Source: Clostridiales bacterium (lineage in GTDB: Bacteria > Bacillota > Clostridia > Lachnospirales > Lachnospiraceae). Taken from it: a stretch of 64,000 bases of DNA. The stretch covers positions 1 to 64,000 of the forward strand of contig JAMPHY010000014.1 in assembly GCA_023663185.1 (NCBI GenBank), in the 5' to 3' direction. The position numbers and the translations under genes are program-made. Below the pieces are notes generated by a model. That model was not told where the DNA came from. It saw only the letters and a program-made list of their open reading frames with translations, and did not search any database. Shown piece after piece: positions 1-64,000 of this stretch (the stretch's first letter is position 1; each line of letters begins with the position of its first letter).

Positions 1-39
1 TTTCGCACTAACAACAACGGCTAATTCATATTTGTTCAT
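1..39 (-). CDS. rpsF: 30S ribosomal protein S6 (N-terminal 13 codons only)
   Basis: The start of a gene that runs off the left edge. The 13 visible residues (MNKYELAVVVSAK) are the characteristic N-terminus of clostridial ribosomal protein S6, which binds the central domain of 16S rRNA as a heterodimer with S18. The ATG at 39 is preceded by an AAGGAGGT ribosome binding site with good spacing. A sigma-A type promoter lies about 85 bases upstream. In related genomes rpsF is followed by ssb and rpsR, which would be outside this window. Only 13 residues are visible, but the match and the DUF951 gene next to it make the call fairly secure. Confidence 0.85.
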   Translation of the reverse strand, partial: MNKYELAVVVSAK

Positions 40-121
40 GCTTGTTACCTCCTTTTGGTCTCTGGCCCCCGTGGGAGCAAGGATATTTGACTGTATGTTA
101 TAAATAATGTTACAGTTTATT

Positions 122-150
122 ATAATAACATAAGTTTCTGCGGTTTTCAA
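122..150 (-). promoter_or_regulatory. Sigma-A type promoter of rpsF
   Basis: On the minus strand a TTGAAA -35 box (145-150) and a TATTAT -10 box (122-127) are separated by exactly 17 bases. This leaves a leader of roughly 70-80 nt before the rpsF start codon, which is long enough for an autoregulatory structure. Seen in sequence; not tested. Confidence 0.65.
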
Positions 151-190
151 TTGTTTTTCTGATTTTTATTAACTTTTTGTAAAAAATATT

Positions 191-373
191 TTATTCCTTG
201 CGAAGCACATCTTTTATATTCTTCTCCACAAGTCGTCTGGCAATCATAATCTGATGACCGCAGCCGCAGCATTTTAGCCGGAAATCTGCTCCAATCCGCA
301 GCACTTCCCACTCCTTAGAACCGCAAGGGTGCTGCTTTTTTAATTTCACTATGTCGCCCACCTGAATATCCAC
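191..373 (-). CDS. DUF951 domain-containing protein
   Basis: A 60-residue protein of the DUF951 family. The family signature is present: MDIQVGDIV at the start, HPCGSKEWEV at about 15-24 and LKCCGCGHQIM at about 33-43. The cysteines (C17, C35, C36, C38) could bind a metal. The function is unknown. The start codon is GTG at 373, seven bases after a GGGG-containing ribosome binding site. The gene lies just upstream of the rpsF promoter, a neighbourhood common for this family in Firmicutes, and 21 bases downstream of the sirtuin gene, so the two may share a transcript. Confidence 0.85.
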   Translation of the reverse strand: MDIQVGDIVKLKKQHPCGSKEWEVLRIGADFRLKCCGCGHQIMIARRLVEKNIKDVLRKE

Positions 374-394
374 TGTTATTCCCCTTATCGTATT

Positions 395-1114
395 CTATGA
401 GAGTTGTGAAAATATTTCTCCTATACTGCCCTGTACTACCAAATCCGCCGCACTATCCCGTGGCGTAGGCGTCTTATTAATCAGTATAAGTTTATTCCCG
501 CTGTAATAATCAATAAGTCCTGCCGCCGGATATACAGCAAGCGAAGTCCCTCCGATAATAAGAACGTCTGCATTACTGATATAACGAACTGCATCCTGCA
601 AAGTGTTCTGGTTCAGTCCTTCTTCATATAAAACCACGTCAGGCTTAATTCCACCGCCGCAGGAACAGCGCGGCACGCCCTCTGAGTTAAGAATATACTC
701 CGCATCGTATGACTTACCACAGTCCTCGCAGTAATTACGCAGCACCGAGCCGTGCAGCTCCAATACAACCTTGCTGCCCGCCGCCTGATGAAGTCCGTCG
801 ATATTCTGCGTTACCACCGCTTTTAACTTACCTTGTCTCTCCCATTCGGCAAGCTTCAAGTGCGCAGCATTCGGCTTCGCATCAAGACAGAGCATCTTAT
901 CCCGATAGAAACGATAAAACTCTGCGGTATGCCTGCGATAAAAAGTGTGGCTCAATATCGTCTCAGGGGGATAGTCATATTTCTGATTATAAAGACCGTC
1001 CACGCTGCGAAAATCCGGAATACCGCTCTCCGTAGATACTCCTGCTCCTCCGAAAAATACAATATTATTTGTACCGCGAATAATCTCGTCCAGTTGTTCA
1101 ATTTCCTTCGTCAT
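395..1114 (-). CDS. NAD-dependent protein deacylase, sirtuin (Sir2/CobB family)
   Basis: A 239-residue sirtuin, which removes acyl groups from lysines while consuming NAD+. The NAD-binding GGAGVSTESGIPDFRS motif is near residue 22, TQNIDGLH near 102, and the catalytic histidine is in LELHGS (His121). Zinc ligands are a CxxC pair (C129, C132) and a CxC pair (C150, C152). I chose the ATG at 1114, which sits eight bases after AAAGGAG; a GTG at 1123 would be almost on top of that site. It follows leuA by 41 bases in the same direction. Whether it prefers acetyl, succinyl or other acyl groups cannot be read with certainty from the sequence. Confidence 0.9.
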   Translation of the reverse strand: MTKEIEQLDEIIRGTNNIVFFGGAGVSTESGIPDFRSVDGLYNQKYDYPPETILSHTFYRRHTAEFYRFYRDKMLCLDAKPNAAHLKLAEWERQGKLKAVVTQNIDGLHQAAGSKVVLELHGSVLRNYCEDCGKSYDAEYILNSEGVPRCSCGGGIKPDVVLYEEGLNQNTLQDAVRYISNADVLIIGGTSLAVYPAAGLIDYYSGNKLILINKTPTPRDSAADLVVQGSIGEIFSQLS

Positions 1115-1154
1115 GATAAACACTCCTTTCTCTGTCTGCGAGTTTATACTTGTA

Positions 1155-2828
1155 TTATCCGAGTTTCAATCTGTTAATTGCGGAGAAAATCGCTCTTACC
1201 GATGCTCTGGTAATGTTAGAGCTTACTCCCACGCCGTAAGTAACCCTGCCGCTGTTCACATCAAGCAGATGTATATATGCCGCCGCCTGTGAATTAGAAC
1301 CGCTCTGCAATGCGTGTTCCTCGTAATCCAATATCTTAATGTCAATGGAAAGCGCTTCCTGCAAGCCTCTCTTTGCCGCGTCAATCGGTCCATTTCCCAC
1401 CGCTTCAAACTTCTTAGAAACATCATGGTCCGTATACTCGACAACCACTCTGGTATCAAATTCTGATTTTATCTCCCCGCTTAAGTCGTCCATACGCAGC
1501 TTGCGGAAATGAATAGGCTCTTTCTGGTCCAGATATTCGCTGCGGAAGCTATCCATAATCTGTTCCGGTGAAACCTCTCCCTGTTTCTCAGAAATTGCCT
1601 GAATGACATCGGCAAACTCTCTGTGCATTCCTTTAGGAAGCTTAAAGCCAAAGTAGGTGTCCATAATAAACGCAACTCCGCCCTTGCCGGACTGTGAATT
1701 AATCCTGACAATAGGCTCGTATTCCTTACCTATGTCAGCCGGATCTATCGGCAGATAAGGAACCTGCCATATCTGGCTGTTACGTTCCTTCATTGCTTTA
1801 ATGCCCTTGTTGATAGCGTCCTGATGCGAGCCTGAAAAGGCGGTAAATACCATCTTGCCTGCATACGGGTGACGAGGGTGAATCGGAATCTTACAGCACC
1901 TTTCATATATTTCAATACTTTCGTTAATATGTTCAATCGCAAGTTCCGGATCAATTCCCTGAGAAAACATATTATAAGCAATATTCAAAATATCCACATT
2001 TCCGGTTCGCTCGCCATTACCAAAAAGCGTGCCTTCAACACGGTCAGCTCCTGCAAGCAGCGCAAGCTCGGTACTTGCCACGCCCGTTCCTCTGTCGTTA
2101 TGAGGGTGTACGCTTAAGATAATGCTTTCCCTGTTCTTAAAGTGTTTGTTCATCCACTCAATCTGGTCCGCATAGACATTCGGCGTATTCATTTCTACGG
2201 TAGATGGCAGATTTATAATCATCGGCTCTTCCTTAGTAGGTCCCCATGTTTCCTGAACCGCCGTACATATTTCCAGTGCAAAATCCAACTCCGTACCTGT
2301 GAAGCTCTCCGGCGAATACTCAAGCACTATTTTGCCGGGAAAGTTCTTAGCACGCTCTTTTACCATCTTAGTGCCTTCTACCGCGATACCTATAATATGC
2401 TCTTTATCCATGCCGAATACCACGTCGCGCTGAAGGGTTGAGGTGGAATTATAAATATGAACCACCGCCTGCTTACACCCCTGAATCGACTCAAAGGTTC
2501 TGTCAATCAGTTCTTCCCTGCATTGCGTAAGCACCTGTACCATTACGTCGTCTGGTATCATTCTGCGTTCTATTAACTGCCGCAGAAAATCATATTCAAT
2601 CTGGCTCGCTGCCGGAAAGCCGATTTCTATTTCCTTAAAGCCAAGCTTAATCAGATAATTAAAAAATTCTATCTTCTCATGCACAAGCATCGGCTCAATT
2701 AACGCCTGATTTCCGTCTCTTAAGTCCACACTGCACCAAATCGGCGCTTTAACAATTTCCTTGTTCGGCCATTCCCTTTCGGGATAGTATACAACCGGAT
2801 TCTTTTGATATCTTTTATAATTCAACAT
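1155..2828 (-). CDS. leuA: 2-isopropylmalate synthase
   Basis: About 557 residues, the long LeuA form of the HMG-CoA lyase-like family. It condenses acetyl-CoA with 2-oxoisovalerate, the first committed step of leucine synthesis. Seen: the DLRDGNQAL metal and substrate motif near residue 40, SVHPHNDRGTG near 240, LFGNGERTGNVD near 270 and a C-terminal regulatory dimer domain (about 430-557) that normally carries leucine feedback control. The ATG at 2828 follows GGAGGAAAGC; the ATG at 2843 lies before that site. A terminator-like hairpin stands about 20 bases upstream, leaving little room for a separate promoter. No other leucine genes are near. Confidence 0.93.
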   Translation of the reverse strand: MLNYKRYQKNPVVYYPEREWPNKEIVKAPIWCSVDLRDGNQALIEPMLVHEKIEFFNYLIKLGFKEIEIGFPAASQIEYDFLRQLIERRMIPDDVMVQVLTQCREELIDRTFESIQGCKQAVVHIYNSTSTLQRDVVFGMDKEHIIGIAVEGTKMVKERAKNFPGKIVLEYSPESFTGTELDFALEICTAVQETWGPTKEEPMIINLPSTVEMNTPNVYADQIEWMNKHFKNRESIILSVHPHNDRGTGVASTELALLAGADRVEGTLFGNGERTGNVDILNIAYNMFSQGIDPELAIEHINESIEIYERCCKIPIHPRHPYAGKMVFTAFSGSHQDAINKGIKAMKERNSQIWQVPYLPIDPADIGKEYEPIVRINSQSGKGGVAFIMDTYFGFKLPKGMHREFADVIQAISEKQGEVSPEQIMDSFRSEYLDQKEPIHFRKLRMDDLSGEIKSEFDTRVVVEYTDHDVSKKFEAVGNGPIDAAKRGLQEALSIDIKILDYEEHALQSGSNSQAAAYIHLLDVNSGRVTYGVGVSSNITRASVRAIFSAINRLKLG

Positions 2829-2845
2829 TATGCTTTCCTCCATTT

Positions 2846-2870
2846 AAAAAGCCCGTTTATTCAACGGGCT
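2846..2870 (-). terminator. Intrinsic terminator between HPr and leuA
   Basis: On the minus strand AGCCCGTT and AACGGGCT form an 8-bp stem with a 5-base loop, followed directly by TTTTT. It should end the glmM-HPr transcript. Because it lies only about 20 bases before the leuA start codon it could also act as an attenuator of leuA. Confidence 0.85.
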
Positions 2871-2884
2871 TAAGTTAGATAGTG

Positions 2885-3148
2885 TTATTCGCCAAGACCA
2901 CTCTCTATCGCACCAACGAGAGCCTTCAATGCTTCCTCCTCATCTTCGCCGTCACACACAAACTCAATCTCATCGCCACATTTGACACACGCCCCCAAAA
3001 CGCTTAGCACGCTTTTGGCGTTAGCTGTATTTTCTTTAAAAGAAAACGTAATCAATGATTTAAATTTCATGGCTTCTTTACATAGGATGCCTGCGGGACG
3101 TAGATGCAGACCTGTTGGGTTCTTTATAACCACTTTTTGACTTACCAT
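2885..3148 (-). CDS. ptsH: HPr phosphocarrier protein of the phosphotransferase system
   Basis: An 87-residue HPr. It carries phosphate from Enzyme I to sugar-specific EIIA domains in the cytoplasm. The active histidine is His15 in GLHLRPAG, and the regulatory serine is Ser46 in NAKSVLSVLG, the HPr kinase target used in Firmicute catabolite control. Length and spacing are typical. A GGAGG site stands 10 bases before the ATG. It follows glmM by 52 bases and is closed by a terminator. No ptsI is in the window. Confidence 0.93.
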   Translation of the reverse strand: MVSQKVVIKNPTGLHLRPAGILCKEAMKFKSLITFSFKENTANAKSVLSVLGACVKCGDEIEFVCDGEDEEEALKALVGAIESGLGE

Positions 3149-3200
3149 ACCCTCATTACCTCCAATTCATATTTATAACTATATCATTTTTTTCAAAATA

Positions 3201-4550
3201 TCACAATAGAATGTTTTGTATTAGCTCTGCTAATTTTTTCGCTTCTTCATCTATCATGTTCTTATCTTTGCCTTCAATCATAACCCGCACAAGCGGCTCC
3301 GTTCCTGACGGTCTGATTAGTACGCGCCCTTCCCCGGCAAACTTCTTATTAAGCTCATCTATCGCGTCCGCAATCTCCGGATAATCCATATAATTTTCTT
3401 TTTTATGGTTCGGAACTTTGGCATTGACAAGCGCCTGCGGCATAACTTCCATTACCTTCGCTAACTCTGACAACGGTTTCTTAGTTTCAGCTACTACCTG
3501 TAGCAGATGTAGCGCGCTAAGGAGTCCGTCTCCCGTCGTATTCTCATCTAAGAAAATTACGTGTCCTGACTGCTCTCCACCCAGACTTGCGCCAATTTCA
3601 CGCATTCTCTCCAGCACATATCTGTCGCCGACTTTTGTCTGTTCTATATGTATGTTGTTTTTCTCTGCCATCATCAAAAAACCGAGATTACTCATAACGG
3701 TTACTACAATCGTATCCTTGTTAAGTTTACCGTTATTTTTCATATGCAGACCGACTATCGCCATAATCTGATCTCCGTCTACTACCTTACCCGATTCGTC
3801 TACCGCCAGCAGCCTATCTGCGTCGCCGTCAAAAGCAAGCCCTAAATTCGCCTTCTCATACACAACCCTTGCCTGCAGTTCGTTCATATGGGTAGAGCCG
3901 CAGTTAGCGTTTATATTAATTCCGTCCGGATTATTATGTATCGCCACCACTTCTGCTCCAAGCTCTTTAAGCGCCTCCACCGAAGTGTAGAAAGAAGCTC
4001 CCTCTGCGCAGTCTACCACGATTTTCATACCTTGAAGGTCCACTCTGACAGCCTGTATCGCATGATTAATATATTCCTCCCTCGCATCAGTGCGGTACTT
4101 AATCTTACCCACTCCTGCGCCTATGGGGAACTTGATATCCGGCAGCCCGTCTCGTATAAGCGCCTCTATCTCGTCCTCTAAAGAATCTGGAAGCTTATAT
4201 CCGCTGCCGTCAAAAAATTTAATTCCGTTAAATTCTACTGTATTATGCGACGCGGATATAACTACTCCCGCATCTACTTTGTATTTTCTTGTTAAGTATG
4301 CAACCGCCGGCGTAGGCACTATGCCTACATAAACCGCATTCGCTCCCACAGAGCACGCCCCCGCCATCAAAGCGTTAGCAAGCATATCGCCTGAAATTCT
4401 CGTATCGCAGCCGACCATAATCGTCGGTTTATGCTTATTCTCTTTAGAAAGCACATAAGCACCCGCCTGCCCTAACTGCATTGCAAGCTGTGGGGTAAGC
4501 TCCTCGTTGGCTATTCCCCTGACGCCGTCCGTACCAAACATTCTTCCCAT
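3201..4550 (-). CDS. glmM: Phosphoglucosamine mutase
   Basis: 449 residues of the alpha-D-phosphohexomutase family. It converts glucosamine-6-phosphate to glucosamine-1-phosphate on the route to UDP-GlcNAc and peptidoglycan. The phosphoserine is Ser101 in VISASHNT, the magnesium site is DGDADR (241-246), and the phosphate-binding RPSGTEP is near the C-terminus. It is third in the conserved order cdaA-cdaR-glmM; CdaA-GlmM contact is known in other Firmicutes to restrain c-di-AMP synthesis. An AAAGGAGC site precedes the ATG. Confidence 0.95.
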   Translation of the reverse strand: MGRMFGTDGVRGIANEELTPQLAMQLGQAGAYVLSKENKHKPTIMVGCDTRISGDMLANALMAGACSVGANAVYVGIVPTPAVAYLTRKYKVDAGVVISASHNTVEFNGIKFFDGSGYKLPDSLEDEIEALIRDGLPDIKFPIGAGVGKIKYRTDAREEYINHAIQAVRVDLQGMKIVVDCAEGASFYTSVEALKELGAEVVAIHNNPDGININANCGSTHMNELQARVVYEKANLGLAFDGDADRLLAVDESGKVVDGDQIMAIVGLHMKNNGKLNKDTIVVTVMSNLGFLMMAEKNNIHIEQTKVGDRYVLERMREIGASLGGEQSGHVIFLDENTTGDGLLSALHLLQVVAETKKPLSELAKVMEVMPQALVNAKVPNHKKENYMDYPEIADAIDELNKKFAGEGRVLIRPSGTEPLVRVMIEGKDKNMIDEEAKKLAELIQNILL

Positions 4551-4583
4551 ATCTTAAAACTGCTCCTTTCTAAAGCACAAAAT

Positions 4584-5864
4584 CTATTCTTCCACTCCCG
4601 TCACTTCGACATTTAATCTTACCGTCTCTTTAAGCGCTGCCGTTTCGTCCAGATTAAATACCAGCTCCATAAGATATACGCCTTCGCTTATTTCTTCTAT
4701 ATCGTGGATATCCATATATGCAGTAACATCTATAGCTCCCACAATCGCCGACGCATCTACCTCATCTATGTCGCGTGCCAGACCAACCAGCGTTAAGGAA
4801 TAAGTCGTTGTTTCTTCTGCTATTTCAGCTTTGTAACCTTCCGGTACATTGATAATTTGCACGTTTCTTATCGGCATCGTTATAACACGTTCTACTTCCG
4901 CTTCCACGGATACATTGACCGTGAATTTGCCGTTAAAGTTCTCTTCTGCCAACGTCACTCCGTCAGGAAGATAATTATTTATGTCTATAACTTGTTCCAG
5001 ACTTTCTGTAGCACCCGTAATATCCAGCGCGGTCTCCGGTATTTCTATAGCGGTAATATCTTCAATAGCCTTTGTTCGTCCGGCAATGATAACGCTGTCC
5101 TTAGTTGACGACACCTCGCCCGTCGCCTGATAACCCTTTGCCGGAGTGCCCGTCGTATTAATATTAATCGCTACAGTCTTAGTTGCAAGAATTTCCACGT
5201 TAATATGCACTTTGCTGATATTCTTAACAATACTTCCGGATACGATTTCGTTATCGTTCTCATCATAAAGCTTCACTACCGAGTCCGTTCCGATATTGCT
5301 TGTAAATCCCGACACATTGACGGTTGCCGAAGCTCTCTTTACCTGTGAGATAATAGAATCCGGTCCCGTTATCTCCACAAGATTCTGATCTGTCGTTATA
5401 TCTCCAACTATATATCCTTCCTTCACCGTGCCTGTCGTAGATGTTCTAAGCTGCAAAGTCTTCGTTCTCTTATTTTCAATATTCAATTTTACACTATCTA
5501 TATTTCCTGTTATACTCTCAAGTTTATCATTATATTTATTAGTTGAAAGTTTAATTGCAATCGTATTGAGGCTCGTCAAATCATTCATATCCGCAACTGC
5601 AACTATATTGCTTTCGTCCAATAAATCTATGATGGAGCGTTTTGCGGATACCGTAACCACATCTATTACGTCTGTATCGTCTAAAACCTCATATATTTGT
5701 CCGCTATTTGTAATCAAATCCGCATTCTGTATCTTAACCGGAACATTATATACCCTATATGTTCCCACAGGATCGTTTATATTGGTAACAACGAGCCATA
5801 GGATAGCTGCAAAAATGAAGGAACCCAGTTTAAGCCCCCAATTTCTGGTTAATTTATTCTTCAT
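4584..5864 (-). CDS. cdaR: YbbR-domain protein, regulator of the diadenylate cyclase
   Basis: 426 residues: one N-terminal membrane segment (about 10-27) followed by an extracytoplasmic part made of repeated YbbR domains of about 80-90 residues, recognisable by recurring KTVAININTTGTPAKGY-like strands. CdaR is known to bind and modulate CdaA. Its reading frame overlaps the end of cdaA by 11 bases, which suggests translational coupling, and glmM follows 33 bases later. Confidence 0.9.
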   Translation of the reverse strand: MKNKLTRNWGLKLGSFIFAAILWLVVTNINDPVGTYRVYNVPVKIQNADLITNSGQIYEVLDDTDVIDVVTVSAKRSIIDLLDESNIVAVADMNDLTSLNTIAIKLSTNKYNDKLESITGNIDSVKLNIENKRTKTLQLRTSTTGTVKEGYIVGDITTDQNLVEITGPDSIISQVKRASATVNVSGFTSNIGTDSVVKLYDENDNEIVSGSIVKNISKVHINVEILATKTVAININTTGTPAKGYQATGEVSSTKDSVIIAGRTKAIEDITAIEIPETALDITGATESLEQVIDINNYLPDGVTLAEENFNGKFTVNVSVEAEVERVITMPIRNVQIINVPEGYKAEIAEETTTYSLTLVGLARDIDEVDASAIVGAIDVTAYMDIHDIEEISEGVYLMELVFNLDETAALKETVRLNVEVTGVEE

Positions 5865-6723
5865 TCTTTAGCCTGCCTTTCCACAACTTACGCTTTTTCT
5901 CATCTGCCGTCTTGTTCTGGATACTGCGCAGAAGTTCTCTTAACCTTTCTGCGTCCAATCCTCGCTGTAAGTTTCCGTTATACGCAACGCTAATCTTTCC
6001 GGTCTCTTCCGAGACAATAACCGTCATGGAATCTGTCGCCTCAGATATACCGACGCCCGCGCGGTGCCTTGTTCCAAGCTCCTTACTAAGCCCCATATTA
6101 TCGGATAACGGAAGATAACATGTTGCTGACGTAATACGGTTATCCCTTATTATAACAGCGCCGTCATGCAAGGGTGTATTATGCTCGAATATATTAATCA
6201 AAAGCTGATTTGACACGATAGCGTCAACGTCAATACCGGTCCGTTCATAATCTGTCAATGGCTGTTCGTTCTGCACCACAATCAGAGCTCCGGTCTTAGC
6301 TCTTCCCATTTCCACGGAAGCTTTGACGATTTCATTTATCGTGCGGTCCGAAAGCCTGCCTTCACCCGCCTTAGACGAACTAAGCGACAAAATAGGCGCA
6401 ATAAAATTCTTGCGTCCAAGATCTTCCAATGCTCTCCTCAGTTCAGGCTGCAAGACGACGACAATCGCAATCGCCGCAATGCTGAATAGGTTCGTAACAA
6501 TCCACAAAATCGTATTCATCTGGAAAAAAACCGCAATCAATAAAAAAACCGCTATAACAAAAATTCCCTTTAACAGAGCCCATGCCTTTGTATTTTTAAT
6601 CCAGAGCAAAATATAATACAGTATAAAGGCAATAATTAAAATCTCTGCAACGTCAGTCCAGAGCAGTTTAGGCATATAAAGTTTAGCTAAATAATTTTTT
6701 ATAAGTGTATTAATCTGCTGCAT
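5854..6723 (-). CDS. cdaA: Membrane-bound diadenylate cyclase
   Basis: 289 residues. Three membrane segments (about 27-43, 50-68, 72-92) precede a DisA_N cyclase domain that makes c-di-AMP from two ATP. The catalytic motifs are intact: DGA at 187-189 and GTRHRA with RHR at 219-221. c-di-AMP controls potassium and osmolyte balance and cell-wall homeostasis in Firmicutes. The gene begins 33 bases after the stop of an unknown membrane protein and overlaps cdaR. Confidence 0.95.
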   Translation of the reverse strand: MQQINTLIKNYLAKLYMPKLLWTDVAEILIIAFILYYILLWIKNTKAWALLKGIFVIAVFLLIAVFFQMNTILWIVTNLFSIAAIAIVVVLQPELRRALEDLGRKNFIAPILSLSSSKAGEGRLSDRTINEIVKASVEMGRAKTGALIVVQNEQPLTDYERTGIDVDAIVSNQLLINIFEHNTPLHDGAVIIRDNRITSATCYLPLSDNMGLSKELGTRHRAGVGISEATDSMTVIVSEETGKISVAYNGNLQRGLDAERLRELLRSIQNKTADEKKRKLWKGRLKNEE

Positions 6724-6756
6724 AGTCAGTCTTTCCCATAAAAAATATTTTTTTGC

Positions 6757-7704
6757 TTAATGGGCGCTTCTGCCCCTTCCCTGCCGTGAAATCTGCTTTA
6801 CACGTTTCTCAGGTCTTGACACCGTTACTTTAGGAACAGCCTTTACATAATAATAGTATTCGTCGTCCTCAAACTGAACTTTTTCCGCCCTGCTGTAGTC
6901 CACATGGAAAGCAAAAAATTGTAACGCGCCTGTCAAAAGAAGCGAAATTATCGTACCGAATATCGCTCCCATCACGGATACGTTTGTGTCGAACATCAAA
7001 TCTCCTACCAAAATAACCATTACATTAACTAATGCGCCCGCTACCATTGCAATTGTCCACGCATAGTCAACGCTCATTCTACGGATAATATAAACAAGTA
7101 TAATCGTAATCGCAAATGCGACAATCGTCACAACCATCTCTTTGTTATTGATAATGCCGTCTATGACAATTCTAAATCTCGCTATGGTCTCTTCCTCAGC
7201 CATTCCTGCTAAAATGGTGGCATTATCCTTCACATAACGAATCATATAATAAGATACTACACCGCACGCCACAGATATTGCAGAAGTCGGCGCTCCAATC
7301 AACCCCATTGAAAGCGGAATCACATACGGAATCTTTAGCAAAAAGCAGACCGGAGTGAGTACAACCGCTACCGTATCTTTGGGTGAAAATCTAAAATAAA
7401 GCAAAAACATGAGTAAAAATACTACTCCTACGACAGCGGTACATTCTAAGCTGAAAGCATATAAATGCAACAGTACAAACAGCGCTGCCATAATAACAAT
7501 AAAATTCCTCGGCATAAAAGAACACATCAATGCTGCAATCAGAACAATTGAAATTCTATTAATTCCTGCCCGATATCCCAGATTAGCGTTAATCAATATC
7601 AGTGAGATAAAAGCAAGCATGAATTTTAATATAGGAGTTATATAAATCTCATATTTACTGTAAAACAGTTTAATATACTGCTTTACAACAATCAACGTCG
7701 TCAT
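6757..7704 (-). CDS. Polytopic membrane protein of unknown function
   Basis: 315 residues, not recognised. About nine hydrophobic segments occupy residues 20-275 (for example 27-40, 48-64, 66-80, 85-108, 112-130, 190-210, 218-235, 242-265), followed by a cytoplasmic, basic tail of about 45 residues that contains RPEKRVKQISRQGRGR. No catalytic motif is visible. It is the gene immediately upstream of cdaA with a 33-base gap, so it is probably cotranscribed and may be linked to c-di-AMP or envelope physiology; that link is inference from position only. The overall layout resembles membrane modules seen in SpoIIE-like proteins, but I cannot support that assignment. Confidence 0.7.
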   Translation of the reverse strand: MTTLIVVKQYIKLFYSKYEIYITPILKFMLAFISLILINANLGYRAGINRISIVLIAALMCSFMPRNFIVIMAALFVLLHLYAFSLECTAVVGVVFLLMFLLYFRFSPKDTVAVVLTPVCFLLKIPYVIPLSMGLIGAPTSAISVACGVVSYYMIRYVKDNATILAGMAEEETIARFRIVIDGIINNKEMVVTIVAFAITIILVYIIRRMSVDYAWTIAMVAGALVNVMVILVGDLMFDTNVSVMGAIFGTIISLLLTGALQFFAFHVDYSRAEKVQFEDDEYYYYVKAVPKVTVSRPEKRVKQISRQGRGRSAH

Positions 7705-7729
7705 TAATTCATCCTCTCATAACTGTATG

Positions 7730-8125
7730 TTATAGCTTGGAATTGCTATACATGTGGGATAATTTTTTTAAATTTATATAATATAGCCTCATGCTCTTGC
7801 GCGCCTTACTGTAGCGGTACGAAAAATATATATATGACAGAACCGCATATGCGCCTACCACTCCCGCATATAAAGACAAAACATGCTTGCCGAACTCCAG
7901 TAAGTCCATTCTGTAAATATCTGTCATAAATACTTCAAAATCATAAAAAATATACACGGCAAAAACCACTACAAATGCAATACTTGCACTTATAATGGAT
8001 TTTAATACCTGCCAGCCAATGTAATCGCTGCGAAAGTAATTACCGATTGCCACATTCCGCCTGCCTTCGCCTGCCTCGTATGAAGCAAGCTTAGTCATCA
8101 AAATTACACGTTCTTCATTCAGCAT
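7730..8125 (-). CDS. Small membrane protein of unknown function
   Basis: 131 residues, not recognised. Two clear hydrophobic segments, about 43-64 and 86-108, with a basic stretch (YRYSKARKSMR) after the second. The ATG at 8125 lies behind GGAGACTTTTC. It sits between the YvyF-like gene (20 bases) and the 315-residue membrane protein (25 bases), so all three are likely one transcript that continues into cdaA. No function is assigned. Confidence 0.7.
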   Translation of the reverse strand: MLNEERVILMTKLASYEAGEGRRNVAIGNYFRSDYIGWQVLKSIISASIAFVVVFAVYIFYDFEVFMTDIYRMDLLEFGKHVLSLYAGVVGAYAVLSYIYFSYRYSKARKSMRLYYINLKKLSHMYSNSKL

Positions 8126-8145
8126 GAAAAGTCTCCAATCTGATA

Positions 8146-8553
8146 CTAATTCAGGAAACGCATCTTCGGATTCTCTTTAGTATCTTTCTTCGGTGTAGGC
8201 TTCGGCGGCTCTGGCTTTTTGATGCTGCTGCTTAATCTGGTAGCCATTTCATTCTTGCATTTATCGCAAAAACGTCCTGAAAGAATAGGAGCTTCACAGT
8301 TCTCGCAAAACAGAACAAATCCTGAGCCCTCTGCTATCTCTAGCCTCTCATCTCTTAACCACTGTTGAATCTGGTTAGTCGATACGTCGCAAGCCTCCGC
8401 TACTTCCGGAATAGTCGCATGCTTATTCTCGCGGATATAAGTCTTTACTTCTTGGAATTTTTCTTCCAGCGCTTCCCTGCACTGAGCGCAAATCGGCGGC
8501 CCTGAAACATAATTAAAAATCTTCCCACATTTTCTGCAATTTCTTACGTTCAT
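8146..8553 (-). CDS. Flagellar-operon protein of the YvyF/TIGR03826 type
   Basis: 135 residues. An N-terminal zinc-ribbon (CRKCGKIF and CAQC), a central helix-turn-helix-like segment (about 45-75, with IPEVAEACDVSTNQIQQWL) and a second zinc-ribbon (CENCEAPI and CDKC). This is the architecture of the YvyF family, found beside comF and the flgM/flagellar genes in Bacillus. Here it is 15 bases upstream of nothing but envelope genes and directly downstream of comF, keeping the comF link. A GGAGG site is present. The molecular role is not known. Confidence 0.8.
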   Translation of the reverse strand: MNVRNCRKCGKIFNYVSGPPICAQCREALEEKFQEVKTYIRENKHATIPEVAEACDVSTNQIQQWLRDERLEIAEGSGFVLFCENCEAPILSGRFCDKCKNEMATRLSSSIKKPEPPKPTPKKDTKENPKMRFLN

Positions 8554-8568
8554 AATTTTTCCTCCTAG

Positions 8569-9297
8569 CTACATTCCATTTCCTATTGCAAGTGCAATAA
8601 AATAAATACGTTCAATTCCCGCTTCGCGCAGCAAGCGCGCCATAGCGTCAATTGTACTTCCGGTAGTATAAATATCATCAATAATTATAATCGTATTTAA
8701 TTTTACATCATTACTGCAAATTTTAAAAGCCCTTTTCAAATTATTTTGTCTCTCTGCGGCAGATAAATCTTTCATCGGAAGCGTTTTTCGGGTTCTTTTT
8801 ATCAAATTGGCTTCCACTGGTATATTTAACCGTCTCCCAAGCTCATTAGCAATGAGTTCCGCCTGATTGTATCCGCGCACTCTTTTCTTGGAAGAATGAA
8901 TCGGAACCGGCACCAGTGCATCGGGGTTTAGCCCCCTTATTTTGCTACCAAGAACCGCCGCCAGCCTTTCTCCATAATATGCCGCATATTCCTGTCTTCC
9001 ACAATACTTAAAACGGTATATGGACTGCGCCACGCTTGGGTACTTAAAAAGCGCCATGCCCTTATCGAAGCTGTGTTCTTTATGAGCACAGTCGTAACAA
9101 AAAACCGCCCTTTTATCTTTAAGCTCTTTTCCGCACTTATTACAGCGCGGAGCCTTAACATATTCAACCTTCTTTGCACACTCATCACAAATGAGCGCAC
9201 CAAACGGCTTTACCGCCTTATCACAGATAGGACACCTTCTCGGATATATCAAATCCAAAAGTATCCCCAAGAAAAACTTGAAAGGATTTTCCCTCAT
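8569..9297 (-). CDS. ComF family protein (phosphoribosyltransferase-like competence protein)
   Basis: 242 residues. The N-terminal third carries paired cysteines (CPICDKAV, CDECAKKV, CNKCGKEL, CYDCAHKEH) that form zinc knuckles, and the C-terminal half is a type I phosphoribosyltransferase fold with the PRPP motif IIIIDDIYTTGSTIDAM. ComF helps internalised single-stranded DNA in naturally competent bacteria; in this organism competence is not shown. It follows recD2 by 16 bases and precedes the YvyF-like gene by 15, so these form one transcription unit. Confidence 0.88.
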   Translation of the reverse strand: MRENPFKFFLGILLDLIYPRRCPICDKAVKPFGALICDECAKKVEYVKAPRCNKCGKELKDKRAVFCYDCAHKEHSFDKGMALFKYPSVAQSIYRFKYCGRQEYAAYYGERLAAVLGSKIRGLNPDALVPVPIHSSKKRVRGYNQAELIANELGRRLNIPVEANLIKRTRKTLPMKDLSAAERQNNLKRAFKICSNDVKLNTIIIIDDIYTTGSTIDAMARLLREAGIERIYFIALAIGNGM

Positions 9298-9313
9298 TCT
9301 TTAGACTTGCTCC

Positions 9314-11554
9314 CTACATTAACTCTTTAATTCTTTCAGACAGACCGCTGTAACGTCTGTTCTGATAATTATTGTCAATCATTTCCTGCAATATCTCGCT
9401 GCTTCCCAAAATAGTAACGCAGTTTCTTGCTCTTGTAACGCCTGTATACAACAAATTTCTGTTAAAAAGCATTCTAGGACCGGACAGCAGCGGCATAATG
9501 ACCGCTGGATATTCGCTTCCCTGCGATTTGTGTATCGTAATTGCATATGCGTGTTCAATCTCGTCTAGCTGAGCAAATTGGTAAGTCACCCTTCTGTGCT
9601 CGTCGTATTCTACAACTACACTGTGAGTATATTCATTAATCTCCACAATCATGCCAATATCGCCGTTAAAGACTCCCATGCCTTTATCAATAGGTATTCC
9701 GTAGTTACTCACTACTTCCCATTCCAACTGATAATTGTTTTTTATCTGCATTACCTTATCTTTTTCTCTATATAGAGTATCGCCATTCAAATACTCCTTT
9801 TTCTTATCAGACGGCGGGTTCAGATATCTTTGCAAAATGCCATTCAACGTCTCTACGCCTAAGTTTCCCTTACGCATGGGCGTTAATACCTGAATATCAT
9901 ACGGCTGCGCTCCCACATAAGACGGAAGCTTCTCAAGGATAAGCTGTATCATATGCTTATATATGACGTTTACATCATTTCGCTTAAGAAAAAAGAAATC
10001 TCGGCTTTTATTATCCAGAGAAATATGTTCTCCCGCATTAATGCGATGCGCGTTCAGAACGATATCGCTTTCCTTTGCCTGCCTGAATATTTTCTCCAAA
10101 AATACCACGGAAAAATACCCGCTCCCCAATAAGTCCTGAAGAACCTGTCCCGGTCCGACCGAGGGAAGCTGATTTACATCTCCCACCATTATAAGCCTCG
10201 TTCCGACCGATACCGCCCTTAACAGCGATTGGAAAAGAAAAATATCCACCATCGACATCTCATCTATTATAATAACGTCCGCTTCGAGCGGATTTTCTTC
10301 ATTCTTCTCAAAGCGCGCCTGACTTCGTCCTTCCGTGACCGCTCCGCTCAGTTCCAACATTCTGTGTATGGTTCTTGCCTCATAGCCGGTAGTTTCAGTC
10401 ATTCTCTTCGCTGCCCTGCCCGTAGGCGCTGCCAGAAATATATCCATTCCTTCCGACAAAAAAAAGCGAATAATCATATTGATGGTAGTCGTCTTACCTG
10501 TGCCCGGACCGCCGGATAATATCATGACGCCGTTATTTATACTTTCATAAACTGCTTTTCTTTGAAGCTCGTCTAATTCTATATTAAGCTCTTTTTCAAG
10601 CGCAGCAATCTTCTGTAGAATTTTCTTTTCTTCATGTTCCGCGCCTTCTTCATCATGTACTGATATATTCAAATCGTGCAGCATTCTTGCACAGTTGAGC
10701 TCTGCATAATAATAGGAAGCTGCGTATATTTTTTTGTCAGTTTCAGTTTTATCCGGCATTTTTATTACTACTTTTTTATCCATTGCCAAATTTTGAAGCT
10801 GCGGTTCCATAACGGAAGATTCCAGTTCCAGCAGTTCTCCAGCTTTATTTAACAGTATACTCTCCGGCAGATAGCAGTTCCCTTCTGCGCCAGCCTGTGA
10901 AAGTGCATAAAGCAATCCGCTTCTGATACGGTAATCGGAATCAGTATGGATACCTATCCTTGAGGCAATCCCATCTGCAATCCTAAAGCCGATACCATCG
11001 ATATCCTCTGCCAGCCGGTATGGATTTTCTCTCATAATACCGTACAGCTCCATACCATAGGCTTCGTAGATACGAAGCGCCAGCACTCCGGAAATTCCAT
11101 ATTTCTGCAGGAAGGTCATAGCTTCTCTGGCGTCCCTTTTTTCATACACCTGTACTGCTATTTCCTGCGCCTTACGCTCACTTATTCCCTTGACCTCGGC
11201 AAGCCGCTCCGGCTCTTCTTCAATAATCCTAAACGTATTTGTGCCGAACTTTTTAACTATTCTTGCGGCAAGAGCTTCGCCCACGCCTTTAATCGCGCCG
11301 GAGCCAAGATACCTCTCCATACTCGCAGTATCGTCAGGTTCTACATATCTATAGCGTTCAATCTTAAACTGTTCGCCGTAAACAGAGTGAACCGTGTAAT
11401 CGCCTTCCGCTTCTATGGTTTCTCCCTGTCCTATTGTCTGGAATCCGCCGACGCAGGTTACACTCTCACCCTCCATAATCAGCTCGAAAACTGTGTATCC
11501 GTTGTCTGTATTCCGGTATATTATATGCTCAATATATCCTCGTATCTTTTCCAT
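9314..11554 (-). CDS. recD2: RecD2-type 5'-3' DNA helicase
   Basis: 746 residues, the long RecD2 form found in bacteria without RecBC partners. N-terminal OB and helix-hairpin-helix region (about 1-215), Walker A GGPGTGKTT at 348-355, Walker B IIIDEMSM near 430, and the superfamily I C-terminal motif AYAITIHKSQGSEYP near 680 with YTGVTRAR near 715. It is an ATP-driven DNA unwinding enzyme used in repair. A TTGCAT-17-TAAAAT promoter lies just upstream, after the flgJ gene, so recD2 probably starts the recD2-comF-yvyF-cdaA transcript. Confidence 0.93.
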   Translation of the reverse strand: MEKIRGYIEHIIYRNTDNGYTVFELIMEGESVTCVGGFQTIGQGETIEAEGDYTVHSVYGEQFKIERYRYVEPDDTASMERYLGSGAIKGVGEALAARIVKKFGTNTFRIIEEEPERLAEVKGISERKAQEIAVQVYEKRDAREAMTFLQKYGISGVLALRIYEAYGMELYGIMRENPYRLAEDIDGIGFRIADGIASRIGIHTDSDYRIRSGLLYALSQAGAEGNCYLPESILLNKAGELLELESSVMEPQLQNLAMDKKVVIKMPDKTETDKKIYAASYYYAELNCARMLHDLNISVHDEEGAEHEEKKILQKIAALEKELNIELDELQRKAVYESINNGVMILSGGPGTGKTTTINMIIRFFLSEGMDIFLAAPTGRAAKRMTETTGYEARTIHRMLELSGAVTEGRSQARFEKNEENPLEADVIIIDEMSMVDIFLFQSLLRAVSVGTRLIMVGDVNQLPSVGPGQVLQDLLGSGYFSVVFLEKIFRQAKESDIVLNAHRINAGEHISLDNKSRDFFFLKRNDVNVIYKHMIQLILEKLPSYVGAQPYDIQVLTPMRKGNLGVETLNGILQRYLNPPSDKKKEYLNGDTLYREKDKVMQIKNNYQLEWEVVSNYGIPIDKGMGVFNGDIGMIVEINEYTHSVVVEYDEHRRVTYQFAQLDEIEHAYAITIHKSQGSEYPAVIMPLLSGPRMLFNRNLLYTGVTRARNCVTILGSSEILQEMIDNNYQNRRYSGLSERIKELM

Positions 11555-11600
11555 ATGCAGTCTGCCGTTTTATTGGATATCTTCCTTAAAGTCTGCTTTT

Positions 11601-11629
11601 ATTTTATCATATATTCTCATAATATGCAA
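11601..11629 (-). promoter_or_regulatory. Sigma-A type promoter of recD2
   Basis: On the minus strand TTGCAT (624-629 of this kilobase, i.e. 11624-11629) and TAAAAT (11601-11606) are separated by 17 bases, about 45 bases upstream of the recD2 start codon. Confidence 0.65.
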
Positions 11630-11630
11630 A

Positions 11631-11654
11631 CAGACTGCCTGTTATGGCAGCCTG
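11631..11654 (-). terminator. Probable terminator of the flagellar rod genes
   Basis: CAGGCTGCC and GGCAGTCTG form a 9-bp stem with one mismatch-free GC-rich core and a 6-base loop on the minus strand after flgJ. The following run (TTTGCATATT) is weak, so termination may be partial. The hairpin overlaps the start of the recD2 promoter. Confidence 0.5.
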
Positions 11655-11685
11655 CGGCTAAACTGTTACCTACGGTTAAAATTTA

Positions 11686-12081
11686 TTAGTCATTATCCGC
11701 TTGCAAATCAGCGGGAGTAATCGGATTAATATTCCGCTTCATCTGCTCATACAACATCTGCGAAAGCGAATTAGCCCCTACCGTCTCCGAGGTTATCTGT
11801 TTAGCAATCTCCTGAAATGCAGTTTCCTTAAAATAATCAGTCATATTGCTCGCATATCCCTCTTCCTCGTTATCGTCGCCAAAGACTTTGGTAGTTTTCT
11901 CCATTCCTTTGATGACCTGCTCCCACAGATAAGCCTCAAACTGTTTACAGGCTTCTAAAAGCTCCTCGTCTTGTGCATCTTCGTCTGCCGCTTTATTTAA
12001 TTTATTCTCAAGCTCTTTAGTAGACGCCCTGTTAGCTTCTTCCAGATAATTATTATAATTTGATATTCCGCCGATATCCAT
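11686..12081 (-). CDS. flgJ: Flagellar rod-binding protein (FlgJ N-terminal domain type)
   Basis: 131 residues. The core LLEACKQFEAYLWEQVIKGM, near residues 49-68, matches the rod-binding domain of FlgJ, followed by GYASNMTDYFKETAFQEIAKQI, typical of the family. The muramidase domain found in FlgJ of enterobacteria is absent, as usual in Firmicutes. It would help rod assembly. It is the last gene of the mbl-flgF-flgG-flgJ block, 57 bases after flgG. Confidence 0.85.
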   Translation of the reverse strand: MDIGGISNYNNYLEEANRASTKELENKLNKAADEDAQDEELLEACKQFEAYLWEQVIKGMEKTTKVFGDDNEEEGYASNMTDYFKETAFQEIAKQITSETVGANSLSQMLYEQMKRNINPITPADLQADND

Positions 12082-12138
12082 AACTTATTACTCCTTCGTC
12101 AAAAATGTACAAACGCGCTTATTTAAACGGCAATATTA

Positions 12139-12957
12139 TTAACGCTTCAAGTTGTTAGCAGTATCCATCATGGAGTCTGAGGTAGTAATCGCTTTGGAAT
12201 TCATCTCATATGCACGCTGCGCTACAATAAGATTTACCATCTCGTCCGCCACAGAAACATTTGAGCCTTCAAGGTATCCCTGTACGACTTCACTCTTTTT
12301 TACGTTAGCGTTAGTCTCTTCATTGAGCGGTCCGCCGCTTGCCTCTGTCACTTGGAAAAGCGTATCTCCTACTCTTTCCAAACCGCCTGCATTATTGAAC
12401 TGATATAATCCGATTTTCAAGCCTATCGGCTGCGGGTTATTATTTTCATCGGGATAGCACACTTCTCCGGTCTGGTCTACAAATATTTGACTTGCTACGT
12501 AATTACGATTCAAGGTTATATCCCTTCCCGTAGTGGTGAGTACCGGAAGCCCATCTTGATTAGTCAGAACAAGACCACCGTTAGACGCCATCGACCATGT
12601 GAAATCGCCGTTTCTCGTATAATATGTATTTCCATCTTCTCCCCTTACCGCAAAGAAGCCCTCGCCTGCAATCGCGAACGCCGTATCGCTTTGCGATTCC
12701 AGTAGACTGCCCTGTGTAAAAATATTGTTGATAGAAGATGTACGCACTCCGAGTCCTACTTGTGAGGTAGTCGGTTTAGGATCTCCGTTAGCCGTAGTCG
12801 TCTTAGTCTGTAATGTCTGATAAAGCAGCGATTTAAACTGTGCATTCTGCGCCTTATATCCTGCTGAATTGACGTTTGCCAAATTGTTTGCAATAGTATC
12901 CACATTCGTCTGTTGCGCATTCATACCTGTTGCCGCCGTCCATAAACTTCTAACCAT
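12139..12957 (-). CDS. flgG: Flagellar basal-body distal rod protein
   Basis: 272 residues. The N-terminal rod signature TIANNLANVNSAGYKAQNAQF (about 22-42), the middle domain with GEGFFAVRGEDGNTYYTRNGDF, and the C-terminal EMVNLIVAQRAYEMNSKAI helix are all typical of FlgG. It polymerises into the distal flagellar rod outside the membrane and is exported by the flagellar type III system, so it has no signal peptide. 44 bases separate it from the upstream paralogue. Confidence 0.9.
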   Translation of the reverse strand: MVRSLWTAATGMNAQQTNVDTIANNLANVNSAGYKAQNAQFKSLLYQTLQTKTTTANGDPKPTTSQVGLGVRTSSINNIFTQGSLLESQSDTAFAIAGEGFFAVRGEDGNTYYTRNGDFTWSMASNGGLVLTNQDGLPVLTTTGRDITLNRNYVASQIFVDQTGEVCYPDENNNPQPIGLKIGLYQFNNAGGLERVGDTLFQVTEASGGPLNEETNANVKKSEVVQGYLEGSNVSVADEMVNLIVAQRAYEMNSKAITTSDSMMDTANNLKR

Positions 12958-13001
12958 TTCCTTTACCTTCCTTTTCTTACAAATATCCGTTTAACTTAAA
13001 T

Positions 13002-13778
13002 CTATACTCTTCCCGTCTGATTTACTGCATCTTCCAGCGTACTGTCATATGTAGTAATCACCTTCTGGTTAGCCTCATACTGTCTCTGTATGGTAATCAT
13101 ATTTACCATTTCTGTTACAACCGACATATTTGACATTTCCAAATATCCCGAATAAACTTCCGAATCTGCAGGTATCAACTCTGCACCATCTACCGGCTGG
13201 AAATAGTTCTCTCCATAGCGTTCCAGATAATTATAGTCTGCAAAATCAGATATCCAGATTGTATCTACGTAGGCGTCGTCCTGATAAATCTCGCCCATTC
13301 TGTTAATTGTAACCGGCTGGTTGGGATCAAGCCTTATATGTCTCCCACCGCCGCCTAATACAAAATCCCCGTCCTGCGTCACGAGTTCTCCACGAGCCGT
13401 CATGGTAAAATTACCATCACGGGTATATTTTGTCGATGTCTCTCCCGCCTTATTAGTAAACTCTATTGTAAAGAAACCGTTCTCCGACAACGCCAAGTCT
13501 AATGAATTACCGGTCTCCTTGAAAGGACCGCCGGAATAATCTACATAATTTTCACCAACTTTAACTCCTAACGACATAGTTCCAATCCGGTTAGGAAGAT
13601 TAGGAGTCTCCGACGTATCTTTCAGCTTATATGCCAGCACCCTGTCAAAAGCCTGACTTGTAGCTCCTTCTTTCTTAAAACCGTTAGTCGTAGCGTTCGC
13701 CAGATTGTTCGTCATGGTGTCCATTCTGTGTTGTTCGTTAATCATGCCTGTATAGGCTGTGTATAAACCTTTAAGCAT
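13002..13778 (-). CDS. flgF: Flagellar basal-body rod protein, FlgF/FlhO type
   Basis: 258 residues. Same family as the next gene: TMTNNLANATTNGFKKEGA near residue 21, a divergent central domain with ENGFFTIEFTNKAGETSTKYTRDGNF, and a C-terminal EMVNMITIQRQYEANQKVI helix. In Bacillus the equivalent pair behind mbl is called flhO-flhP. I name it flgF by position; sequence alone separates FlgF and FlgG only moderately well. It begins 30 bases after mbl. Confidence 0.82.
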   Translation of the reverse strand: MLKGLYTAYTGMINEQHRMDTMTNNLANATTNGFKKEGATSQAFDRVLAYKLKDTSETPNLPNRIGTMSLGVKVGENYVDYSGGPFKETGNSLDLALSENGFFTIEFTNKAGETSTKYTRDGNFTMTARGELVTQDGDFVLGGGGRHIRLDPNQPVTINRMGEIYQDDAYVDTIWISDFADYNYLERYGENYFQPVDGAELIPADSEVYSGYLEMSNMSVVTEMVNMITIQRQYEANQKVITTYDSTLEDAVNQTGRV

Positions 13779-13808
13779 CGCGTTTTCTTCCTTTCATATC
13801 TCATGAAA

Positions 13809-14801
13809 TCAGTCTTCTCTATATCCTGCAAGGAACTCTACATATTTACCTGTCCCTATTGCTACCGCTGTCATCGGATCTTCTGCTGTCATAGTATTAA
13901 TTCCTGTTTTCTCCGCAATCAAATCTTCGAGTCCGCGTAATAAACTTCCACCGCCCGTCAGCACTATACCTCTGTCCGCAATATCCGCTGCAAGCTCCGG
14001 CGGCGTTTTTTCCAATACGCTGTGAATAGTCTCAACTATCTGTACTGTTGTCTCATGCAACGCCTCTTCTGTTTCTTCCGAAGATACTTTGACTGTTCTT
14101 GGAAGTCCCGTTACAAGATTACGTCCCCTGACGTCCATATAGTCTAATTCAGGTCTTTTAAAAGCAGTACCTATCTTTATTTTCAAATCCTCGGCTGTTC
14201 TTTCACCAATTAATAAGTTATGCTTCTTACGCATATAGCGCACAATCGCCTCGTCGAAATCGTCTCCGGCAATTTTGATAGATGCGCTGACAACGGTGCC
14301 GCCTAAAGAAATAACAGCTATATCCGACGTACCGCCGCCGATATCCACTATCATATTTCCACAGGGCTTGGCAATATCAATGCCCGCGCCGATAGCCGCT
14401 GCAATAGGCTCTTCTATAATCGAAACTTCTCTGGCTCCCGCCATATAAGTTGCATCTTCTACCGCTTTCTTCTCTACCTCGGTAACGCCGCTGGGTACGC
14501 ATACAGCAATGCGGGGCTTCCTGAAGGTTTTCTTACCGAGCGCTTTCTGAATAAAATATTTCATCATCTTCTCAGTAACACGGTAATCTGAAATAACGCC
14601 CTGACGCAGCGGTCTTACCGCTACGATATTCCCCGGCGTCCTTCCGAGCATCAGCCTTGCGTCTTCACCGATTGCTTTAATTTTATTTGTATCCCTGTCA
14701 AAAGCCACAACAGAAGGTTCTTTTAAAACAACTCCTTTTCCCCTGATGTATACTAAAATGCTCGCTGTCCCTAAATCAATCCCTATATCTGTATACTGCA
14801 T
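13809..14801 (-). CDS. mbl: Rod-shape-determining actin homologue (MreB/Mbl)
   Basis: 330 residues from the ATG at 14801, which follows AAAGGGG. Actin-fold motifs are seen: IGIDLGTASILVY (phosphate 1), MIVDIGGGTSDIAVISLGG near 157 (phosphate 2) and GIVLTGGGSLLRGLE near 285 (adenosine). MreB proteins form membrane-bound filaments that guide lateral wall synthesis. The position in front of two flagellar rod genes mirrors Bacillus mbl-flhO-flhP, which is why I prefer Mbl to MreB. A longer reading frame upstream has no matching start signals. Confidence 0.85.
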   Translation of the reverse strand: MQYTDIGIDLGTASILVYIRGKGVVLKEPSVVAFDRDTNKIKAIGEDARLMLGRTPGNIVAVRPLRQGVISDYRVTEKMMKYFIQKALGKKTFRKPRIAVCVPSGVTEVEKKAVEDATYMAGAREVSIIEEPIAAAIGAGIDIAKPCGNMIVDIGGGTSDIAVISLGGTVVSASIKIAGDDFDEAIVRYMRKKHNLLIGERTAEDLKIKIGTAFKRPELDYMDVRGRNLVTGLPRTVKVSSEETEEALHETTVQIVETIHSVLEKTPPELAADIADRGIVLTGGGSLLRGLEDLIAEKTGINTMTAEDPMTAVAIGTGKYVEFLAGYRED

Positions 14802-15112
14802 TTTTATATCCCCTTTCTTTCCGTATACGCTGTATCTATAATTACATAATCTCCAATTGCTGCCAAAGTAATCATTTTGCCGTCCAAATGAAAATAAAGA
14901 CACGAATAGCAATATACATTATAACCTAAAGAAAGAGTTTTTCAAAGGGCTTTCCTAAAATTTTTTATTTTTTAGAAAAATTTAAAAAAAGATGCTAAAA
15001 TCAGAACGGCTCCGTCCGTCCTGATATCAGCATCCATGCTATTATTTTTATCGGCACATGTATTAGTTTACTTAACCCCTTATTTAAAAAATTTAAGTCA
15101 ATTCATGACGGT
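14802..15112. other. 311-base gap between uvrA and mbl
   Basis: AT-rich. The right half holds the uvrA terminator (14984-15034). The left half should contain the mbl promoter and leader; a segment around 14830-14850 has TATAGATAC-like -10 sequence but no convincing -35 partner. A second, weaker AT-only stem (14950-14980) is visible. No open reading frame worth calling. Confidence 0.6.
14984..15034 (-). terminator. Intrinsic terminator of uvrB-uvrA
   Basis: On the minus strand GATGCTgatATCAG...CTGATttTAGCATC forms a long stem (14991-15034) with an inner ACGG/CCGT helix, followed by a run of seven T (the A-run 14984-14990). It ends the excinuclease transcript. Confidence 0.85.
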
Positions 15113-17974
15113 TTACTTCTCTTTTGCTCTCTCCAGCATTTTCTTTACATATATACCGGTGTATGAAGCGGGATTTTTCACTATCTGCTCCGGCGTTCCT
15201 TCTGCTATTACCGTTCCTCCGTCTTCTCCGCCTTCGGGACCTAAGTCGATAATGTAATCGGCTGTCTTGATAACATCAAGGTTATGTTCAATTACTACCA
15301 CCGTATTTCCACCGTCCGCCAGCTTATGCAGAATATCCACTAATTTATGAACGTCGGCAAAATGCAGTCCGGTAGTCGGCTCATCAAGGATATAAATGGT
15401 TTTGCCCGTACTACGCCTGCTAAGTTCCGTTGCCAGCTTAATACGCTGTGCCTCGCCGCCGGACAGCGTAGTAGAAGGCTGTCCGAGTTTCACATAAGAC
15501 AATCCCACGTCGTATAAGGTTTCAATTTTCCTCTTGATTGAGGGCACGTTCTCAAAAAACGGCACCGCCTCTTCCACCGTCATATCCAGCACGTCATAGA
15601 TACTCTTGCCTTTATATTTTACTTCCAGCGTTTCTCTATTATATCTCTTGCCGCCGCAGACCTCGCATGGTACATATACGTCGGGGAGAAAGTGCATTTC
15701 TATTTTGATAATGCCGTCTCCGCTGCACGCCTCACATCTGCCGCCTTTTACATTGAAGCTGAATCTGCCCTTACCGTATCCTCTTGCTTTGGCGTCCATA
15801 GTCGAGGCAAACAAATCCCTTATCTGATCGAACACCCCTGTATAAGTCGCAGGATTAGAACGCGGAGTCCTTCCGATTGGCGACTGGTCAATATTTATAA
15901 CCTTATCAAGCTGCTTTATGCCCGTTATATTTTTATGCTTGCCCGGTATGGTTCTCGCCCTGTTTAAGTCCCTTGCCAGACGCTTATATAATATTTCATT
16001 TATTAACGAGCTTTTGCCGGAGCCGGAAACTCCGGTTACGCAGGTCATTACGCCAAGCGGAATTTTAACATCTATTTCTTTAAGGTTATTTTCTGCCGCG
16101 CCTTTAATAACAATGTTTCCTGTAGGTTTTCTTCTCGCCGCAGGTACCGGAATCTGTAATTCACCGCTTAAATACTGTCCTGTTATGGATTCTTTCACAT
16201 TCATGATATCCTGTGCCGTTCCCTGTGCCACAACCTCGCCGCCGTGCGAACCTGCTCCCGGACCTATATCGACGATATGATCCGCTGCCAGCATAGTATC
16301 CTCATCATGCTCTACGACAATCAATGTATTCCCCATATCTTTTAAATTCTTAAGCGCCGCTATGAGCTTGTCATTATCACGCTGGTGCAGTCCTATGCTT
16401 GGCTCATCAAGGATATAGCAGACTCCGACAAGTCCGGAGCCAATCTGTGTGGCAAGACGAATTCTTTGTGCCTCGCCCCCGGATAAAGACGCCGTCGCCC
16501 TTGAAAGTGCAAGATATTCTAACCCGACTTCAATAAGAAAACCGACTCTCGCCCTTATTTCTTTCAAAATCTGCCTTCCTATCATCGCCTGCTGCTTAGT
16601 CAGATTCATTCCGTCGATAAATTCATGCAGATTTTTGATAGACATAGAAGTAATCTCATAGATGTTCTTATCGCTTACGGTTACTGCAAGCGATTCCTTC
16701 TTAAGCCTCATTCCGTTACATTCACGGCAAGGCGTAATCCGCATAAACGTCTCATATTCCTGCTTAGTTATCTCCGAGGCGGTCTCCCTATATCTACGCT
16801 CAACATTCTTAATCAAGCCTTCAAACGCTACCGGATATACGCCCTCTCCTCGCTGCCCTTTATAATGCACGTCTACTTTCTTACCGTTCGTGCCATGTAT
16901 GAGCATCTTTTGAACTGAATCGGGCAGTTCTCCAAACGGCGTATCAAGACTGAATTTATACTCCTTAGCAAGCGCCTGTAAAATTGCGTTAGTAAAGCTG
17001 CCTTCGCTGCCGCTGGACTGCCAACCCATCACTACAATTGCTCCGTCTTTTAAGCTCACGCTTTTATCCGGAATCATTAAATCCTCGTCAAATTCCATCT
17101 TATAGCCCAGACCAAAGCACTCAGGACATGCGCCGAACGGATTGTTGAAAGAAAAGCTTCTCGGTTCAATCTCCCCAATGCTGATACCGCAGTCCGCACA
17201 GGAAAAGCTCTCGCTGAAAGTAACAGGTTCCCCGCCGATTACGTCTAAAAGCATCAGCCCTTCCGATAAACTCAAGACATTCTCAATCGAATCAGTCAAT
17301 CTCCGCTCAATTCCTTCTTTTACAACCAGTCTGTCTACTATTATCTCAATGTTATGCTTTATATTTTTATCAAGCTTAATTTCCTCGGACAGTTCATAAA
17401 GATTACCGTCCACCCTGACTCTGACATAACCGCTTTTCTTAGCTCTTTCAAACACCTTAGCATGCTCGCCCTTACGCCCCCTGACAACCGGCGCCAGAAG
17501 CTGAATTTTGGTTCCCTCAGGCATACTAAGAATCTGATCTACCATCTGGTCTACGCTCTGTTTTCTTATTTCTTTGCCGCAGTTAGGGCAGTGCGGTATT
17601 CCCACTCTGGCATAGAGCAGACGGAAGTAATCATATATCTCTGTAACTGTACCGACGGTAGAACGCGGGTTTCTGTTAGTAGATTTCTGGTCTATTGAAA
17701 TCGCAGGCGAGAGCCCTTCTATTTTCTCTACATTTGGTTTCTCCATCTGACCTAAAAACTGTCTCGCATAGGAAGAAAGTGATTCCATATATCTTCTCTG
17801 CCCCTCCGCATATATAGTGTCGAACGCTAGCGAAGACTTGCCCGAACCCGAAAGTCCTGTAAGAACCACGAACTCATTACGCGGAATGTCCACATCTATA
17901 TTTTTAAGGTTATGCTCGCTCGCTCCTCTTATCTTAATGTATTCCCTCGGTCGCATCTTTACTGTGTCAGCCAT
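15113..17974 (-). CDS. uvrA: UvrABC excinuclease subunit A
   Basis: About 953 residues. UvrA recognises DNA damage as a dimer and loads UvrB. Two ABC ATPase modules are seen: Walker [13 protein letters not shown] near 38 and [13 protein letters not shown] near 645, each with an [12 protein letters not shown] or [12 protein letters not shown] signature and a DEP Walker B. Zinc modules are CADC...CPEC near 260-290 and CEAC...CEVC near 745-770. I place the start at the ATG at 17974 behind AAAGGGG; an in-frame ATG at 17998 lies before that site. It is 39 bases after uvrB and shares its LexA-controlled promoter. Confidence 0.96.
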
Positions 17975-18013
17975 TTTATATTTCTGCCCCTTTCTCATAT
18001 AAGTCTTTCACTT

Positions 18014-19999
18014 TTACTTATCCATATCGCGCTGAATTTTCTTAAGTTCTACCATCTTATCACGCAGTTGTGCCGCAGCCTCAAAGTTCAAGTCTGCCGC
18101 GGCTTTCTTCATCTTTTTCTCCACGTCTTTAATCAATTTCTCAAGCTCCTGACGGCTCATAGACTCCGGATCTTTCTCGAATTTGATATCTTCTTTATCT
18201 ATTACCTTAGAGATACTAATCAAATCCCGTACCGCTTTCCTTATGGACTGCGGCGTTATTCCATGCTCCTCATTATACTTCTGCTGCGTTTCGCGCCTTC
18301 TGTTAGTCTCCGTTATGGCGGCGTTCATAGAATCGGTTATCTGCTCGGCGTACATTATAACATGTCCGTCAACATTTCTTGCCGCGCGCCCTATCGTCTG
18401 TATTAACGAAGTTTCTGAACGCAGGAAACCCTCTTTATCTGCGTCCAGAATAGCCACCAGAGAAATCTCCGGAATATCCAGACCTTCCCTAAGAAGATTG
18501 ATTCCGACCAGCACATCAAATACATTGAGCCGCATATCCCGAATAATCTCTGCACGCTCTAACGCATCGATATCAGAATGCAGATATTTCACACGTATCC
18601 CAACGTCGTTCATATAATCCGTTAAGTCTTCCGCCATACGCTTCGTCAACGTAGTTACCAGAACTTTATTTTTCTTCTCTACTTCTTTATTAATCTCTGT
18701 AACCAAATCATCAATCTGTCCCTCTACGGACCTTACTTCCACCTGCGGATCAAGCAGTCCCGTAGGTCTGATAATCTGCTCCGTGCGCATCAGCTCATGC
18801 GCTGCCTCGTAATCTGACGGAGTCGCTGATACAAACATCATCTGGTCGATATGTTGCTCAAACTCCTCAAAGTTAAGCGGTCTGTTATCCAACGCAGAAG
18901 GCAGGCGGAAACCATAGTCAACCAACGTCGTCTTTCTCGCCCTGTCTCCCGAATACATTCCACGTATCTGTGGAATTGTCATATGCGACTCATCTATAAT
19001 AATCAGATAGTCGTCTTTAAAATAGTCCATCAAAGTAAACGGCGTCGCACCCGGCGGCATACCGTTAAGGTGTCTGGAATAATTCTCAATGCCTGAACAA
19101 AATCCGGTTTCGCGCAACATCTCAACGTCAAAGTTCGTGCGCTCCGCAATACGCTGCGCCTCAAGCAGCTTGTCCTCTCCCTTAAAGTACTTTACGCGCT
19201 CTTCCATCTCCTTTTCAATATTTTTGCACGCCTCGTTAATTTTCTCCTGCGGAACTACATAGTGGGAAGCAGGGAAAATCGCGATATGTTCCAATGTGGC
19301 GTGAACCTGTCCCGTAAGCGGGTCGGTCTGTGCGATTCTGTCTATCTCGTCTCCAAAAAACTCAATTCTTATCAGATAGTCGCCGCCCTGCGCCGGATAT
19401 ACCTCCAGTACATCGCCGCGCACGCGGAAACAACCGCGGTCCACGTCCATATCGTTCCTGTCATATTGTATATTAATAAGCTCTCTTATTACTTGGTCCC
19501 TGTCTTTTGTCATACCCGGACGCAGAGATACAATCATCTCCTCATAATCATCAGGGCTTCCCAAACCGTATATACACGAAACGCTTGCCACTACAACCAC
19601 GTCTCTTCTCTCCGCCAAAGATGCGGTTGCAGACAGCCTTAATTTATCGATTTCGTCATTTATTGAGGAGTCCTTAGCTATATAGGTATCCGTGGAAGGA
19701 ACATACGCTTCCGGCTGGTAGTAATCATAGTAGGAGACAAAGTACTCTACGGCATTTTCAGGAAAAAATTCCCTAAACTCACTATAAAGCTGTGCCGCCA
19801 AAGTCTTATTATGGGCTATAACCAAAGTCGGCTTATTTAACGCCTGAATTACGTTTGCCATCGTAAATGTCTTACCGGAACCCGTAACACCAAGAAGCGT
19901 CTGAAACTGGTTGCCTTCTTTAAAGCCTTTCACCAGTTCTGCGATTGCTTGCGGCTGGTCGCCGGTAGGCTGATATTCTGAATGAAGTTTAAATTCCAT
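18014..19999 (-). CDS. uvrB: UvrABC excinuclease subunit B
   Basis: 661 residues. Helicase-like damage verification subunit. Walker [15 protein letters not shown] near 39, the beta-hairpin region with [12 protein letters not shown] near 93, DESHMT in motif II near 338, the QTIGRAARN motif VI near 540, and a C-terminal UVR motif (about 620-655) that binds UvrC. An AAGGAGGTG site precedes the ATG. A LexA box lies about 75-90 bases upstream, so the gene pair should be SOS-inducible. uvrC is not in the window. Confidence 0.96.
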
Positions 20000-20071
20000 G
20001 GGAGAAAAACACCTCCTTAAATAAGCATTACTTATCTTACCACAAATTTATTTATTTGTACATACTCTAAA

Positions 20072-20085
20072 CAAACATTTGTTCT
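20072..20085 (-). promoter_or_regulatory. LexA (DinR) operator upstream of uvrB
   Basis: The minus-strand sequence AGAACAAATGTTTG agrees with 12 of 14 positions of the Gram-positive SOS box CGAACRNRYGTTYC. It overlaps a TTGTTT sequence that could be the -35 box of the uvrB promoter, the expected place for repression. Known biology: uvrBA is a standard LexA target in Firmicutes. Confidence 0.7.
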
Positions 20086-20142
20086 GTTTTATCAGATATT
20101 CGTATTTCATCTTATAACATCTGTATCAGGCAGCAATATAAA

Positions 20143-20168
20143 GAGAGCGCCGATACATGCACGCTCCC
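20143..20168 (-). terminator. Terminator of the ftsE-ftsX-peptidase group
   Basis: GGGAGCG and CGCTCTC pair over 7 bp (one G-U) around a 12-base loop on the minus strand, followed by TTTATATT. It lies 30 bases after the S41 peptidase stop. Confidence 0.6.
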
Positions 20169-20198
20169 TAATAATCCATATTTAATTCTACACTTTTA

Positions 20199-21590
20199 TT
20201 ACTTAATCATGTCCGCCATCTCTTCTTTAGCGCGCTCTAACTGACTGTCGATGCCTTCATCATAATATGCGTCTGCGTCCAGTTCACATTCTATATCGGG
20301 CTCTATGCCGATACCGTGAATGTTATTTCCATTTGGCGTATAGTATGCGCTGACTGTAAGTTTGAGCGCGGTTCCGTCAGTAAGTGGAAGTATCCTTTGC
20401 ACTATACCTTTTCCATAGGTGGTAGTACCGATAAGCGTTCCTTTTTCATAATCCTTAATGGCGCCTGCAAGAATTTCCGACGCACTCGCCGAGTTACCGT
20501 TCACCAATACCACTAACGGTAATTCCAATTCATTTTTACCATCGCAGGCATATTCGACACGTTCACCATCGCGGTCCTCCGTATATACAACTAATCCCTT
20601 CGGAAGAATCTGCCTTGCGATATCTACTACAACCGAAAGGCTTCCGCCCGGATTACTGCGTAAATCCAGAATAATCCCTTTTGCTCCGGAGCCTTTTATC
20701 ACAGCCAGCGCTTCTACAAACTGGTCGTAAGTTACTTCGTCAAATTCTGTAATCTGGATATATCCTATATCATTATCCAGCATTTCATAATTAACGGTAG
20801 GCGTTTCAATTTTTTTCCTGACGACGTCTATTTCCAGATAGTCGGATTCGCCTTCCCTATAAATCGTAAGATGTACCGTAGTTCCTTCTTCACCTTTGAT
20901 TTTTGCCACAATTTCAGACAGCTCAAGTCCATACGCCGATTCGCCGTCCACCTCATAAATAATATCGTTTTCTCTAAGTCCGGCTTCCTGCGCCGGAGTA
21001 TTATCTATAACTCCGCTAATCTTACCGTATCCGCTAAATTCGTCCAGTCCGACATATGCTCCGATACCGAAATATATCCCTTCCGTATCCTGCATAAGTT
21101 CCGCCCATTCCTCCGCGGTATAATAAACTGAATACGGATCGCCTAAGGCATCTACCATTCCGGCATACATGCCCTCTATCATTTTATCCGTATTAATATC
21201 TTCTTCATTATAATAATATTTTTCTATAACATCTTCGATTGCTTCCAGTTTAGAAACCGTATCGTCGCCAGCAACTCCATCGGCGGTTACGTCTCCCGAT
21301 TCTTTTTCCGAAATTACCTGTCTGGTGCTTGTAATCTTAAAAGCATCATTTGCTTTTGCTCCTACAAATATGCAGCTTGCCGTAAGCACACTCGCCATTA
21401 TGCCGGTCAAGAGTCCTACAATAAACATTCCTTTCGTCTGACGAGTATGAGTATCCTGAGGCGCTTTCTGCGGCGGCTGTCCTTGCGGCTGCCACGGCTG
21501 CTGCCCCTGTGGTATATTAGGGTTCAAATTATTTGCCGCTCCCTGATTCATATTGTTATTATTACTATATCCGTAATTATCCAAAATCAT
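20199..21590 (-). CDS. S41 family C-terminal processing peptidase
   Basis: 463 residues. A Q/P/N-rich cytoplasmic head (1-50), one membrane anchor (about 54-77), a PDZ domain (about 165-250, with KISGVIDNTPAQEAGL) and an S41 protease domain with the catalytic serine in NGNSASASEIL and lysine in TTYGKGIVQ. Such CtpA/CtpB-like enzymes trim exported proteins or cell-wall hydrolases. It follows the M23 peptidase by 18 bases in the ftsE-ftsX group, so a role in processing division hydrolases is a reasonable inference. The terminator after it closes the group. Confidence 0.9.
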   Translation of the reverse strand: MILDNYGYSNNNNMNQGAANNLNPNIPQGQQPWQPQGQPPQKAPQDTHTRQTKGMFIVGLLTGIMASVLTASCIFVGAKANDAFKITSTRQVISEKESGDVTADGVAGDDTVSKLEAIEDVIEKYYYNEEDINTDKMIEGMYAGMVDALGDPYSVYYTAEEWAELMQDTEGIYFGIGAYVGLDEFSGYGKISGVIDNTPAQEAGLRENDIIYEVDGESAYGLELSEIVAKIKGEEGTTVHLTIYREGESDYLEIDVVRKKIETPTVNYEMLDNDIGYIQITEFDEVTYDQFVEALAVIKGSGAKGIILDLRSNPGGSLSVVVDIARQILPKGLVVYTEDRDGERVEYACDGKNELELPLVVLVNGNSASASEILAGAIKDYEKGTLIGTTTYGKGIVQRILPLTDGTALKLTVSAYYTPNGNNIHGIGIEPDIECELDADAYYDEGIDSQLERAKEEMADMIK

Positions 21591-21608
21591 TCATCTCCAT
21601 TTACTTTA

Positions 21609-22820
21609 TTACTTTAAATAATTCCACGGATTCACATATTCTCCGTTAAGCCTCACGCTGAAATGCAGGTGATTGCCGGTCGAGCGTCCGGTGCTTCCTA
21701 CCGCCGCAATCGACTGCCCCTTATATACGCTCTGTCCCTTTGATACATACAGAGCCGAAGCGTGCATATATATTGTATACAGACCGTCTCCGTGGTCTAT
21801 CATAATATAATTGCCCATAGAAGAACTATATGTAGCCGCAATTACATCTCCATCATACGCTGCATAAATAACAGAGCCATAGGGCGCCGCAAGGTCAAGC
21901 CCATTGTGCATCTTCTGCGCTCCCGTATAGGGATCTGTACGATATCCAAATTCATCGGAAATTCTTGAATATGACGGACACGGCCATGAAAACATACCGC
22001 CGTCATATACCCTTGCTTTAGCATTAGCCGCCGCCAGTCTCGCTTTTTCTTCTGCAACTGCCTTTTCTAACGCCTTAATTTCTTCGTTCTCTGCTGCTAT
22101 CTGAGCTTCATATTCCCTGATTGCTGCCGCTTGCGTGGAAATATCAGATGTTACGCTTTTAATCTGCGTCTCTTTCTCACTAATCAAGGTATTAACTGCC
22201 GCTTCTTCATCTTCAACCGCAATTTTAGCTTCTTCAAGCAGCGACTTCTCAACTTCCAGCTCTTCCTTACACAGCGCTATCAGTTCAGTATTGCTTATAT
22301 ATTCGTCTAACTGCGCCCTGTCATACGCTGACAACGCCTCTATATAATCAGCCTTATTCATCAAATCCACGAAGTTATCTGCCGCCAAAAGCATCTCCAG
22401 ATACATTGTATCTCCACATTCGTACATGAATTTGATACGCGCCTTCATCGCTTCGTACTGCTCTTCCTGCTTAAGTACAGCAGCGTCCAGTTCAGCAGTC
22501 GTTTCCACGATTTCAGTCTCTTTCTCCGTAATCAACGTCTTGTACTCGTCGATTTTAGCCTGAATATTGGAAAGCTGTGTATCGAGCTGCGTTACATACT
22601 CCGTCAAACTGCTTTTGGATTTCTCCAGCTCCTTTTTGAGCGCTTCCACATCGGTCATGCTGCTCTTTAACTTGTCTACTTCCTTTTTTGCGTTCTCAAT
22701 CTCTGTCTCTTTTGCCCTAATGCTGTCATTAGTAACCGCGTCTGCCGGCTCGGAAGGAAAAAGAAAGATTATGCTAAGGCACATTATAATACATAAAATT
22801 TTTTTAAAATGTTTTATCAT
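21609..22820 (-). CDS. Secreted coiled-coil M23 (LytM) peptidase, EnvC/PcsB-like
   Basis: 403 residues. Signal peptide (1-28, basic start then IMCLSIIFLFPS), a long coiled coil rich in K, E and L (about 30-265), and a C-terminal LytM domain (about 290-403). The domain has KMHNGLDLA and HLHFSVRLNG, so metal-binding histidines look intact. In FtsEX systems such a protein binds the outer loop of FtsX and activates or performs septal wall cleavage. It starts 3 bases after ftsX, supporting that partnership. Confidence 0.9.
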   Translation of the reverse strand: MIKHFKKILCIIMCLSIIFLFPSEPADAVTNDSIRAKETEIENAKKEVDKLKSSMTDVEALKKELEKSKSSLTEYVTQLDTQLSNIQAKIDEYKTLITEKETEIVETTAELDAAVLKQEEQYEAMKARIKFMYECGDTMYLEMLLAADNFVDLMNKADYIEALSAYDRAQLDEYISNTELIALCKEELEVEKSLLEEAKIAVEDEEAAVNTLISEKETQIKSVTSDISTQAAAIREYEAQIAAENEEIKALEKAVAEEKARLAAANAKARVYDGGMFSWPCPSYSRISDEFGYRTDPYTGAQKMHNGLDLAAPYGSVIYAAYDGDVIAATYSSSMGNYIMIDHGDGLYTIYMHASALYVSKGQSVYKGQSIAAVGSTGRSTGNHLHFSVRLNGEYVNPWNYLK

Positions 22821-22823
22821 AAG

Positions 22824-23720
22824 CTAAACCCTAAGATGCTTCTTAACGGTGACAAAGCTGCCAAAGAATCCTATTCCGATACCAAGCGCCAATGAAATCG
22901 GCATAAGAACACGGAAAATTTCTCCGACCGATAAAAAGCTAAGCAATCCGTCAAGCACAGAAAACCTTGACATTATATATTCCATAACCTTATTGTACAA
23001 AAAGTAAATCAATGCTAAAGGGAGTGCCGCGCCAATCAGACCTATCAGCATACCTTCTATAACAAACGGCGACCTAACAAAGAAATCCGTTGCGCCTATA
23101 TATTTCATGATGTTAATTTCTTCTTTCCTCACGGAAATTCCGATTGTTACGGTATTCCGAATCAGGAAGATACCGACTGCCAGCAATATTGCAATAATTC
23201 CCACGGATATATAAGCTATCAACGCATTTATTCCGGTCAGCGTCGTAGACAACATCTCGAAACGGTTTACTTTTCTGACGCCGTCGATAGACAGCAGATA
23301 CGTTACCAGCGCAGACTGCATAGACACGTCGCTTAAATTAACTCGATAGTTATCGGAATTTGCAAGCGGATTTTCCGTAAATCCGTCCGAATACTCCTTC
23401 AACCAATCCTTTTTAAAAGTCTCCCACGCTTCGTCGGAAGACACATAATGAACCTCCGCCACTTCGGTACGCCTCGTAATAAGTTCTCCAATTTCCTGCT
23501 TTCTCAAATCGTCTATGCCTTCATCAAAGAAAACCGTAACATACACCTGCTGCTCGGCATTTTTAACTATATTCTGAAAGTTGACGATTATCGAATAAAA
23601 CAATCCTAACAGAAAGAGGCAGGAGCCGATTGTAGCAATCGAGGCAAGCGTAAACGACTTATTCCTGAAAATATTACGAAACCCTTGACGGATTGTATAA
23701 AAAAGCGTACTAATCCTCAT
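22824..23720 (-). CDS. ftsX: Cell-division ABC transporter permease FtsX
   Basis: 298 residues from the ATG at 23720, behind GGAGGATATATCG. Four membrane segments (about 22-42, 165-190, 215-245, 262-288) with a large outer loop between the first two. It overlaps the end of ftsE by 11 bases, the usual coupling. FtsX passes ATP hydrolysis by FtsE to the extracellular hydrolase encoded next. Confidence 0.93.
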
Positions 23721-24456
23721 CGATATATCCTCCCTTTTCCTCATCGCTCACAATCACGCCGCGCTTTAAAGTAACCACCCTTTTCTGCATGGCATTAACG
23801 ATTTCCTTATTATGTGTAACGACCAGTACGGTAGTTCCATTCTCATTTATCTGCTCAAGCAGCTTCATAATCTCAAGTGAATTCTTGGGATCCAGATTAC
23901 CGGTGGGCTCGTCCGCTAACAATATTGCCGGCTCATTGACAAGCGCCCTTGCCAAAGCCACACGCTGCTGCTCGCCGCCGGAAAGCTGCCGCGGTTTAGC
24001 CTTATATTTGCCGGCAAGTCCCACAACCGCAAGAATACTCGGCACGTTTCTTCTGATTTCTTTATTGGACTTCTGTATGATACGCTGTGCAAACGCTACG
24101 TTCTCATATACATTCCTGTCTTTAAGCAGGCGGAAATCCTGAAATACAATGCCGATATTACGCCTGAATTTCGGTATCTTCCTGTGCTTTATCCTTGTAA
24201 GGTCATATCCCATAACCTTAATCTCTCCACTTGTAATAGTAAGCTCGCGCATCAGCAGCTTAATCAATGTGGACTTACCCGAACCGCTGTCGCCTACAAT
24301 AAAGACGAACTCTCCCTTACTGATATGGAGATTTACCTCTTTAAGCGCAGGAGCGCCGGTTGAATAGGCTTTACTGACATTGATAAGTGAAATAATCTCA
24401 GTATTTCTGTTATCTGCCGCAGGTCTTTTCCTTTTTCTTTTTACAGATGAATCCAT
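23710..24456 (-). CDS. ftsE: Cell-division ABC transporter ATP-binding protein FtsE
   Basis: About 248 residues from the ATG at 24456, which follows GAGAGGAG. Walker [13 protein letters not shown], signature [15 protein letters not shown] and Walker [13 protein letters not shown] are intact. The N-terminus has a basic extension of about 18 residues (VKRKRKRP) ahead of the normal FtsE start, which is unusual but short. Reading further upstream to 24489 has no ribosome binding site. Confidence 0.93.
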
Positions 24457-24523
24457 TAAAAATTTACTCCTCTCAACTTTGTAACTCAATTACACAATTC
24501 TCTTTAAACTGGAATTTATCCTT

Positions 24524-25612
24524 CTAATACTCAAAATTCTCCATGTATTTCATATATTTAACTACCATAAGCGCTATCTTGAAGGTTATCGCATCTTCAA
24601 ACACACGCAAATCCAGCCCTGTATTCTTCTGCAGCTTGTCCAGTCTGTATACAAGCGTATTCCTATGTATAAAAAGCTGTCTGGAAGTCTCCGATACGTT
24701 CAGGCTGTTCTCAAAAAACTTATTTATTGTCGTCAATGTCTCTTCGTCAAAGTCATCGGGGCTTTTGCCGTCAAAAATCTCTTGAATGAACATTTTGCAC
24801 AGTGGGAGAGGAAGCTGATATATCAAGCGGCCTATCCCCAGCTCACTATACGCGATTACATTTCTGTCCTCAAAAAATATTTTTCCTACGTCTAACGCCA
24901 TCTTCGCCTCTTTATACGAGCGGCTTACTTCTTTAATCTCATTGACTGCCGTACCATATGCAACTCTTACGTTCTTTATATGTTCTTTCTCTAAAAAAGT
25001 CGAAACTCCGACTGCCGCCTTCTCTATTTCTCTGCTGCTTTCACCGTCGGACAGGCTTTTTACAATAATCACATTATTTTCATCTACAGCCGTAGTGAAA
25101 TCCATACTGCTGCTGCCAAAATATCCGCGCATTATCTCTAAAACATTGTTTTCCTTAGCATTATCCGCCTCAATAATAAGTACCGCTCTTCTGTCGTTAG
25201 TCGGAATATGCAGTTTCTTAGCGCGGCTGTATATATCCACTAACAACATATTGTCTAAAAGAAGATTCTTGATAAAATTATCTTTATCAAATCTTTCTTT
25301 ATATGCAACTATAAGATTCTGCACCAGAAAAGAAGACATTTTGCCTACCATATAGACGTCTTCGCCTATTCCTCTGGCGATAAGTATATACTCTAACTTC
25401 TGCTCCTCATATACTTTAAAAAACTGATATCCCTGTATCTCTTGGGAATCCGCAGGTGATTTGGCAAATTCCGCAGCAAGATTCGCTCCCTTCTCCATTT
25501 CATCTGTAGTCAGGACAACAACCTTACCATCTATATCCGTTATGCAAAGTTCAACGCGCGATATTGCCTTAAGTCCGTCGATTGTACTTTGTAAAATCTG
25601 ATTTGAAATCAC
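24524..25612 (-). CDS. PucR/CdaR-type transcriptional regulator
   Basis: 362 residues. The N-terminal part (about 1-130, starting MISNQILQSTIDGLKAISRV) resembles the putative sugar diacid recognition domain, the middle is a GGDEF-like fold without active motifs, and the C-terminus (about 295-355) is a PucR-type helix-turn-helix with NVSETSRQLFIHRNTLVYRL. Its ligand and targets are unknown. Being 35 bases or more upstream of ftsE in the same direction, it may be cotranscribed with the division genes, which would be an odd coupling. Confidence 0.8.
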   Translation of the reverse strand: MISNQILQSTIDGLKAISRVELCITDIDGKVVVLTTDEMEKGANLAAEFAKSPADSQEIQGYQFFKVYEEQKLEYILIARGIGEDVYMVGKMSSFLVQNLIVAYKERFDKDNFIKNLLLDNMLLVDIYSRAKKLHIPTNDRRAVLIIEADNAKENNVLEIMRGYFGSSSMDFTTAVDENNVIIVKSLSDGESSREIEKAAVGVSTFLEKEHIKNVRVAYGTAVNEIKEVSRSYKEAKMALDVGKIFFEDRNVIAYSELGIGRLIYQLPLPLCKMFIQEIFDGKSPDDFDEETLTTINKFFENSLNVSETSRQLFIHRNTLVYRLDKLQKNTGLDLRVFEDAITFKIALMVVKYMKYMENFEY

Positions 25613-25828
25613 TATTTAACCACCCTCTCAAAACCTATTAAAACTAATGCTAGTACATTTTTAGCACATTTACACAATGCCAAAACCCGACTATTCCCAT
25701 TTAAAAAAACATCTGTTCATTATTTTAATATATTTTAACAAAAAATTCTACCCTGAAATGTGAATTTTTTGTGTATTTTTCAATAAAATGACAAATTTTT
25801 ACAAAGAAATTCATTCGGAAAAATATAC

Positions 25829-25858
25829 AAAAAGCAGAGGGCAATAATGCCGCTCTAC
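25829..25858 (-). terminator. Terminator overlapping the end of the WecG/TagA-like gene
   Basis: On the minus strand GTAGAGCGGC and GCCCTCTGC pair around ATTATT with one bulge, followed by TTTTTG. The 5' arm includes the stop codon region of the gene it terminates. The 240 bases between it and the PucR-type gene are AT-rich (including long A and T runs) and presumably contain that gene's promoter. Confidence 0.6.
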
Positions 25859-26514
25859 TTTTTATATTGATTCACTCTTCTGCTAAACCATAAATTCAAA
25901 AGACGCTTTCCTATTTTGGCTATTGGCATTTCTTTCTTCCATGCAAATCGAAAGTCTTCCGGAATACAAACCCACATTTCTGTATTTATATACTGCCTGC
26001 TGCGCGCAAGCCATTTCTGCTGTACCATAAACGGCATTCTTACGAAAATTACCGTCGGGGCTATCATATTTATTTCGTTAATAATATCCTCCTCTTCTGT
26101 CTCTGCAATATCGATAGTGCCCGCTATGCTAATGCCGTCTTGTATCTCTAAAAGCTCCTTTTTCAGAGCTTCCGCCTTATCATGTGTATCGGAAAGCACA
26201 AGAACAAGTTTATGCGTTTTAGCTATTTTATAGAGGAACGCTTTCATAAACTCTTTTTCTTTAACCTCTCGGTATCTTGCCTTCGAGGTTACATCTGCCG
26301 CCGCAAGTATTTCCGTATCGCCCCATAATGTCAGGTCAGCCGATTCAATCAGCTCTTTACCGGCGTCGTCTTTAACCGCTTCCATAATGACCGGTGCGGT
26401 CAAATATAATATCGTATGGGCGGCGCCTTCCCCAAGAAATCTGTCGGTTAATGTAAGCGCTTCCTTTACATAACGGTCCTTCAGTTTTATTCCCAGCAAA
26501 TTAATATTTTTCAT
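25855..26514 (-). CDS. WecG/TagA/CpsF family-like protein
   Basis: 219 residues. The overall plan and motifs such as ESADLTLWGDTEILAAADV (about 59-77), KLVLVLSDTHDKAEALKKEL and the C-terminal IAPTVIFVRMPFMVQQKWL resemble WecG/TagA glycosyltransferases, which attach N-acetylmannosamine to lipid-linked GlcNAc. However, the catalytic segment normally reads with Asp-Gly, and here it is Gly-Asp, and the usual LGxPKQE motif is changed to VRMPFMVQQK. It may be inactive or have another donor. It is divergent from yjfB, with no wall-polymer genes nearby. Confidence 0.6.
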   Translation of the reverse strand: MKNINLLGIKLKDRYVKEALTLTDRFLGEGAAHTILYLTAPVIMEAVKDDAGKELIESADLTLWGDTEILAAADVTSKARYREVKEKEFMKAFLYKIAKTHKLVLVLSDTHDKAEALKKELLEIQDGISIAGTIDIAETEEEDIINEINMIAPTVIFVRMPFMVQQKWLARSRQYINTEMWVCIPEDFRFAWKKEMPIAKIGKRLLNLWFSRRVNQYKK

Positions 26515-26580
26515 ACAATGTTCCCGTAACTGATATAAATAATTTTATTTCTCTTTATATAATATCTTATTCGTAATTAC

Positions 26581-26609
26581 TTGTAAAGGAACCGAATATA
26601 TGATACTAT
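26581..26609 (+). promoter_or_regulatory. Promoter of yjfB
   Basis: TTGTAA (26581-26586), 17 bases, TACTAT (26604-26609). This looks like a housekeeping sigma-A promoter. A flagellar sigma-D pattern (TAAA-N15-GCCGATAT) with correct spacing was looked for and not seen. Confidence 0.6.
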
Positions 26610-26649
26610 AAAGTCAGATTTAGAAGTGAAGCAAAGGGAGGTGGTCACT

Positions 26650-26841
26650 ATGGATATTGCAAAATTATCCATGTCAATGTCAACAGTCCAGACCAATACT
26701 GCTTACGGTGTGGCGATGCTTAGCAAATCTTTAGATGCCGTCTCGTCCACTGGAGAACAGCTTGTCAACATGATGGATTCTGCTGCAATGGAGCGTTCAG
26801 TAAATCCTGCTGTTGGTTCTAACTTTGACACATACATCTAA
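26650..26841 (+). CDS. YjfB family putative motility protein
   Basis: 63 residues, starting MDIAKLSMSMSTVQT. The N-terminus and the internal VAMLSKSLDAV segment match the YjfB family, small proteins found in flagellated Firmicutes and annotated as putative motility proteins; the molecular role is unknown. No signal peptide or membrane segment. The ATG at 26650 is preceded by GGGAGGTGG. It is one of few plus-strand genes and has its own promoter and a strong terminator, so it is a monocistronic unit. Confidence 0.85.
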   Translation: MDIAKLSMSMSTVQTNTAYGVAMLSKSLDAVSSTGEQLVNMMDSAAMERSVNPAVGSNFDTYI

Positions 26842-26869
26842 ATTGAATGTGCGCAATAAACGCGCTAAT

Positions 26870-26899
26870 AAAACGCCACTGTCAAGCAGCGGCGTTTTA
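26870..26899. terminator. Bidirectional terminator between yjfB and the CPBP gene
   Basis: AAAACGCCACTG and CAGCGGCGTTTT form a GC-rich stem with a 5-base loop, with A residues before and T residues after, so it can work on both strands. The convergent CPBP protease gene ends one base later. Confidence 0.85.
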
Positions 26900-27832
26900 T
26901 TATGCTACCATAATCATATAAATAAGACAAAGTATGAGAGCAACAATAAGCGGAATGCTGACTATGCGCCTTTTAGTCTCTTTGCGTCGTATCCATATAT
27001 TTCTAAGATGTTCCGTCCTGTTTTCGTTTTTGGCAATCCAGACTAGTACGCAGATTGCTATTGAAGTTGAAGCTACCGCCATAATAAGCTCCGGTCCTAT
27101 CAACGAAATCAGCGCGGACTGTGTCAACATTTCTTCCGTATTAGCCGCAGAATAAAAACCGGGACTGATAAAATCAGCCAGATACATTGTTATTACCGAC
27201 GGGCTGTTGAATACAATGTGCATAATGATCGACGCCCAAAGGCTGCCGGTTGCTTCTACTGCAAGCGCAAGCATAATTCCCAACACGGTAGCATACGCCG
27301 CCTGATTAAAATTAAGATGCATAAATCCAAACAATATAGCGGACCAGATAATCGCCTGTAATATTGAACCTGAATTTTTATAACCCCTGAATATAATTCC
27401 CCGAAAAACAAACTCCTCAGAAAACGGTCCGAAAATTCCAATAAAAAATAGCATTATCGGAAACGGCATTTGCAATACACTGCTGCTCATTGCACTTACC
27501 GTATTATCCACAAAAAGCATGGAAATGCTATTAATAAGCGACGTAAGCGGCGAAAGCAGCAGCGTAAACAAAATCACCATGAAGAAGGTCGAAATCTTAA
27601 TCTTGTGAAAGCCAAGTAAATCATTAAGTCCCGCTGCGCCGGTGCTTCCACGCGACGCCACGACAAAGCACAGCGCCGGCACAAATATCATTGCCTGACC
27701 TAATAAAAGATTCTCTATGATGCTGATATTAAACATTTTGCCTTGACGCGCCAATATAAGCACTACTGCAAATAAGCTATAATGAGCAAGTATCACAATC
27801 AGATAAAGCCAGTTTACTTTTTTATTGTTCAT
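26900..27832 (-). CDS. CPBP family intramembrane glutamic protease
   Basis: 310 residues with about eight hydrophobic segments. The Abi/CPBP (PF02517) motifs are present: SEEFVFRG near residue 138 (EExxxR), FGFMHLNF near 163 (FxxxH) and IIMHIVFN near 202 (HxxxN). Homologues process prenylated peptides or protect against their own bacteriocins; the substrate here is unknown and no bacteriocin gene is adjacent. The segment 247-262 is a last membrane helix and the tail is basic. Confidence 0.88.
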   Translation of the reverse strand: MNNKKVNWLYLIVILAHYSLFAVVLILARQGKMFNISIIENLLLGQAMIFVPALCFVVASRGSTGAAGLNDLLGFHKIKISTFFMVILFTLLLSPLTSLINSISMLFVDNTVSAMSSSVLQMPFPIMLFFIGIFGPFSEEFVFRGIIFRGYKNSGSILQAIIWSAILFGFMHLNFNQAAYATVLGIMLALAVEATGSLWASIIMHIVFNSPSVITMYLADFISPGFYSAANTEEMLTQSALISLIGPELIMAVASTSIAICVLVWIAKNENRTEHLRNIWIRRKETKRRIVSIPLIVALILCLIYMIMVA

Positions 27833-27883
27833 TTAAAAACTGCACCCTATATCGTTTTAAGCGACATATTCCTTTCTTTAGTT

Positions 27884-28717
27884 TTATACTTTATATATTG
27901 TTTTTTCCCCTATTGCTATTTTTCTTTCCTTTAACAGATGTCCCACCGCTCTTTTAAACTCATTCTTACTCATCTGTGTCACCCTTTTAATAGTTTCCGG
28001 AGACGCCTTATCTGTAAAAGGCAGTATGCCATCATAACTATCTATTATCTCAAGCAATTTCTCTGCGTCCGGTTCTATCTGCAGATACGCTTTCTCACGA
28101 ACGCTTAAGGTAAGCTTTCCATCTTCTCTCACCTCAGTAACCCTTGCCGAAATGGTTTCACCGAGTTTAATTCCTCCATACATCTCTTTTTTGGGGATAA
28201 GCGCCGAATAAATATCGTCCACAGCCACGAATGCACCAAAATTATCACTGATTTCATAAACGGTCCCCGTCACCTTGTCGTCTTTAGCATATGAACTATC
28301 CTGTCGCAGATATGGATAAATGTGCATAGTAGCACATGGTCTGTCGCTTTTATCTATATAGAGAGCGACAAGATACTCTTTTTTTTCTTCAATTTGTCCT
28401 ATCTGCTCCTTAAAGGGAAGCAATAAATCTTTCTCCAAGCCCCAATTAAGAAAAGCCCCGTTTCTGCCTATCTGAGCCACCTTAAGCTTCGCCACTTCTC
28501 CCAGAGTAATAAGCGGTCTGTTGACGGTTGCTATGGGGCGGTCTTTAGAATCTTTATATACAAACACTTCGATATCATTGCCTATATCCGCGCCTGCTGG
28601 AACCTGTTTTATTGGAAGGAGAATTTTTTCATCAGGCTGCTCTTTATCTGCCAGATAGACGCCAAAATCCACCTTTTTTACTATTGTCAATGTCTGAATC
28701 TTACCTAAAGCTATCAT
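27884..28717 (-). CDS. cvfB: CvfB-type RNA-binding protein with S1 domains
   Basis: 277 residues. The start MIALGKIQTLTIVKKVDFG and the recurring KVAQIGRNGAFLNWGLEKDLL and VYEISDNFGAFVAVDDIYSAL units are tandem S1-like OB folds; the last 65 residues form the winged-helix domain typical of CvfB (YitL). Family members in Staphylococcus influence virulence gene expression by binding RNA. It lies 35 bases downstream of the thioesterase gene and 51 bases upstream of the CPBP gene. Confidence 0.88.
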   Translation of the reverse strand: MIALGKIQTLTIVKKVDFGVYLADKEQPDEKILLPIKQVPAGADIGNDIEVFVYKDSKDRPIATVNRPLITLGEVAKLKVAQIGRNGAFLNWGLEKDLLLPFKEQIGQIEEKKEYLVALYIDKSDRPCATMHIYPYLRQDSSYAKDDKVTGTVYEISDNFGAFVAVDDIYSALIPKKEMYGGIKLGETISARVTEVREDGKLTLSVREKAYLQIEPDAEKLLEIIDSYDGILPFTDKASPETIKRVTQMSKNEFKRAVGHLLKERKIAIGEKTIYKV

Positions 28718-28752
28718 TTAATAACCATGCCTTTCCTACGGCGCTATACTTT

Positions 28753-29466
28753 CTAGTTTCCCGCAAATTCGACAATACTGTAGGGAGCTGTGCCCTCTGT
28801 ATTTAAAACCACCGTATAAAGAGTTCCCTCAGCGTTAGATGATACAATCGGAATAATAGTATCGTCTAGCATTGCCTGTTTTTTGTACTCCGCGCGCATC
28901 TGCCTGATATGAAAATTCTCAGGAATGTATCTCATAGCCATACGTACATGCTGTCCGTTATTCATATGTCCGTTAGTATCCAGATTATGCAGTCCTACGC
29001 GAACCGCCGCTTCATGAACGCCGCCTTCTAGTATCGCTATCTTCCGAGGCGCATAATCCATTTCTAATTTCTCCGACAACACATAGCCTGCCAGCATTTC
29101 AGCCGGCGGTTTAGTCGGCGTCATCTTCTTCATATCCATAAGACTCCATATCGAATTAGCATAAGCGAGACGCTCGCCCGACACTGTCTGCATCATGAAA
29201 TTCCTATACCCGATAAAAGATTTGAACTCATACGGTGCGGTGCCAATTACCACATTCTCGCATACATCAGGATATCTTTCCACAACTATCTGCCACGACG
29301 ACAATACCCATGCAAGATTTCTCTCCTGCAGATATTCTAAGCCCAATCCTATATCTTCCGAATGGAAGGTAGAGCAGTCCTGAAAATAATCAATCAAGGA
29401 CTCCAGCGTCAGCTTTCCGTCCGTACCCGCTTCACTATAACGTATTCTGCTTTGGAATGTATACAT
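28753..29466 (-). CDS. Acyl-ACP thioesterase
   Basis: 237 residues with the two hot-dog folds of PF01643. The N-terminal fold begins YTFQSRIRYSEAGTDGKL, the second has VGLHNLDTNGHMNNGQHV near residue 158, which contains the conserved Asp, Asn and His of the active site. It releases fatty acids from acyl carrier protein in the cytoplasm. No other lipid genes are close. A Firmicute-type acyl-ACP thioesterase is the best call; substrate chain length cannot be read. Confidence 0.85.
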   Translation of the reverse strand: MYTFQSRIRYSEAGTDGKLTLESLIDYFQDCSTFHSEDIGLGLEYLQERNLAWVLSSWQIVVERYPDVCENVVIGTAPYEFKSFIGYRNFMMQTVSGERLAYANSIWSLMDMKKMTPTKPPAEMLAGYVLSEKLEMDYAPRKIAILEGGVHEAAVRVGLHNLDTNGHMNNGQHVRMAMRYIPENFHIRQMRAEYKKQAMLDDTIIPIVSSNAEGTLYTVVLNTEGTAPYSIVEFAGN

Positions 29467-29521
29467 GCTAATCCCCCATTTTGCTTATGTTAAACTCATA
29501 ACTAAAGTATCTTGCGAATAT

Positions 29522-29550
29522 AAAAACCTCAGCGAATCACTTCACTGAGG
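29522..29550 (-). terminator. Terminator of tRNA-Gln
   Basis: CCTCAG and CTGAGG pair around a 12-base loop on the minus strand, followed by TTTTT (A-run 29522-29526), nine bases after the tRNA end. Confidence 0.8.
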
Positions 29551-29558
29551 CTATTTAG

Positions 29559-29630
29559 CTGGGCTACAAGGATTCGAACCTTGAAATGACGGAGTCAGAG
29601 TCCGTTGCCTTACCGTTTGGCGATAGCCCA
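29559..29630 (-). tRNA. tRNA-Gln, anticodon CUG
   Basis: A 72-base cloverleaf. Acceptor stem TGGGCTA/TAGCCCA, D arm with GCC...GGC and AAACGGTAA loop, anticodon stem ACGGA/TCCGT with loop CTCTGAC (anticodon CTG), T arm CAAGG/CCTTG with loop TTCGAAT, discriminator G. The 3' CCA is not encoded (CTA follows), so it must be added by the CCA enzyme. It has its own strong promoter and terminator. Confidence 0.95.
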
Positions 29631-29648
29631 TCAGCGTTACAACATGGA

Positions 29649-29677
29649 ATTATACAACATCTTTATTTGATTTGCAA
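29649..29677 (-). promoter_or_regulatory. Strong sigma-A promoter of tRNA-Gln
   Basis: TTGCAA (29672-29677), 17 bases, perfect TATAAT (29649-29654) on the minus strand, 18 bases before the tRNA 5' end. Confidence 0.8.
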
Positions 29678-29731
29678 GTGTTATTTTTATTTTTAAGCAA
29701 CTTTTGAGCAACTTTTTTAAAGCTCATGTTT

Positions 29732-29759
29732 AAAAAGACTCCTCATATGCTGAAGAGCC
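29732..29759 (-). terminator. Terminator of glnN
   Basis: GGCTCTTCA and TGAGGAGTC form a 9-bp stem with two G-U pairs and a 5-base loop on the minus strand, followed by TTTTT. Confidence 0.8.
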
Positions 29760-29783
29760 TTTTTAATAGTTCTGCTTATGTTT

Positions 29784-31895
29784 TTAGATTTCAAACATTA
29801 GCTCGCCGTAAGTCGGAATAGGCCAGATGTTCTTATCGACTATCATTTCAAGTTCATCAGCGGGTGCACGGAGTTCGTCCATCGCCGGTTTTACGGTATC
29901 CTTATAGAAGAATGCCCTTGCTTTTTCGTCGTCCATTGCAGAAGCTTCAAGCTCTAACTTTTTAAGCTTGGAGAGCGCCGTCTGCATAGCCGCCAATTTG
30001 ACGCTGACAGTTTTTAAAAGCTCTGTCTGCATAGATGCGTCCGCTCCTGCTTCTTTTACAGCATTTACGGTATCTGCAAGCGCTTTTGTATATTTAACAA
30101 CTGCCGGAATAATCTGCTTACCTGCCATGTCAATCATCGTCAGGGCTTCGATATTAATCGTCTTTGCGTAGGTTTCATAAATAATCTCTTCACGGGATTC
30201 AAGCTCAACCTTGGTAAAGATTCCGAATTTCTCAAACAGTTTTACCGCCTTATCCGTCGTTATGGTTCCTGCCGCCTCAATCATAGATTTAATATTAGGA
30301 AGACCTCTCTTCTGCGCCTCCTCAACCCATTCGTCAGCATATCCGTTGCCGTTGAAAATAATTCTCTGGTGCTTAGTCAAGTACTCTTTAATCAAGTCAT
30401 GAATTGCGTCTTCAAGGTTATCCGCCTTCTCCAATCTGTCAGCCGCTTCACAGAATGCCTCTGCAACGATAGCGTTCAAGGTAGTATTCGGGCTTGCAAT
30501 AGAATCTGCAGAGCCAACCATACGGAACTCAAACTTATTACCAGTAAATGCAAACGGTGAAGTCCTGTTTCTATCGGTAGCGTCCTTCTGGAAATCAGGA
30601 AGCGTCGATACTCCGGTAAGCAGTTTGCCGCCCTCTTTAACGCTTGTCGCCGCACCAGTCTCAATCAACTGACTGACAACATCTTCAAGCTGCTCGCCGA
30701 GGAAAACTGAAATAATTGCCGGCGGAGCCTCGTTAGCCCCAAGTCTGTGATCGTTTCCTACATCTGAGGCAGACTGTCTAAGCAAATCAGCATGTGTGTC
30801 TACCGCCTTCAATATGCAGGCAAGCACTAATAGGAACTGTATGTTTTCATTCGGCGTATCTCCCGGATCAAGAAGATTGACGCCGTTATCCGTTGTTATA
30901 GACCAGTTATTATGTTTACCCGAACCGTTGACGCCTGCATATGGCTTCTCATGAAGCAGACATCTCATGCCGTGCACTTCAGCAACCCTCTTCATCGCCT
31001 CCATAACAATCTGGTTATGGTCTACGGCAATATTGGCGGTCTCATAAATCGGCGCAAGCTCATGCTGTGCGGGCGCTACTTCGTTATGCTGTGTTTTAGC
31101 GGTAACTCCCAGCTTCCAGAGTTCTTCGTTCAAATCTTTCATAAATCCGCCGACGCGCTCTCTGATAACTCCGAAGTAATGGTCCTCCATCTCCTGCCCC
31201 TTAGGTGCGGGCGCTCCGAAAAGAGTACGTCCGGCAAACATAAGGTCGGTTCTCTTCATATATAACTTTTCATCTACTAAGAAATATTCCTGCTCAGGTC
31301 CTACGCTTGCTACGACTTTGGTAGCCTCGGTATTGCCAAAAAGCCTTACGATACGAAGCGCCTGCTGGCTTAACGCTTCCATTGAACGCAGAAGCGGCGT
31401 CTTTTTATCTAATGCTTCTCCCGTATATGAGCAGAATGCGGTAGGAATGCAAAGAATAGGTCCGCAGGCAGATTCTTTCAAGAATGCCGGAGAGGTAATA
31501 TCCCATGCCGTATATCCTCTTGCCTCAAAAGTAGCTCTCAATCCTCCCGAAGGGAACGAAGACGCATCAGGCTCGCCCTTTATTAACTCTTTGCCGGAGA
31601 ATTCTGTAAGCATTTTCCCCTGTTCGTCCGGATGCGCTACAAAAGCGTCATGCTTCTCTGCAGTTATACCGGTAAGCGGCTGAAACCAGTGCGTATAATG
31701 CGTTGCGCCGCGCTCTACCGCCCAATCCTTCATTGCCTTTGCTACAACGTTAGCCGTTTCCATAGACAGCTCTCCGCCCTGGTCCATGACCTTTACGACT
31801 TCCTTGTATACATTTTTAGGTAAGCGTTCTTTCATCTTACCAAGCGTGAACAGATTCTGTCCGAAAATCTCTTCCACATTAAAAACTTCACTCAT
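29784..31895 (-). CDS. glnN: Glutamine synthetase type III
   Basis: 703 residues, the size of GSIII enzymes, which make glutamine from glutamate and ammonia with ATP. GSIII N-terminal segment ([12 protein letters not shown]-like start, FQPLTG near 85), the GPEQEYFL glutamate-binding motif near 200, [10 protein letters not shown] near 330 with [12 protein letters not shown] near 270, and [15 protein letters not shown] near 450. The ATG at 31895 follows GAAGGGTG; the longer frame upstream runs through the leader terminator and is not coding. A perfect intrinsic terminator 22 bases before the start codon points to control by attenuation. It has its own 3' terminator, so it is monocistronic. Confidence 0.95.
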
Positions 31896-31916
31896 TTTTA
31901 ACACCCTTCCCTTCCT

Positions 31917-31949
31917 AAAAAAAAATGCTCCAAAAAAAATTTGGAACAT
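31917..31949 (-). terminator. Leader terminator (candidate attenuator) before glnN
   Basis: ATGTTCCAAA and TTTGGAGCAT form a 10-bp stem with a 5-base loop on the minus strand, followed by eight T, only 22 bases before the glnN ATG. Just upstream, GAAC and GTTC (31946-31959 area) can form a competing hairpin with a six-base GAAGAT loop that would sequester the terminator's 5' arm. This is the layout of a conditional terminator. Confidence 0.75.
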
Positions 31950-32104
31950 CTTCGTTCAAAATAAAATATGCCTGTATTCTGTTTAGTATGCGGTCATTGA
32001 CCTTTCTTTAAGATACTCTTGTTTTGCCTAAAATGCAATACCCATATTTCAATTTTGTATAAATCACAAAAAATATGTCGTTTTAAACGAAATATATGTT
32101 CACA

Positions 32105-33334
32105 TTACACAAAATTACTTACCCGCAGGATATCATATTTAGCAGGAGTCTGCGACAGTTCAATATCGATAACCTGCTTGGAATGCGGGCAGCTTTCCAC
32201 ATTTTCTCCCTCTTCATTATACATGTTAAGCACCTTAACCGGAATATTTCTCCCGTCCGGCTTCATAATCTCAATCTCATCGCCCACAGAGAATTTATTC
32301 CGCTGGCAAAACCTTGCCCGTCCCTTTTCATCAATGGAATCTATGATTCCCAGATAAATATAGCCCATTACATAGGTGCTGTTATCATAAATCTGCGTCG
32401 TCGCATCCGGCTTACCAAAATAAAATCCCGTAGAAAACTGGCGGTATGTGCATTTGGCTATTTCGTCCTGATACCAGCCCATATTAGCGCGGTACTTTTC
32501 CTCGGCTTCCAGATAGTCGTCTATCGCCCTGCGGTATGTACGCGCAACAGTGGCGACATAGAGTGCAGTTTTCATTCTGCCTTCTATCTTGAAACTGTCT
32601 ATCCCTGCGTCTATCATTTCCGGAATGTGTTCTATCATGCAAAGGTCCTTAGAATTAAAAATATAGGTTCCCCGCTCATTTTCATATACCGGAAGGTATT
32701 CTCCCGGACGGGTTTCTTCCACCACCGCATATTTCCAGCGGCACGGGTGTGTACATTCTCCTCGGTTGGAATCTCTGCCTGTAAAATAATTACTTAAAAG
32801 ACAGCGGCCTGAATAGGATATACACATGGAGCCGTGAATAAAGCTTTCTATTTCCATATCCGCAGGTATCTTATTACGGATTTCTTTAATCTCATCAAGC
32901 GAGAGTTCTCTTGCAGATACCACCCTTTTAGCGCCTTGTTCATACCAAAACCTGTATGTCATGTAGTTAGTATTATTCGCCTGCGTAGATATATGAATAT
33001 CTATCTCAGGACAGATTTTCCTCGCCAGCATAAACATACCCGGATCCGCAATGATTATGGCGTCAGGCTTTAGTTCCTTTAATTCCTTAAAATACTCAGC
33101 CGCCTCTTCCATATCGCCATTATGTGCGAGAATATTTGCCGTTACATGCACGCGGACGCCATATTTATGCGCAAAGGCAATGCCCGCCGCCATCTCTTCT
33201 TTAGTGAAATTTTTCGCCTTAGCGCGCAGTCCAAAAACTTCCCCGCCAATATAAACGGCATCGGCTCCAAATATAACCGCTGTCTTTAATACTTCCAGAC
33301 TTCCCGCCGGAACCAATAACTCAGGTTTTCGCAT
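32105..33334 (-). CDS. U32 family protein, tRNA uridine hydroxylation (TrhP-like)
   Basis: 409 residues of the peptidase U32 family. Seen: the start PELLVPAGSLEVLKTAVIFGADAVYIGG, the CISYSGRCLLSNYF signature near 172 with C-terminal cysteines (GECTHPC near 192) that could hold an iron-sulfur cluster, and FKIEGRMK near 243. In Bacillus the YrrN/YrrO (TrhP) proteins hydroxylate uridine 34 of certain tRNAs, and the adjacent methyltransferase TrmR methylates the product. The trmR gene is upstream here, so the same role is likely, although the family is historically called peptidase. A 135-bp palindrome separates the two genes. Confidence 0.82.
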   Translation of the reverse strand: MRKPELLVPAGSLEVLKTAVIFGADAVYIGGEVFGLRAKAKNFTKEEMAAGIAFAHKYGVRVHVTANILAHNGDMEEAAEYFKELKELKPDAIIIADPGMFMLARKICPEIDIHISTQANNTNYMTYRFWYEQGAKRVVSARELSLDEIKEIRNKIPADMEIESFIHGSMCISYSGRCLLSNYFTGRDSNRGECTHPCRWKYAVVEETRPGEYLPVYENERGTYIFNSKDLCMIEHIPEMIDAGIDSFKIEGRMKTALYVATVARTYRRAIDDYLEAEEKYRANMGWYQDEIAKCTYRQFSTGFYFGKPDATTQIYDNSTYVMGYIYLGIIDSIDEKGRARFCQRNKFSVGDEIEIMKPDGRNIPVKVLNMYNEEGENVESCPHSKQVIDIELSQTPAKYDILRVSNFV

Positions 33335-33391
33335 GTCAATCCCTCATTTCCGTCTCTCATTTCAATACCGTCACCATTCACAGCTTGTAGC

Positions 33392-33526
33392 GGCATGAGC
33401 TCATATGTTTCCATGAGTGGCACGCTTCCGCTCCGTGGAAAATCGCAACGGTACTAAGCTCGAAAAGACCTCGCTAAGTACCGGCGTTTTCCAAGGGCCA
33501 CTCATGGAAACATATGAGCTCATGCC
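33392..33526. repeat. 135-bp imperfect palindrome with perfect 30-bp arms
   Basis: The outer arms at 33392-33421 and 33497-33526 are perfect inverted repeats of 30 bases. Inside, TGGAAAA...CGGTACTAAGC (about 33435-33459) pairs imperfectly with GCTAAGTACCG...TTTTCCA (33472-33493). The whole stretch could fold into one long cruciform or RNA hairpin. It sits in the 210-base gap between trmR and the U32 gene. No target-site duplication was recognised. Confidence 0.9.
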
Positions 33527-33544
33527 TAAATATCATCTCCGCAA

Positions 33545-34189
33545 TCACCCGGTTTTCACACTCACAGTAATTCCGTCTCCCAGGGGAATTACCGCTGTTG
33601 TAAGCTGCGGGTGGTGCGTTAATTCATACAGATATTCTCTCATTCGCGTATGTATAGTACGGTTTCTCCGTGTGACCGCATATCTGGATTGAATGATATT
33701 CCCGTCTTGAAGTACATTATCAGATAGAAGAATACCGCCTGTAGACAGAAGACGCAGCACATGCGGCAGGAAATTTATGTACTGTCCTTTAGCGGCGTCC
33801 ATAAAAATAAAATCATATGTGCCTTTCAGCTCTTCCAGCACGTCTGCCGCATCGCCTTCTATCAGGGTAATATCATTTTCCTTCCCCGCCCGCTTAAAAT
33901 TCTCTCTGGCAACAGGAATCCTTTTTTCATATTTCTCAATAGTAGTTATCTTACAACCCTTAGGCGCATACTCACTCATTAATAACGCCGAAAAACCGAT
34001 AGCGCAGCCGACTTCAAGTATGGACATCGGCGCTTTTAAGGCAAGCAGAAATTTGATGAAGCTCTGCGTCTCGCTGCGAATTATCGGCACGTCGGCAAGT
34101 TTAGCTTCTTTCTCTATTTCATATAAGAGCGGCGTATTACCCGGTTCCAGAGAGTTAATAAACGCCGCTGTCCGCTCATTGACTATCAT
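33545..34189 (-). CDS. trmR: tRNA 5-hydroxyuridine O-methyltransferase (TrmR-like)
   Basis: 214 residues, a class I SAM-dependent O-methyltransferase. Motif I ILEVGCAIGFSALLM near 57, the metal-binding aspartate in IFMDAAKGQY near 127 and the DNVLQDG segment near 156 are typical of the catechol O-methyltransferase-like YrrM/TrmR group, which makes 5-methoxyuridine at the tRNA wobble position. It overlaps the end of the MltG-like gene by 14 bases. Gene order mltG-like, trmR, U32 matches yrrL-yrrM-yrrN/O of Bacillus. Confidence 0.85.
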   Translation of the reverse strand: MIVNERTAAFINSLEPGNTPLLYEIEKEAKLADVPIIRSETQSFIKFLLALKAPMSILEVGCAIGFSALLMSEYAPKGCKITTIEKYEKRIPVARENFKRAGKENDITLIEGDAADVLEELKGTYDFIFMDAAKGQYINFLPHVLRLLSTGGILLSDNVLQDGNIIQSRYAVTRRNRTIHTRMREYLYELTHHPQLTTAVIPLGDGITVSVKTG

Positions 34190-34574
34190 CGTCTTCTTCT
34201 CCCGGTTCTACATAACCTTCCGACATCACCGCCAGCATTTCTTCCGGTTTCATGGAAGTATTAAGGTCATAAATCCCCGGTTGAATCTTCCCGTGGTATT
34301 CCGAAAGAAGCTCTTGAATATAAAATAAATTAGCGTCCCTTATAAGTCCTTTTTCCTGCAGATTGACGCCGATATCTTTTACGGAATCCTCGCTCTTTAC
34401 ATATATGCTTATCGTTCTACCTTCTCCGAAGGTCATCGGTTCTTCTGCAAATACTCTGTATCCATAGTCATAGGCTTTTACCGAGGTATTATATACAAAC
34501 ATTACAATGAAAATTACCGCCACTATTTTGATACAGGTCTCAAAAATTGAACCTATTATCTGTTTTATGTCCAT
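34176..34574 (-). CDS. Truncated MltG-like membrane protein without the transglycosylase domain
   Basis: 132 residues. One membrane segment (about 10-30), then a short LysM-like part (about 48-115, ISIYVKSEDSVKDIGVNLQEKGLI and IQPGIYDLNTSMKPEEMLAVM) that is the N-terminal outer domain of MltG/YceG. The catalytic domain with its glutamate (about 200 more residues in full MltG) is absent, and the protein ends in an acidic tail (PGEEDDDSQ). The next gene overlaps it by 14 bases, so this is not a recent frameshift; it appears to be a stable short form. Position matches yrrL in Bacillus. Confidence 0.75.
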   Translation of the reverse strand: MDIKQIIGSIFETCIKIVAVIFIVMFVYNTSVKAYDYGYRVFAEEPMTFGEGRTISIYVKSEDSVKDIGVNLQEKGLIRDANLFYIQELLSEYHGKIQPGIYDLNTSMKPEEMLAVMSEGYVEPGEEDDDSQ

Positions 34575-34594
34575 TTAAAACCTCCTCTGTATCC

Positions 34595-36277
34595 TCAGAC
34601 CTCCATAATAATCGGCAATATCATCGGACGCCTCTGTGTTTTCTTCCATACAAATTCACTAAGCACGTCTTTAATCGTAGACTTTAATTTCCCCCAGTCA
34701 GTCTGTCCCTTACTAAGACAGCCCTCAACCGCATCGTCAACCAGCAGTCTTGCCTCTTCAATAAGTTCATCGGACTCTCTGACATAGACGAACCCTCTCG
34801 ATACAATATCCGGTCCTGATACAAGCTGGTTTCCATAAGAATCCAACGCCATTACCACAATAATAATGCCGTCCTCCGCAAGATGCTGCCTATCCCTTAA
34901 GACGACATTACCTACGTCTCCTACGCCCAGACCGTCTACCAGAATAGCTCCTACGGGCACCTTCCCCGTAACCTCCGCCTGTTCTTCGTTAATCTCTAGC
35001 ACATCTCCCGAATGCAGAATAAAAATATTTTCCTTATCAATGCCAAGTTCATGTGCTATCTTCGCCTGCGCCTTCAAATGTTTATATTCGCCATGCACGG
35101 GAATCGCATACTTAGGGCGCAGCAGCGTATAAAGCAGTTTAATCTCTTCCTGACACGCATGTCCCGAAACATGCACGTCCTGAAAAATAACGTCCGCACC
35201 CTTCATCAGCAGTTCGTTAATAACATTAGTAACCGCTTTTTCATTTCCGGGTATGGGATTCGATGAAAAAATAACTGTATCGCCGGGCACAATAGAAATC
35301 TTTCTGTGTATATTGCTTGCCATACGGCTTAGAGCCGCCATGCTTTCTCCCTGACTTCCCGTAGTAATAATTACGGTTTTTTCATTGGGATAATTTTTCA
35401 ACTGTTCCACATCGATTAAGGTCTGATCCGGAATATTCAAATAGCCGAGATTTGACGCCGTTTCTATGATATTTATCATACTGCGCCCTTCTACGACGAC
35501 CTTTCTGCCAAATTTATATGCAGAATTAATTATCTGCTGCACACGGTCTACATTGGAAGCAAACGTTGCAATAATAATTCTTGTATCCCTATGCTCCGAA
35601 AACAGAATATCGAAGGTTTTACCCACCGTTTTTTCTGACGGCGTAAATCCCTGACGCTCTGCATTAGTGCTGTCGCACATAAGCGCAAGAACTCCCTTTT
35701 TACCAATCTCGGCAAATCTCTGCAAATCAATGGCGTCGCCAAACACAGGCGTATAATCTACTTTAAAATCTCCGGTATGCACCACTACTCCCGCCGGAGA
35801 ATATATTGCCAATGCTGCCGCGTCTACAATACTGTGATTGGTCTTAATAAATTCAATCCTGAATTTGCCCAGATTAATTGACTGTCCGAACTTAACAACC
35901 TTACGCTTGGTATTGTTCATAAGTTCGTGCTCTTTTAATTTGTTTTCAATTATGCCCATTGTCAGCTTCGTTGCATACACAGGCACATTTATCTCTTTTA
36001 GCACATAAGGCAGCGCTCCGATATGATCCTCATGTCCATGTGTAATCATAAATCCTTTTACTTTATCAATATTATCTCTCAAATAAGTAATATCAGGGAT
36101 TACCAAGTCAATTCCCAGCATTTCGTCCTCCGGAAATGACAATCCGCAATCCACCACAACAATACTGTCCTCATATTCAAAGGCAGTAATGTTTAGTCCA
36201 ATCTGCTCCAGCCCCCCTAACGGGATAATTTTCAGCTTTGAAGCATTTTCCTGTTCAATTTTCTTCAAATGTTCCAT
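34595..36277 (-). CDS. rnj: Ribonuclease J
   Basis: 560 residues. Metallo-beta-lactamase/beta-CASP nuclease with THGHEDHIGALPYV (about 80-93) for zinc binding, VHTGDFKVD near 168, CDSTNAERQGF near 205 and the C-terminal VHVSGHACQEEIKLL near 370, plus the RNase J C-terminal domain. It has 5'-3' exonuclease and endonuclease activity in RNA decay and processing. It lies 74 bases downstream of the DUF1292 gene. Only one copy is in the window, so J1 versus J2 is not decided. Confidence 0.93.
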   Translation of the reverse strand: MEHLKKIEQENASKLKIIPLGGLEQIGLNITAFEYEDSIVVVDCGLSFPEDEMLGIDLVIPDITYLRDNIDKVKGFMITHGHEDHIGALPYVLKEINVPVYATKLTMGIIENKLKEHELMNNTKRKVVKFGQSINLGKFRIEFIKTNHSIVDAAALAIYSPAGVVVHTGDFKVDYTPVFGDAIDLQRFAEIGKKGVLALMCDSTNAERQGFTPSEKTVGKTFDILFSEHRDTRIIIATFASNVDRVQQIINSAYKFGRKVVVEGRSMINIIETASNLGYLNIPDQTLIDVEQLKNYPNEKTVIITTGSQGESMAALSRMASNIHRKISIVPGDTVIFSSNPIPGNEKAVTNVINELLMKGADVIFQDVHVSGHACQEEIKLLYTLLRPKYAIPVHGEYKHLKAQAKIAHELGIDKENIFILHSGDVLEINEEQAEVTGKVPVGAILVDGLGVGDVGNVVLRDRQHLAEDGIIIVVMALDSYGNQLVSGPDIVSRGFVYVRESDELIEEARLLVDDAVEGCLSKGQTDWGKLKSTIKDVLSEFVWKKTQRRPMILPIIMEV

Positions 36278-36351
36278 ATCCGTCCTTTCTTACTTTGACT
36301 TTTCACGCAATTTCCATACAATTCAGCGCATGCACAGTACTCCGATTATCC

Positions 36352-36606
36352 TTAAGATAATTCAATATCTTCAAGCATACTTCCGAATACTCCTGCAACG
36401 GCTTTAAGTTCATTATCGTCTGTCACGATTTCATAAAGCGCTTCCGGTTCTCCGGGCCGTGACATATCCCGTAAAATCAGCGCTTCTCCGTCTTCTTCCT
36501 CTGTATCTGTCACCAAAATATAATCCACTCCGCCTATTCTCGTCTGTTCCAGTACATAAAATTCCGCGGCTTCTTCGCCTTCCGGTCTAAAAACTATTTT
36601 TTCCAT
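36352..36606 (-). CDS. DUF1292 domain-containing protein (YrzB type)
   Basis: 84 residues, acidic. The core VFRPEGEEAAEFYVLEQT and DYILVTDTEEEDGEALIL match DUF1292, a small cytoplasmic protein of unknown function. Its start codon is directly after the ruvX stop (TGAATG), so the two are translationally coupled, as in the ireB(yrzL)-ruvX(yrrK)-yrzB order of Bacillus. Confidence 0.85.
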   Translation of the reverse strand: MEKIVFRPEGEEAAEFYVLEQTRIGGVDYILVTDTEEEDGEALILRDMSRPGEPEALYEIVTDDNELKAVAGVFGSMLEDIELS

Positions 36607-37038
36607 TCAAACCTTCCTGTCTGCAAGATAGTCCAAATATCCCTGTAAAATCAAAACTGCGGCTATCTTATCCACATAGTCTTTTCGATGCTCGCGACGG
36701 ATACCCGCTTCCATCATCGCTTTATCCGCTGCAACCGTCGTAAGCCGCTCGTCCCACATGGTAACAGGCAGCCCCGTCCTGCGCTCAAGTTTTTCTTTAA
36801 ATTCTAAAGAAAGCTCGGCTCTGTCTCCTATCGTATCGTTCATATTCTTAGGAAAACCCAGAACAATTTCGCCTACCTCATACTGCATGGCAAGTTCCTC
36901 AATACGTGCAAGTGTCCGGCGTAATTTATTCTCTTCTTTTCTTCTGATAATTTCAATGCCCTGCGCCGTCAACAAAAGCGGATCGCTGATGGCAACCCCG
37001 ACAGTCTTAGAACCGTAGTCCAAACCCATTATTCTCAT
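36607..37038 (-). CDS. ruvX: Holliday junction resolvase-like protein RuvX (YqgF)
   Basis: 143 residues. [16 protein letters not shown] is the RNase H-like strand with the first catalytic Asp, [19 protein letters not shown] near 59 carries the family motif and WDERLTT near 95 the acidic pair. YqgF proteins are linked to pre-16S rRNA processing; a junction resolvase function is less certain. It follows ireB by 20 bases. Confidence 0.9.
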
Positions 37039-37058
37039 AGTCAGTACCTAAAGCCGAA

Positions 37059-37322
37059 TCATTTCTTTATAGATGTTTTAATATACTCCTTCAGCATTTC
37101 CTCAACCAGTTCGTCACGTTCCACCTTCATGATAAGGCTTCTTGCGTTCTTATGGCTTGTAATATAAGTAGGATCTCCTGACATAATATAACCCACAATC
37201 TGATTGACAGGATTATACCCTTTCTCAGTTAATGCTTCATATACTGTCGCAAGCACAATCTTTACGCCTGTCTCCGGTTCCGTCTCCACTTTGAAAAATT
37301 GTGTGTTTCCTATATCCTGCAT
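37059..37322 (-). CDS. IreB family regulatory phosphoprotein
   Basis: 87 residues from the ATG at 37322, behind GGGGAGTG. The start [14 protein letters not shown] carries the N-terminal threonine that is phosphorylated in Enterococcus IreB by the PASTA kinase IreK, and [19 protein letters not shown] is the family core. IreB restrains cephalosporin resistance in Enterococcus; here only the family is known. It heads the ireB-ruvX-DUF1292 group. A longer frame to 37394 lacks start signals. Confidence 0.88.
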
Positions 37323-37447
37323 TTTTGTCACTCCCCTTTTTAAATTACATTCTACTCTAAAGCCGGTATCCATAAGTGCTGTTTCTGTTATCATACTCTA
37401 TCTGGGAATAAAATTCAATCGTTCATTCTAAAAAATGTATAACGGTT

Positions 37448-37505
37448 GTTACTATTTGGGGTGCGGCATGAACTCATATGCCGCCTATACACTGTGAATA
37501 GTAAC
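37448..37505. repeat. Nested inverted repeat between mtaB and ireB
   Basis: Outer arms GTTACTATT (37448-37456) and AATAGTAAC (37497-37505), inner arms GCGGCAT (37463-37469) and ATGCCGC (37478-37484). On the minus strand it is followed 20 bases later by ATTTTTT, so it may terminate mtaB transcription. The centre shares CGGCATGA-CTCATATG with the 135-bp palindrome at 33392, differing at one base. Confidence 0.75.
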
Positions 37506-37512
37506 TAATAGT

Positions 37513-38907
37513 TCAAATTAGTATGTCCTTCGTCAGAAACCCCGTGACCTTTTTAAATCTAATTTGATTACTTAAATCGTCCGTGGTTTCTAACGCTACT
37601 TTAACGTATTCGCGTGTATGTCCTATCTGGTAAATATGTCCGTTTATATCCTTAGCTTCTTCAAATAGCACTTCCAGTTCTTTACCTATATATCCTTGCC
37701 TGTATTCCTGTGACAGACGGTTTTCTAATTGCATAAGCCTATTGCTTCTCTCGGACTTAACTTCGTCGGAAACCTGATTCTCCATTGTTGCCGCCCTTGT
37801 TCCCTGTCTTTTGGAATACTTAAAAATATGCATTTCATAAAAATGTACCCGGTCAAGAAATTGTTCCGTACATTCAAACTCTTCGTCCGTCTCGCCCGGA
37901 AAGCCTACAATAACGTCCGTCGTAATTGCGGCTCCTTGAAAATATTTACGTAATATATCCACTTTTTCCAAGTATTCCCCGGTTGTGTAATGTCTATTCA
38001 TACGGCGCAGCGTTTCATCACACCCGCTTTGCAGCGATAAGTGAAAGTGTGGACATATCTTATCAAGCGCGGTGGCTTCTTTAGCAAATTCTTCCGTAAC
38101 TATGCTCGGTTCCAAAGAGCCTAGTCGAATACGCTTAAGACCTTCTATATCATTCAGTTTATATAAAAGACGCAGCAGTTCGGACTCCCCCCTGTCTATC
38201 CCATAGGAGCTAATATGAATTCCTGTAAGCACGATTTCTTTACAGCCTCTTCTTACTATCTCAGATGTCTCCGCCAGAATATCTTCTTCTCTTCGGCTTC
38301 TTACTCTTCCTCTTGCATAGGGAATTATGCAATAAGAACAAAACTGATTGCAGCCGTCCTGTATTTTTATATAAGCCCTTGTATGCGTGCCTTGCCATAG
38401 ATTATCTGCGGAAGTCTTCGTATTTTCTCTTCCCTGCGGGGCGTCCTCATTCGTTGACTTTACTAAAGAAGAACGCATTTCTTCATACTCATTGTCAGCA
38501 TTTATATCAATGACCGTCTTATTATTCAGGCTTTTATCAGTCGGAGCCTTGCCCTTTTTCAGCGTATCAAGATACTCTTCAAGGATTTCCACAATGTCTT
38601 TTTTACGGTTATTCCCAATCACTAAGTCTATTGCCGAATCTTTCTCTATTGCGTCTTTGCCCGTTTGTACATAGCAGCCCACCGCCACCACTATTGCCTT
38701 AGGATTTAGCTTCTTGGCGCGGTGCAGCATCTGTCTGCTCTTTCTGTCGGCAATATTTGTCACAGTGCAGGTATTGACAATATATATATCGGCTTTTTCT
38801 TCAAAAGGTACAATCTTATAACCTTTTTCACTTAACATCTGCTGCATGATTTCCATTTCATAGCCGTTGACTTTACAGCCTAAATTATGCAGAGCTATAC
38901 TTTTCAT
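37513..38907 (-). CDS. mtaB: tRNA N6-threonylcarbamoyladenosine methylthiotransferase
   Basis: About 464 residues from the ATG at 38907, behind AAGGGGTG. Radical SAM methylthiotransferase: an N-terminal cluster-binding domain (HNLGCKVNGYE, IVNTCTVTN, AVGCYVQ), the radical SAM CNQFCSYCIIPYARG motif near 193 and a C-terminal TRAM-like domain. MtaB converts t6A37 to ms2t6A37 in tRNAs reading ANN codons. The sequence MKSIALHNLGCKVN is typical of the MtaB subgroup rather than MiaB or RimO. Confidence 0.92.
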   Translation of the reverse strand: MKSIALHNLGCKVNGYEMEIMQQMLSEKGYKIVPFEEKADIYIVNTCTVTNIADRKSRQMLHRAKKLNPKAIVVAVGCYVQTGKDAIEKDSAIDLVIGNNRKKDIVEILEEYLDTLKKGKAPTDKSLNNKTVIDINADNEYEEMRSSLVKSTNEDAPQGRENTKTSADNLWQGTHTRAYIKIQDGCNQFCSYCIIPYARGRVRSRREEDILAETSEIVRRGCKEIVLTGIHISSYGIDRGESELLRLLYKLNDIEGLKRIRLGSLEPSIVTEEFAKEATALDKICPHFHLSLQSGCDETLRRMNRHYTTGEYLEKVDILRKYFQGAAITTDVIVGFPGETDEEFECTEQFLDRVHFYEMHIFKYSKRQGTRAATMENQVSDEVKSERSNRLMQLENRLSQEYRQGYIGKELEVLFEEAKDINGHIYQIGHTREYVKVALETTDDLSNQIRFKKVTGFLTKDILI

Positions 38908-39027
38908 CTTAATAACCGCACCCCTTTTTATACTAATATCCAATTTTTGTATGGATTTATCATTGACTTTTATTCTCCCAACCTTTAGTATTATAGCAGA
39001 AAGTAATTAAAAAGGAGGTAAGTTTTG

Positions 39028-39258
39028 ATGAAAACAGTTCAAATCTCTTTAAATTCCATAGACAAAGTCAAGTCTTTCGTAAATGATATTACAAAATTTG
39101 ATTACGATTTTGATCTGGTATCAGGCAGATACGTAATTGACGCAAAATCCATCATGGGCATTTTTAGTCTGGACTTGTCTAAGCCTATTGATCTGAATAT
39201 CCATACAGAAGATAATGCCGAAGAGATAATGAATGCTTTGAAGCCTTATCTGATATAA
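39028..39258 (+). CDS. HPr-like protein lacking the active-site histidine
   Basis: 76 residues with an HPr-like fold pattern. The segment IDAKSIMGIFSLDLSKPIDL (38-57) matches the HPr Ser46 region, with Ser41 at the regulatory site. The part that should hold His15 reads SLNSIDKVKSFVNDI, with no histidine, so it cannot carry phosphate in the normal way. Similar small proteins exist in Lachnospiraceae. It may be a regulatory target of HPr kinase like Crh, which is inference. The ATG follows AAAGGAGGTAAGTTTTG, and a strong terminator closes the gene. It is divergent from mtaB. Confidence 0.75.
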   Translation: MKTVQISLNSIDKVKSFVNDITKFDYDFDLVSGRYVIDAKSIMGIFSLDLSKPIDLNIHTEDNAEEIMNALKPYLI

Positions 39259-39288
39259 TCTATGACTTTTATAAAAGCCAAGCTAAGT

Positions 39289-39330
39289 GGTATCACAAGA
39301 TAATCTATGTTATCCTGTGATACCATTTTT
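39289..39330 (+). terminator. Terminator of the HPr-like gene
   Basis: GGTATCACA and TGTGATACC form a 9-bp stem with an 18-base loop, followed by ATTTTTAT. It separates the gene from convergent thiI, whose stop codon is 5 bases later. Confidence 0.8.
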
Positions 39331-39334
39331 ATCT

Positions 39335-40513
39335 TTAAGAAACAATTATCAGCTCGTCCGTATCTAATGCAGTCTGCACAAGCTCGTCTATCTTTTCCGC
39401 CAGATTTTCCTCATGCTTCCTAATTATTTTCAAACTCGGTTTAGTGACGGGGTGCTTAGCGACAAAAATAGTGCAGCAATCCTCAAAGGGCTGGATTGAA
39501 GTCTCATAAGTATCAATCTTCTCCGAAATATCGACAATCTCCATTTTATCAAAACTGATTAAAGGTCTGTATACCGGCAGCGTACACACCTCGTTAGTCG
39601 CCATAAGCGAGTGCATGGTCTGAGACGCCACCTGCCCGATACTTTCTCCCGTAATCAGCCCCAGACATTCGGACTCTTTAGCAATGTGCTCGGCAATCCT
39701 CATCATATACCTGCGCATGATAATCGTCAATTCATCGTGCGGGCACTTATCGTATATATACAACTGTATATCGGTGAAATTTATAACATGCAGGTAAATA
39801 GGTCCCGTATACTGCGCAACCTTTTTCGCCAAATCCACTACCTTCTGCTTCGCCCTCTCGCTTGTGTACGGCGGCGCGTGGAAATATACCGCGTCTATCT
39901 TGACGCCGCGCTTAGCAATCATATATCCTGCTACCGGAGAATCGATTCCGCCTGAAAGAAGCAGCATTGCCTTGCCGCCTGTGCCTATCGGCATACCGCC
40001 CGGTCCCGAAATGATTTCAGAGTATATATATATCTTGTCCCTAATTTCTATATGGAGCATTATCTCCGGCTCATGCACGTCTACCGACATCTGCGGAAAA
40101 GCGTCGAGAATTACTCCGCCAAGCTCCATATTTATCTCCATAGAGTTCAGCGGATAATTCTTTCTTGCCCGTCTCGTTGCCACTTTAAAAGTCTTATTCT
40201 TATCTGTATAAACTTCGTCCAGATATCTGACTACCCTTTCTCCAAGTTTCTCAAAGCCTTCGTCCTCCACGGCAACCACAGGGCAGATACCCGCGATGCC
40301 GAACACCTTTTTAAGCGCCGATACAGCTTCCTCATAATCAAAATCAGATATGGCGTCCACATATATTCTTCCGTCTGTTTTGCGCACCTGAAAGTCTCCA
40401 TCGCATTTTTTCATGGCATGCTTAATCTGTTTCACAAGCGCATCTTCAAAAAGATAACGGTTTTTTCCTTTTACGCCTATTTCGGCATATTTAATTAAAA
40501 ATGATGTAAACAT
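39335..40513 (-). CDS. thiI: tRNA 4-thiouridine synthase
   Basis: 392 residues. N-terminal ferredoxin-like and THUMP domains (about 1-165) and a PP-loop ATPase with LLLSGGIDSPVAGYM near 178. It uses sulfur from a cysteine desulfurase to make 4-thiouridine at tRNA position 8 and, in many bacteria, to supply the thiazole of thiamine. The rhodanese domain of the enteric enzyme is missing, as usual in Firmicutes. The cysteine desulfurase gene is directly upstream (34 bases), the classic nifZ-thiI pair. Confidence 0.93.
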   Translation of the reverse strand: MFTSFLIKYAEIGVKGKNRYLFEDALVKQIKHAMKKCDGDFQVRKTDGRIYVDAISDFDYEEAVSALKKVFGIAGICPVVAVEDEGFEKLGERVVRYLDEVYTDKNKTFKVATRRARKNYPLNSMEINMELGGVILDAFPQMSVDVHEPEIMLHIEIRDKIYIYSEIISGPGGMPIGTGGKAMLLLSGGIDSPVAGYMIAKRGVKIDAVYFHAPPYTSERAKQKVVDLAKKVAQYTGPIYLHVINFTDIQLYIYDKCPHDELTIIMRRYMMRIAEHIAKESECLGLITGESIGQVASQTMHSLMATNEVCTLPVYRPLISFDKMEIVDISEKIDTYETSIQPFEDCCTIFVAKHPVTKPSLKIIRKHEENLAEKIDELVQTALDTDELIIVS

Positions 40514-40547
40514 TCCGGCTCCTTTTATCCTATTTATAATTTTTACG

Positions 40548-41702
40548 CTAATGTCGTGAATATTTTCTAAGTTCAGGAATAATATCGCGCAGCGTCCTAA
40601 CAGTATATAATATTTCTTCTTCGGTTGTAAATACAGAAAAACTAAAACGTATCGTAGAACTAAGCAGGTCTTTCTCTATTCCGATAGCTTTAAGAGTCGC
40701 TGACGCCTGCGGCTTATTCGAGGAGCATGCGCTTCCTGCGGAAACATAAATCCCCTTGTCCTCTAAAGCATGTAACAGCACTTCGCTTCTTACTCCACTT
40801 ACAGAGAGACTAACAATGTGTGCGGCGCTTTCGTTTCCCATACAGCCGTTTACCTTAACTCTGTCTATCTGTGAAACTCCTTGTATAAACATTTCCCTAA
40901 GCTGATAAAGCCTATCCATATCCGTATCCAGCTTGGAATACATAATCTCCGCCGCTTTCGCAAGTCCCGCAATTCCTGCAACATTTTCCGTACCGGAGCG
41001 TATGCCCTTTTGCTGCCCGCCGCCATAGATAATCGGCTTAATTTTAATCTTATCGTTAATATACAGAAAGCCTACGCCCTTCGGTCCATGAATCTTATGC
41101 GCGCTCACTGAAAGCAAATCAATTTTCATTCTTGAAGGATATATGCGGAATTTACCAAAGCCCTGCACCGCATCTACATGAAAAAGCGTGGACGGATTTA
41201 TTCTTTTAATCAATTCTCCCGCTTCCGCAATCGGTTCCAATGTGCCGATTTCATTATTAGTGTGCATTATTGATACCAGAATGGTCTCCTTGCATATTGC
41301 TGCCTGCAAATCTTTCAAACTTATTCTGCCTTTCTTATCCACAGGAAGATAAGTCACCCTGAACCCCTGATCTTCAAGATATCTCATGGTCTGCATAACC
41401 GCCGGGTGTTCTATCTGCGTAGTAATAAGATGGCGTCCCATTCTATGATTAGCCATTGCCGTACCGATTATAGCAATATTATCCGATTCGGTGCCCCCTG
41501 AGGTGAAAAAGATTTCCTTTTCATCTACCTTTAGTATTTTTGCTAAAACTTCCCTCGCATATCGTATATAGCGCTCCGCTTCAACGCCTTTATGATGCAA
41601 ACTTGAAGGATTTCCATAATCTTCACAACTGATTTTCACCATAAGCTGCGCTACTTCGTCAAAGCATCTGGTCGTAGCCGAATTATCCAAATATACTTCC
41701 AT
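40548..41702 (-). CDS. Cysteine desulfurase (NifS/IscS family) serving ThiI
   Basis: 384 residues. PLP enzyme that takes sulfur from cysteine. YLDNSATTRCFDEV start, NEIGTLEPI near 145, the PLP-binding lysine in SVSAHKIHGPKG near 203 and the active cysteine in SAGSACSSNK near 325. The gene has its own promoter 80-105 bases upstream and is 34 bases before thiI; the pairing suggests it supplies tRNA thiolation rather than iron-sulfur clusters, which is inference. Confidence 0.92.
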   Translation of the reverse strand: MEVYLDNSATTRCFDEVAQLMVKISCEDYGNPSSLHHKGVEAERYIRYAREVLAKILKVDEKEIFFTSGGTESDNIAIIGTAMANHRMGRHLITTQIEHPAVMQTMRYLEDQGFRVTYLPVDKKGRISLKDLQAAICKETILVSIMHTNNEIGTLEPIAEAGELIKRINPSTLFHVDAVQGFGKFRIYPSRMKIDLLSVSAHKIHGPKGVGFLYINDKIKIKPIIYGGGQQKGIRSGTENVAGIAGLAKAAEIMYSKLDTDMDRLYQLREMFIQGVSQIDRVKVNGCMGNESAAHIVSLSVSGVRSEVLLHALEDKGIYVSAGSACSSNKPQASATLKAIGIEKDLLSSTIRFSFSVFTTEEEILYTVRTLRDIIPELRKYSRH

Positions 41703-41732
41703 ACACAGCTCCTGTCTTATAAGAATAATTGA

Positions 41733-41762
41733 TTGTAACTGTGAAGGTAAGAACAGTTACAA
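41733..41762. promoter_or_regulatory. Perfect inverted repeat in the cysteine desulfurase leader
   Basis: TTGTAACTGT (41733-41742) and ACAGTTACAA (41753-41762) are perfect 10-bp arms around 10 bases, downstream of the -10 box and 30 bases upstream of the start codon. It could be an operator or an RNA hairpin; there is no T-run, so it is not a terminator. Confidence 0.5.
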
Positions 41763-41780
41763 TTTATTATTGATGCGAAT

Positions 41781-41809
41781 ATATTATTTTATAATGTAAT
41801 ATATGACAA
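41781..41809 (-). promoter_or_regulatory. Promoter of the cysteine desulfurase-thiI pair
   Basis: TTGTCA (41804-41809), 17 bases, TAATAT (41781-41786) on the minus strand, between rsmE and the desulfurase gene. Confidence 0.65.
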
Positions 41810-41828
41810 TTTTATGCCTTTTGACATT

Positions 41829-42569
41829 CTATTTTTCAAAATGATACATTAACCATGACAGCACAGTAGAACCCGCCGTCTCGGTCCTTAAAATACGTTT
41901 TCCAAGCGTAATAGGGGTAAAGCCTCTATTCATGGCTTCCTCAACTTCTTTTACTTCAAATCCGCCCTCCGGACCAATAAAAACAGCAACAGCTTCTCCC
42001 GCCTTAATTCCTTCTATAAGCTGCTTAGTTTTGTCCATATCCTCGGAGAGTTCATAGGGAATAAGCTTCACATCAAGCGAGTCTACATAAACAAGGGCGT
42101 CTTTCATATTCATGACGCCTTTTACCTGAGGTATGAATGCCCTTTTACTCTGTTTTGCCGCCGCCTGTGCAATACCCTGCCATCTTTCCACCCTGCTCTT
42201 TGCCTTTTTCTCATCATATCTGACTACAGACCTTGCGGCTGCAACCGGAATGATTTCATAGACTCCAAGCTCTACCGCTTTTTGAATAATCACTTCCATT
42301 TTGTCAGATTTCGGTATGCCTTGAAGCAAATATATCTTAGAGGGTAGTTCCACGTCAGCTTCTTTGATGAAACGTAAGGTGCATATGATTTCACCTTCTT
42401 TAAATTCCTCTATACCACAGCGATATTCTTTTTCATCAATCCCGTTACTTATCGATATTTCTTCTCCGGTCTTAAGTCGAAGCACATTTTTAATATGATT
42501 TACGTCATTGCCGGTTATGATAATTTTTGTTCCTTGTATCTGCGACGGTTCCACAAAGAAATGATACAT
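41829..42569 (-). CDS. rsmE: 16S rRNA (uracil1498-N3)-methyltransferase
   Basis: 246 residues, SPOUT-type methyltransferase. N-terminal PUA-like domain (MYHFFVEPSQIQG, DVNHIKNVLRLKTG) and C-terminal knot with KAVELGVYEIIPVAAARS, VFIGPEGGFEVKEVE near 187 and LGKRILRTETAGSTVLSW near 223. It methylates U1498 of 16S rRNA. Its start lies inside the VanZ gene (55-base overlap), supported by GGGAGTG before the ATG. The prmA-rsmE neighbourhood is common in Firmicutes. Confidence 0.93.
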   Translation of the reverse strand: MYHFFVEPSQIQGTKIIITGNDVNHIKNVLRLKTGEEISISNGIDEKEYRCGIEEFKEGEIICTLRFIKEADVELPSKIYLLQGIPKSDKMEVIIQKAVELGVYEIIPVAAARSVVRYDEKKAKSRVERWQGIAQAAAKQSKRAFIPQVKGVMNMKDALVYVDSLDVKLIPYELSEDMDKTKQLIEGIKAGEAVAVFIGPEGGFEVKEVEEAMNRGFTPITLGKRILRTETAGSTVLSWLMYHFEK

Positions 42570-42994
42570 TTTTTCACTCCCATAAAAATAAATACCCCAA
42601 GAAAAGCGCCTGCGCTGTCTATAATAACATCACCAAGCCTTCCGGCACGCCCCGGCACAAAAAGCTGATGTATCTCATCGCTTGCCGCATAAAGCGCCGC
42701 TAAGATAACCGCCGCCTGCCATTTCCCAAGCCATATATACAACAAAACGGCTAACACCGCATACTCTGTCATATGCGCGGCTTTTCTAATCGGAGTCTCG
42801 ATTGTCTCCGCTATACGACGAAGTTCTTCATCATCAAGATTAATATGAAAAAATCTATCAACCGAACCTACTATATGCTGGCTAAAAGCTCCGCTCACTT
42901 CACCGGACTCCTCGCTCTCCTGCGCTGAAAATGCAAAAATCATGCACATCCACATTATTGCAAGAACCCCTGCAAATATTCTTCTTTTCTCCAT
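42515..42994 (-). CDS. VanZ family membrane protein
   Basis: 159 residues from the ATG at 42994. Membrane segments at about 8-24, 80-100, 103-118 and 128-148. The family signature is seen in RKAAHMTEYAVLAVLLY and YAASDEIHQLFVPGRAGRLGDVIIDSAG, with the conserved His, Glu and Asp. VanZ proteins can give low-level teicoplanin resistance, but most homologues have unknown roles. The start codon overlaps the prmA stop (TAATG), and its 3' end overlaps rsmE by 55 bases, so all three genes are coupled. Confidence 0.85.
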   Translation of the reverse strand: MEKRRIFAGVLAIMWMCMIFAFSAQESEESGEVSGAFSQHIVGSVDRFFHINLDDEELRRIAETIETPIRKAAHMTEYAVLAVLLYIWLGKWQAAVILAALYAASDEIHQLFVPGRAGRLGDVIIDSAGAFLGVFIFMGVKKCIISLWNRRRYKEQKLS

Positions 42995-43980
42995 TATTCC
43001 TTCATCGCCGTGACCGACACCCACTCACCCTGACGAGTGACTTCCAGCACTTTGAGTCCTGCCTCTCTCACCGCTTTTACGACAACCTCTTCTTTTTCCT
43101 GAATAATTCCTGAGGTTATATAAATACCGCCCTTTTTCATCTGCTGTATAACAACCGGAGTAAGTAAAAGCAGCACGTCTGCAAGAATGTTTGCCACTAC
43201 TATATCATAGCAAGCATATCCGACTTTATCCTGTATGGCTTTCTCCGTAATGATATTCCCAATCATCATTGTGAAATCTGCTTCCGGAATATCATTGGCT
43301 TCCATATTCTGTCTTACGGCTTCGACTGCGCAGGAATCAATATCTGTCCCGACAGCCTTCTTTGCCCCATACATCAGCGACACAATTGACAAAATACCGC
43401 TTCCACAACCCACATCAAGAAGCGTCGTCTCAGGAGTCAGAAACTTCTTAAGCTGACGTATACACAACTGTGTGGTCTCGTGCATTCCGGTTCCGAACGC
43501 GGTCCCCGGATCAATATGGAGAATTTTTTTATTTTTATCCGCTTCGTCAACCTCTTCCCATGAGGGAATAACCAGCAGGTCGTCAATATAGAACTGATGA
43601 AAAAACTGCTTCCAGTTATTAATCCAGTCAATATCTTCTGTCTCTTCAACGCTTATAGTACCCTCGCCGATATCCATAAACGTCCTAAGGTCTTCAAGTT
43701 CCTCTTCTATCTGTTTCAGGACGGAGTCTTTATCGGTAGTATCACCGTTGATATTAAGACTTCCGTCCTCTTTTTCTTCCACAAAGAAACTAAGGTATGC
43801 AATTCCGTCATCAACGGCTCCGGTCGGGAGGATATCTACAAACATCTGCTCCTTCTCGCATGCGGTAAGCGGCACTTTATCCTCTATCTGCGCCCCCTCA
43901 AGCCCAATATCGTATAAGTCGCTTATGATAATGTCTTCCGCATCCGTCAATGTTTTAATTCTGAATTTAAGCCATTTCAT
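42994..43980 (-). CDS. prmA: Ribosomal protein L11 methyltransferase
   Basis: About 328 residues from the ATG at 43980, where the protein starts MKWLKFRIKTLTDAED. Class I methyltransferase motif LLDVGCGSGILSIVSL near 188, VANILADVLLLLTPVV near 258 and the N-terminal ferredoxin-like L11-binding domain. It methylates L11 lysines. The start has only a weak ribosome binding site and lies 5 bases after the stop of the upstream lipoprotein gene, so it may depend on translational coupling. Confidence 0.9.
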   Translation of the reverse strand: MKWLKFRIKTLTDAEDIIISDLYDIGLEGAQIEDKVPLTACEKEQMFVDILPTGAVDDGIAYLSFFVEEKEDGSLNINGDTTDKDSVLKQIEEELEDLRTFMDIGEGTISVEETEDIDWINNWKQFFHQFYIDDLLVIPSWEEVDEADKNKKILHIDPGTAFGTGMHETTQLCIRQLKKFLTPETTLLDVGCGSGILSIVSLMYGAKKAVGTDIDSCAVEAVRQNMEANDIPEADFTMMIGNIITEKAIQDKVGYACYDIVVANILADVLLLLTPVVIQQMKKGGIYITSGIIQEKEEVVVKAVREAGLKVLEVTRQGEWVSVTAMKE

Positions 43981-43985
43981 ATCTT

Positions 43986-45182
43986 TTATTCGTACTCTAC
44001 ATACTCTCCATATTCTTTCCAAATATTACATATCCAAGTCTTACCCTGATTCATCACGATTTCTTCACCGTTCTCATCGTAAAATCTTGCCGGCTCAAAA
44101 TCCGCTGCACGTGACCACGTTCCTTTAATTACCTTACCGTTGGTAAATACAATCGCGTCTCCCTCGCCATGAACGCCAAAGGCAAGATAATCATGGTCGT
44201 CTCTGACTTCTCCGTGGCAATACTGGAAGATAACGTTAGTAACAGTAAGCTGCTCGTTATTATATTCGTCTATCTGCTCCTTACCGTCCTGATAACGATA
44301 GTAGAGATGGTCGTCCTCATGGTACTCAAAATAAGGGTGATATGAACCGTATCCACTGGAATTGCTGCCGGATTTGCCGCCCGGATAAATCATCGTCGCA
44401 CTTTCGTTATCGGGATAGTCCTTAATCATATCATTAGCAAACAGGAACGGACGTACATGGAAACTGTCATAATTCCAGTCATATCCCAGCCTGTCCACAG
44501 CCTTCATAAGTCCGTCTATCATCAAATATCCGGTAAACTCTAAAGCATATCCGCTTCCGCGGTTGACTCTGTCAAATGCTTCGTCCGCCGGATTATGTAT
44601 GCCTTCAACTGCCGCGCTGACATTATATACTTCAGGACGGTTAATCAGCTCTTCAACATACGGACGCGCGAGCCCCCAGTTACAATAAATTGCTTCATAT
44701 CCCATTGCCGTATAAACGTAGTAATCCCTGCTGCTTCTTACAGGTCCGATTTTGTCCAAATCATCGAAGTTCTCAAAAACAGGCATTAATCTGGTAATAC
44801 GTCCCTCTACAGGCGCCTCATAGATAATTCCCGCAAGTGAAAGTCCATATTGCGGCATAGCCGGTCTGTTATTAGGAACCATAACGGCTATCGGTCTTCT
44901 GTTGGCAATTTCCTCGTCCGTCCACTCACCTGTCAGATAACTCTGAATCTGTCCATTGACAACCGTTCTTTCCTCAATAACGTCACCATCGGTTGCCGGT
45001 CCTTCCGGCTCTTCCTCTTCCACAGGCGGTTCTTCCACTACCTCCGGCTCAACAGCCACAGGTTCTTCAATAATCACGGGCTCTTCTACTTCCACCTTTT
45101 CCGGCTGGTCGCCGCACGCCGTCAGGCAGCCCAGCGCCAATATTCCCGCTGCTGCAAGTAATTTAATATGTTTTTGTTTCAT
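43986..45182 (-). CDS. DUF3048 lipoprotein (YerB type)
   Basis: 398 residues. Lipoprotein signal peptide with lipobox LTAC (Cys23), then an acidic, proline-rich linker (about 28-75, many EEP and VEE units), then the DUF3048 domains: RPIAVMVPNNRPAMPQYGLS near 95, KIGPVRSSRDYYVYTAMGYE near 145 and the C-terminal region with WICNIW. DUF3048 proteins are extracellular and of unknown function. The gene leads the prmA-VanZ-rsmE run. A TATAAT -10 box lies 65-70 bases upstream, with a poor -35. Confidence 0.85.
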   Translation of the reverse strand: MKQKHIKLLAAAGILALGCLTACGDQPEKVEVEEPVIIEEPVAVEPEVVEEPPVEEEEPEGPATDGDVIEERTVVNGQIQSYLTGEWTDEEIANRRPIAVMVPNNRPAMPQYGLSLAGIIYEAPVEGRITRLMPVFENFDDLDKIGPVRSSRDYYVYTAMGYEAIYCNWGLARPYVEELINRPEVYNVSAAVEGIHNPADEAFDRVNRGSGYALEFTGYLMIDGLMKAVDRLGYDWNYDSFHVRPFLFANDMIKDYPDNESATMIYPGGKSGSNSSGYGSYHPYFEYHEDDHLYYRYQDGKEQIDEYNNEQLTVTNVIFQYCHGEVRDDHDYLAFGVHGEGDAIVFTNGKVIKGTWSRAADFEPARFYDENGEEIVMNQGKTWICNIWKEYGEYVEYE

Positions 45183-45336
45183 AATAGGTCCCCTTTTCTG
45201 AATTAATAATAAAATTGTTTGTAACTGCTTGGTACAACTATTTTTTTATTATACCTGAAAATCGACATTTTGTATATCACATAATTTTGTTTTATGAAAA
45301 ATTGTTTTTCGTACTATTTTCTTACTTCCCGTATTT

Positions 45337-46869
45337 TTAATACGAATATAAAATCTCCGCCATACTCTCTCCGATTTTTAAGCGGTAAACATCTGTATGC
45401 AGCCTGCGCCAGCCGTCCCGCCAGCCGATAGAGGTTTCTTTATCATGAACCCTGTATTCCGCCTTAAAGTATAAGAAACCGTCTGCAAAATAGAAATCGT
45501 CATAGTATATATGTTCGTCTATGTATTCGGTTTCTGCTTCCTCCATTTCCCATTTTGTAAAATATTGTTCTATATCCGTAACAATTCTGACAATTTCTCC
45601 TGAATCGTCCGCTATTGCATAAATATCGGTTTTGCTTTCAGTCTCGTTTTCATATACAACCACATCGACAAAAACCCGCCTATTCATAAAATATAACAAG
45701 CCGTCTGACAAATAATATTTGCTTCCGCGCGTAGCAATATTATTATAAATATTCCTTCTATAAGCCGCCATCATATCTGGCTGAAAATCCGACAGATAAC
45801 ATATGTCCGCATCTATGTCCCATATGAACGTATTATATTCGCCTTCTACTTCACACTGCTCATGATACCGGGGAAAATATACCAATGTACTTCCATTATC
45901 ATGACAAAGGTAAAAAACATCTCTGTCTGTATCTACCGCTTTATATTCCGTTCCGTCTAATCTAATGCTTATTAACTTTCCCCCTTGAAATACATTTGCG
46001 CTTCCGCCATAATTACCGAAAACAAAATAAATCCTATCTTTGTCCACTTCCATATTGCATATATATTGTTGACTCTCAGAGTCAATGTCGGGCGATTTAA
46101 TCTTTATTATTTCCCTGTCTTCACCATCTGTTGAAACCGCACATATTATGGAGATACCGTTCTGCCGCTCATACTTTATATAGTAAAGCCAACCGTCCTG
46201 ATAAGCGCCAATGCTATCATCATCGCCTAAACCTGAAAGTATTAATTTCTGTTCTCCGCTTTCATAATTCATTAAATAATAGCAGGGCTTGTCCTCTTCC
46301 CATATTTTTAAAACAATAATATTTAATTCTCTGTCGATGGCGATAATATCTCCATATCCGTAATCAATTCTGTCATTTCCCTGAATATCTACGGAATACA
46401 ACCGCGTGTTCATGACATTATCCGTGTTATTTATTTCTTTCTCCTGCATATAGAACCTGTCTGCAAGCAAATAAATATCCCCATATCCGTAATCATCAAA
46501 CAGCACTGTCTCTGTTCCGTTCCCATCTATGCAGACAATTTCTTTTTTTGCTCCGGGTATAGCAGCGTAATTTCCCCACAACGCCGCAGCTTCGTAAGAA
46601 TCTTCATGATATCTGCGATAATACACCTTTCCGTCCTGATAGGCGTAAGTTCCATTCGCATTTTTCACCTTATCAAGCATGGATAAATCTTCCGTATACT
46701 GCACAAATATTACCTTATCAACATATTCTATGCTTTCTGTGGAATACGCCTCAATAATCTCATCGGGTGCAGGCTGTTTTCCCTCGTTTTTGCCGCAGGC
46801 TGTACAAATGATAGCAAAAACAATGATTGTCAATAGACTTGTGTATCTTTTACCAAAACTGTTTTGCAT
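45337..46869 (-). CDS. Lipoprotein with repeated beta-propeller-like DUF5050-type units
   Basis: 510 residues. Lipobox ICTACG near residue 22-26. Many strand repeats built on DGKVYYRRY, DRFYMQEK, DGWLYYIKY, DRIYFVFG, DGLLYFMNR and DGFLYFKAEY, typical of DUF5050 and similar propeller proteins that sense or bind at the cell surface. No catalytic motif. It is 117 bases downstream of the anti-sigma gene in the same direction and may belong to the regulon of the ECF sigma factor. The gap carries four 11-bp repeats. Confidence 0.65.
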   Translation of the reverse strand: MQNSFGKRYTSLLTIIVFAIICTACGKNEGKQPAPDEIIEAYSTESIEYVDKVIFVQYTEDLSMLDKVKNANGTYAYQDGKVYYRRYHEDSYEAAALWGNYAAIPGAKKEIVCIDGNGTETVLFDDYGYGDIYLLADRFYMQEKEINNTDNVMNTRLYSVDIQGNDRIDYGYGDIIAIDRELNIIVLKIWEEDKPCYYLMNYESGEQKLILSGLGDDDSIGAYQDGWLYYIKYERQNGISIICAVSTDGEDREIIKIKSPDIDSESQQYICNMEVDKDRIYFVFGNYGGSANVFQGGKLISIRLDGTEYKAVDTDRDVFYLCHDNGSTLVYFPRYHEQCEVEGEYNTFIWDIDADICYLSDFQPDMMAAYRRNIYNNIATRGSKYYLSDGLLYFMNRRVFVDVVVYENETESKTDIYAIADDSGEIVRIVTDIEQYFTKWEMEEAETEYIDEHIYYDDFYFADGFLYFKAEYRVHDKETSIGWRDGWRRLHTDVYRLKIGESMAEILYSY

Positions 46870-46924
46870 AATAACCCTCTCCCGTCCCTTAATAGAATTA
46901 GTATATAAACATAATAAAACAGCC

Positions 46925-46968
46925 TTGCATCATTCTTGCATCATTTTTACGTCATTTTTGCATAAAAT
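46925..46968. repeat. Four 11-bp direct repeats in register
   Basis: Units TTGCATCATTC, TTGCATCATTT, TTACGTCATTT and TTGCATAAAAT follow each other without gaps at 46925-46968. An 11-base period equals about one helical turn, which suits cooperative binding of a regulator on one face of DNA. They lie between the anti-sigma gene and the lipoprotein gene, 55 bases before the latter's start. Confidence 0.65.
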
Positions 46969-46986
46969 ACTAATATTTTTAAATTC

Positions 46987-47805
46987 TCAATGTCGTCCGT
47001 GTCCATGTGATTCGGAATGTCCGTTATGGTGTATGTTTGTTGAATTATTATTTTCTTCGATTATATCTTCCCCTATTCCATGTTCTTCGTTATATTCTTC
47101 GTGGTGTTCCTCGCTGTGTCCTTTACAAGTCTTAATCCGGTTCTGGATTTCACCCATTGACATTTCATGGCAGTCCTCTACAGTGATATTCGTATCATAC
47201 TGCGATAATTCGAGAAAAGCCCGATACTTTCCAAATGACATCTCATGCTGGTGCGCCTCATTCATGCTGGCGGTATCGCTACTGTAAATTAATGCGCCTA
47301 ACGCCTGTAAACTATCACTTGCATTAATTTGCTCCATCATCTCCTCAAAATTCTCAGAAATGACCGTCACCACTAGCAGCGAATCTTGATTTAAAAACTG
47401 ACTGTAGTAAGTGTCCTGAAGCAGTCTGTCAATCGCCTGCATATAGGAAATATTTTTTAGCGGAACATGCTGCAGAATAACTTGCGCTTCCGTATTATAA
47501 CCTTTTGCGGACACCACCCTGCCAAAGCGGTTAATTTCAAGTTCAATAGAAGGGTTTACATCAATACTAATGTACGATATAGGTCTACTGTACACAGAAT
47601 AAGCTCCCGTACCAGCCAGCAAAAGCACACAGATGGCAGCCACAGCATACTTAAGTATGGCGTATGGTTTTCGTGAATAAACGCTGGAGCTTCGTCTCGT
47701 TCTCTGCGCCTCTAAATAATGCAGGGTATTTTGTTTCATTGCCTCTGTTGCCTGTATGTTATCCAGACTTTTTTGGATTTCACTTTGCATATTTTTCACG
47801 ACCAT
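46987..47805 (-). CDS. RsgI-type anti-sigma factor with histidine-rich tail
   Basis: 272 residues. A cytoplasmic part (1-45), one membrane segment (about 50-68), then an outer domain with ISYISIDVNPSIELEINRFG (about 75-94) and VVSAKGYNTEAQVIL, which is the RsgI middle-domain signature. The last 60 residues contain about 13 histidines in HSEEHHEEYNEEHG, HHNGHSESHGHGRH and similar clusters, which looks like a metal-binding tail. The ATG at 47805 is very close to AGGAGG; a GTG at 47799, which overlaps the sigma stop as GTGA, is a likely alternative start. It should hold the ECF sigma factor at the membrane. Confidence 0.78.
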   Translation of the reverse strand: MVVKNMQSEIQKSLDNIQATEAMKQNTLHYLEAQRTRRSSSVYSRKPYAILKYAVAAICVLLLAGTGAYSVYSRPISYISIDVNPSIELEINRFGRVVSAKGYNTEAQVILQHVPLKNISYMQAIDRLLQDTYYSQFLNQDSLLVVTVISENFEEMMEQINASDSLQALGALIYSSDTASMNEAHQHEMSFGKYRAFLELSQYDTNITVEDCHEMSMGEIQNRIKTCKGHSEEHHEEYNEEHGIGEDIIEENNNSTNIHHNGHSESHGHGRH

Positions 47806-48275
47806 TCACCTCCTAACCGCTCCCGCAAAATACTCTTTGCTCTGGAAAGCCATGTATACACGGTATTCTCCTTTTTTCCAAGTATTTTTGCAATCTCTAC
47901 CGCCGTGTATCCCTCATAATAGAAGAAATAGATAACGTCCCGATATTTTTCGGGAAGATTTAGGACGGCTTCTAAAACCTCTTTTGATGAATCGTCTAAT
48001 ACTGCGCTCTCCTCTGCCAAAGCGTCTAGTGGAAGCCACTTTCTGCGCGACAATGAGCGCAGAAAGTCGGTACAGGCATTGATGGTTACGCGCACAAACC
48101 AAGCCTTTTCATGCTCGGCGCTCTCAAAGGTTCCTTCATATAACAGATATTTCATATATACATTTTGGAATACATCTTCTGTGTCATGCCTGTTTTTAAG
48201 ATGTATGAAACATATTCTCCGCACCATATCCGCATAGGCTTCTATAGCACGGTTTACATCCGCTGTGCTTTTCAA
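47796..48275 (-). CDS. ECF-family RNA polymerase sigma factor
   Basis: 159 residues. Sigma region 2 (about 10-75, DTEDVFQNVYMKYLL) and region 4 (about 105-155, LPEKYRDVIYFFYYEGYTAVEIAKIL with an HTH in GKKENTVYTWLSRAKSIL). The start codon is TTG at 48275, eight bases after GGGGG. The anti-sigma gene overlaps its end. Targets are unknown; the small His/Cys-rich secreted protein upstream and the lipoprotein downstream are candidates. Confidence 0.88.
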   Translation of the reverse strand: MKSTADVNRAIEAYADMVRRICFIHLKNRHDTEDVFQNVYMKYLLYEGTFESAEHEKAWFVRVTINACTDFLRSLSRRKWLPLDALAEESAVLDDSSKEVLEAVLNLPEKYRDVIYFFYYEGYTAVEIAKILGKKENTVYTWLSRAKSILRERLGGEWS

Positions 48276-48308
48276 AAATATTTCCCCCTACTAATTTGAA
48301 TTGTTTCT

Positions 48309-48343
48309 AAAACCCCCGCCAGTTATGACAGGGGTTTGTTTTT
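48309..48343. terminator. Hairpin between the secreted peptide gene and the sigma factor
   Basis: AAACCCC (48310-48316) and GGGGTTT (48331-48337) pair around a 14-base loop. On the minus strand it is followed by TT and TAGAAAC, on the plus strand by GTTTTTG, so termination is more credible on the plus strand although the gene it would serve (48363-48620) is on the minus strand; partial termination is possible. Confidence 0.5.
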
Positions 48344-48362
48344 GCAGTGTGTATATTTTGTA

Positions 48363-48620
48363 TTAACGATGGTGCCTTCTATGGCGTCTGCTTTCACTAT
48401 AACAATCAGCATCCGTATGGTGCGCAGTTCCATCGCAGTCTACGCCCAAAATACACACGCCGTCCACATCGCAGCTGCCGTCTTCATAGCACACCGCAGG
48501 GGATTTAACTGCTACCTTGCGTGAACAGCCGTGATGCGCATACGCTATGCTTGACGAGCTTCCTGCCACAATTAGCGTCATAGCTATTACTGTTGCTATT
48601 TTTGTTACATTTCTCCGCAT
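48363..48620 (-). CDS. Small secreted His/Cys-rich protein
   Basis: 85 residues from the ATG at 48620, which follows GGAGGTAAATATT. Signal peptide (1-27, ending SSSSIAYA), then a mature part of about 58 residues with five cysteines (for example CYEDGSCDVDGVCIL and GVDCDG) and seven histidines, ending in RRHRRHHR. Not recognised as a known family. The His and Cys content fits metal binding, as does the His-rich tail of the nearby anti-sigma protein. It is 87 bases before the sigma factor start, in the same direction. Confidence 0.65.
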   Translation of the reverse strand: MRRNVTKIATVIAMTLIVAGSSSSIAYAHHGCSRKVAVKSPAVCYEDGSCDVDGVCILGVDCDGTAHHTDADCYSESRRHRRHHR

Positions 48621-48942
48621 AATATTTACCTCCGTACTTAGCCTTTTTACTGTTTCATAAATAATACGCATGGGAGTCTGTAATCCTTTCACTTTTTTTA
48701 AATATTTTAGTCTTTTTTATTTTTTCTGTCTATAGAAATGACTGTTATAAAGTGCATGTGAAGTAAATTTAAATTATTTTAAATTATTTTAAATTATTTT
48801 TCAAATTATCCTTTACAAAATTACAACAACTATGCTATGATTATTAAAACATATCTGGGAGTCTTAAATTCTGGAAAATCTTTTTTCACATCATGGAATC
48901 TGAATCCCTTATATGATTAATAAAATTAAGGGAGGATAACTG
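48621..48942. other. 322-base gap with tandem repeat and Rpn promoter
   Basis: Between divergent genes. It contains a 10-bp unit AAATTATTTT repeated three times exactly (48771-48800), then from 48803 the leader of the Rpn-type gene, which is repeated at 52453. The left part (48621-48760) should hold the promoter of the secreted His/Cys-rich gene; no confident boxes were found. Confidence 0.6.
48803..48942 (+). repeat. Direct repeat: promoter and leader of Rpn copy 1
   Basis: A 140-base stretch identical or almost identical to 52453-52592. It contains a promoter, TTTACA (48812-48817), 18 bases, TATGAT (48836-48841), a leader of about 95 bases and the ribosome binding site GGGAGG. Having both promoter and gene in each copy shows that a whole transcription unit was duplicated. 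Confidence 0.85.
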
Positions 48943-50028
48943 ATGGGGAGAAAAGACGATTATCAGTTTGATTATCTGGACGATGATACAAGGTTTGCAG
49001 ACCAGATAAACGGAGCATTATTCAAGGGAAAGCAGGTTGTAAAACCGGAAGAGCTGGAGCCGGAGGACTCACAGATTATAAGCACGGGAATCATTGACGG
49101 CGGTACGAGGCGGGAAGGAAAAAGTAGGAAACGAAAAGGCAGGAAGCAGAGAGAAGGAAACGGCAGTATCAGAACAGTCGTGGACAAGGCACGACTATGG
49201 AAAGGCAGGAAGTTACATATTCTTGTAGTTGAAAACCAAAATTATGTCGATTACCAGATGGTACTAAGAAATATGCTTTCTGAGAGCGTTGGATACCGTA
49301 AACAATGGAAGCAGAAGAAGCGGTTACATACTGCGGCAGGTGATTTAAAAGATAAGGACGAATATCTGTCTGGAATGAAGAAGGACGAGAAGTTTGCGCC
49401 TATTATTACGCTTGTTGTATATTTCGGAGATGAGCATAAGTGGAATGGGGCAAGGTGTCTGTATGACCTTCTTGACATTGACGATGAGCTTAAAGAGTAT
49501 GTGACGAACTACAAGCTTAATTTGTACGACTGCCAAGAACATGATACTTTTAATGAATACCGTACAGGACTGCGACAGGTATTTGAAGCAGTCAGGTATT
49601 CAAAGGATAAAGAGGGGCTTAAGAAAGTCATGGAAGAAAATAAAGAGGCGTACAGCAATATAGACAGTGAAACAAAAGACATGCTTGAAGTAGTAGCAAA
49701 TATAAGGATACCGGAAAATTTTAAAAAGGAAGAAAATGGAGAGGAGCGATATAACATGTGTAAGGCGTTTGAGGATATGAGGCTTGAAGGTTATGAAGAG
49801 GGCATGGCGGCTGGAAGGGCAGAGGGTATGGCAACCGGAAGGGCAGAAGGTATGGCAACCGGAAGGTCGGAAGGCATGATTGCCGGACGGCTGGAAGGCA
49901 TACGTATACTAATTCAGACATGTCAGGAATTGGGATTATCTAAGGATACTATTATACAAAAATGTGCGGAAAAGTTTGGCATAGAATTGGAAAGTGCCGG
50001 AAGGTATGCGGAAGAGTATTGTGTCTGA
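48943..50028 (+). CDS. Rpn family PD-(D/E)XK nuclease/putative transposase, copy 1
   Basis: 361 residues. The start MGRKDDYQFDYLDDDTRFADQINGAL and the core with TVVDKARLWKGRKLHILVVENQ place it in the Rpn recombination-promoting nuclease family; the D and ExQ of the PD-(D/E)XK site are visible (ENQ near 105). FAPIITLVVYFG near 147 is also typical. The C-terminal part has four 8-residue units of the type EGMATGRA, then IRILIQTCQELGLSKDTIIQK. Known family members raise recA-independent recombination in E. coli. A near-identical second copy lies at 52593 and a fragment at 50082. Confidence 0.8.
   Translation: MGRKDDYQFDYLDDDTRFADQINGALFKGKQVVKPEELEPEDSQIISTGIIDGGTRREGKSRKRKGRKQREGNGSIRTVVDKARLWKGRKLHILVVENQNYVDYQMVLRNMLSESVGYRKQWKQKKRLHTAAGDLKDKDEYLSGMKKDEKFAPIITLVVYFGDEHKWNGARCLYDLLDIDDELKEYVTNYKLNLYDCQEHDTFNEYRTGLRQVFEAVRYSKDKEGLKKVMEENKEAYSNIDSETKDMLEVVANIRIPENFKKEENGEERYNMCKAFEDMRLEGYEEGMAAGRAEGMATGRAEGMATGRSEGMIAGRLEGIRILIQTCQELGLSKDTIIQKCAEKFGIELESAGRYAEEYCV
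49798..49893 (+). repeat. 24-bp coding tandem repeat (four units)
   Basis: Four units of 24 bases encode EGMAAGRA, EGMATGRA, EGMATGRS and EGMIAGRL. The fragment copy has two units (50364-50411) and the second full copy only one (53448-53471), so the number varies between paralogues. Confidence 0.85.
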
Positions 50029-50081
50029 ACAGATAAACTGATTAACTATTTAACTTGTAGAAGCGTGCGCCGCAAGGCACA

Positions 50082-50546
50082 TTAAACCTGTACGCCTGCC
50101 AGGAACATGATACTTTTAACGAATACCGTACGGGATTAAGACAGGTATTTGAAGCAGTCAGGTATTCAAAGGATAAAGAGGGGCTTAAGAAAGTCATGGA
50201 AGAAAATAAAGAGGCGTACAGCAATATAGACAGTGAAACAAAAGACATGCTTGAAGTAGTAGCAAATATAAGGATACCGGAAAATTTTAAAAAGGAAGAA
50301 AATGGAGAGGAGCGATATAACATGTGTAAGGCGTTTGAGGATATGAGGCTTGAAGGTTATGAAGAGGGTATGGCAACCGGAAGGTCGGAAGGCATGATTG
50401 CCGGACGGCTGGAAGGTATACGTATACTAATTCAGACATGTCAGGAATTGGGATTATCTAAGGATACTATTATACAAAAATGTGCGGAAAAGTTTGGCAT
50501 AGAATTGGAAAGTGCCGGAAGGTATGCGGAAGAGTATTGTGTCTGA
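50082..50546 (+). pseudogene. 5'-truncated copy of the Rpn family gene
   Basis: An open stretch of about 154 codons starting LNLYACQEHDTFNEYRTG, equal to the C-terminal 40 per cent of the full protein. It is joined directly to the repeated downstream sequence of copy 1 (...GCGCCGCAAGGC), with no start signal of its own apart from an internal ATG at 50196. The first 60 bases differ from copy 1 at several positions, then the sequence becomes identical until the 24-bp repeats. It ends with the same 3' sequence and terminator as copy 3. Confidence 0.85.
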
Positions 50547-50606
50547 ACAGATAAACTGATTAACTATTTAACTTGTAGAAGCGTGCGCCGCAAGGCGCGT
50601 ACACTG

Positions 50607-50645
50607 AAAAGGCGCATGGGAAATATGAACCATGCGCCTTTTTTG
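50607..50645 (+). terminator. Terminator after the Rpn fragment
   Basis: AAAAGGCGCATGG and CCATGCGCCTTTT form a 13-bp stem with a 10-base loop followed by more T. The same terminator occurs 3060 bases further on at 53667. Confidence 0.9.
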
Positions 50646-50711
50646 CATCCAATTAACAATTATTACGGTCAGAATCTTATCCTATAGTTTTTCGGAATCC
50701 TTCTTTGCCTC

Positions 50712-52151
50712 TCATGTGGTGTGTGCATTCTTATCAATTTCCCAATGTCCGTTACTGCCGCTTCCGACATATTTGATAATACCTATGTCCTTTATTTTGC
50801 GTCCTACAGTTTTCACGCTAATTCCGAGTCGCATTCCTATTTCTTTTCGGGTGATGTGTGGATTTTCTTTTATCATTTCATAAATCTGATTCATAATATC
50901 ATCGTGAGGGACATCATGAGGGACATCGTGAGGGACATCGTGAGGGACAATTTCCTCAGGTCCTACTGTAGCGGTTGCAACTTCAATTAGCGGAATGGTA
51001 ATTCGGAAAATATCTCCTTCGACAAACTGCGGATTTGCGCCAGAATACATCTTTGTATATTTGTAAGTATTACGCATTCCAGAGCCGAGTTCATCAGCCA
51101 TACCAATCTCACGGAATACTTTTGAAATAGGCGGGTTCTTCGGGAAGGGTTCAAATGTAGCGGGGTTCAAAGATCCATACCCATGTGACAAATTGGCATT
51201 CTCTGTAAAAATGCGATTTTTTTCAATGATAAATTTGGCGACATAGGCATTTGAAAAATCCCGGTGCGCCAAAAGATTCGATATAATTTCCCGAAGAATG
51301 TTATCCCTTGCGCTGACACTCTGCATGCCGTCCAAGTGGAATGTATCATTCAAATGCTTCTGCCCAAAAAGCATTAATCTGTCATAGCTTTCAATAAGAT
51401 TTGTAATTATCACATCTCTATCATCATACCGATCAGTGTTAAATACACGGAAGATTGCGTCCGTCTTATGCTGCGGCAGTACAGACATGATTGTACTGTC
51501 TTTTCCAAAAAGAAGTATCCCGGCATAAGTGACTCCTTCAACCTGTGAATATTCATCTGTAAGAATTAATCCTGCGCTGCGTAACATCTCTTCATCGGAC
51601 ATAGCTATCCATGGGTGATTTTTCACTCGTACTCTTGTCATGTCCCTTGCCCGCTCCAGAAGGTCTCTGCGCAGTGAGTTAATACCAAAATGAGTGACCT
51701 TATTAACAAAGAAGTTGCCGCGCTTTCTAGCATAAAGACGATACACTTCGTCAGAATGGTGTGTGATATCAATATCAGCGTCTTCATTCCGATCCCATAT
51801 TTTGCCGGAGCAACGAACAACATCCTGTGATGCTGGTACATGGATATAAAGAATCTGCTTACCATCTAATTCGTATTGAACCGGTGTTAGATAGAGCGGC
51901 GGATATATTTTACTATCATTATTGACAGTGGTAACAAACTGCTTTTTAATTTTATCAACCTTATCATTTTGGATACCAATAATATTGCCATTGTCTTGCA
52001 CGCCAAGAAAGATATGTCCACCATCTCTGTTTGAAAAAGAACATACGGTTTCATAGACATCTTTTGTAATATCCGTATAGGACTCCTTAAATTCGACGGT
52101 AATGCTTTCACCACCATCAATTATTTTTTGTAATTCTTCTGGAATTATCAT
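50712..52151 (-). CDS. AlbA_2 domain ATP-binding regulator with C-terminal HTH
   Basis: 479 residues. AlbA_2 (Schlafen-like) domain at about 10-125 with ITVEFKES and FSNRDGGHIFLGVQDNG, a GHKL-type ATPase part (about 285-390, DNILREIISNLLAHRDFSNAYVA and ELGSGMRN), a linker with four VPHD repeats (about 402-417) and a C-terminal winged helix with TRKEIGMRLGISVKTVGRKI. Proteins of this type are annotated as transcriptional regulators or putative DNA-binding proteins; some relatives occur in phage defence loci. It is opposite in direction to the Rpn genes that flank it. GGAGGAACTG precedes the ATG. Confidence 0.82.
   Translation of the reverse strand: MIIPEELQKIIDGGESITVEFKESYTDITKDVYETVCSFSNRDGGHIFLGVQDNGNIIGIQNDKVDKIKKQFVTTVNNDSKIYPPLYLTPVQYELDGKQILYIHVPASQDVVRCSGKIWDRNEDADIDITHHSDEVYRLYARKRGNFFVNKVTHFGINSLRRDLLERARDMTRVRVKNHPWIAMSDEEMLRSAGLILTDEYSQVEGVTYAGILLFGKDSTIMSVLPQHKTDAIFRVFNTDRYDDRDVIITNLIESYDRLMLFGQKHLNDTFHLDGMQSVSARDNILREIISNLLAHRDFSNAYVAKFIIEKNRIFTENANLSHGYGSLNPATFEPFPKNPPISKVFREIGMADELGSGMRNTYKYTKMYSGANPQFVEGDIFRITIPLIEVATATVGPEEIVPHDVPHDVPHDVPHDDIMNQIYEMIKENPHITRKEIGMRLGISVKTVGRKIKDIGIIKYVGSGSNGHWEIDKNAHTT
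50901..50948. repeat. Four 12-bp tandem repeats coding for VPHD
   Basis: ATCGTGAGGGAC repeated four times (second unit ATCATGAGGGAC) encodes VPHD four times on the minus strand, in the linker between the ATPase and HTH domains. A unit length divisible by three lets it change in number without loss of frame. Confidence 0.9.
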
Positions 52152-52592
52152 AGCAGACAGTTCCTCCTATTTATATAAAATAGCATTTCCATGTAGTATA
52201 CTATTATTCTATAATTTTCTCTCGCCATATTCAGCGAAAAATTGTATCTGGTTTTTTGTTGAAAATTATGGCACATACCTTATCAACTGACTGAATAAGT
52301 ATAGCAAAATAAATTATATCTGCCAACAGGGAAATGATTTTTTTATCTACAAAAAAATTAGAGCAATCGCAAAGTGCCTAAGCTATGATAAATACCGACT
52401 TCTTAAATCTAAAAAGCAAAATATATTATATAAAATGATAATAATTTATAGTAAATTATCCTTTACAAAATTACAACAACTATGCTATGATTATTAAAAC
52501 ATATCTGGGAGTCTTAAATTCTGGAAAATCTTTTTTCACATCATGGAATCTGAATCCCTTATATGATTAATAAAATTAAGGGAGGATAACTG
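52152..52592. other. 441-base gap between the AlbA_2 gene and Rpn copy 2
   Basis: 52152-52452 is AT-rich unique sequence with the promoter region of the AlbA_2 gene (a TATACT -10 candidate at about 52195-52200 with a weak -35) and no reading frame. From 52453 it repeats the Rpn promoter and leader. Confidence 0.65.
52453..52592 (+). repeat. Direct repeat: promoter and leader of Rpn copy 2
   Basis: Matches 48803-48942 at an offset of 3650 bases, including TTTACA-18-TATGAT and the GGGAGG site. The homology continues into the gene. Confidence 0.85.
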
Positions 52593-53606
52593 ATGGGAAG
52601 AAAAGACGATTATCAGTTTGATTATCTGGACGATGATACAAGGTTTGCGGACCAGATAAACGGAGCACTATTCAAGGGAATACAGGTTGTAAAACCAGAA
52701 GAGCTGGAGCCTGAGGACTCGCAGATTGTCAGCACTGGAAGTATTGACGGCGTTACATGGCAGGAAGGAAAAAGTAGTAATCGAAAAAACAGGAAGCAGA
52801 GAGAAGGAAGCTGCAGTATTAGGACGGTCGTGGACAAGGCGCGACTATGGAAAGGCAGGAAGCTACATATTCTTGTAGTTGAAAACCAAAATTATGTCGA
52901 TTACCAGATGGTACTAAGAAATATGCTTTCTGAGAGCGTTGGATACCGTAAACAATGGAAGCAGAAGAAGCGGTTACATACTGCGGCAGGTGATTTAAAA
53001 GATAAGGACGAATATCTGTCTGGAATGAAGAAGGACGAGAAGTTTGCGCCTATTATTACGCTTGTTGTATATTTCGGAGATGAGCATAAGTGGAATGGGG
53101 CAAGGTGTCTGTATGACCTTCTTGACATTGACGATGAGCTTAAAGAGTATGTGACGAACTACAAGCTTAATTTGTACGACTGCCAAGAACATGATACTTT
53201 TAATGAATACCGTACAGGACTGCGACAGGTATTTGAAGCAGTCAGGTATTCAAAGGATAAAGAGGGGCTTAAGAAAGTCATGGAAGAAAATAAAGAGGCG
53301 TACAGCAATATAGACAGTGAAACAAAAGACATGCTTGAAGTAGTAGCAAATATAAGGATACCGGAAAATTTTAAAAAGGAAGAAAATGGAGAGGAGCGAT
53401 ATAACATGTGTAAAGCGTTTGAGGATATGAGGCTTGAAGGTTATGAAGAGGGTATTACAACCGGAAGAACGGAAGGTATACGTATATTAATTCAAGCATA
53501 TCAGGAATTGGGATTATCTAAGGATACTATTATACAAAAATGTGCGGAAAAGTTTGGCATAGAATTGGAAAGTGCCGGAAGGTATGCGGAAGAGTATTGT
53601 GTCTGA
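52593..53606 (+). CDS. Rpn family PD-(D/E)XK nuclease/putative transposase, copy 2
   Basis: 337 residues, paralogue of the gene at 48943. From residue about 95 to 285 the two proteins are identical (with only one or two silent changes in about 570 bases), while residues about 25-90 differ at many positions (for example VSTGSIDGVTWQ against ISTGIIDGGTRR). It has only one of the C-terminal 8-residue units (EGITTGRT), which explains the shorter length. It has its own promoter and terminator. Confidence 0.8.
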   Translation: MGRKDDYQFDYLDDDTRFADQINGALFKGIQVVKPEELEPEDSQIVSTGSIDGVTWQEGKSSNRKNRKQREGSCSIRTVVDKARLWKGRKLHILVVENQNYVDYQMVLRNMLSESVGYRKQWKQKKRLHTAAGDLKDKDEYLSGMKKDEKFAPIITLVVYFGDEHKWNGARCLYDLLDIDDELKEYVTNYKLNLYDCQEHDTFNEYRTGLRQVFEAVRYSKDKEGLKKVMEENKEAYSNIDSETKDMLEVVANIRIPENFKKEENGEERYNMCKAFEDMRLEGYEEGITTGRTEGIRILIQAYQELGLSKDTIIQKCAEKFGIELESAGRYAEEYCV

Positions 53607-53666
53607 ACAGATAAACTGATTAACTATTTAACTTGTAGAAGCGTGCGCCGCAAGGCGCGTACACTG

Positions 53667-53705
53667 AAAAGGCGCATGGGAAATATGAACCATGCGCCTT
53701 TTTTA
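53667..53705 (+). terminator. Terminator after Rpn copy 2
   Basis: Same 13-bp stem as at 50607, followed by TTTTTT. It faces the end of the convergent LysM protein gene. Confidence 0.9.
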
Positions 53706-53720
53706 CACTCAAATTAGCAA

Positions 53721-56700
53721 TTATTTTACAGGAACAACAATTTTCTGTCCTATGCTAATCCTATTTGGATTCTTAATCGAATTAAACTTTAATAATTCGG
53801 CTATAGTAGTATTGTACTTCTTCGCAATCTTTGAAAGAGTATCACCTTTAATAACGGTATATATTGCATTATTTGCAGCGTCAGGTGTAACCGGAACTAC
53901 AGCTCCCGTAATCGCTGTCTGTCCGTCATATGGATATGTACCATACAAGTATAATGGTCCGTAATACTCAATTCCATCTACCACACGCGCCTGACCAGCC
54001 GGAATAAGTACCTTGTAATCCTTACCCATGTATCTGTATTCCAAATACAATGAAATAGTAGGATTATTAACTAAAGTTTTCATTACGCTGCTTGTTAAAG
54101 TAATGCTGTCCTTAGTTACAATCTTTACCGTTGAGTTTGCCTGCGCTGTGGTAATCGTCTTCTCAATGCTCTTTATATAGTTATTATAGCTATTTTCTGT
54201 AGGTGCGGGTACAGAATCATCTGACTTACCACTGGTAGTCTCTGACTTACTGCTCGTTGTGGCAGATGTCGTGGGCGTTTCAACTGGCTTTTCGGTAGAA
54301 GTGCCCGGATTATCTTTCTTCTTCCAGTCTTCTATAGCGGGGAGAATGCTCGCTTTATATTTACTCTCCAGCTCGGTTTTACTTTCCTCTATATCCGCAT
54401 AACTCTCTTCTAATTCATCTTTTTGTTCATCAGAGAGATTTTCATATGCCGCCTTAGCAGCGTCATAATATTCACCTACAAGCGCATATTCTTTTGCTAT
54501 TGCATCAATGGAAGCCTGGACATCTGCACGTGCACCATCTACATCATCGTCTTTCTCTACAGCGTCATCATATGCCCCAAGCGTACCTCCGGCAAAATCA
54601 TCGTCTACTTTATTGTATCCCAACTCAGCCGCTGCGTTCCAGAATTCCTCTTCTGCTGCCAGGTACGCATCCTCAGCTGCCCAGTAACCCACTTCTCCAT
54701 TATCTGAAAGTATGCTGTTATATTCATCGTCTATGTCAGCTTGACGGTTTTCGATGCCTTCTTGAGTATCCTTAATATAATAATTTCCGTTCTCATCTTG
54801 CTCATCTTTTTGGGTGGTCAGTTTCCCATAAGCCTTTACAGCATCATCATAGCATCCTTTCGCAGCCGTATATTTTGCTGTTACATCGCTTATGGCATCC
54901 TTTACTGCATCACGAGCAGCGTCAACACCATTGCCGCTTTCTACAGACGCGTAATATTCCTTACGCTTGTTATTCATTTCTTGCACTGCTTCCCCAAATG
55001 CTCTCTCTGCTGGCCAATACAAATTTGCCTTATCTTGATAACGCCATTTATCAATCTCATTGCAATCATCTTCATATTGCTTCTTTATGCCGTCATATTC
55101 AAATTCCTTACCATCTTCATCAGTACCAGTACCGCCTGTTTCATAATTTTTTTGTATATCGCTGAACTGCTCCGCACAAGACTTAATTGGGTTCCCATCA
55201 CCACCTACACCATCGTCTTTATGATTCTTCTGCTCATCTGTCAGAGCATTAAACGCTGCTTCAGCTTCATTGTAGGCGGAATCCACTTTACTATAGGCTG
55301 ACTCATATTCTTCTATTGCTGTATTGACATTGTCACGGGCTGTTGCTAACGCTTCTAAGTCTACTTCTTCTCCCTCTGTAACATTCGCCATTTTATGATA
55401 TTCCTCTATTGCTCCGGTAATATCATTACCATTTCCAAAGAAAGCCTTATCTCGTGCTGCATTGAATTCTTCTGTCGCATCATAGTATGTATTTTGAGCC
55501 CTATAATAATCCTGCATAGCAAGCTCCATGCAGTTATTTTCATAGTTCGCCTTTAAGCCGCCATATTCATTACCTTTATCATCAATACCGCCTATTTCAA
55601 AATTTTTTCTTATCTCCTCTAACTGTTCTTCTGGAGACCTAGACTCTTCATCATTCTCATCTTTATCTGTCTTTTGCTCGTCTGTCAGGGCTTTATACGC
55701 GGTTTTAACTTTCTCGTATACGGATTCTACTTTCCTATAGGCAGATTCATGTTCTTCTATGCCTTCCTGTATCTTTGCAAGCGCTGCCTCTAAATCTCCA
55801 CCACTTTCTCTTGCTTCATCATATTTCCGCAGCGCTCCGGTAATACCCTCCTCATTATTTCCAAACAACTGCGATTCTACTTCATGGAATTTATCTTGCG
55901 CTTTCCAGTATATATTATTAGTTGCCCAAAAGCGCCAATTATTTAATTGTTCACATACAGGTCCGTAGCTATCCTTTATACCATAACCATCTTCCGTACC
56001 GTCACCATTATAAGCTGTGCCTATCATCTCATACATATCTGTAACTGATTTGCCTGAGCTATTAGTTTCAGCCTTTTGCTCGTCTGTCAGGGCGTTATAT
56101 TTAGGGGCGATTTCTTCATATTTGGCTTTCACTTTATCCAATTCTTTGTCAAACTCTTTATCAAATTCTGATATCGCCTTTTCTGCTTTATCAAAGGCTT
56201 CTTCAAACTCCTCTAAAGTAGTTTCATCATAGTTTAATTCATCAAAATTCTGAATACTTTCATTCACTGGATCTATTAACTTCCAAAAAGACTCTTCTAA
56301 TTGCCAGAATTCTCCCGCTGCCTGCCAGAATGCATCCAATGCGTCGCTATTGGCATCGTTCTCCTCGCCTTCATCTTCACCGTCAAGCTCCTGAGCCACG
56401 GGAACATCCTCTTCGTCTTCCAATACTTCTGTTTCTTCGTCTTCTGATTCGTCCACGTCCTCATCTACAACGTCTTCCGTATCTTCATTTCCGTCTGGCT
56501 CCTCGTCTTCGCCTTCCTTTTCAGTCTCGTCGGTTCCGTCCGGCTTCTCGCCTTCGACTTCCTTTTCAGTCTCGCCGGTTTCGCCTGAGTCCTCTTTCAC
56601 GTCAGTTTCGTTCTTATTCTCAGTCACATTGGTTCCTTCGCTTCCTTCTGCTCCCTCGATTACATCTGACGCCTCAGTCTCGTCAGTCTCGTCCGCATAC

Positions 56701-56807
56701 ACCACATTTGAAGCGATAGGGCATATAACCAGACTAAATATCAGGAGGAAAGCAAGCGGCGTAAGCCAGAATTTCTTTCCACGACTCTTTGTTACGTACT
56801 TTTTCAT
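53721..56807 (-). CDS. Large secreted acidic repeat protein with C-terminal LysM domain
   Basis: 1028 residues. Signal peptide (1-38, ending NVVYA), an extremely acidic E/D/T/G-rich stretch (about 39-155), then five helical repeat units of about 130-180 residues, each with an ALTDEQK-like motif (NALTDEQKAE, KALTDEQKTD, NALTDEQKNH, GKLTTQKDEQ, ENLSDEQKDE), a serine/threonine-rich linker (about 850-890), a beta-rich domain with SLYLEYRYMGKDYKVLIPAG, and a final LysM (last 45 residues, VIKGDTLSKIAKKYNTTIAE) that should bind peptidoglycan. It is probably displayed on the wall; the function is unknown. AAAGGAG precedes the ATG. Confidence 0.8.
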   Translation of the reverse strand: MKKYVTKSRGKKFWLTPLAFLLIFSLVICPIASNVVYADETDETEASDVIEGAEGSEGTNVTENKNETDVKEDSGETGETEKEVEGEKPDGTDETEKEGEDEEPDGNEDTEDVVDEDVDESEDEETEVLEDEEDVPVAQELDGEDEGEENDANSDALDAFWQAAGEFWQLEESFWKLIDPVNESIQNFDELNYDETTLEEFEEAFDKAEKAISEFDKEFDKELDKVKAKYEEIAPKYNALTDEQKAETNSSGKSVTDMYEMIGTAYNGDGTEDGYGIKDSYGPVCEQLNNWRFWATNNIYWKAQDKFHEVESQLFGNNEEGITGALRKYDEARESGGDLEAALAKIQEGIEEHESAYRKVESVYEKVKTAYKALTDEQKTDKDENDEESRSPEEQLEEIRKNFEIGGIDDKGNEYGGLKANYENNCMELAMQDYYRAQNTYYDATEEFNAARDKAFFGNGNDITGAIEEYHKMANVTEGEEVDLEALATARDNVNTAIEEYESAYSKVDSAYNEAEAAFNALTDEQKNHKDDGVGGDGNPIKSCAEQFSDIQKNYETGGTGTDEDGKEFEYDGIKKQYEDDCNEIDKWRYQDKANLYWPAERAFGEAVQEMNNKRKEYYASVESGNGVDAARDAVKDAISDVTAKYTAAKGCYDDAVKAYGKLTTQKDEQDENGNYYIKDTQEGIENRQADIDDEYNSILSDNGEVGYWAAEDAYLAAEEEFWNAAAELGYNKVDDDFAGGTLGAYDDAVEKDDDVDGARADVQASIDAIAKEYALVGEYYDAAKAAYENLSDEQKDELEESYADIEESKTELESKYKASILPAIEDWKKKDNPGTSTEKPVETPTTSATTSSKSETTSGKSDDSVPAPTENSYNNYIKSIEKTITTAQANSTVKIVTKDSITLTSSVMKTLVNNPTISLYLEYRYMGKDYKVLIPAGQARVVDGIEYYGPLYLYGTYPYDGQTAITGAVVPVTPDAANNAIYTVIKGDTLSKIAKKYNTTIAELLKFNSIKNPNRISIGQKIVVPVK

Positions 56808-56862
56808 ATAATTCTCCTTTCGATTTTCGATATTTTAATACACGTCTCATTATTCTAGCATT

Positions 56863-56913
56863 TTAAAAAAAATAAATGGAATGCAGCCTGCACACTTTTG
56901 CACGCTGCATTCC
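56863..56913 (-). terminator. Terminator of the AAA-ATPase/PDDEXK gene
   Basis: GGAATGCAGC and GCTGCATTCC are perfect 10-bp arms (56878-56887, 56904-56913) around 16 bases. On the minus strand a run ATTTATTTTTTTT follows. Confidence 0.85.
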
Positions 56914-56954
56914 ATTTTATTTATCCGCGGACCATCACCAAACACTACTTTATT

Positions 56955-58649
56955 TTACCCAATCAACACTCTTTTTCCCTCAAACGCAAAACCATATTTC
57001 TTTATCCGTTTCGCCGCAATCCCTTTTTCTAACAAGCTCTCCTCATACCGCTTCTCTTCTATCTGGTCTAACGCCGCTTGCACAGTATCCTCAAGCGTCT
57101 TCTCATCTTCCGGATCATGCACCTTAAATTCCATAATCACTGCATTATCTTTTTCATGATATGGCTCCAGCATGACATCATATCTTCCGAACCCACTTTC
57201 CCTGTTCGACGTAACAGCATATCTGTCTGCAAGTTCTACCATCAATCCCAGCACAAATCCATGGTAAAACCGCTCCGGTTCTGAACTTTTTGAAGGCTGG
57301 TGTCCTGTATCAAAATAGCTGAACGTATCCAAAGCAACTTTATTCATATAGACATTCATCGCCTTTTTATTGTCCTGTAGCAATGCCTTCACAAAGTCAT
57401 TATAATCTGAAATATTTCTGGAAAACCATCCCCGTATCATACCCCTGAACATAATGTTCACTTCACGGTTAGTCAGCGCCAGCTCATATTTTGGTTCCGT
57501 CACAGTATATTCTGGATCATATTCCTCATAGCTTAAGACCTTAAGATAACCGCTTGCCAGAAGCAGGCTCCAGATAGCATTTTCATCACCATCAAGCTGA
57601 TTATAGACAATCTGCTCATCAATGGGTACAAACAAATGCTCCCCCCGCATCAAGCACTCAAAAGCTTCCTTTACTCCTCTGCTGCTTTCTCTTATCTGCT
57701 TCCCCACAAGGCTGTTGGAGCTTGTATTTGCCCAGTATGCCGCCAGTTTTCCTGTATCCAGAAAATTCAATATCGACCACGGATTATAGATATCACTCCA
57801 CTTTCCAAACATGAAACCGTCATACCAGTTCTTCACATCCTGTTTTCTATCACCCATTCCATATTCATCTAACGCGGTAAACACCTCTTCTTCCGTAAAG
57901 CCAAAGGATGTACCGTATTCATCGGAAGTAGTCGTCACGACTTTCAGGTTATTCAAATCAGAAAATATGGATTCCTTGCTAACCCTTGTTATGCCTGTCA
58001 TAATGGCACGTTCCAGCCATGGGTTTGTCTTAAATGCAGAGTTGAACAGGCTTCTGGTAAATGCCGTCAGTTCCTGCCAGTAACCGTTTACATAGGCTTC
58101 CTGCATCGGGGTGTCATATTCGTCCAGAAGAATGATAACTTTTTTCCCATGATATCTGGACAGAAAATCCGATAATTTATAAATAGAAAATGTCGCGTCC
58201 ACATCCATCATATCTGTGGATATACTTAAAAAAAACTTCTTTTCCTCTTCCGCCAAAAGACCGCTGTCTAATAAAAATCTATTCTTATGATACAATTCTG
58301 TAAGCAACTGATTTATCCTCTGCTTTGTCTGCTCATATGTTTTTTCTTTCACACCTGCAAAAGACAGGCTGATAACAGGATATGTCCCCTGCAACGCCCG
58401 GTATTTCTCTTCCTGCCAGATGGATAGATTCTCAAACAAATCTCCGCGTCCTGCATACTTTACAGAAAAAAACTGCTCTGTCATGCTCATGGTCAACGTT
58501 TTCCCAAAACGTCTAGGTCTGGTTATCAGCGTCACTTCATCTCTACTTTCCCACCATTCTTTTAAGAAAGCTGTTTTATCTATATAGAAACATCCGCTCT
58601 CAATTACCTTGCTAAAATCCTGAATTCCGATTCCTACTGTTCTTGCCAT
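56955..58649 (-). CDS. AAA-ATPase-like protein with C-terminal PD-(D/E)XK nuclease domain
   Basis: 564 residues. The N-terminal part (about 1-290) is PF09820-like: IGIQDFSKVIESGCFYIDKTAFLKEWW, the variant Walker A RPRRFGKTLTMSM near 43 and VIILLDEYDTPMQEA near 168 (Walker B). The C-terminal part (about 400-560) is a PDDEXK_9 domain with YDVMLEPYHEKDNAVIMEFKVHDPE, which holds the D...ExK residues. Such proteins are common in Bacteroidetes and Clostridia in many copies and are of unknown function; a mobile or defence role is often proposed. A strong ribosome binding site AAGGAG precedes the ATG. Confidence 0.85.
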   Translation of the reverse strand: MARTVGIGIQDFSKVIESGCFYIDKTAFLKEWWESRDEVTLITRPRRFGKTLTMSMTEQFFSVKYAGRGDLFENLSIWQEEKYRALQGTYPVISLSFAGVKEKTYEQTKQRINQLLTELYHKNRFLLDSGLLAEEEKKFFLSISTDMMDVDATFSIYKLSDFLSRYHGKKVIILLDEYDTPMQEAYVNGYWQELTAFTRSLFNSAFKTNPWLERAIMTGITRVSKESIFSDLNNLKVVTTTSDEYGTSFGFTEEEVFTALDEYGMGDRKQDVKNWYDGFMFGKWSDIYNPWSILNFLDTGKLAAYWANTSSNSLVGKQIRESSRGVKEAFECLMRGEHLFVPIDEQIVYNQLDGDENAIWSLLLASGYLKVLSYEEYDPEYTVTEPKYELALTNREVNIMFRGMIRGWFSRNISDYNDFVKALLQDNKKAMNVYMNKVALDTFSYFDTGHQPSKSSEPERFYHGFVLGLMVELADRYAVTSNRESGFGRYDVMLEPYHEKDNAVIMEFKVHDPEDEKTLEDTVQAALDQIEEKRYEESLLEKGIAAKRIKKYGFAFEGKRVLIG

Positions 58650-58841
58650 AAGCTTCTCCTTATTTTATACTGAGGCTGAGCTTATTATATCATAAAAAAA
58701 ATAACTAGCCAAGCGCAGTACCGCGATTATGTAATTTTACTCCAACATGCTGCACAGAGGGTGTTCGTGGGACAAAAGAAAGAGATTATTAAGCAAAAGG
58801 CGGAAATCCCTCAGTTGAACCAAAGACCATTTTTATCCCAC

Positions 58842-60293
58842 TCATTTATAGTTTACAATCGTCTCAATAGAGTAGAGTTTTACATCTTTCCTTTCGGCTT
58901 CCTTCACAATCCTATCATCGAATCCGCTTTCAGAGAACAAAGCATAATAAAATTTTGCTCCCTGTTTTTGAGGATTCAGCTTTGCTATTGTATCCAGATA
59001 TTCTGCATAACTGAACGGACTGTTTTTAAATTTACATTCTCCGACTAAATATTCCTTTGCGTCCCTGCTAATTCCCAGCAGGTCGATTTCTGTTTCAGTA
59101 GTCCGCAATCCATTCTTCGCATTCTCGTCCCGCACAGTCGTCTTGCCCAGCCATCGCCCCATTTTCGCATAGCGGAAAGGAAGCGCATCCGCCTTCTGCA
59201 TTTTCCTGACAAATTCCCTGCACACATCTTCAAAAGCAGACGCAGCAAATTCATGCAGAGCCGGTTCTATTATATACTCATACACACCGTCTACATCGCC
59301 CTCTTCGAGCTGTGAATAATTTGCGAACCCGAAAGCATACCAAAATCGGAAAAAATTATCCGTCAGCCGATACATTCCTCTGTTTAAATTTGCCTTTTCT
59401 TTCATTCCTGCATCAATGGAAAATTCACGTTCCACTATACCAAGTTCAAGCAGATTTTTAAGATATACACTGGTCTTGGACGTATCTTCTACAAGCGATT
59501 TCTGACTAATATCATTTAACTTTGTATTACCAAGCGCAACAGCTTCAATGATGGAGTTGTAAATCGGCGTCTCCCTCAGCTCCTGACGGAGCAGGAAATC
59601 CGTCTCGCTGTAAAGGACACAGCCCTTCGTCAAAATGTTCTGCTTAATATTTTCTTTGACAGATAAATCAGCAGCCCATTGGTTCAGATAATGGGGAATG
59701 CCGCCAAGCACCGCATAAGCAAGCACATTATCACGAGGAGAATAGTCTGGAAAGAACTTCATGGCATCGTAAAATCCCATTTCCTTCATCCTATAGACTC
59801 CCGTTGCCCTTCCATAAAGAGGATTCTTTTCTGCTAATAGTTCTTTTTCAATAAAACTCATTGCGCTTCCGCAGAGGATAATCATTACATTACTATTCCG
59901 CAGCTCTGCGTCCCATAGATTTTGCAGAATAGACGGAATGCTTCTGTTCCCACGGCACATATATGGGAACTCATCTATTATAACCAGCTTCTTATTACTT
60001 CCATACGGCAAGTCCTGAATAGCGCGAAACGCTTTTTCCCAATCTGAAAATTCTGTGATATACTGTCTTGCCGGAATATCTTCCTTAAGAAGCTGCCCTG
60101 AAAATCTGGCAAGCTGCACACGATCCGTACTTTGCGTACAGGAAAAGAAAATGTGTGGCTTATCCTTGCTGAATTCCCGAAGGGTTTCGGTCTTTCCGAT
60201 ACGCCGCCTGCCATAGAGGACTATAAGCTGCCCCTTCTTTTCCTTATATTTATCATTCAAAAACTGCAGTTCTGCCTCCCTGCCTATAAACAT
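58842..60293 (-). CDS. ATP-binding protein with DUF234 domain
   Basis: 483 residues. ATPase domain of the archaeal ATPase type with FIGREAELQFLN start, Walker A VLYGRRRIGKTETL near 25 and KLVIIDEFPYM near 102 (Walker B), then a winged-helix part and a C-terminal DUF234 domain (about 320-470) with REFVRKMQKADALPF and EIDLLGISRDAKEYLVGECKFK, which has the D...ExK pattern of PD-(D/E)XK nucleases. The function is unknown. It is 106 bases downstream of the DUF4143 ATPase gene, in the same direction. Confidence 0.83.
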   Translation of the reverse strand: MFIGREAELQFLNDKYKEKKGQLIVLYGRRRIGKTETLREFSKDKPHIFFSCTQSTDRVQLARFSGQLLKEDIPARQYITEFSDWEKAFRAIQDLPYGSNKKLVIIDEFPYMCRGNRSIPSILQNLWDAELRNSNVMIILCGSAMSFIEKELLAEKNPLYGRATGVYRMKEMGFYDAMKFFPDYSPRDNVLAYAVLGGIPHYLNQWAADLSVKENIKQNILTKGCVLYSETDFLLRQELRETPIYNSIIEAVALGNTKLNDISQKSLVEDTSKTSVYLKNLLELGIVEREFSIDAGMKEKANLNRGMYRLTDNFFRFWYAFGFANYSQLEEGDVDGVYEYIIEPALHEFAASAFEDVCREFVRKMQKADALPFRYAKMGRWLGKTTVRDENAKNGLRTTETEIDLLGISRDAKEYLVGECKFKNSPFSYAEYLDTIAKLNPQKQGAKFYYALFSESGFDDRIVKEAERKDVKLYSIETIVNYK

Positions 60294-60399
60294 AATGCGC
60301 CTCCGTATATAATAATATCTAATCGTGATTTACCAAATCTTGATTTGATATTATTATATGCGGAAGCGCTGAAAATATCAAGAAGTTCTTGCATGTTTA

Positions 60400-61764
60400 T
60401 TACAGGAACATTGCCATATAGACGGGCAGATGGAGAATCCCATCCTTTATCGCCAAATCCTTTGTATAGAGAATATAAGAATTACCAATCCTTGAAGAAA
60501 ACTTATTCCGGAACTTATCGAGCGAGGAATGTGAGCGGTATCTGCCTGATTTTACCTCTATAGGCGCAAGCTTCTTTTTTTCAGTAATCAGGAAATCAAT
60601 CTCCATATGGTTTTCCCTGTGCTTTGCATCATTTCGGGAATAAAAATACAGTCTGTGTCCATTATAGCGGAGCATCTGTGCCACAATGTTTTCCAGAATC
60701 ATGCCTTCATTGATCTCTAATTTATCAAACAGGACAGCCTTATACAAATCGTTCTCAACAAAAGGCACATCCATAAAGGTATGTGTAATCAGCAGTCCCG
60801 TATCACCCATATAGCATTTCTGTGTAGTATTGTCCTCGCTGAGCGCCAGCCCTACATTCGGATCGGCTGCATTCAGGCATGCATTAGCAATCATCGCTTC
60901 ATGAAGCCAGATAAAAGAGTCCTCATAGCTTCTGAACCGTACCTGTTTGGAAATGGATGAAAGCCTGTATTTTTTTTCCTTTCTGGAAAGCTGTGCTGGA
61001 ATACCGTCAAAGATGGCAAAAACCTTATCCTCATACCCCGCGGCAAATTTAGAGACGTCGTCACGGTAAAGTTTCAAAATACGACGTTTTACCGCATCCA
61101 CAGTCTCAAAACTCTTAGTTTTAACATATTCCGTCACCGCCTGCGGCATACCTCCCACAAGAATATACTGCCGAAAATCGTTCATTATTTTTCTGTGCAG
61201 GGCGTCACCGAGCGGTAATCTTTTATCAAAACATTGCCTGAGTAGCGGAACGGTAGCATTATCGCCCATCGCCCATAGAAACTCCTCGAAATCAAGGGGA
61301 AACATTGAGATATGTTCCTCCTCGGATGGAATGATGATATCCTGAACGTTTTTCTTCAATCTAATGAGCGAACCGGTTTCAATAAAATCATAGCGTCCAT
61401 CGGCGACAAAATATTTGATGAGCTGCCTCGCTCTCGGATATTGCTGTACCTCGTCAAAAATAATGACAGACTCACGCTCATACAGCGTCGTAGAATAAAA
61501 CGCCGATAGTTTCGCAAAAAACAAATCAAGATTATAACTGTCATTGACAAACAAATCCAAAATATCCTGCGGCGCGTTACCGAAGTCAATGATGATGCAG
61601 CTTTTATATTCTGCTTGGGCAAATCTCCCCACGAGATAGCTTTTACCAACCCGCCTTGCACCATCAAGCATAATAGCAGTTTCTCCCTTGCTTTGTTTTT
61701 TCCAGTTCAGCAGTTTATCATAAATTTTACGACGAAGAACGATATCTCCATTTTTATTTTTCAT
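60400..61764 (-). CDS. ATP-binding protein with AAA_14 and DUF4143 domains
   Basis: 454 residues from the ATG at 61764, behind AAGGGGTGG. AAA_14 ATPase part with AIMLDGARRVGKSYLVGRFA near 30-49 and SVIIFDEVQQYP near 100, then a linker with GGMPQAV and a C-terminal DUF4143 domain with EIDFLITEKKKLAPIEVKSG, again with the D...ExK nuclease-like pattern. Widespread, function unknown. The frame continues upstream to 61917, but that stretch is the promoter with 33-bp repeats, not coding. Confidence 0.85.
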   Translation of the reverse strand: MKNKNGDIVLRRKIYDKLLNWKKQSKGETAIMLDGARRVGKSYLVGRFAQAEYKSCIIIDFGNAPQDILDLFVNDSYNLDLFFAKLSAFYSTTLYERESVIIFDEVQQYPRARQLIKYFVADGRYDFIETGSLIRLKKNVQDIIIPSEEEHISMFPLDFEEFLWAMGDNATVPLLRQCFDKRLPLGDALHRKIMNDFRQYILVGGMPQAVTEYVKTKSFETVDAVKRRILKLYRDDVSKFAAGYEDKVFAIFDGIPAQLSRKEKKYRLSSISKQVRFRSYEDSFIWLHEAMIANACLNAADPNVGLALSEDNTTQKCYMGDTGLLITHTFMDVPFVENDLYKAVLFDKLEINEGMILENIVAQMLRYNGHRLYFYSRNDAKHRENHMEIDFLITEKKKLAPIEVKSGRYRSHSSLDKFRNKFSSRIGNSYILYTKDLAIKDGILHLPVYMAMFL

Positions 61765-61801
61765 AAAACCACCCCTTGACAGCTTATTCGGCATATACAA
61801 T

Positions 61802-61830
61802 ATTGTACTGTATGTTTCACGAAAAAGCAA
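61802..61830 (-). promoter_or_regulatory. Promoter of the DUF4143 ATPase gene
   Basis: TTGCTT (61825-61830), 17 bases, TACAAT (61802-61807) on the minus strand. The -35 box is inside the first of three 33-bp direct repeats. Confidence 0.65.
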
Positions 61831-61916
61831 GTTCGTAAAAGTGTGTTCTGCACGAAAAAGCAAATTTACAAAGGTATAATCTGCACAAAAAAGCAAGTTT
61901 ATAGTTGGCACACTCA
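61818..61916. repeat. Three 33-bp direct repeats upstream of the DUF4143 ATPase gene
   Basis: Units start at 61818, 61851 and 61884, each beginning CACGAAAAAGCAAGTT or a close variant; the first two match over most of 33 bases, the third mainly over its first 20. They fill the gap between the LRR coding segment and the ATPase gene and include the -35 box. 33 bases equal three helical turns, so they could be operator sites. Confidence 0.75.
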
Positions 61917-62633
61917 CTGGTGCGTATATATTATTTCAAAAGACGGTTCCCCGTAGAGAGAAATCAATTTTTCCATCTGTTCTTGACCTTTAACGCTCAT
62001 TTCCACCACCGCCAGATTCGGCATCGTGAAAAGCGGAGTCAAATCGCCCATTACGCTTTGTTCCATACTTATCAATACGATATCTTCCCTTCCTTCCAAC
62101 GCTGAAATATCCCAAATCTGCGCCTCGCAAAGATACAGTTCCTTAATATATGCCGTATTTTTAAGAAATTCTAAATCCCTCTGTCCCAAAGCCCTGACTC
62201 TTAGGATATTTATATATAAGCCGTCCAGATATTTCCATGCGTCAGAATCATTATTGATATCCAGAAAATTATAATCCCTCACGGTCCCAATGGGGCTTGC
62301 GGCATAGCTGCCTGTATTGGCAAGATCCAGCTCCTTAAGCATAGGCAGTGTGCTGATAGTTTCAATATCTGTCAGGGGGTTATCCAAAAGTTTCAAGGTT
62401 TCAAGCGTCCTGATATTCGCCAGCGGAGAAATATCATGTATATTGTTAGACCTCAGTTCTACCGACTGCAGATATTCCAGCTCCTTTAAGGGCGATATAT
62501 CCTCAATGAAATTACCCCCTATATAGACGTATTGGAGATTTGGCATGCTCTTTAAATCTGTCAGTTCCTTGATAGTTCCCTTGATTCGCTGGGAGCTGCT
62601 ATACCATTTGCCCCCCCCCAAGCTCATTATCAT
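61914..62633 (-). CDS. Leucine-rich repeat segment, out of frame with the upstream kinase
   Basis: About 239 codons open from 62633. Leucine-rich repeats of the internalin type are seen: LTDLKSMPNLQYVYIGGNFIEDISPL, LKELEYLQSVELRSNNIHDISPL, LANIRTLETLKLLDNPLTDIETI, then more degenerate units to the end at residue 239. No signal peptide or ribosome binding site is found for this frame. One base fewer in the run of nine G at 62611-62619 would join it in frame to the kinase, giving a kinase with an outer LRR sensor. I regard it as the C-terminal half of that protein. Whether the break is real, phase-variable or a sequencing error cannot be decided here. Confidence 0.75.
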   Translation of the reverse strand: MIMSLGGGKWYSSSQRIKGTIKELTDLKSMPNLQYVYIGGNFIEDISPLKELEYLQSVELRSNNIHDISPLANIRTLETLKLLDNPLTDIETISTLPMLKELDLANTGSYAASPIGTVRDYNFLDINNDSDAWKYLDGLYINILRVRALGQRDLEFLKNTAYIKELYLCEAQIWDISALEGREDIVLISMEQSVMGDLTPLFTMPNLAVVEMSVKGQEQMEKLISLYGEPSFEIIYTHQ

Positions 62634-63678
62634 AAAAAGAATCGCTATCCGTATACACCTCTTCTCCCTGTATGTATATTCCGGTAACAGCCTCCAAGTC
62701 TGCAGTCGTTATAATTCCTTCCGGCTTATCCAGTGACATTCTTACCGCTTCTTCTATCAGTGGTTCTTTAAATACATATGCCCTATTATGCAGCGACTGC
62801 AGATATCCAGTTCCTGCTGCTGTCATACCTGATATCAGCAGTATTATGAGGGAAGCAACGGCAATGAGCCAGTTACGCTTACGGCGTCTGTAGCCGTCGG
62901 TTGTACGGTACAAAGCCTTGAGAAGTGCATTATCATCTTTATAGCGTTTATCCGGTGTAAATTCGCAGCATTTCGCCGCTATCCGCCCCATCTTTGTCAT
63001 AGGATTCTTTATCGGTTTCGCCGCGCCGGTAAGCAGCCATGATATCACAATTCCGAAGGAATATATGTCTGAACGTATATCCGTCTGCATAAAGCCGTAC
63101 TGTTCCGGCGGCGCAAAGTTTTCAGTACCGCAGAAAACCGTATCAACATTTTCCCCTGCCTTATAAATACGGCTGATTCCGAAATCAATCAGCGCTATGC
63201 TTCCATCTTCTTTCATAATAATATTTTCCGGTTTAATATCACGATGTATAATAACAGGTTCAGAGTCATGAAGAAGCTGCATTGCCTTGACAAGTTTAAT
63301 TGCCAAATCGGTTAGGGCAGTCTCAGACAAAGGATTATTTCGCACATATTCATTCAGGGATACACCTTCTATGTATTCCCGCAGGATGCAATAATAATTT
63401 TCGTTTTTATATTCCCCGATATAGCGCGGAATAGCTTCATTTTTCATACTTAAGAACCGCGCCGGTTCCCCTGTATTATACTGCGGACTGTTTGCTGTAT
63501 AGCATTTCGCCACATACTTTATATCGGTTTTCTTCTGCCCTACAAGCAGGGTTTCGCATTCTTCCGTGCTGCTTAAGCATTCCAATATATTATAAATCTT
63601 TGTAAATTCGTCAGGCAGACTATTCTCATAACTATTATCATAGTCGTAGTACGCCTGAAATTCCCTGATTACGTCCAT
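62599..63678 (-). CDS. Transmembrane serine/threonine protein kinase, cut short at a poly-G run
   Basis: 359 residues from the ATG at 63678, behind GAGGTAGAG. Eukaryote-like kinase: YVAKCY near 55 (VAIK lysine), IIHRDIKPENIIM near 145 (HRD), LIDFGISR near 165 (DFG), GTENFAPPEQYG near 185 and SDIYSFGIVISWL near 205. The glycine-rich loop is degenerate. A membrane segment follows (about 272-293), then a short outer part that ends DNELGGGQMV because of a frame change in the run of nine G. The LRR half follows in another frame. It would signal from the surface to the linked HTH protein, which is inference. Confidence 0.85.
   Translation of the reverse strand: MDVIREFQAYYDYDNSYENSLPDEFTKIYNILECLSSTEECETLLVGQKKTDIKYVAKCYTANSPQYNTGEPARFLSMKNEAIPRYIGEYKNENYYCILREYIEGVSLNEYVRNNPLSETALTDLAIKLVKAMQLLHDSEPVIIHRDIKPENIIMKEDGSIALIDFGISRIYKAGENVDTVFCGTENFAPPEQYGFMQTDIRSDIYSFGIVISWLLTGAAKPIKNPMTKMGRIAAKCCEFTPDKRYKDDNALLKALYRTTDGYRRRKRNWLIAVASLIILLISGMTAAGTGYLQSLHNRAYVFKEPLIEEAVRMSLDKPEGIITTADLEAVTGIYIQGEEVYTDSDSFYDNELGGGQMV
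62611..62619 (-). repeat. Run of nine G at the kinase-LRR junction
   Basis: Nine consecutive G on the coding strand. With eight G the kinase frame reads on through GGG GGG GGC AAA TGG into the leucine-rich repeats; with nine it stops 15 bases later at TAG. Confidence 0.95.
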
Positions 63679-63688
63679 ATACTCTACC

Positions 63689-64000
63689 TCAATTTTCCCC
63701 AAGCAGCGGAATATTAATGGATTCCAATAGTTCCTGCACTTCCATTACACTCATTCCACGAGATATCCCAAACATACATGCTGCATCTCTCTCAAACTTA
63801 ACATAAAGCATACTTTTCCCAGCAAGCTTTAGTAACGTCTGCGTCTCATCAAGCGACAGCCCCATCCCCAATGAAAGCTGTATCAGCTTATCTCTGGACG
63901 GATTGCGCCTACCGTTGAAAATCTGATGTCCATAAGCCCTCTCAATCTGTGCATTACGAATGACATCGCTTGGAGTATACCCCCGCTCTTCACACAATTT
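63689..64000 (-). CDS. HTH (XRE-like) protein, N-terminus outside the window
   Basis: 103 residues visible; the frame is open to the window edge, so the start is probably beyond 64000. Helix-turn-helix region about 8-45 with TPSDVIRNAQIERAYGHQIFNG and NPSRDKLIQLSLGMGLSLDET, similar to Cro/C1-type regulators, followed by a small domain with SMLYVKFERDAACMFGISRG. The stop codon overlaps the ribosome binding site of the kinase gene (TGAGGTAGAG), so the two are translationally coupled. This HTH-kinase pair recurs in Clostridia; the function is unknown. Confidence 0.75.
   Translation of the reverse strand, partial: KLCEERGYTPSDVIRNAQIERAYGHQIFNGRRNPSRDKLIQLSLGMGLSLDETQTLLKLAGKSMLYVKFERDAACMFGISRGMSVMEVQELLESINIPLLGEN

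Follow-up and report, generated by a model that had tools for sequence, protein, structure and literature searches.

One bacterial gene, encoding a transmembrane Ser/Thr kinase with an outer leucine-rich repeat (LRR) sensor, is interrupted by a run of nine G in the window, the whole stretch of 64,000 nucleotides analysed here. The locus is probably a homopolymer contingency receptor-kinase locus, caught in a sensor-less state and belonging to a genus-wide repertoire of such tracts. This reading draws on an orthologue fused across eight G in the closest relative found (G007, of the same genus), dN/dS ratios, a hump in the length distribution of G/C runs, genes split at such tracts and the presence of both nine-base runs of the genome in HTH-paired kinases, together with an excess of hydrophobic segments among tract genes and split pieces that match consecutive parts of one Pfam domain. 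The first-pass annotation had suggested a phase-variable receptor kinase; the part of this that holds is a single gene with a slippage-type tract, in frame in G007 and out of frame here, while reversible switching is what we infer. Beyond that suggestion, many such tracts occur in the genome and the genus, often in exported or surface-modifying genes, and several of these genes are split. The features concerned are as follows.

63689..64000, minus strand: XRE-type HTH gene directly upstream of the kinase, cut by the window end and continuing to contig position 64132 (locus L003, 5690-6133)
62602..63678, minus strand: first frame, Ser/Thr kinase with membrane segment and short outer stub, 359 aa from the ATG, stop at 62599-62601
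62812..62868, minus strand: single hydrophobic (membrane) segment LIAVASLIILLISGMTAAG, found by hydropathy, with coordinates derived from residues 271-289
62611..62619, minus strand: G9 tract of the coding strand, C9 when read on the plus strand, within the overlap of the kinase and LRR frames
61914..62633, minus strand: LRR sensor frame, one base off the kinase frame, 239 aa
Contig C25, locus L004, 3690-5223: the other G/C run of nine in the genome, splitting a second HTH-paired membrane Ser/Thr kinase

The arrangement first noted, a kinase frame stopping just past nine G and an LRR frame continuing in another frame, is confirmed by the open reading frames and by Pfam. On the minus strand, the kinase frame starts at an ATG at 63678 or a TTG at 63702 and closes three codons past the G run (...LGGGQMV, then TAG at 62599-62601). 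It matches Pkinase (E 6e-31), and the second frame matches LRR_4 over three stretches (E 3e-15). The HRDIKPEN, DFG and APPE motifs are intact in the kinase frame, which also has one hydrophobic segment preceded on the kinase side by RRRKRN; the HRD, DFG and APE-type motifs with a membrane segment are those of a Hanks-type transmembrane Ser/Thr kinase. The LRR frame had been described as lacking start signals. In the letter this does not stand, as in-frame ATGs are found at its very start (MIMS...), before the run; in substance it does, because these ATGs lie within the kinase gene with no ribosome-binding site seen upstream by eye, and the frame has no segment above the hydropathy threshold. 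Other identities were tried and rejected: a PASTA kinase (PknB/Stk1), scoring 105.9 bits against an equivalog cut-off of 450 and over the kinase part only; an anti-phage defence kinase (MAD6, PD-T4-6, Stk2), the PADLOC matches (best 25 of 35 families) being confined to the kinase region; and the NCBIfam internalin and LegK1 models, with scores far under their cut-offs. A search of viral contigs with the LRR half found no relative.

Relatives agree with the proposal that the two frames form one protein when the tract is in frame. In G007, kinase, membrane segment and LRR share one open frame of 609 codons, and the orthologue carries eight G (in frame) where the window has nine (out of frame); amino-acid identity between the two is 79% in the kinase part and 74% in the LRR part. 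Four more distant relatives are likewise fused, namely G004, with a frame of 582 codons that lacks the G run, and G025, G072 and G060, with frames of 640, 659 and 655 codons in which the LRR part is visible in translations and alignment. Both halves of the split window chain are matched within one chain in G007 and G004, and separate kinase and LRR genes are absent from the five relatives examined. The in-frame and out-of-frame tract lengths are thus seen between species only, at 74-79% amino-acid identity. Both halves are under purifying selection: against G007, dN/dS (Nei-Gojobori) is 0.189 over the 345 kinase codons and 0.182 over the 231 LRR codons compared, which means that the LRR part has not been dead for long. 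Given the fused relatives and the matching selection, the kinase and LRR frames are one gene.

With the tract in frame, this gene would yield one protein of about 590-600 aa, with an inner kinase, one membrane pass and an outer LRR sensor. Replication slippage on the poly-G tract would shift the LRR in and out of frame, presumably reversibly. The assembled copy would represent the OFF state, in which kinase, membrane anchor and some 70 outer residues are made and the LRR sensor is absent. The switch would take away the sensor rather than the catalytic part and leave the kinase blind to its ligand; since the catalytic part survives, OFF would mean "blind" rather than "absent". The locus would then be one of 36 G/C tracts of eight or nine bases that serve together as a bet-hedging repertoire, and many of these lie in exported or surface-modifying genes.

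A run of nine G is found at only two places in the 3.83 Mb host genome. Maximal G/C runs of at least eight bases number 36 (34 of eight, two of nine) and those of exactly seven number 11, so eight-base runs outnumber seven-base ones threefold and form a hump rather than a falling series. A first-order Markov chain predicts 38.6 runs of at least eight and 9.3 of at least nine; the observed total of 36 does not exceed this expectation and was counted against the contingency reading. Rarity and total count were dropped as evidence, the Markov estimate being equal or higher. The chain overstates long runs, because window runs of three, four, five and six bases number 627, 111, 19 and 3, a roughly sixfold drop per base; extrapolation of this fall gives about one run of nine and about five of eight in the genome. 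The departure from chance lies in the hump at eight and not in the overall count. Codon arithmetic was ruled out as its explanation, since in intact genes with G8 on the sense strand the run begins in all three codon phases (5, 5 and 15 of 25), which makes eight a property of the tract. Two marks of contingency loci, a long G/C tract in a coding frame and an unusual length spectrum, are found together.

Of the 36 runs, 26 lie in open genes, six split a gene, two are at a gene edge and two are without a clear gene. Among coding runs of at least seven bases, G/C runs split a gene in 10 of 40 cases and A/T runs in none of 47 (Fisher p 2e-4), or in 9 of 39 (p 5e-4) if the doubtful locus L117 is left out; 111 of 3440 random positions were classed as split. 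These calls depend on the rule used, L065 being split under an earlier rule limited to the G strand and open under later ones. By length, G/C splits amount to four of eight runs of seven, four of 30 of eight and both of nine, and the A/T control comprises 39 runs of seven, eight of eight and none of nine. The contrast rests on the runs of seven (4/8 vs 0/39, p 4e-4), as the A/T control is thin at eight and above (6/32 vs 0/8, p 0.32). One G7 split falls within a TupA-like ATP-grasp Pfam domain, the pieces matching profile positions 1-66 and then 71-241, and another within a GtrII glucosyltransferase domain (1-70, then 77-316). Two splits are in Acyl_transf_3 genes, the first piece being matched in both, and further ones affect a radical-SAM gene, a BspA-type LRR gene and, with a match that stays under the Pfam cut-off, a sulfatase-like gene. 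At L117 (around position 1017) a G7 lies by eye at the overlap of ATPase-like and RloB-like frames; these are probably two adjacent genes and not one split gene.

The same counts bear on a sequencing or assembly error, by which the true run would be in frame, the gene intact and switching absent. This is unlikely, if by no means negligible: a single base separates the frames, G007 has eight G, 34 of the 36 host runs of at least eight are of that length, and database G-tract lengths can be wrong. A warning on annotated G-tract lengths by the authors of a Bifidobacterium study (PMC9187656, partial text) applies to the window run too. However, coding A/T runs of seven and eight split no gene, which renders a general homopolymer indel problem unlikely at these lengths, although it argues against a general error and not a G/C-specific one, and with only eight A/T runs of at least eight the comparison at that length is the one with p 0.32. 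Runs of seven also split genes (four of eight coding, one doubtful), so departures go both ways.

A fixed pseudogene, formed by a real and irreversible frameshift with the LRR part now decaying, is improbable. The frame is indeed broken in the assembled copy, but apart from the shift neither half is interrupted and the LRR half is constrained about as strongly as the kinase half; since the divergence from G007 may mostly predate the break, that ratio would also fit a very recent loss. Programmed or stochastic slippage of RNA polymerase or ribosome, giving short and fused proteins from one allele, would suit a G9 at the overlap of two open, conserved frames but is highly improbable, as G007 encodes the fusion directly with G8.

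For the contingency reading, the second run of nine offers a parallel, in that the two G9 runs of the genome each interrupt an HTH-paired membrane Ser/Thr kinase. On contig C25 the run breaks the kinase domain itself, at the conserved APPEQ motif, and a homologous HTH gene adjoins. The downstream part of this kinase has matches in 23 other genomes of 77 (E up to 1e-20); the frame holding the best match is open over 497-556 codons in 21 genomes and over 382 and 416 codons in two. Conservation of the tract itself was rejected for this kinase, the long C run being absent at the site from all 11 relative loci inspected, a point against the contingency reading.

Families were scanned for 20 of the 26 open tract genes of the host genome. 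They include acyltransferases, methyltransferases, solute-binding proteins, CotH kinases, a chemotaxis receptor and a GH20 hydrolase, as well as an ABC ATPase, a citrate-lyase-ligase-like protein and a response regulator; two are without a family. Host tract genes with a predicted hydrophobic segment number 20 of 32, against 16 of 59 background genes (p 0.0015), the background being taken from one genomic region only, that of the window. The tract repertoire is thus enriched in exported or surface genes, as in contingency systems, relative to that one region. In the tract genes of relatives the proportion is 36 of 72, lower than in the host genome, which was likewise weighed against the contingency reading. 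The coding strand carries the run as G, not as C, in 30 of 32 host genes and in 63 of 72 genes of relatives.

Long tracts characterise the genus more than the rest of the family. At least ten overlapping G9 words occur in 60 of 77 genus genomes (median 25) against 52 of 394 other family genomes (median 1); the host genome has only two such words and four genus genomes have none. Sampling of relatives took at most one locus per genome and scan, plus regions of three genomes, and left out tracts close to N or at most 400 bases from a locus end. The 103 further tracts so obtained comprise 54 open, 18 split, 12 at an edge and 19 without a clear gene; one counted as open (L210) has a stop at the run. 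At least one of the splits, that at L104, is doubtful, with the likely gene on the opposite strand. In these genomes G/C runs of at least eight split a gene in 18 of 72 cases and A/T runs of at least seven in 5 of 89 (p 6e-4), against 158 of 3276 random positions; limited to at least eight bases, the comparison is 18/72 vs 0/14 (p 0.035).

In the host genome the tract is typically of eight bases, and the next base after the 36 runs is C in 24, A in 10 and T in two. In the stretches of G061 that were read, tracts are mostly of ten and are followed by T in 35 of 42. Modal tract length and flanking base are species-specific. At L135 (G061, C2:143600-146000) a short sequence occurs twice, once ahead of a tract of 9 G and once ahead of one of 11 G, and the two copies flank runs of N, which looks as if the assembly had broken at a variable tract. 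MutS1 is over its cut-off in 74 of the 77 genus genomes, the host included, and the other three are 66-68% complete, so loss of mismatch repair as the source of tract instability is not supported; presence of MutS1 in the host was counted against the contingency reading. A broader and tentative proposal is that of a genus-wide poly-G contingency system in presumably gut-dwelling, Lachnospiraceae-like bacteria, in which each species has its own tract length (eight in the host, about ten in G061) and its own flanks, operating despite intact MutS and having HTH-paired receptor kinases among its targets. Single cells would then randomly switch their ability to sense as well as their surface.

Random on/off switching by G tracts is described in mucosal pathogens, and Campylobacter jejuni has many poly-G contingency loci per genome. 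Examples such as cgtB, with 8 or 9 G, are surface-modifying genes switched by slippage (PMC6437147, partial text). Unlike Campylobacter, the present host belongs to another phylum and bears tracts also in a chemotaxis receptor, solute-binding proteins and receptor Ser/Thr kinases. BvgS of Bordetella pertussis is a histidine kinase. As in the window, one extra base in a C/G homopolymer (C6/C7) puts this sensor kinase gene out of frame, and C7 truncates BvgS to a non-functional form (PMC1891110, partial text). The window Ser/Thr kinase, in another host group, would instead retain its catalytic domain, the outer LRR sensor being the only part lost. On/off switching by G tracts is also described in bifidobacterial pili: in Bifidobacterium breve bbr_0113 and bbr_1889 one surface protein is divided into two frames by a G tract, maximum depth sequencing served to study replication slippage, and a survey gives one or two tract-bearing pilus clusters in B. 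breve and B. dentium (PMC9187656, partial text). Among Gram-positive gut commensals in the literature examined this is the closest parallel studied, with a G tract between frames, but it concerns a pilin and not a signalling protein.

In architecture the fused protein recalls two known receptor types. Plant LRR receptor-like kinases have the LRR outside, the kinase inside and one membrane pass; the resemblance is of architecture only and the order is opposite, the kinase here being N-terminal and the LRR C-terminal. PknB is a membrane Ser/Thr kinase with a C-terminal outer sensor, a plan shared by the window protein, which has LRR in place of PASTA and is paired with an HTH gene. On homopolymeric or slipped-strand phase variation in Lachnospiraceae, the narrower searches gave only PMC6437147 (partial text), where the tract is in C. 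jejuni, and among the other matches listed no title concerned this group; the part of PMC2831843 seen mentions Clostridia once, in its methods. Matches listed for bacterial Ser/Thr kinases with outer LRRs were mostly plant papers. Homopolymer-switched sensor kinases are hence known (bvgS), and it is this kinase type and host group that are new within the literature searched.

If the genus, presumably of gut habitat, switches dozens of loci, a single assembly could not tell the strain-level behaviour of anaerobic gut bacteria, including surface glycans, chemotaxis, nutrient binding and signalling, and some metagenomic "pseudogenes" at G-runs would be switch states. Loss of the sensor alone would also offer a clean comparison, between cells of one culture, for the ligand of an LRR receptor kinase and the role of its HTH partner.

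This partner, the upstream HTH protein, is likely the output regulator of the kinase. The Pfam HTH matches of the window gene are under the gathering score and no NCBIfam family was assigned. With a profile made from five HTH neighbours, two of which (L039, L318) belong to the searched set, homologues were found at 16 of 21 genus kinase loci and at 70 of a further 80 loci in Clostridia, Anaerolineae, Actinobacteria and other groups, lying upstream on the kinase's strand in 54 of the 70. The 80 loci are the best 80 of 586 relatives, headed by a Clostridiales MAG with 52% identity and including many Lachnospiraceae MAGs. A two-gene module of XRE-type HTH and membrane Ser/Thr kinase (L238-L317 and the genus loci) thereby extends over Clostridia, Anaerolineae, Actinobacteria and other groups. 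G007 has the same gene order, with HTH gene and kinase standing just downstream of a cluster read as hrcA-grpE-dnaK-dnaJ. Directly downstream of the LRR frame, at 56955-61917 on the minus strand, three ATPase-type genes lie in a row (AAA_14/DUF4143, ATPase_2/DUF234 and one that by eye is AAA-ATPase-like), and G007 has a different gene at this position.
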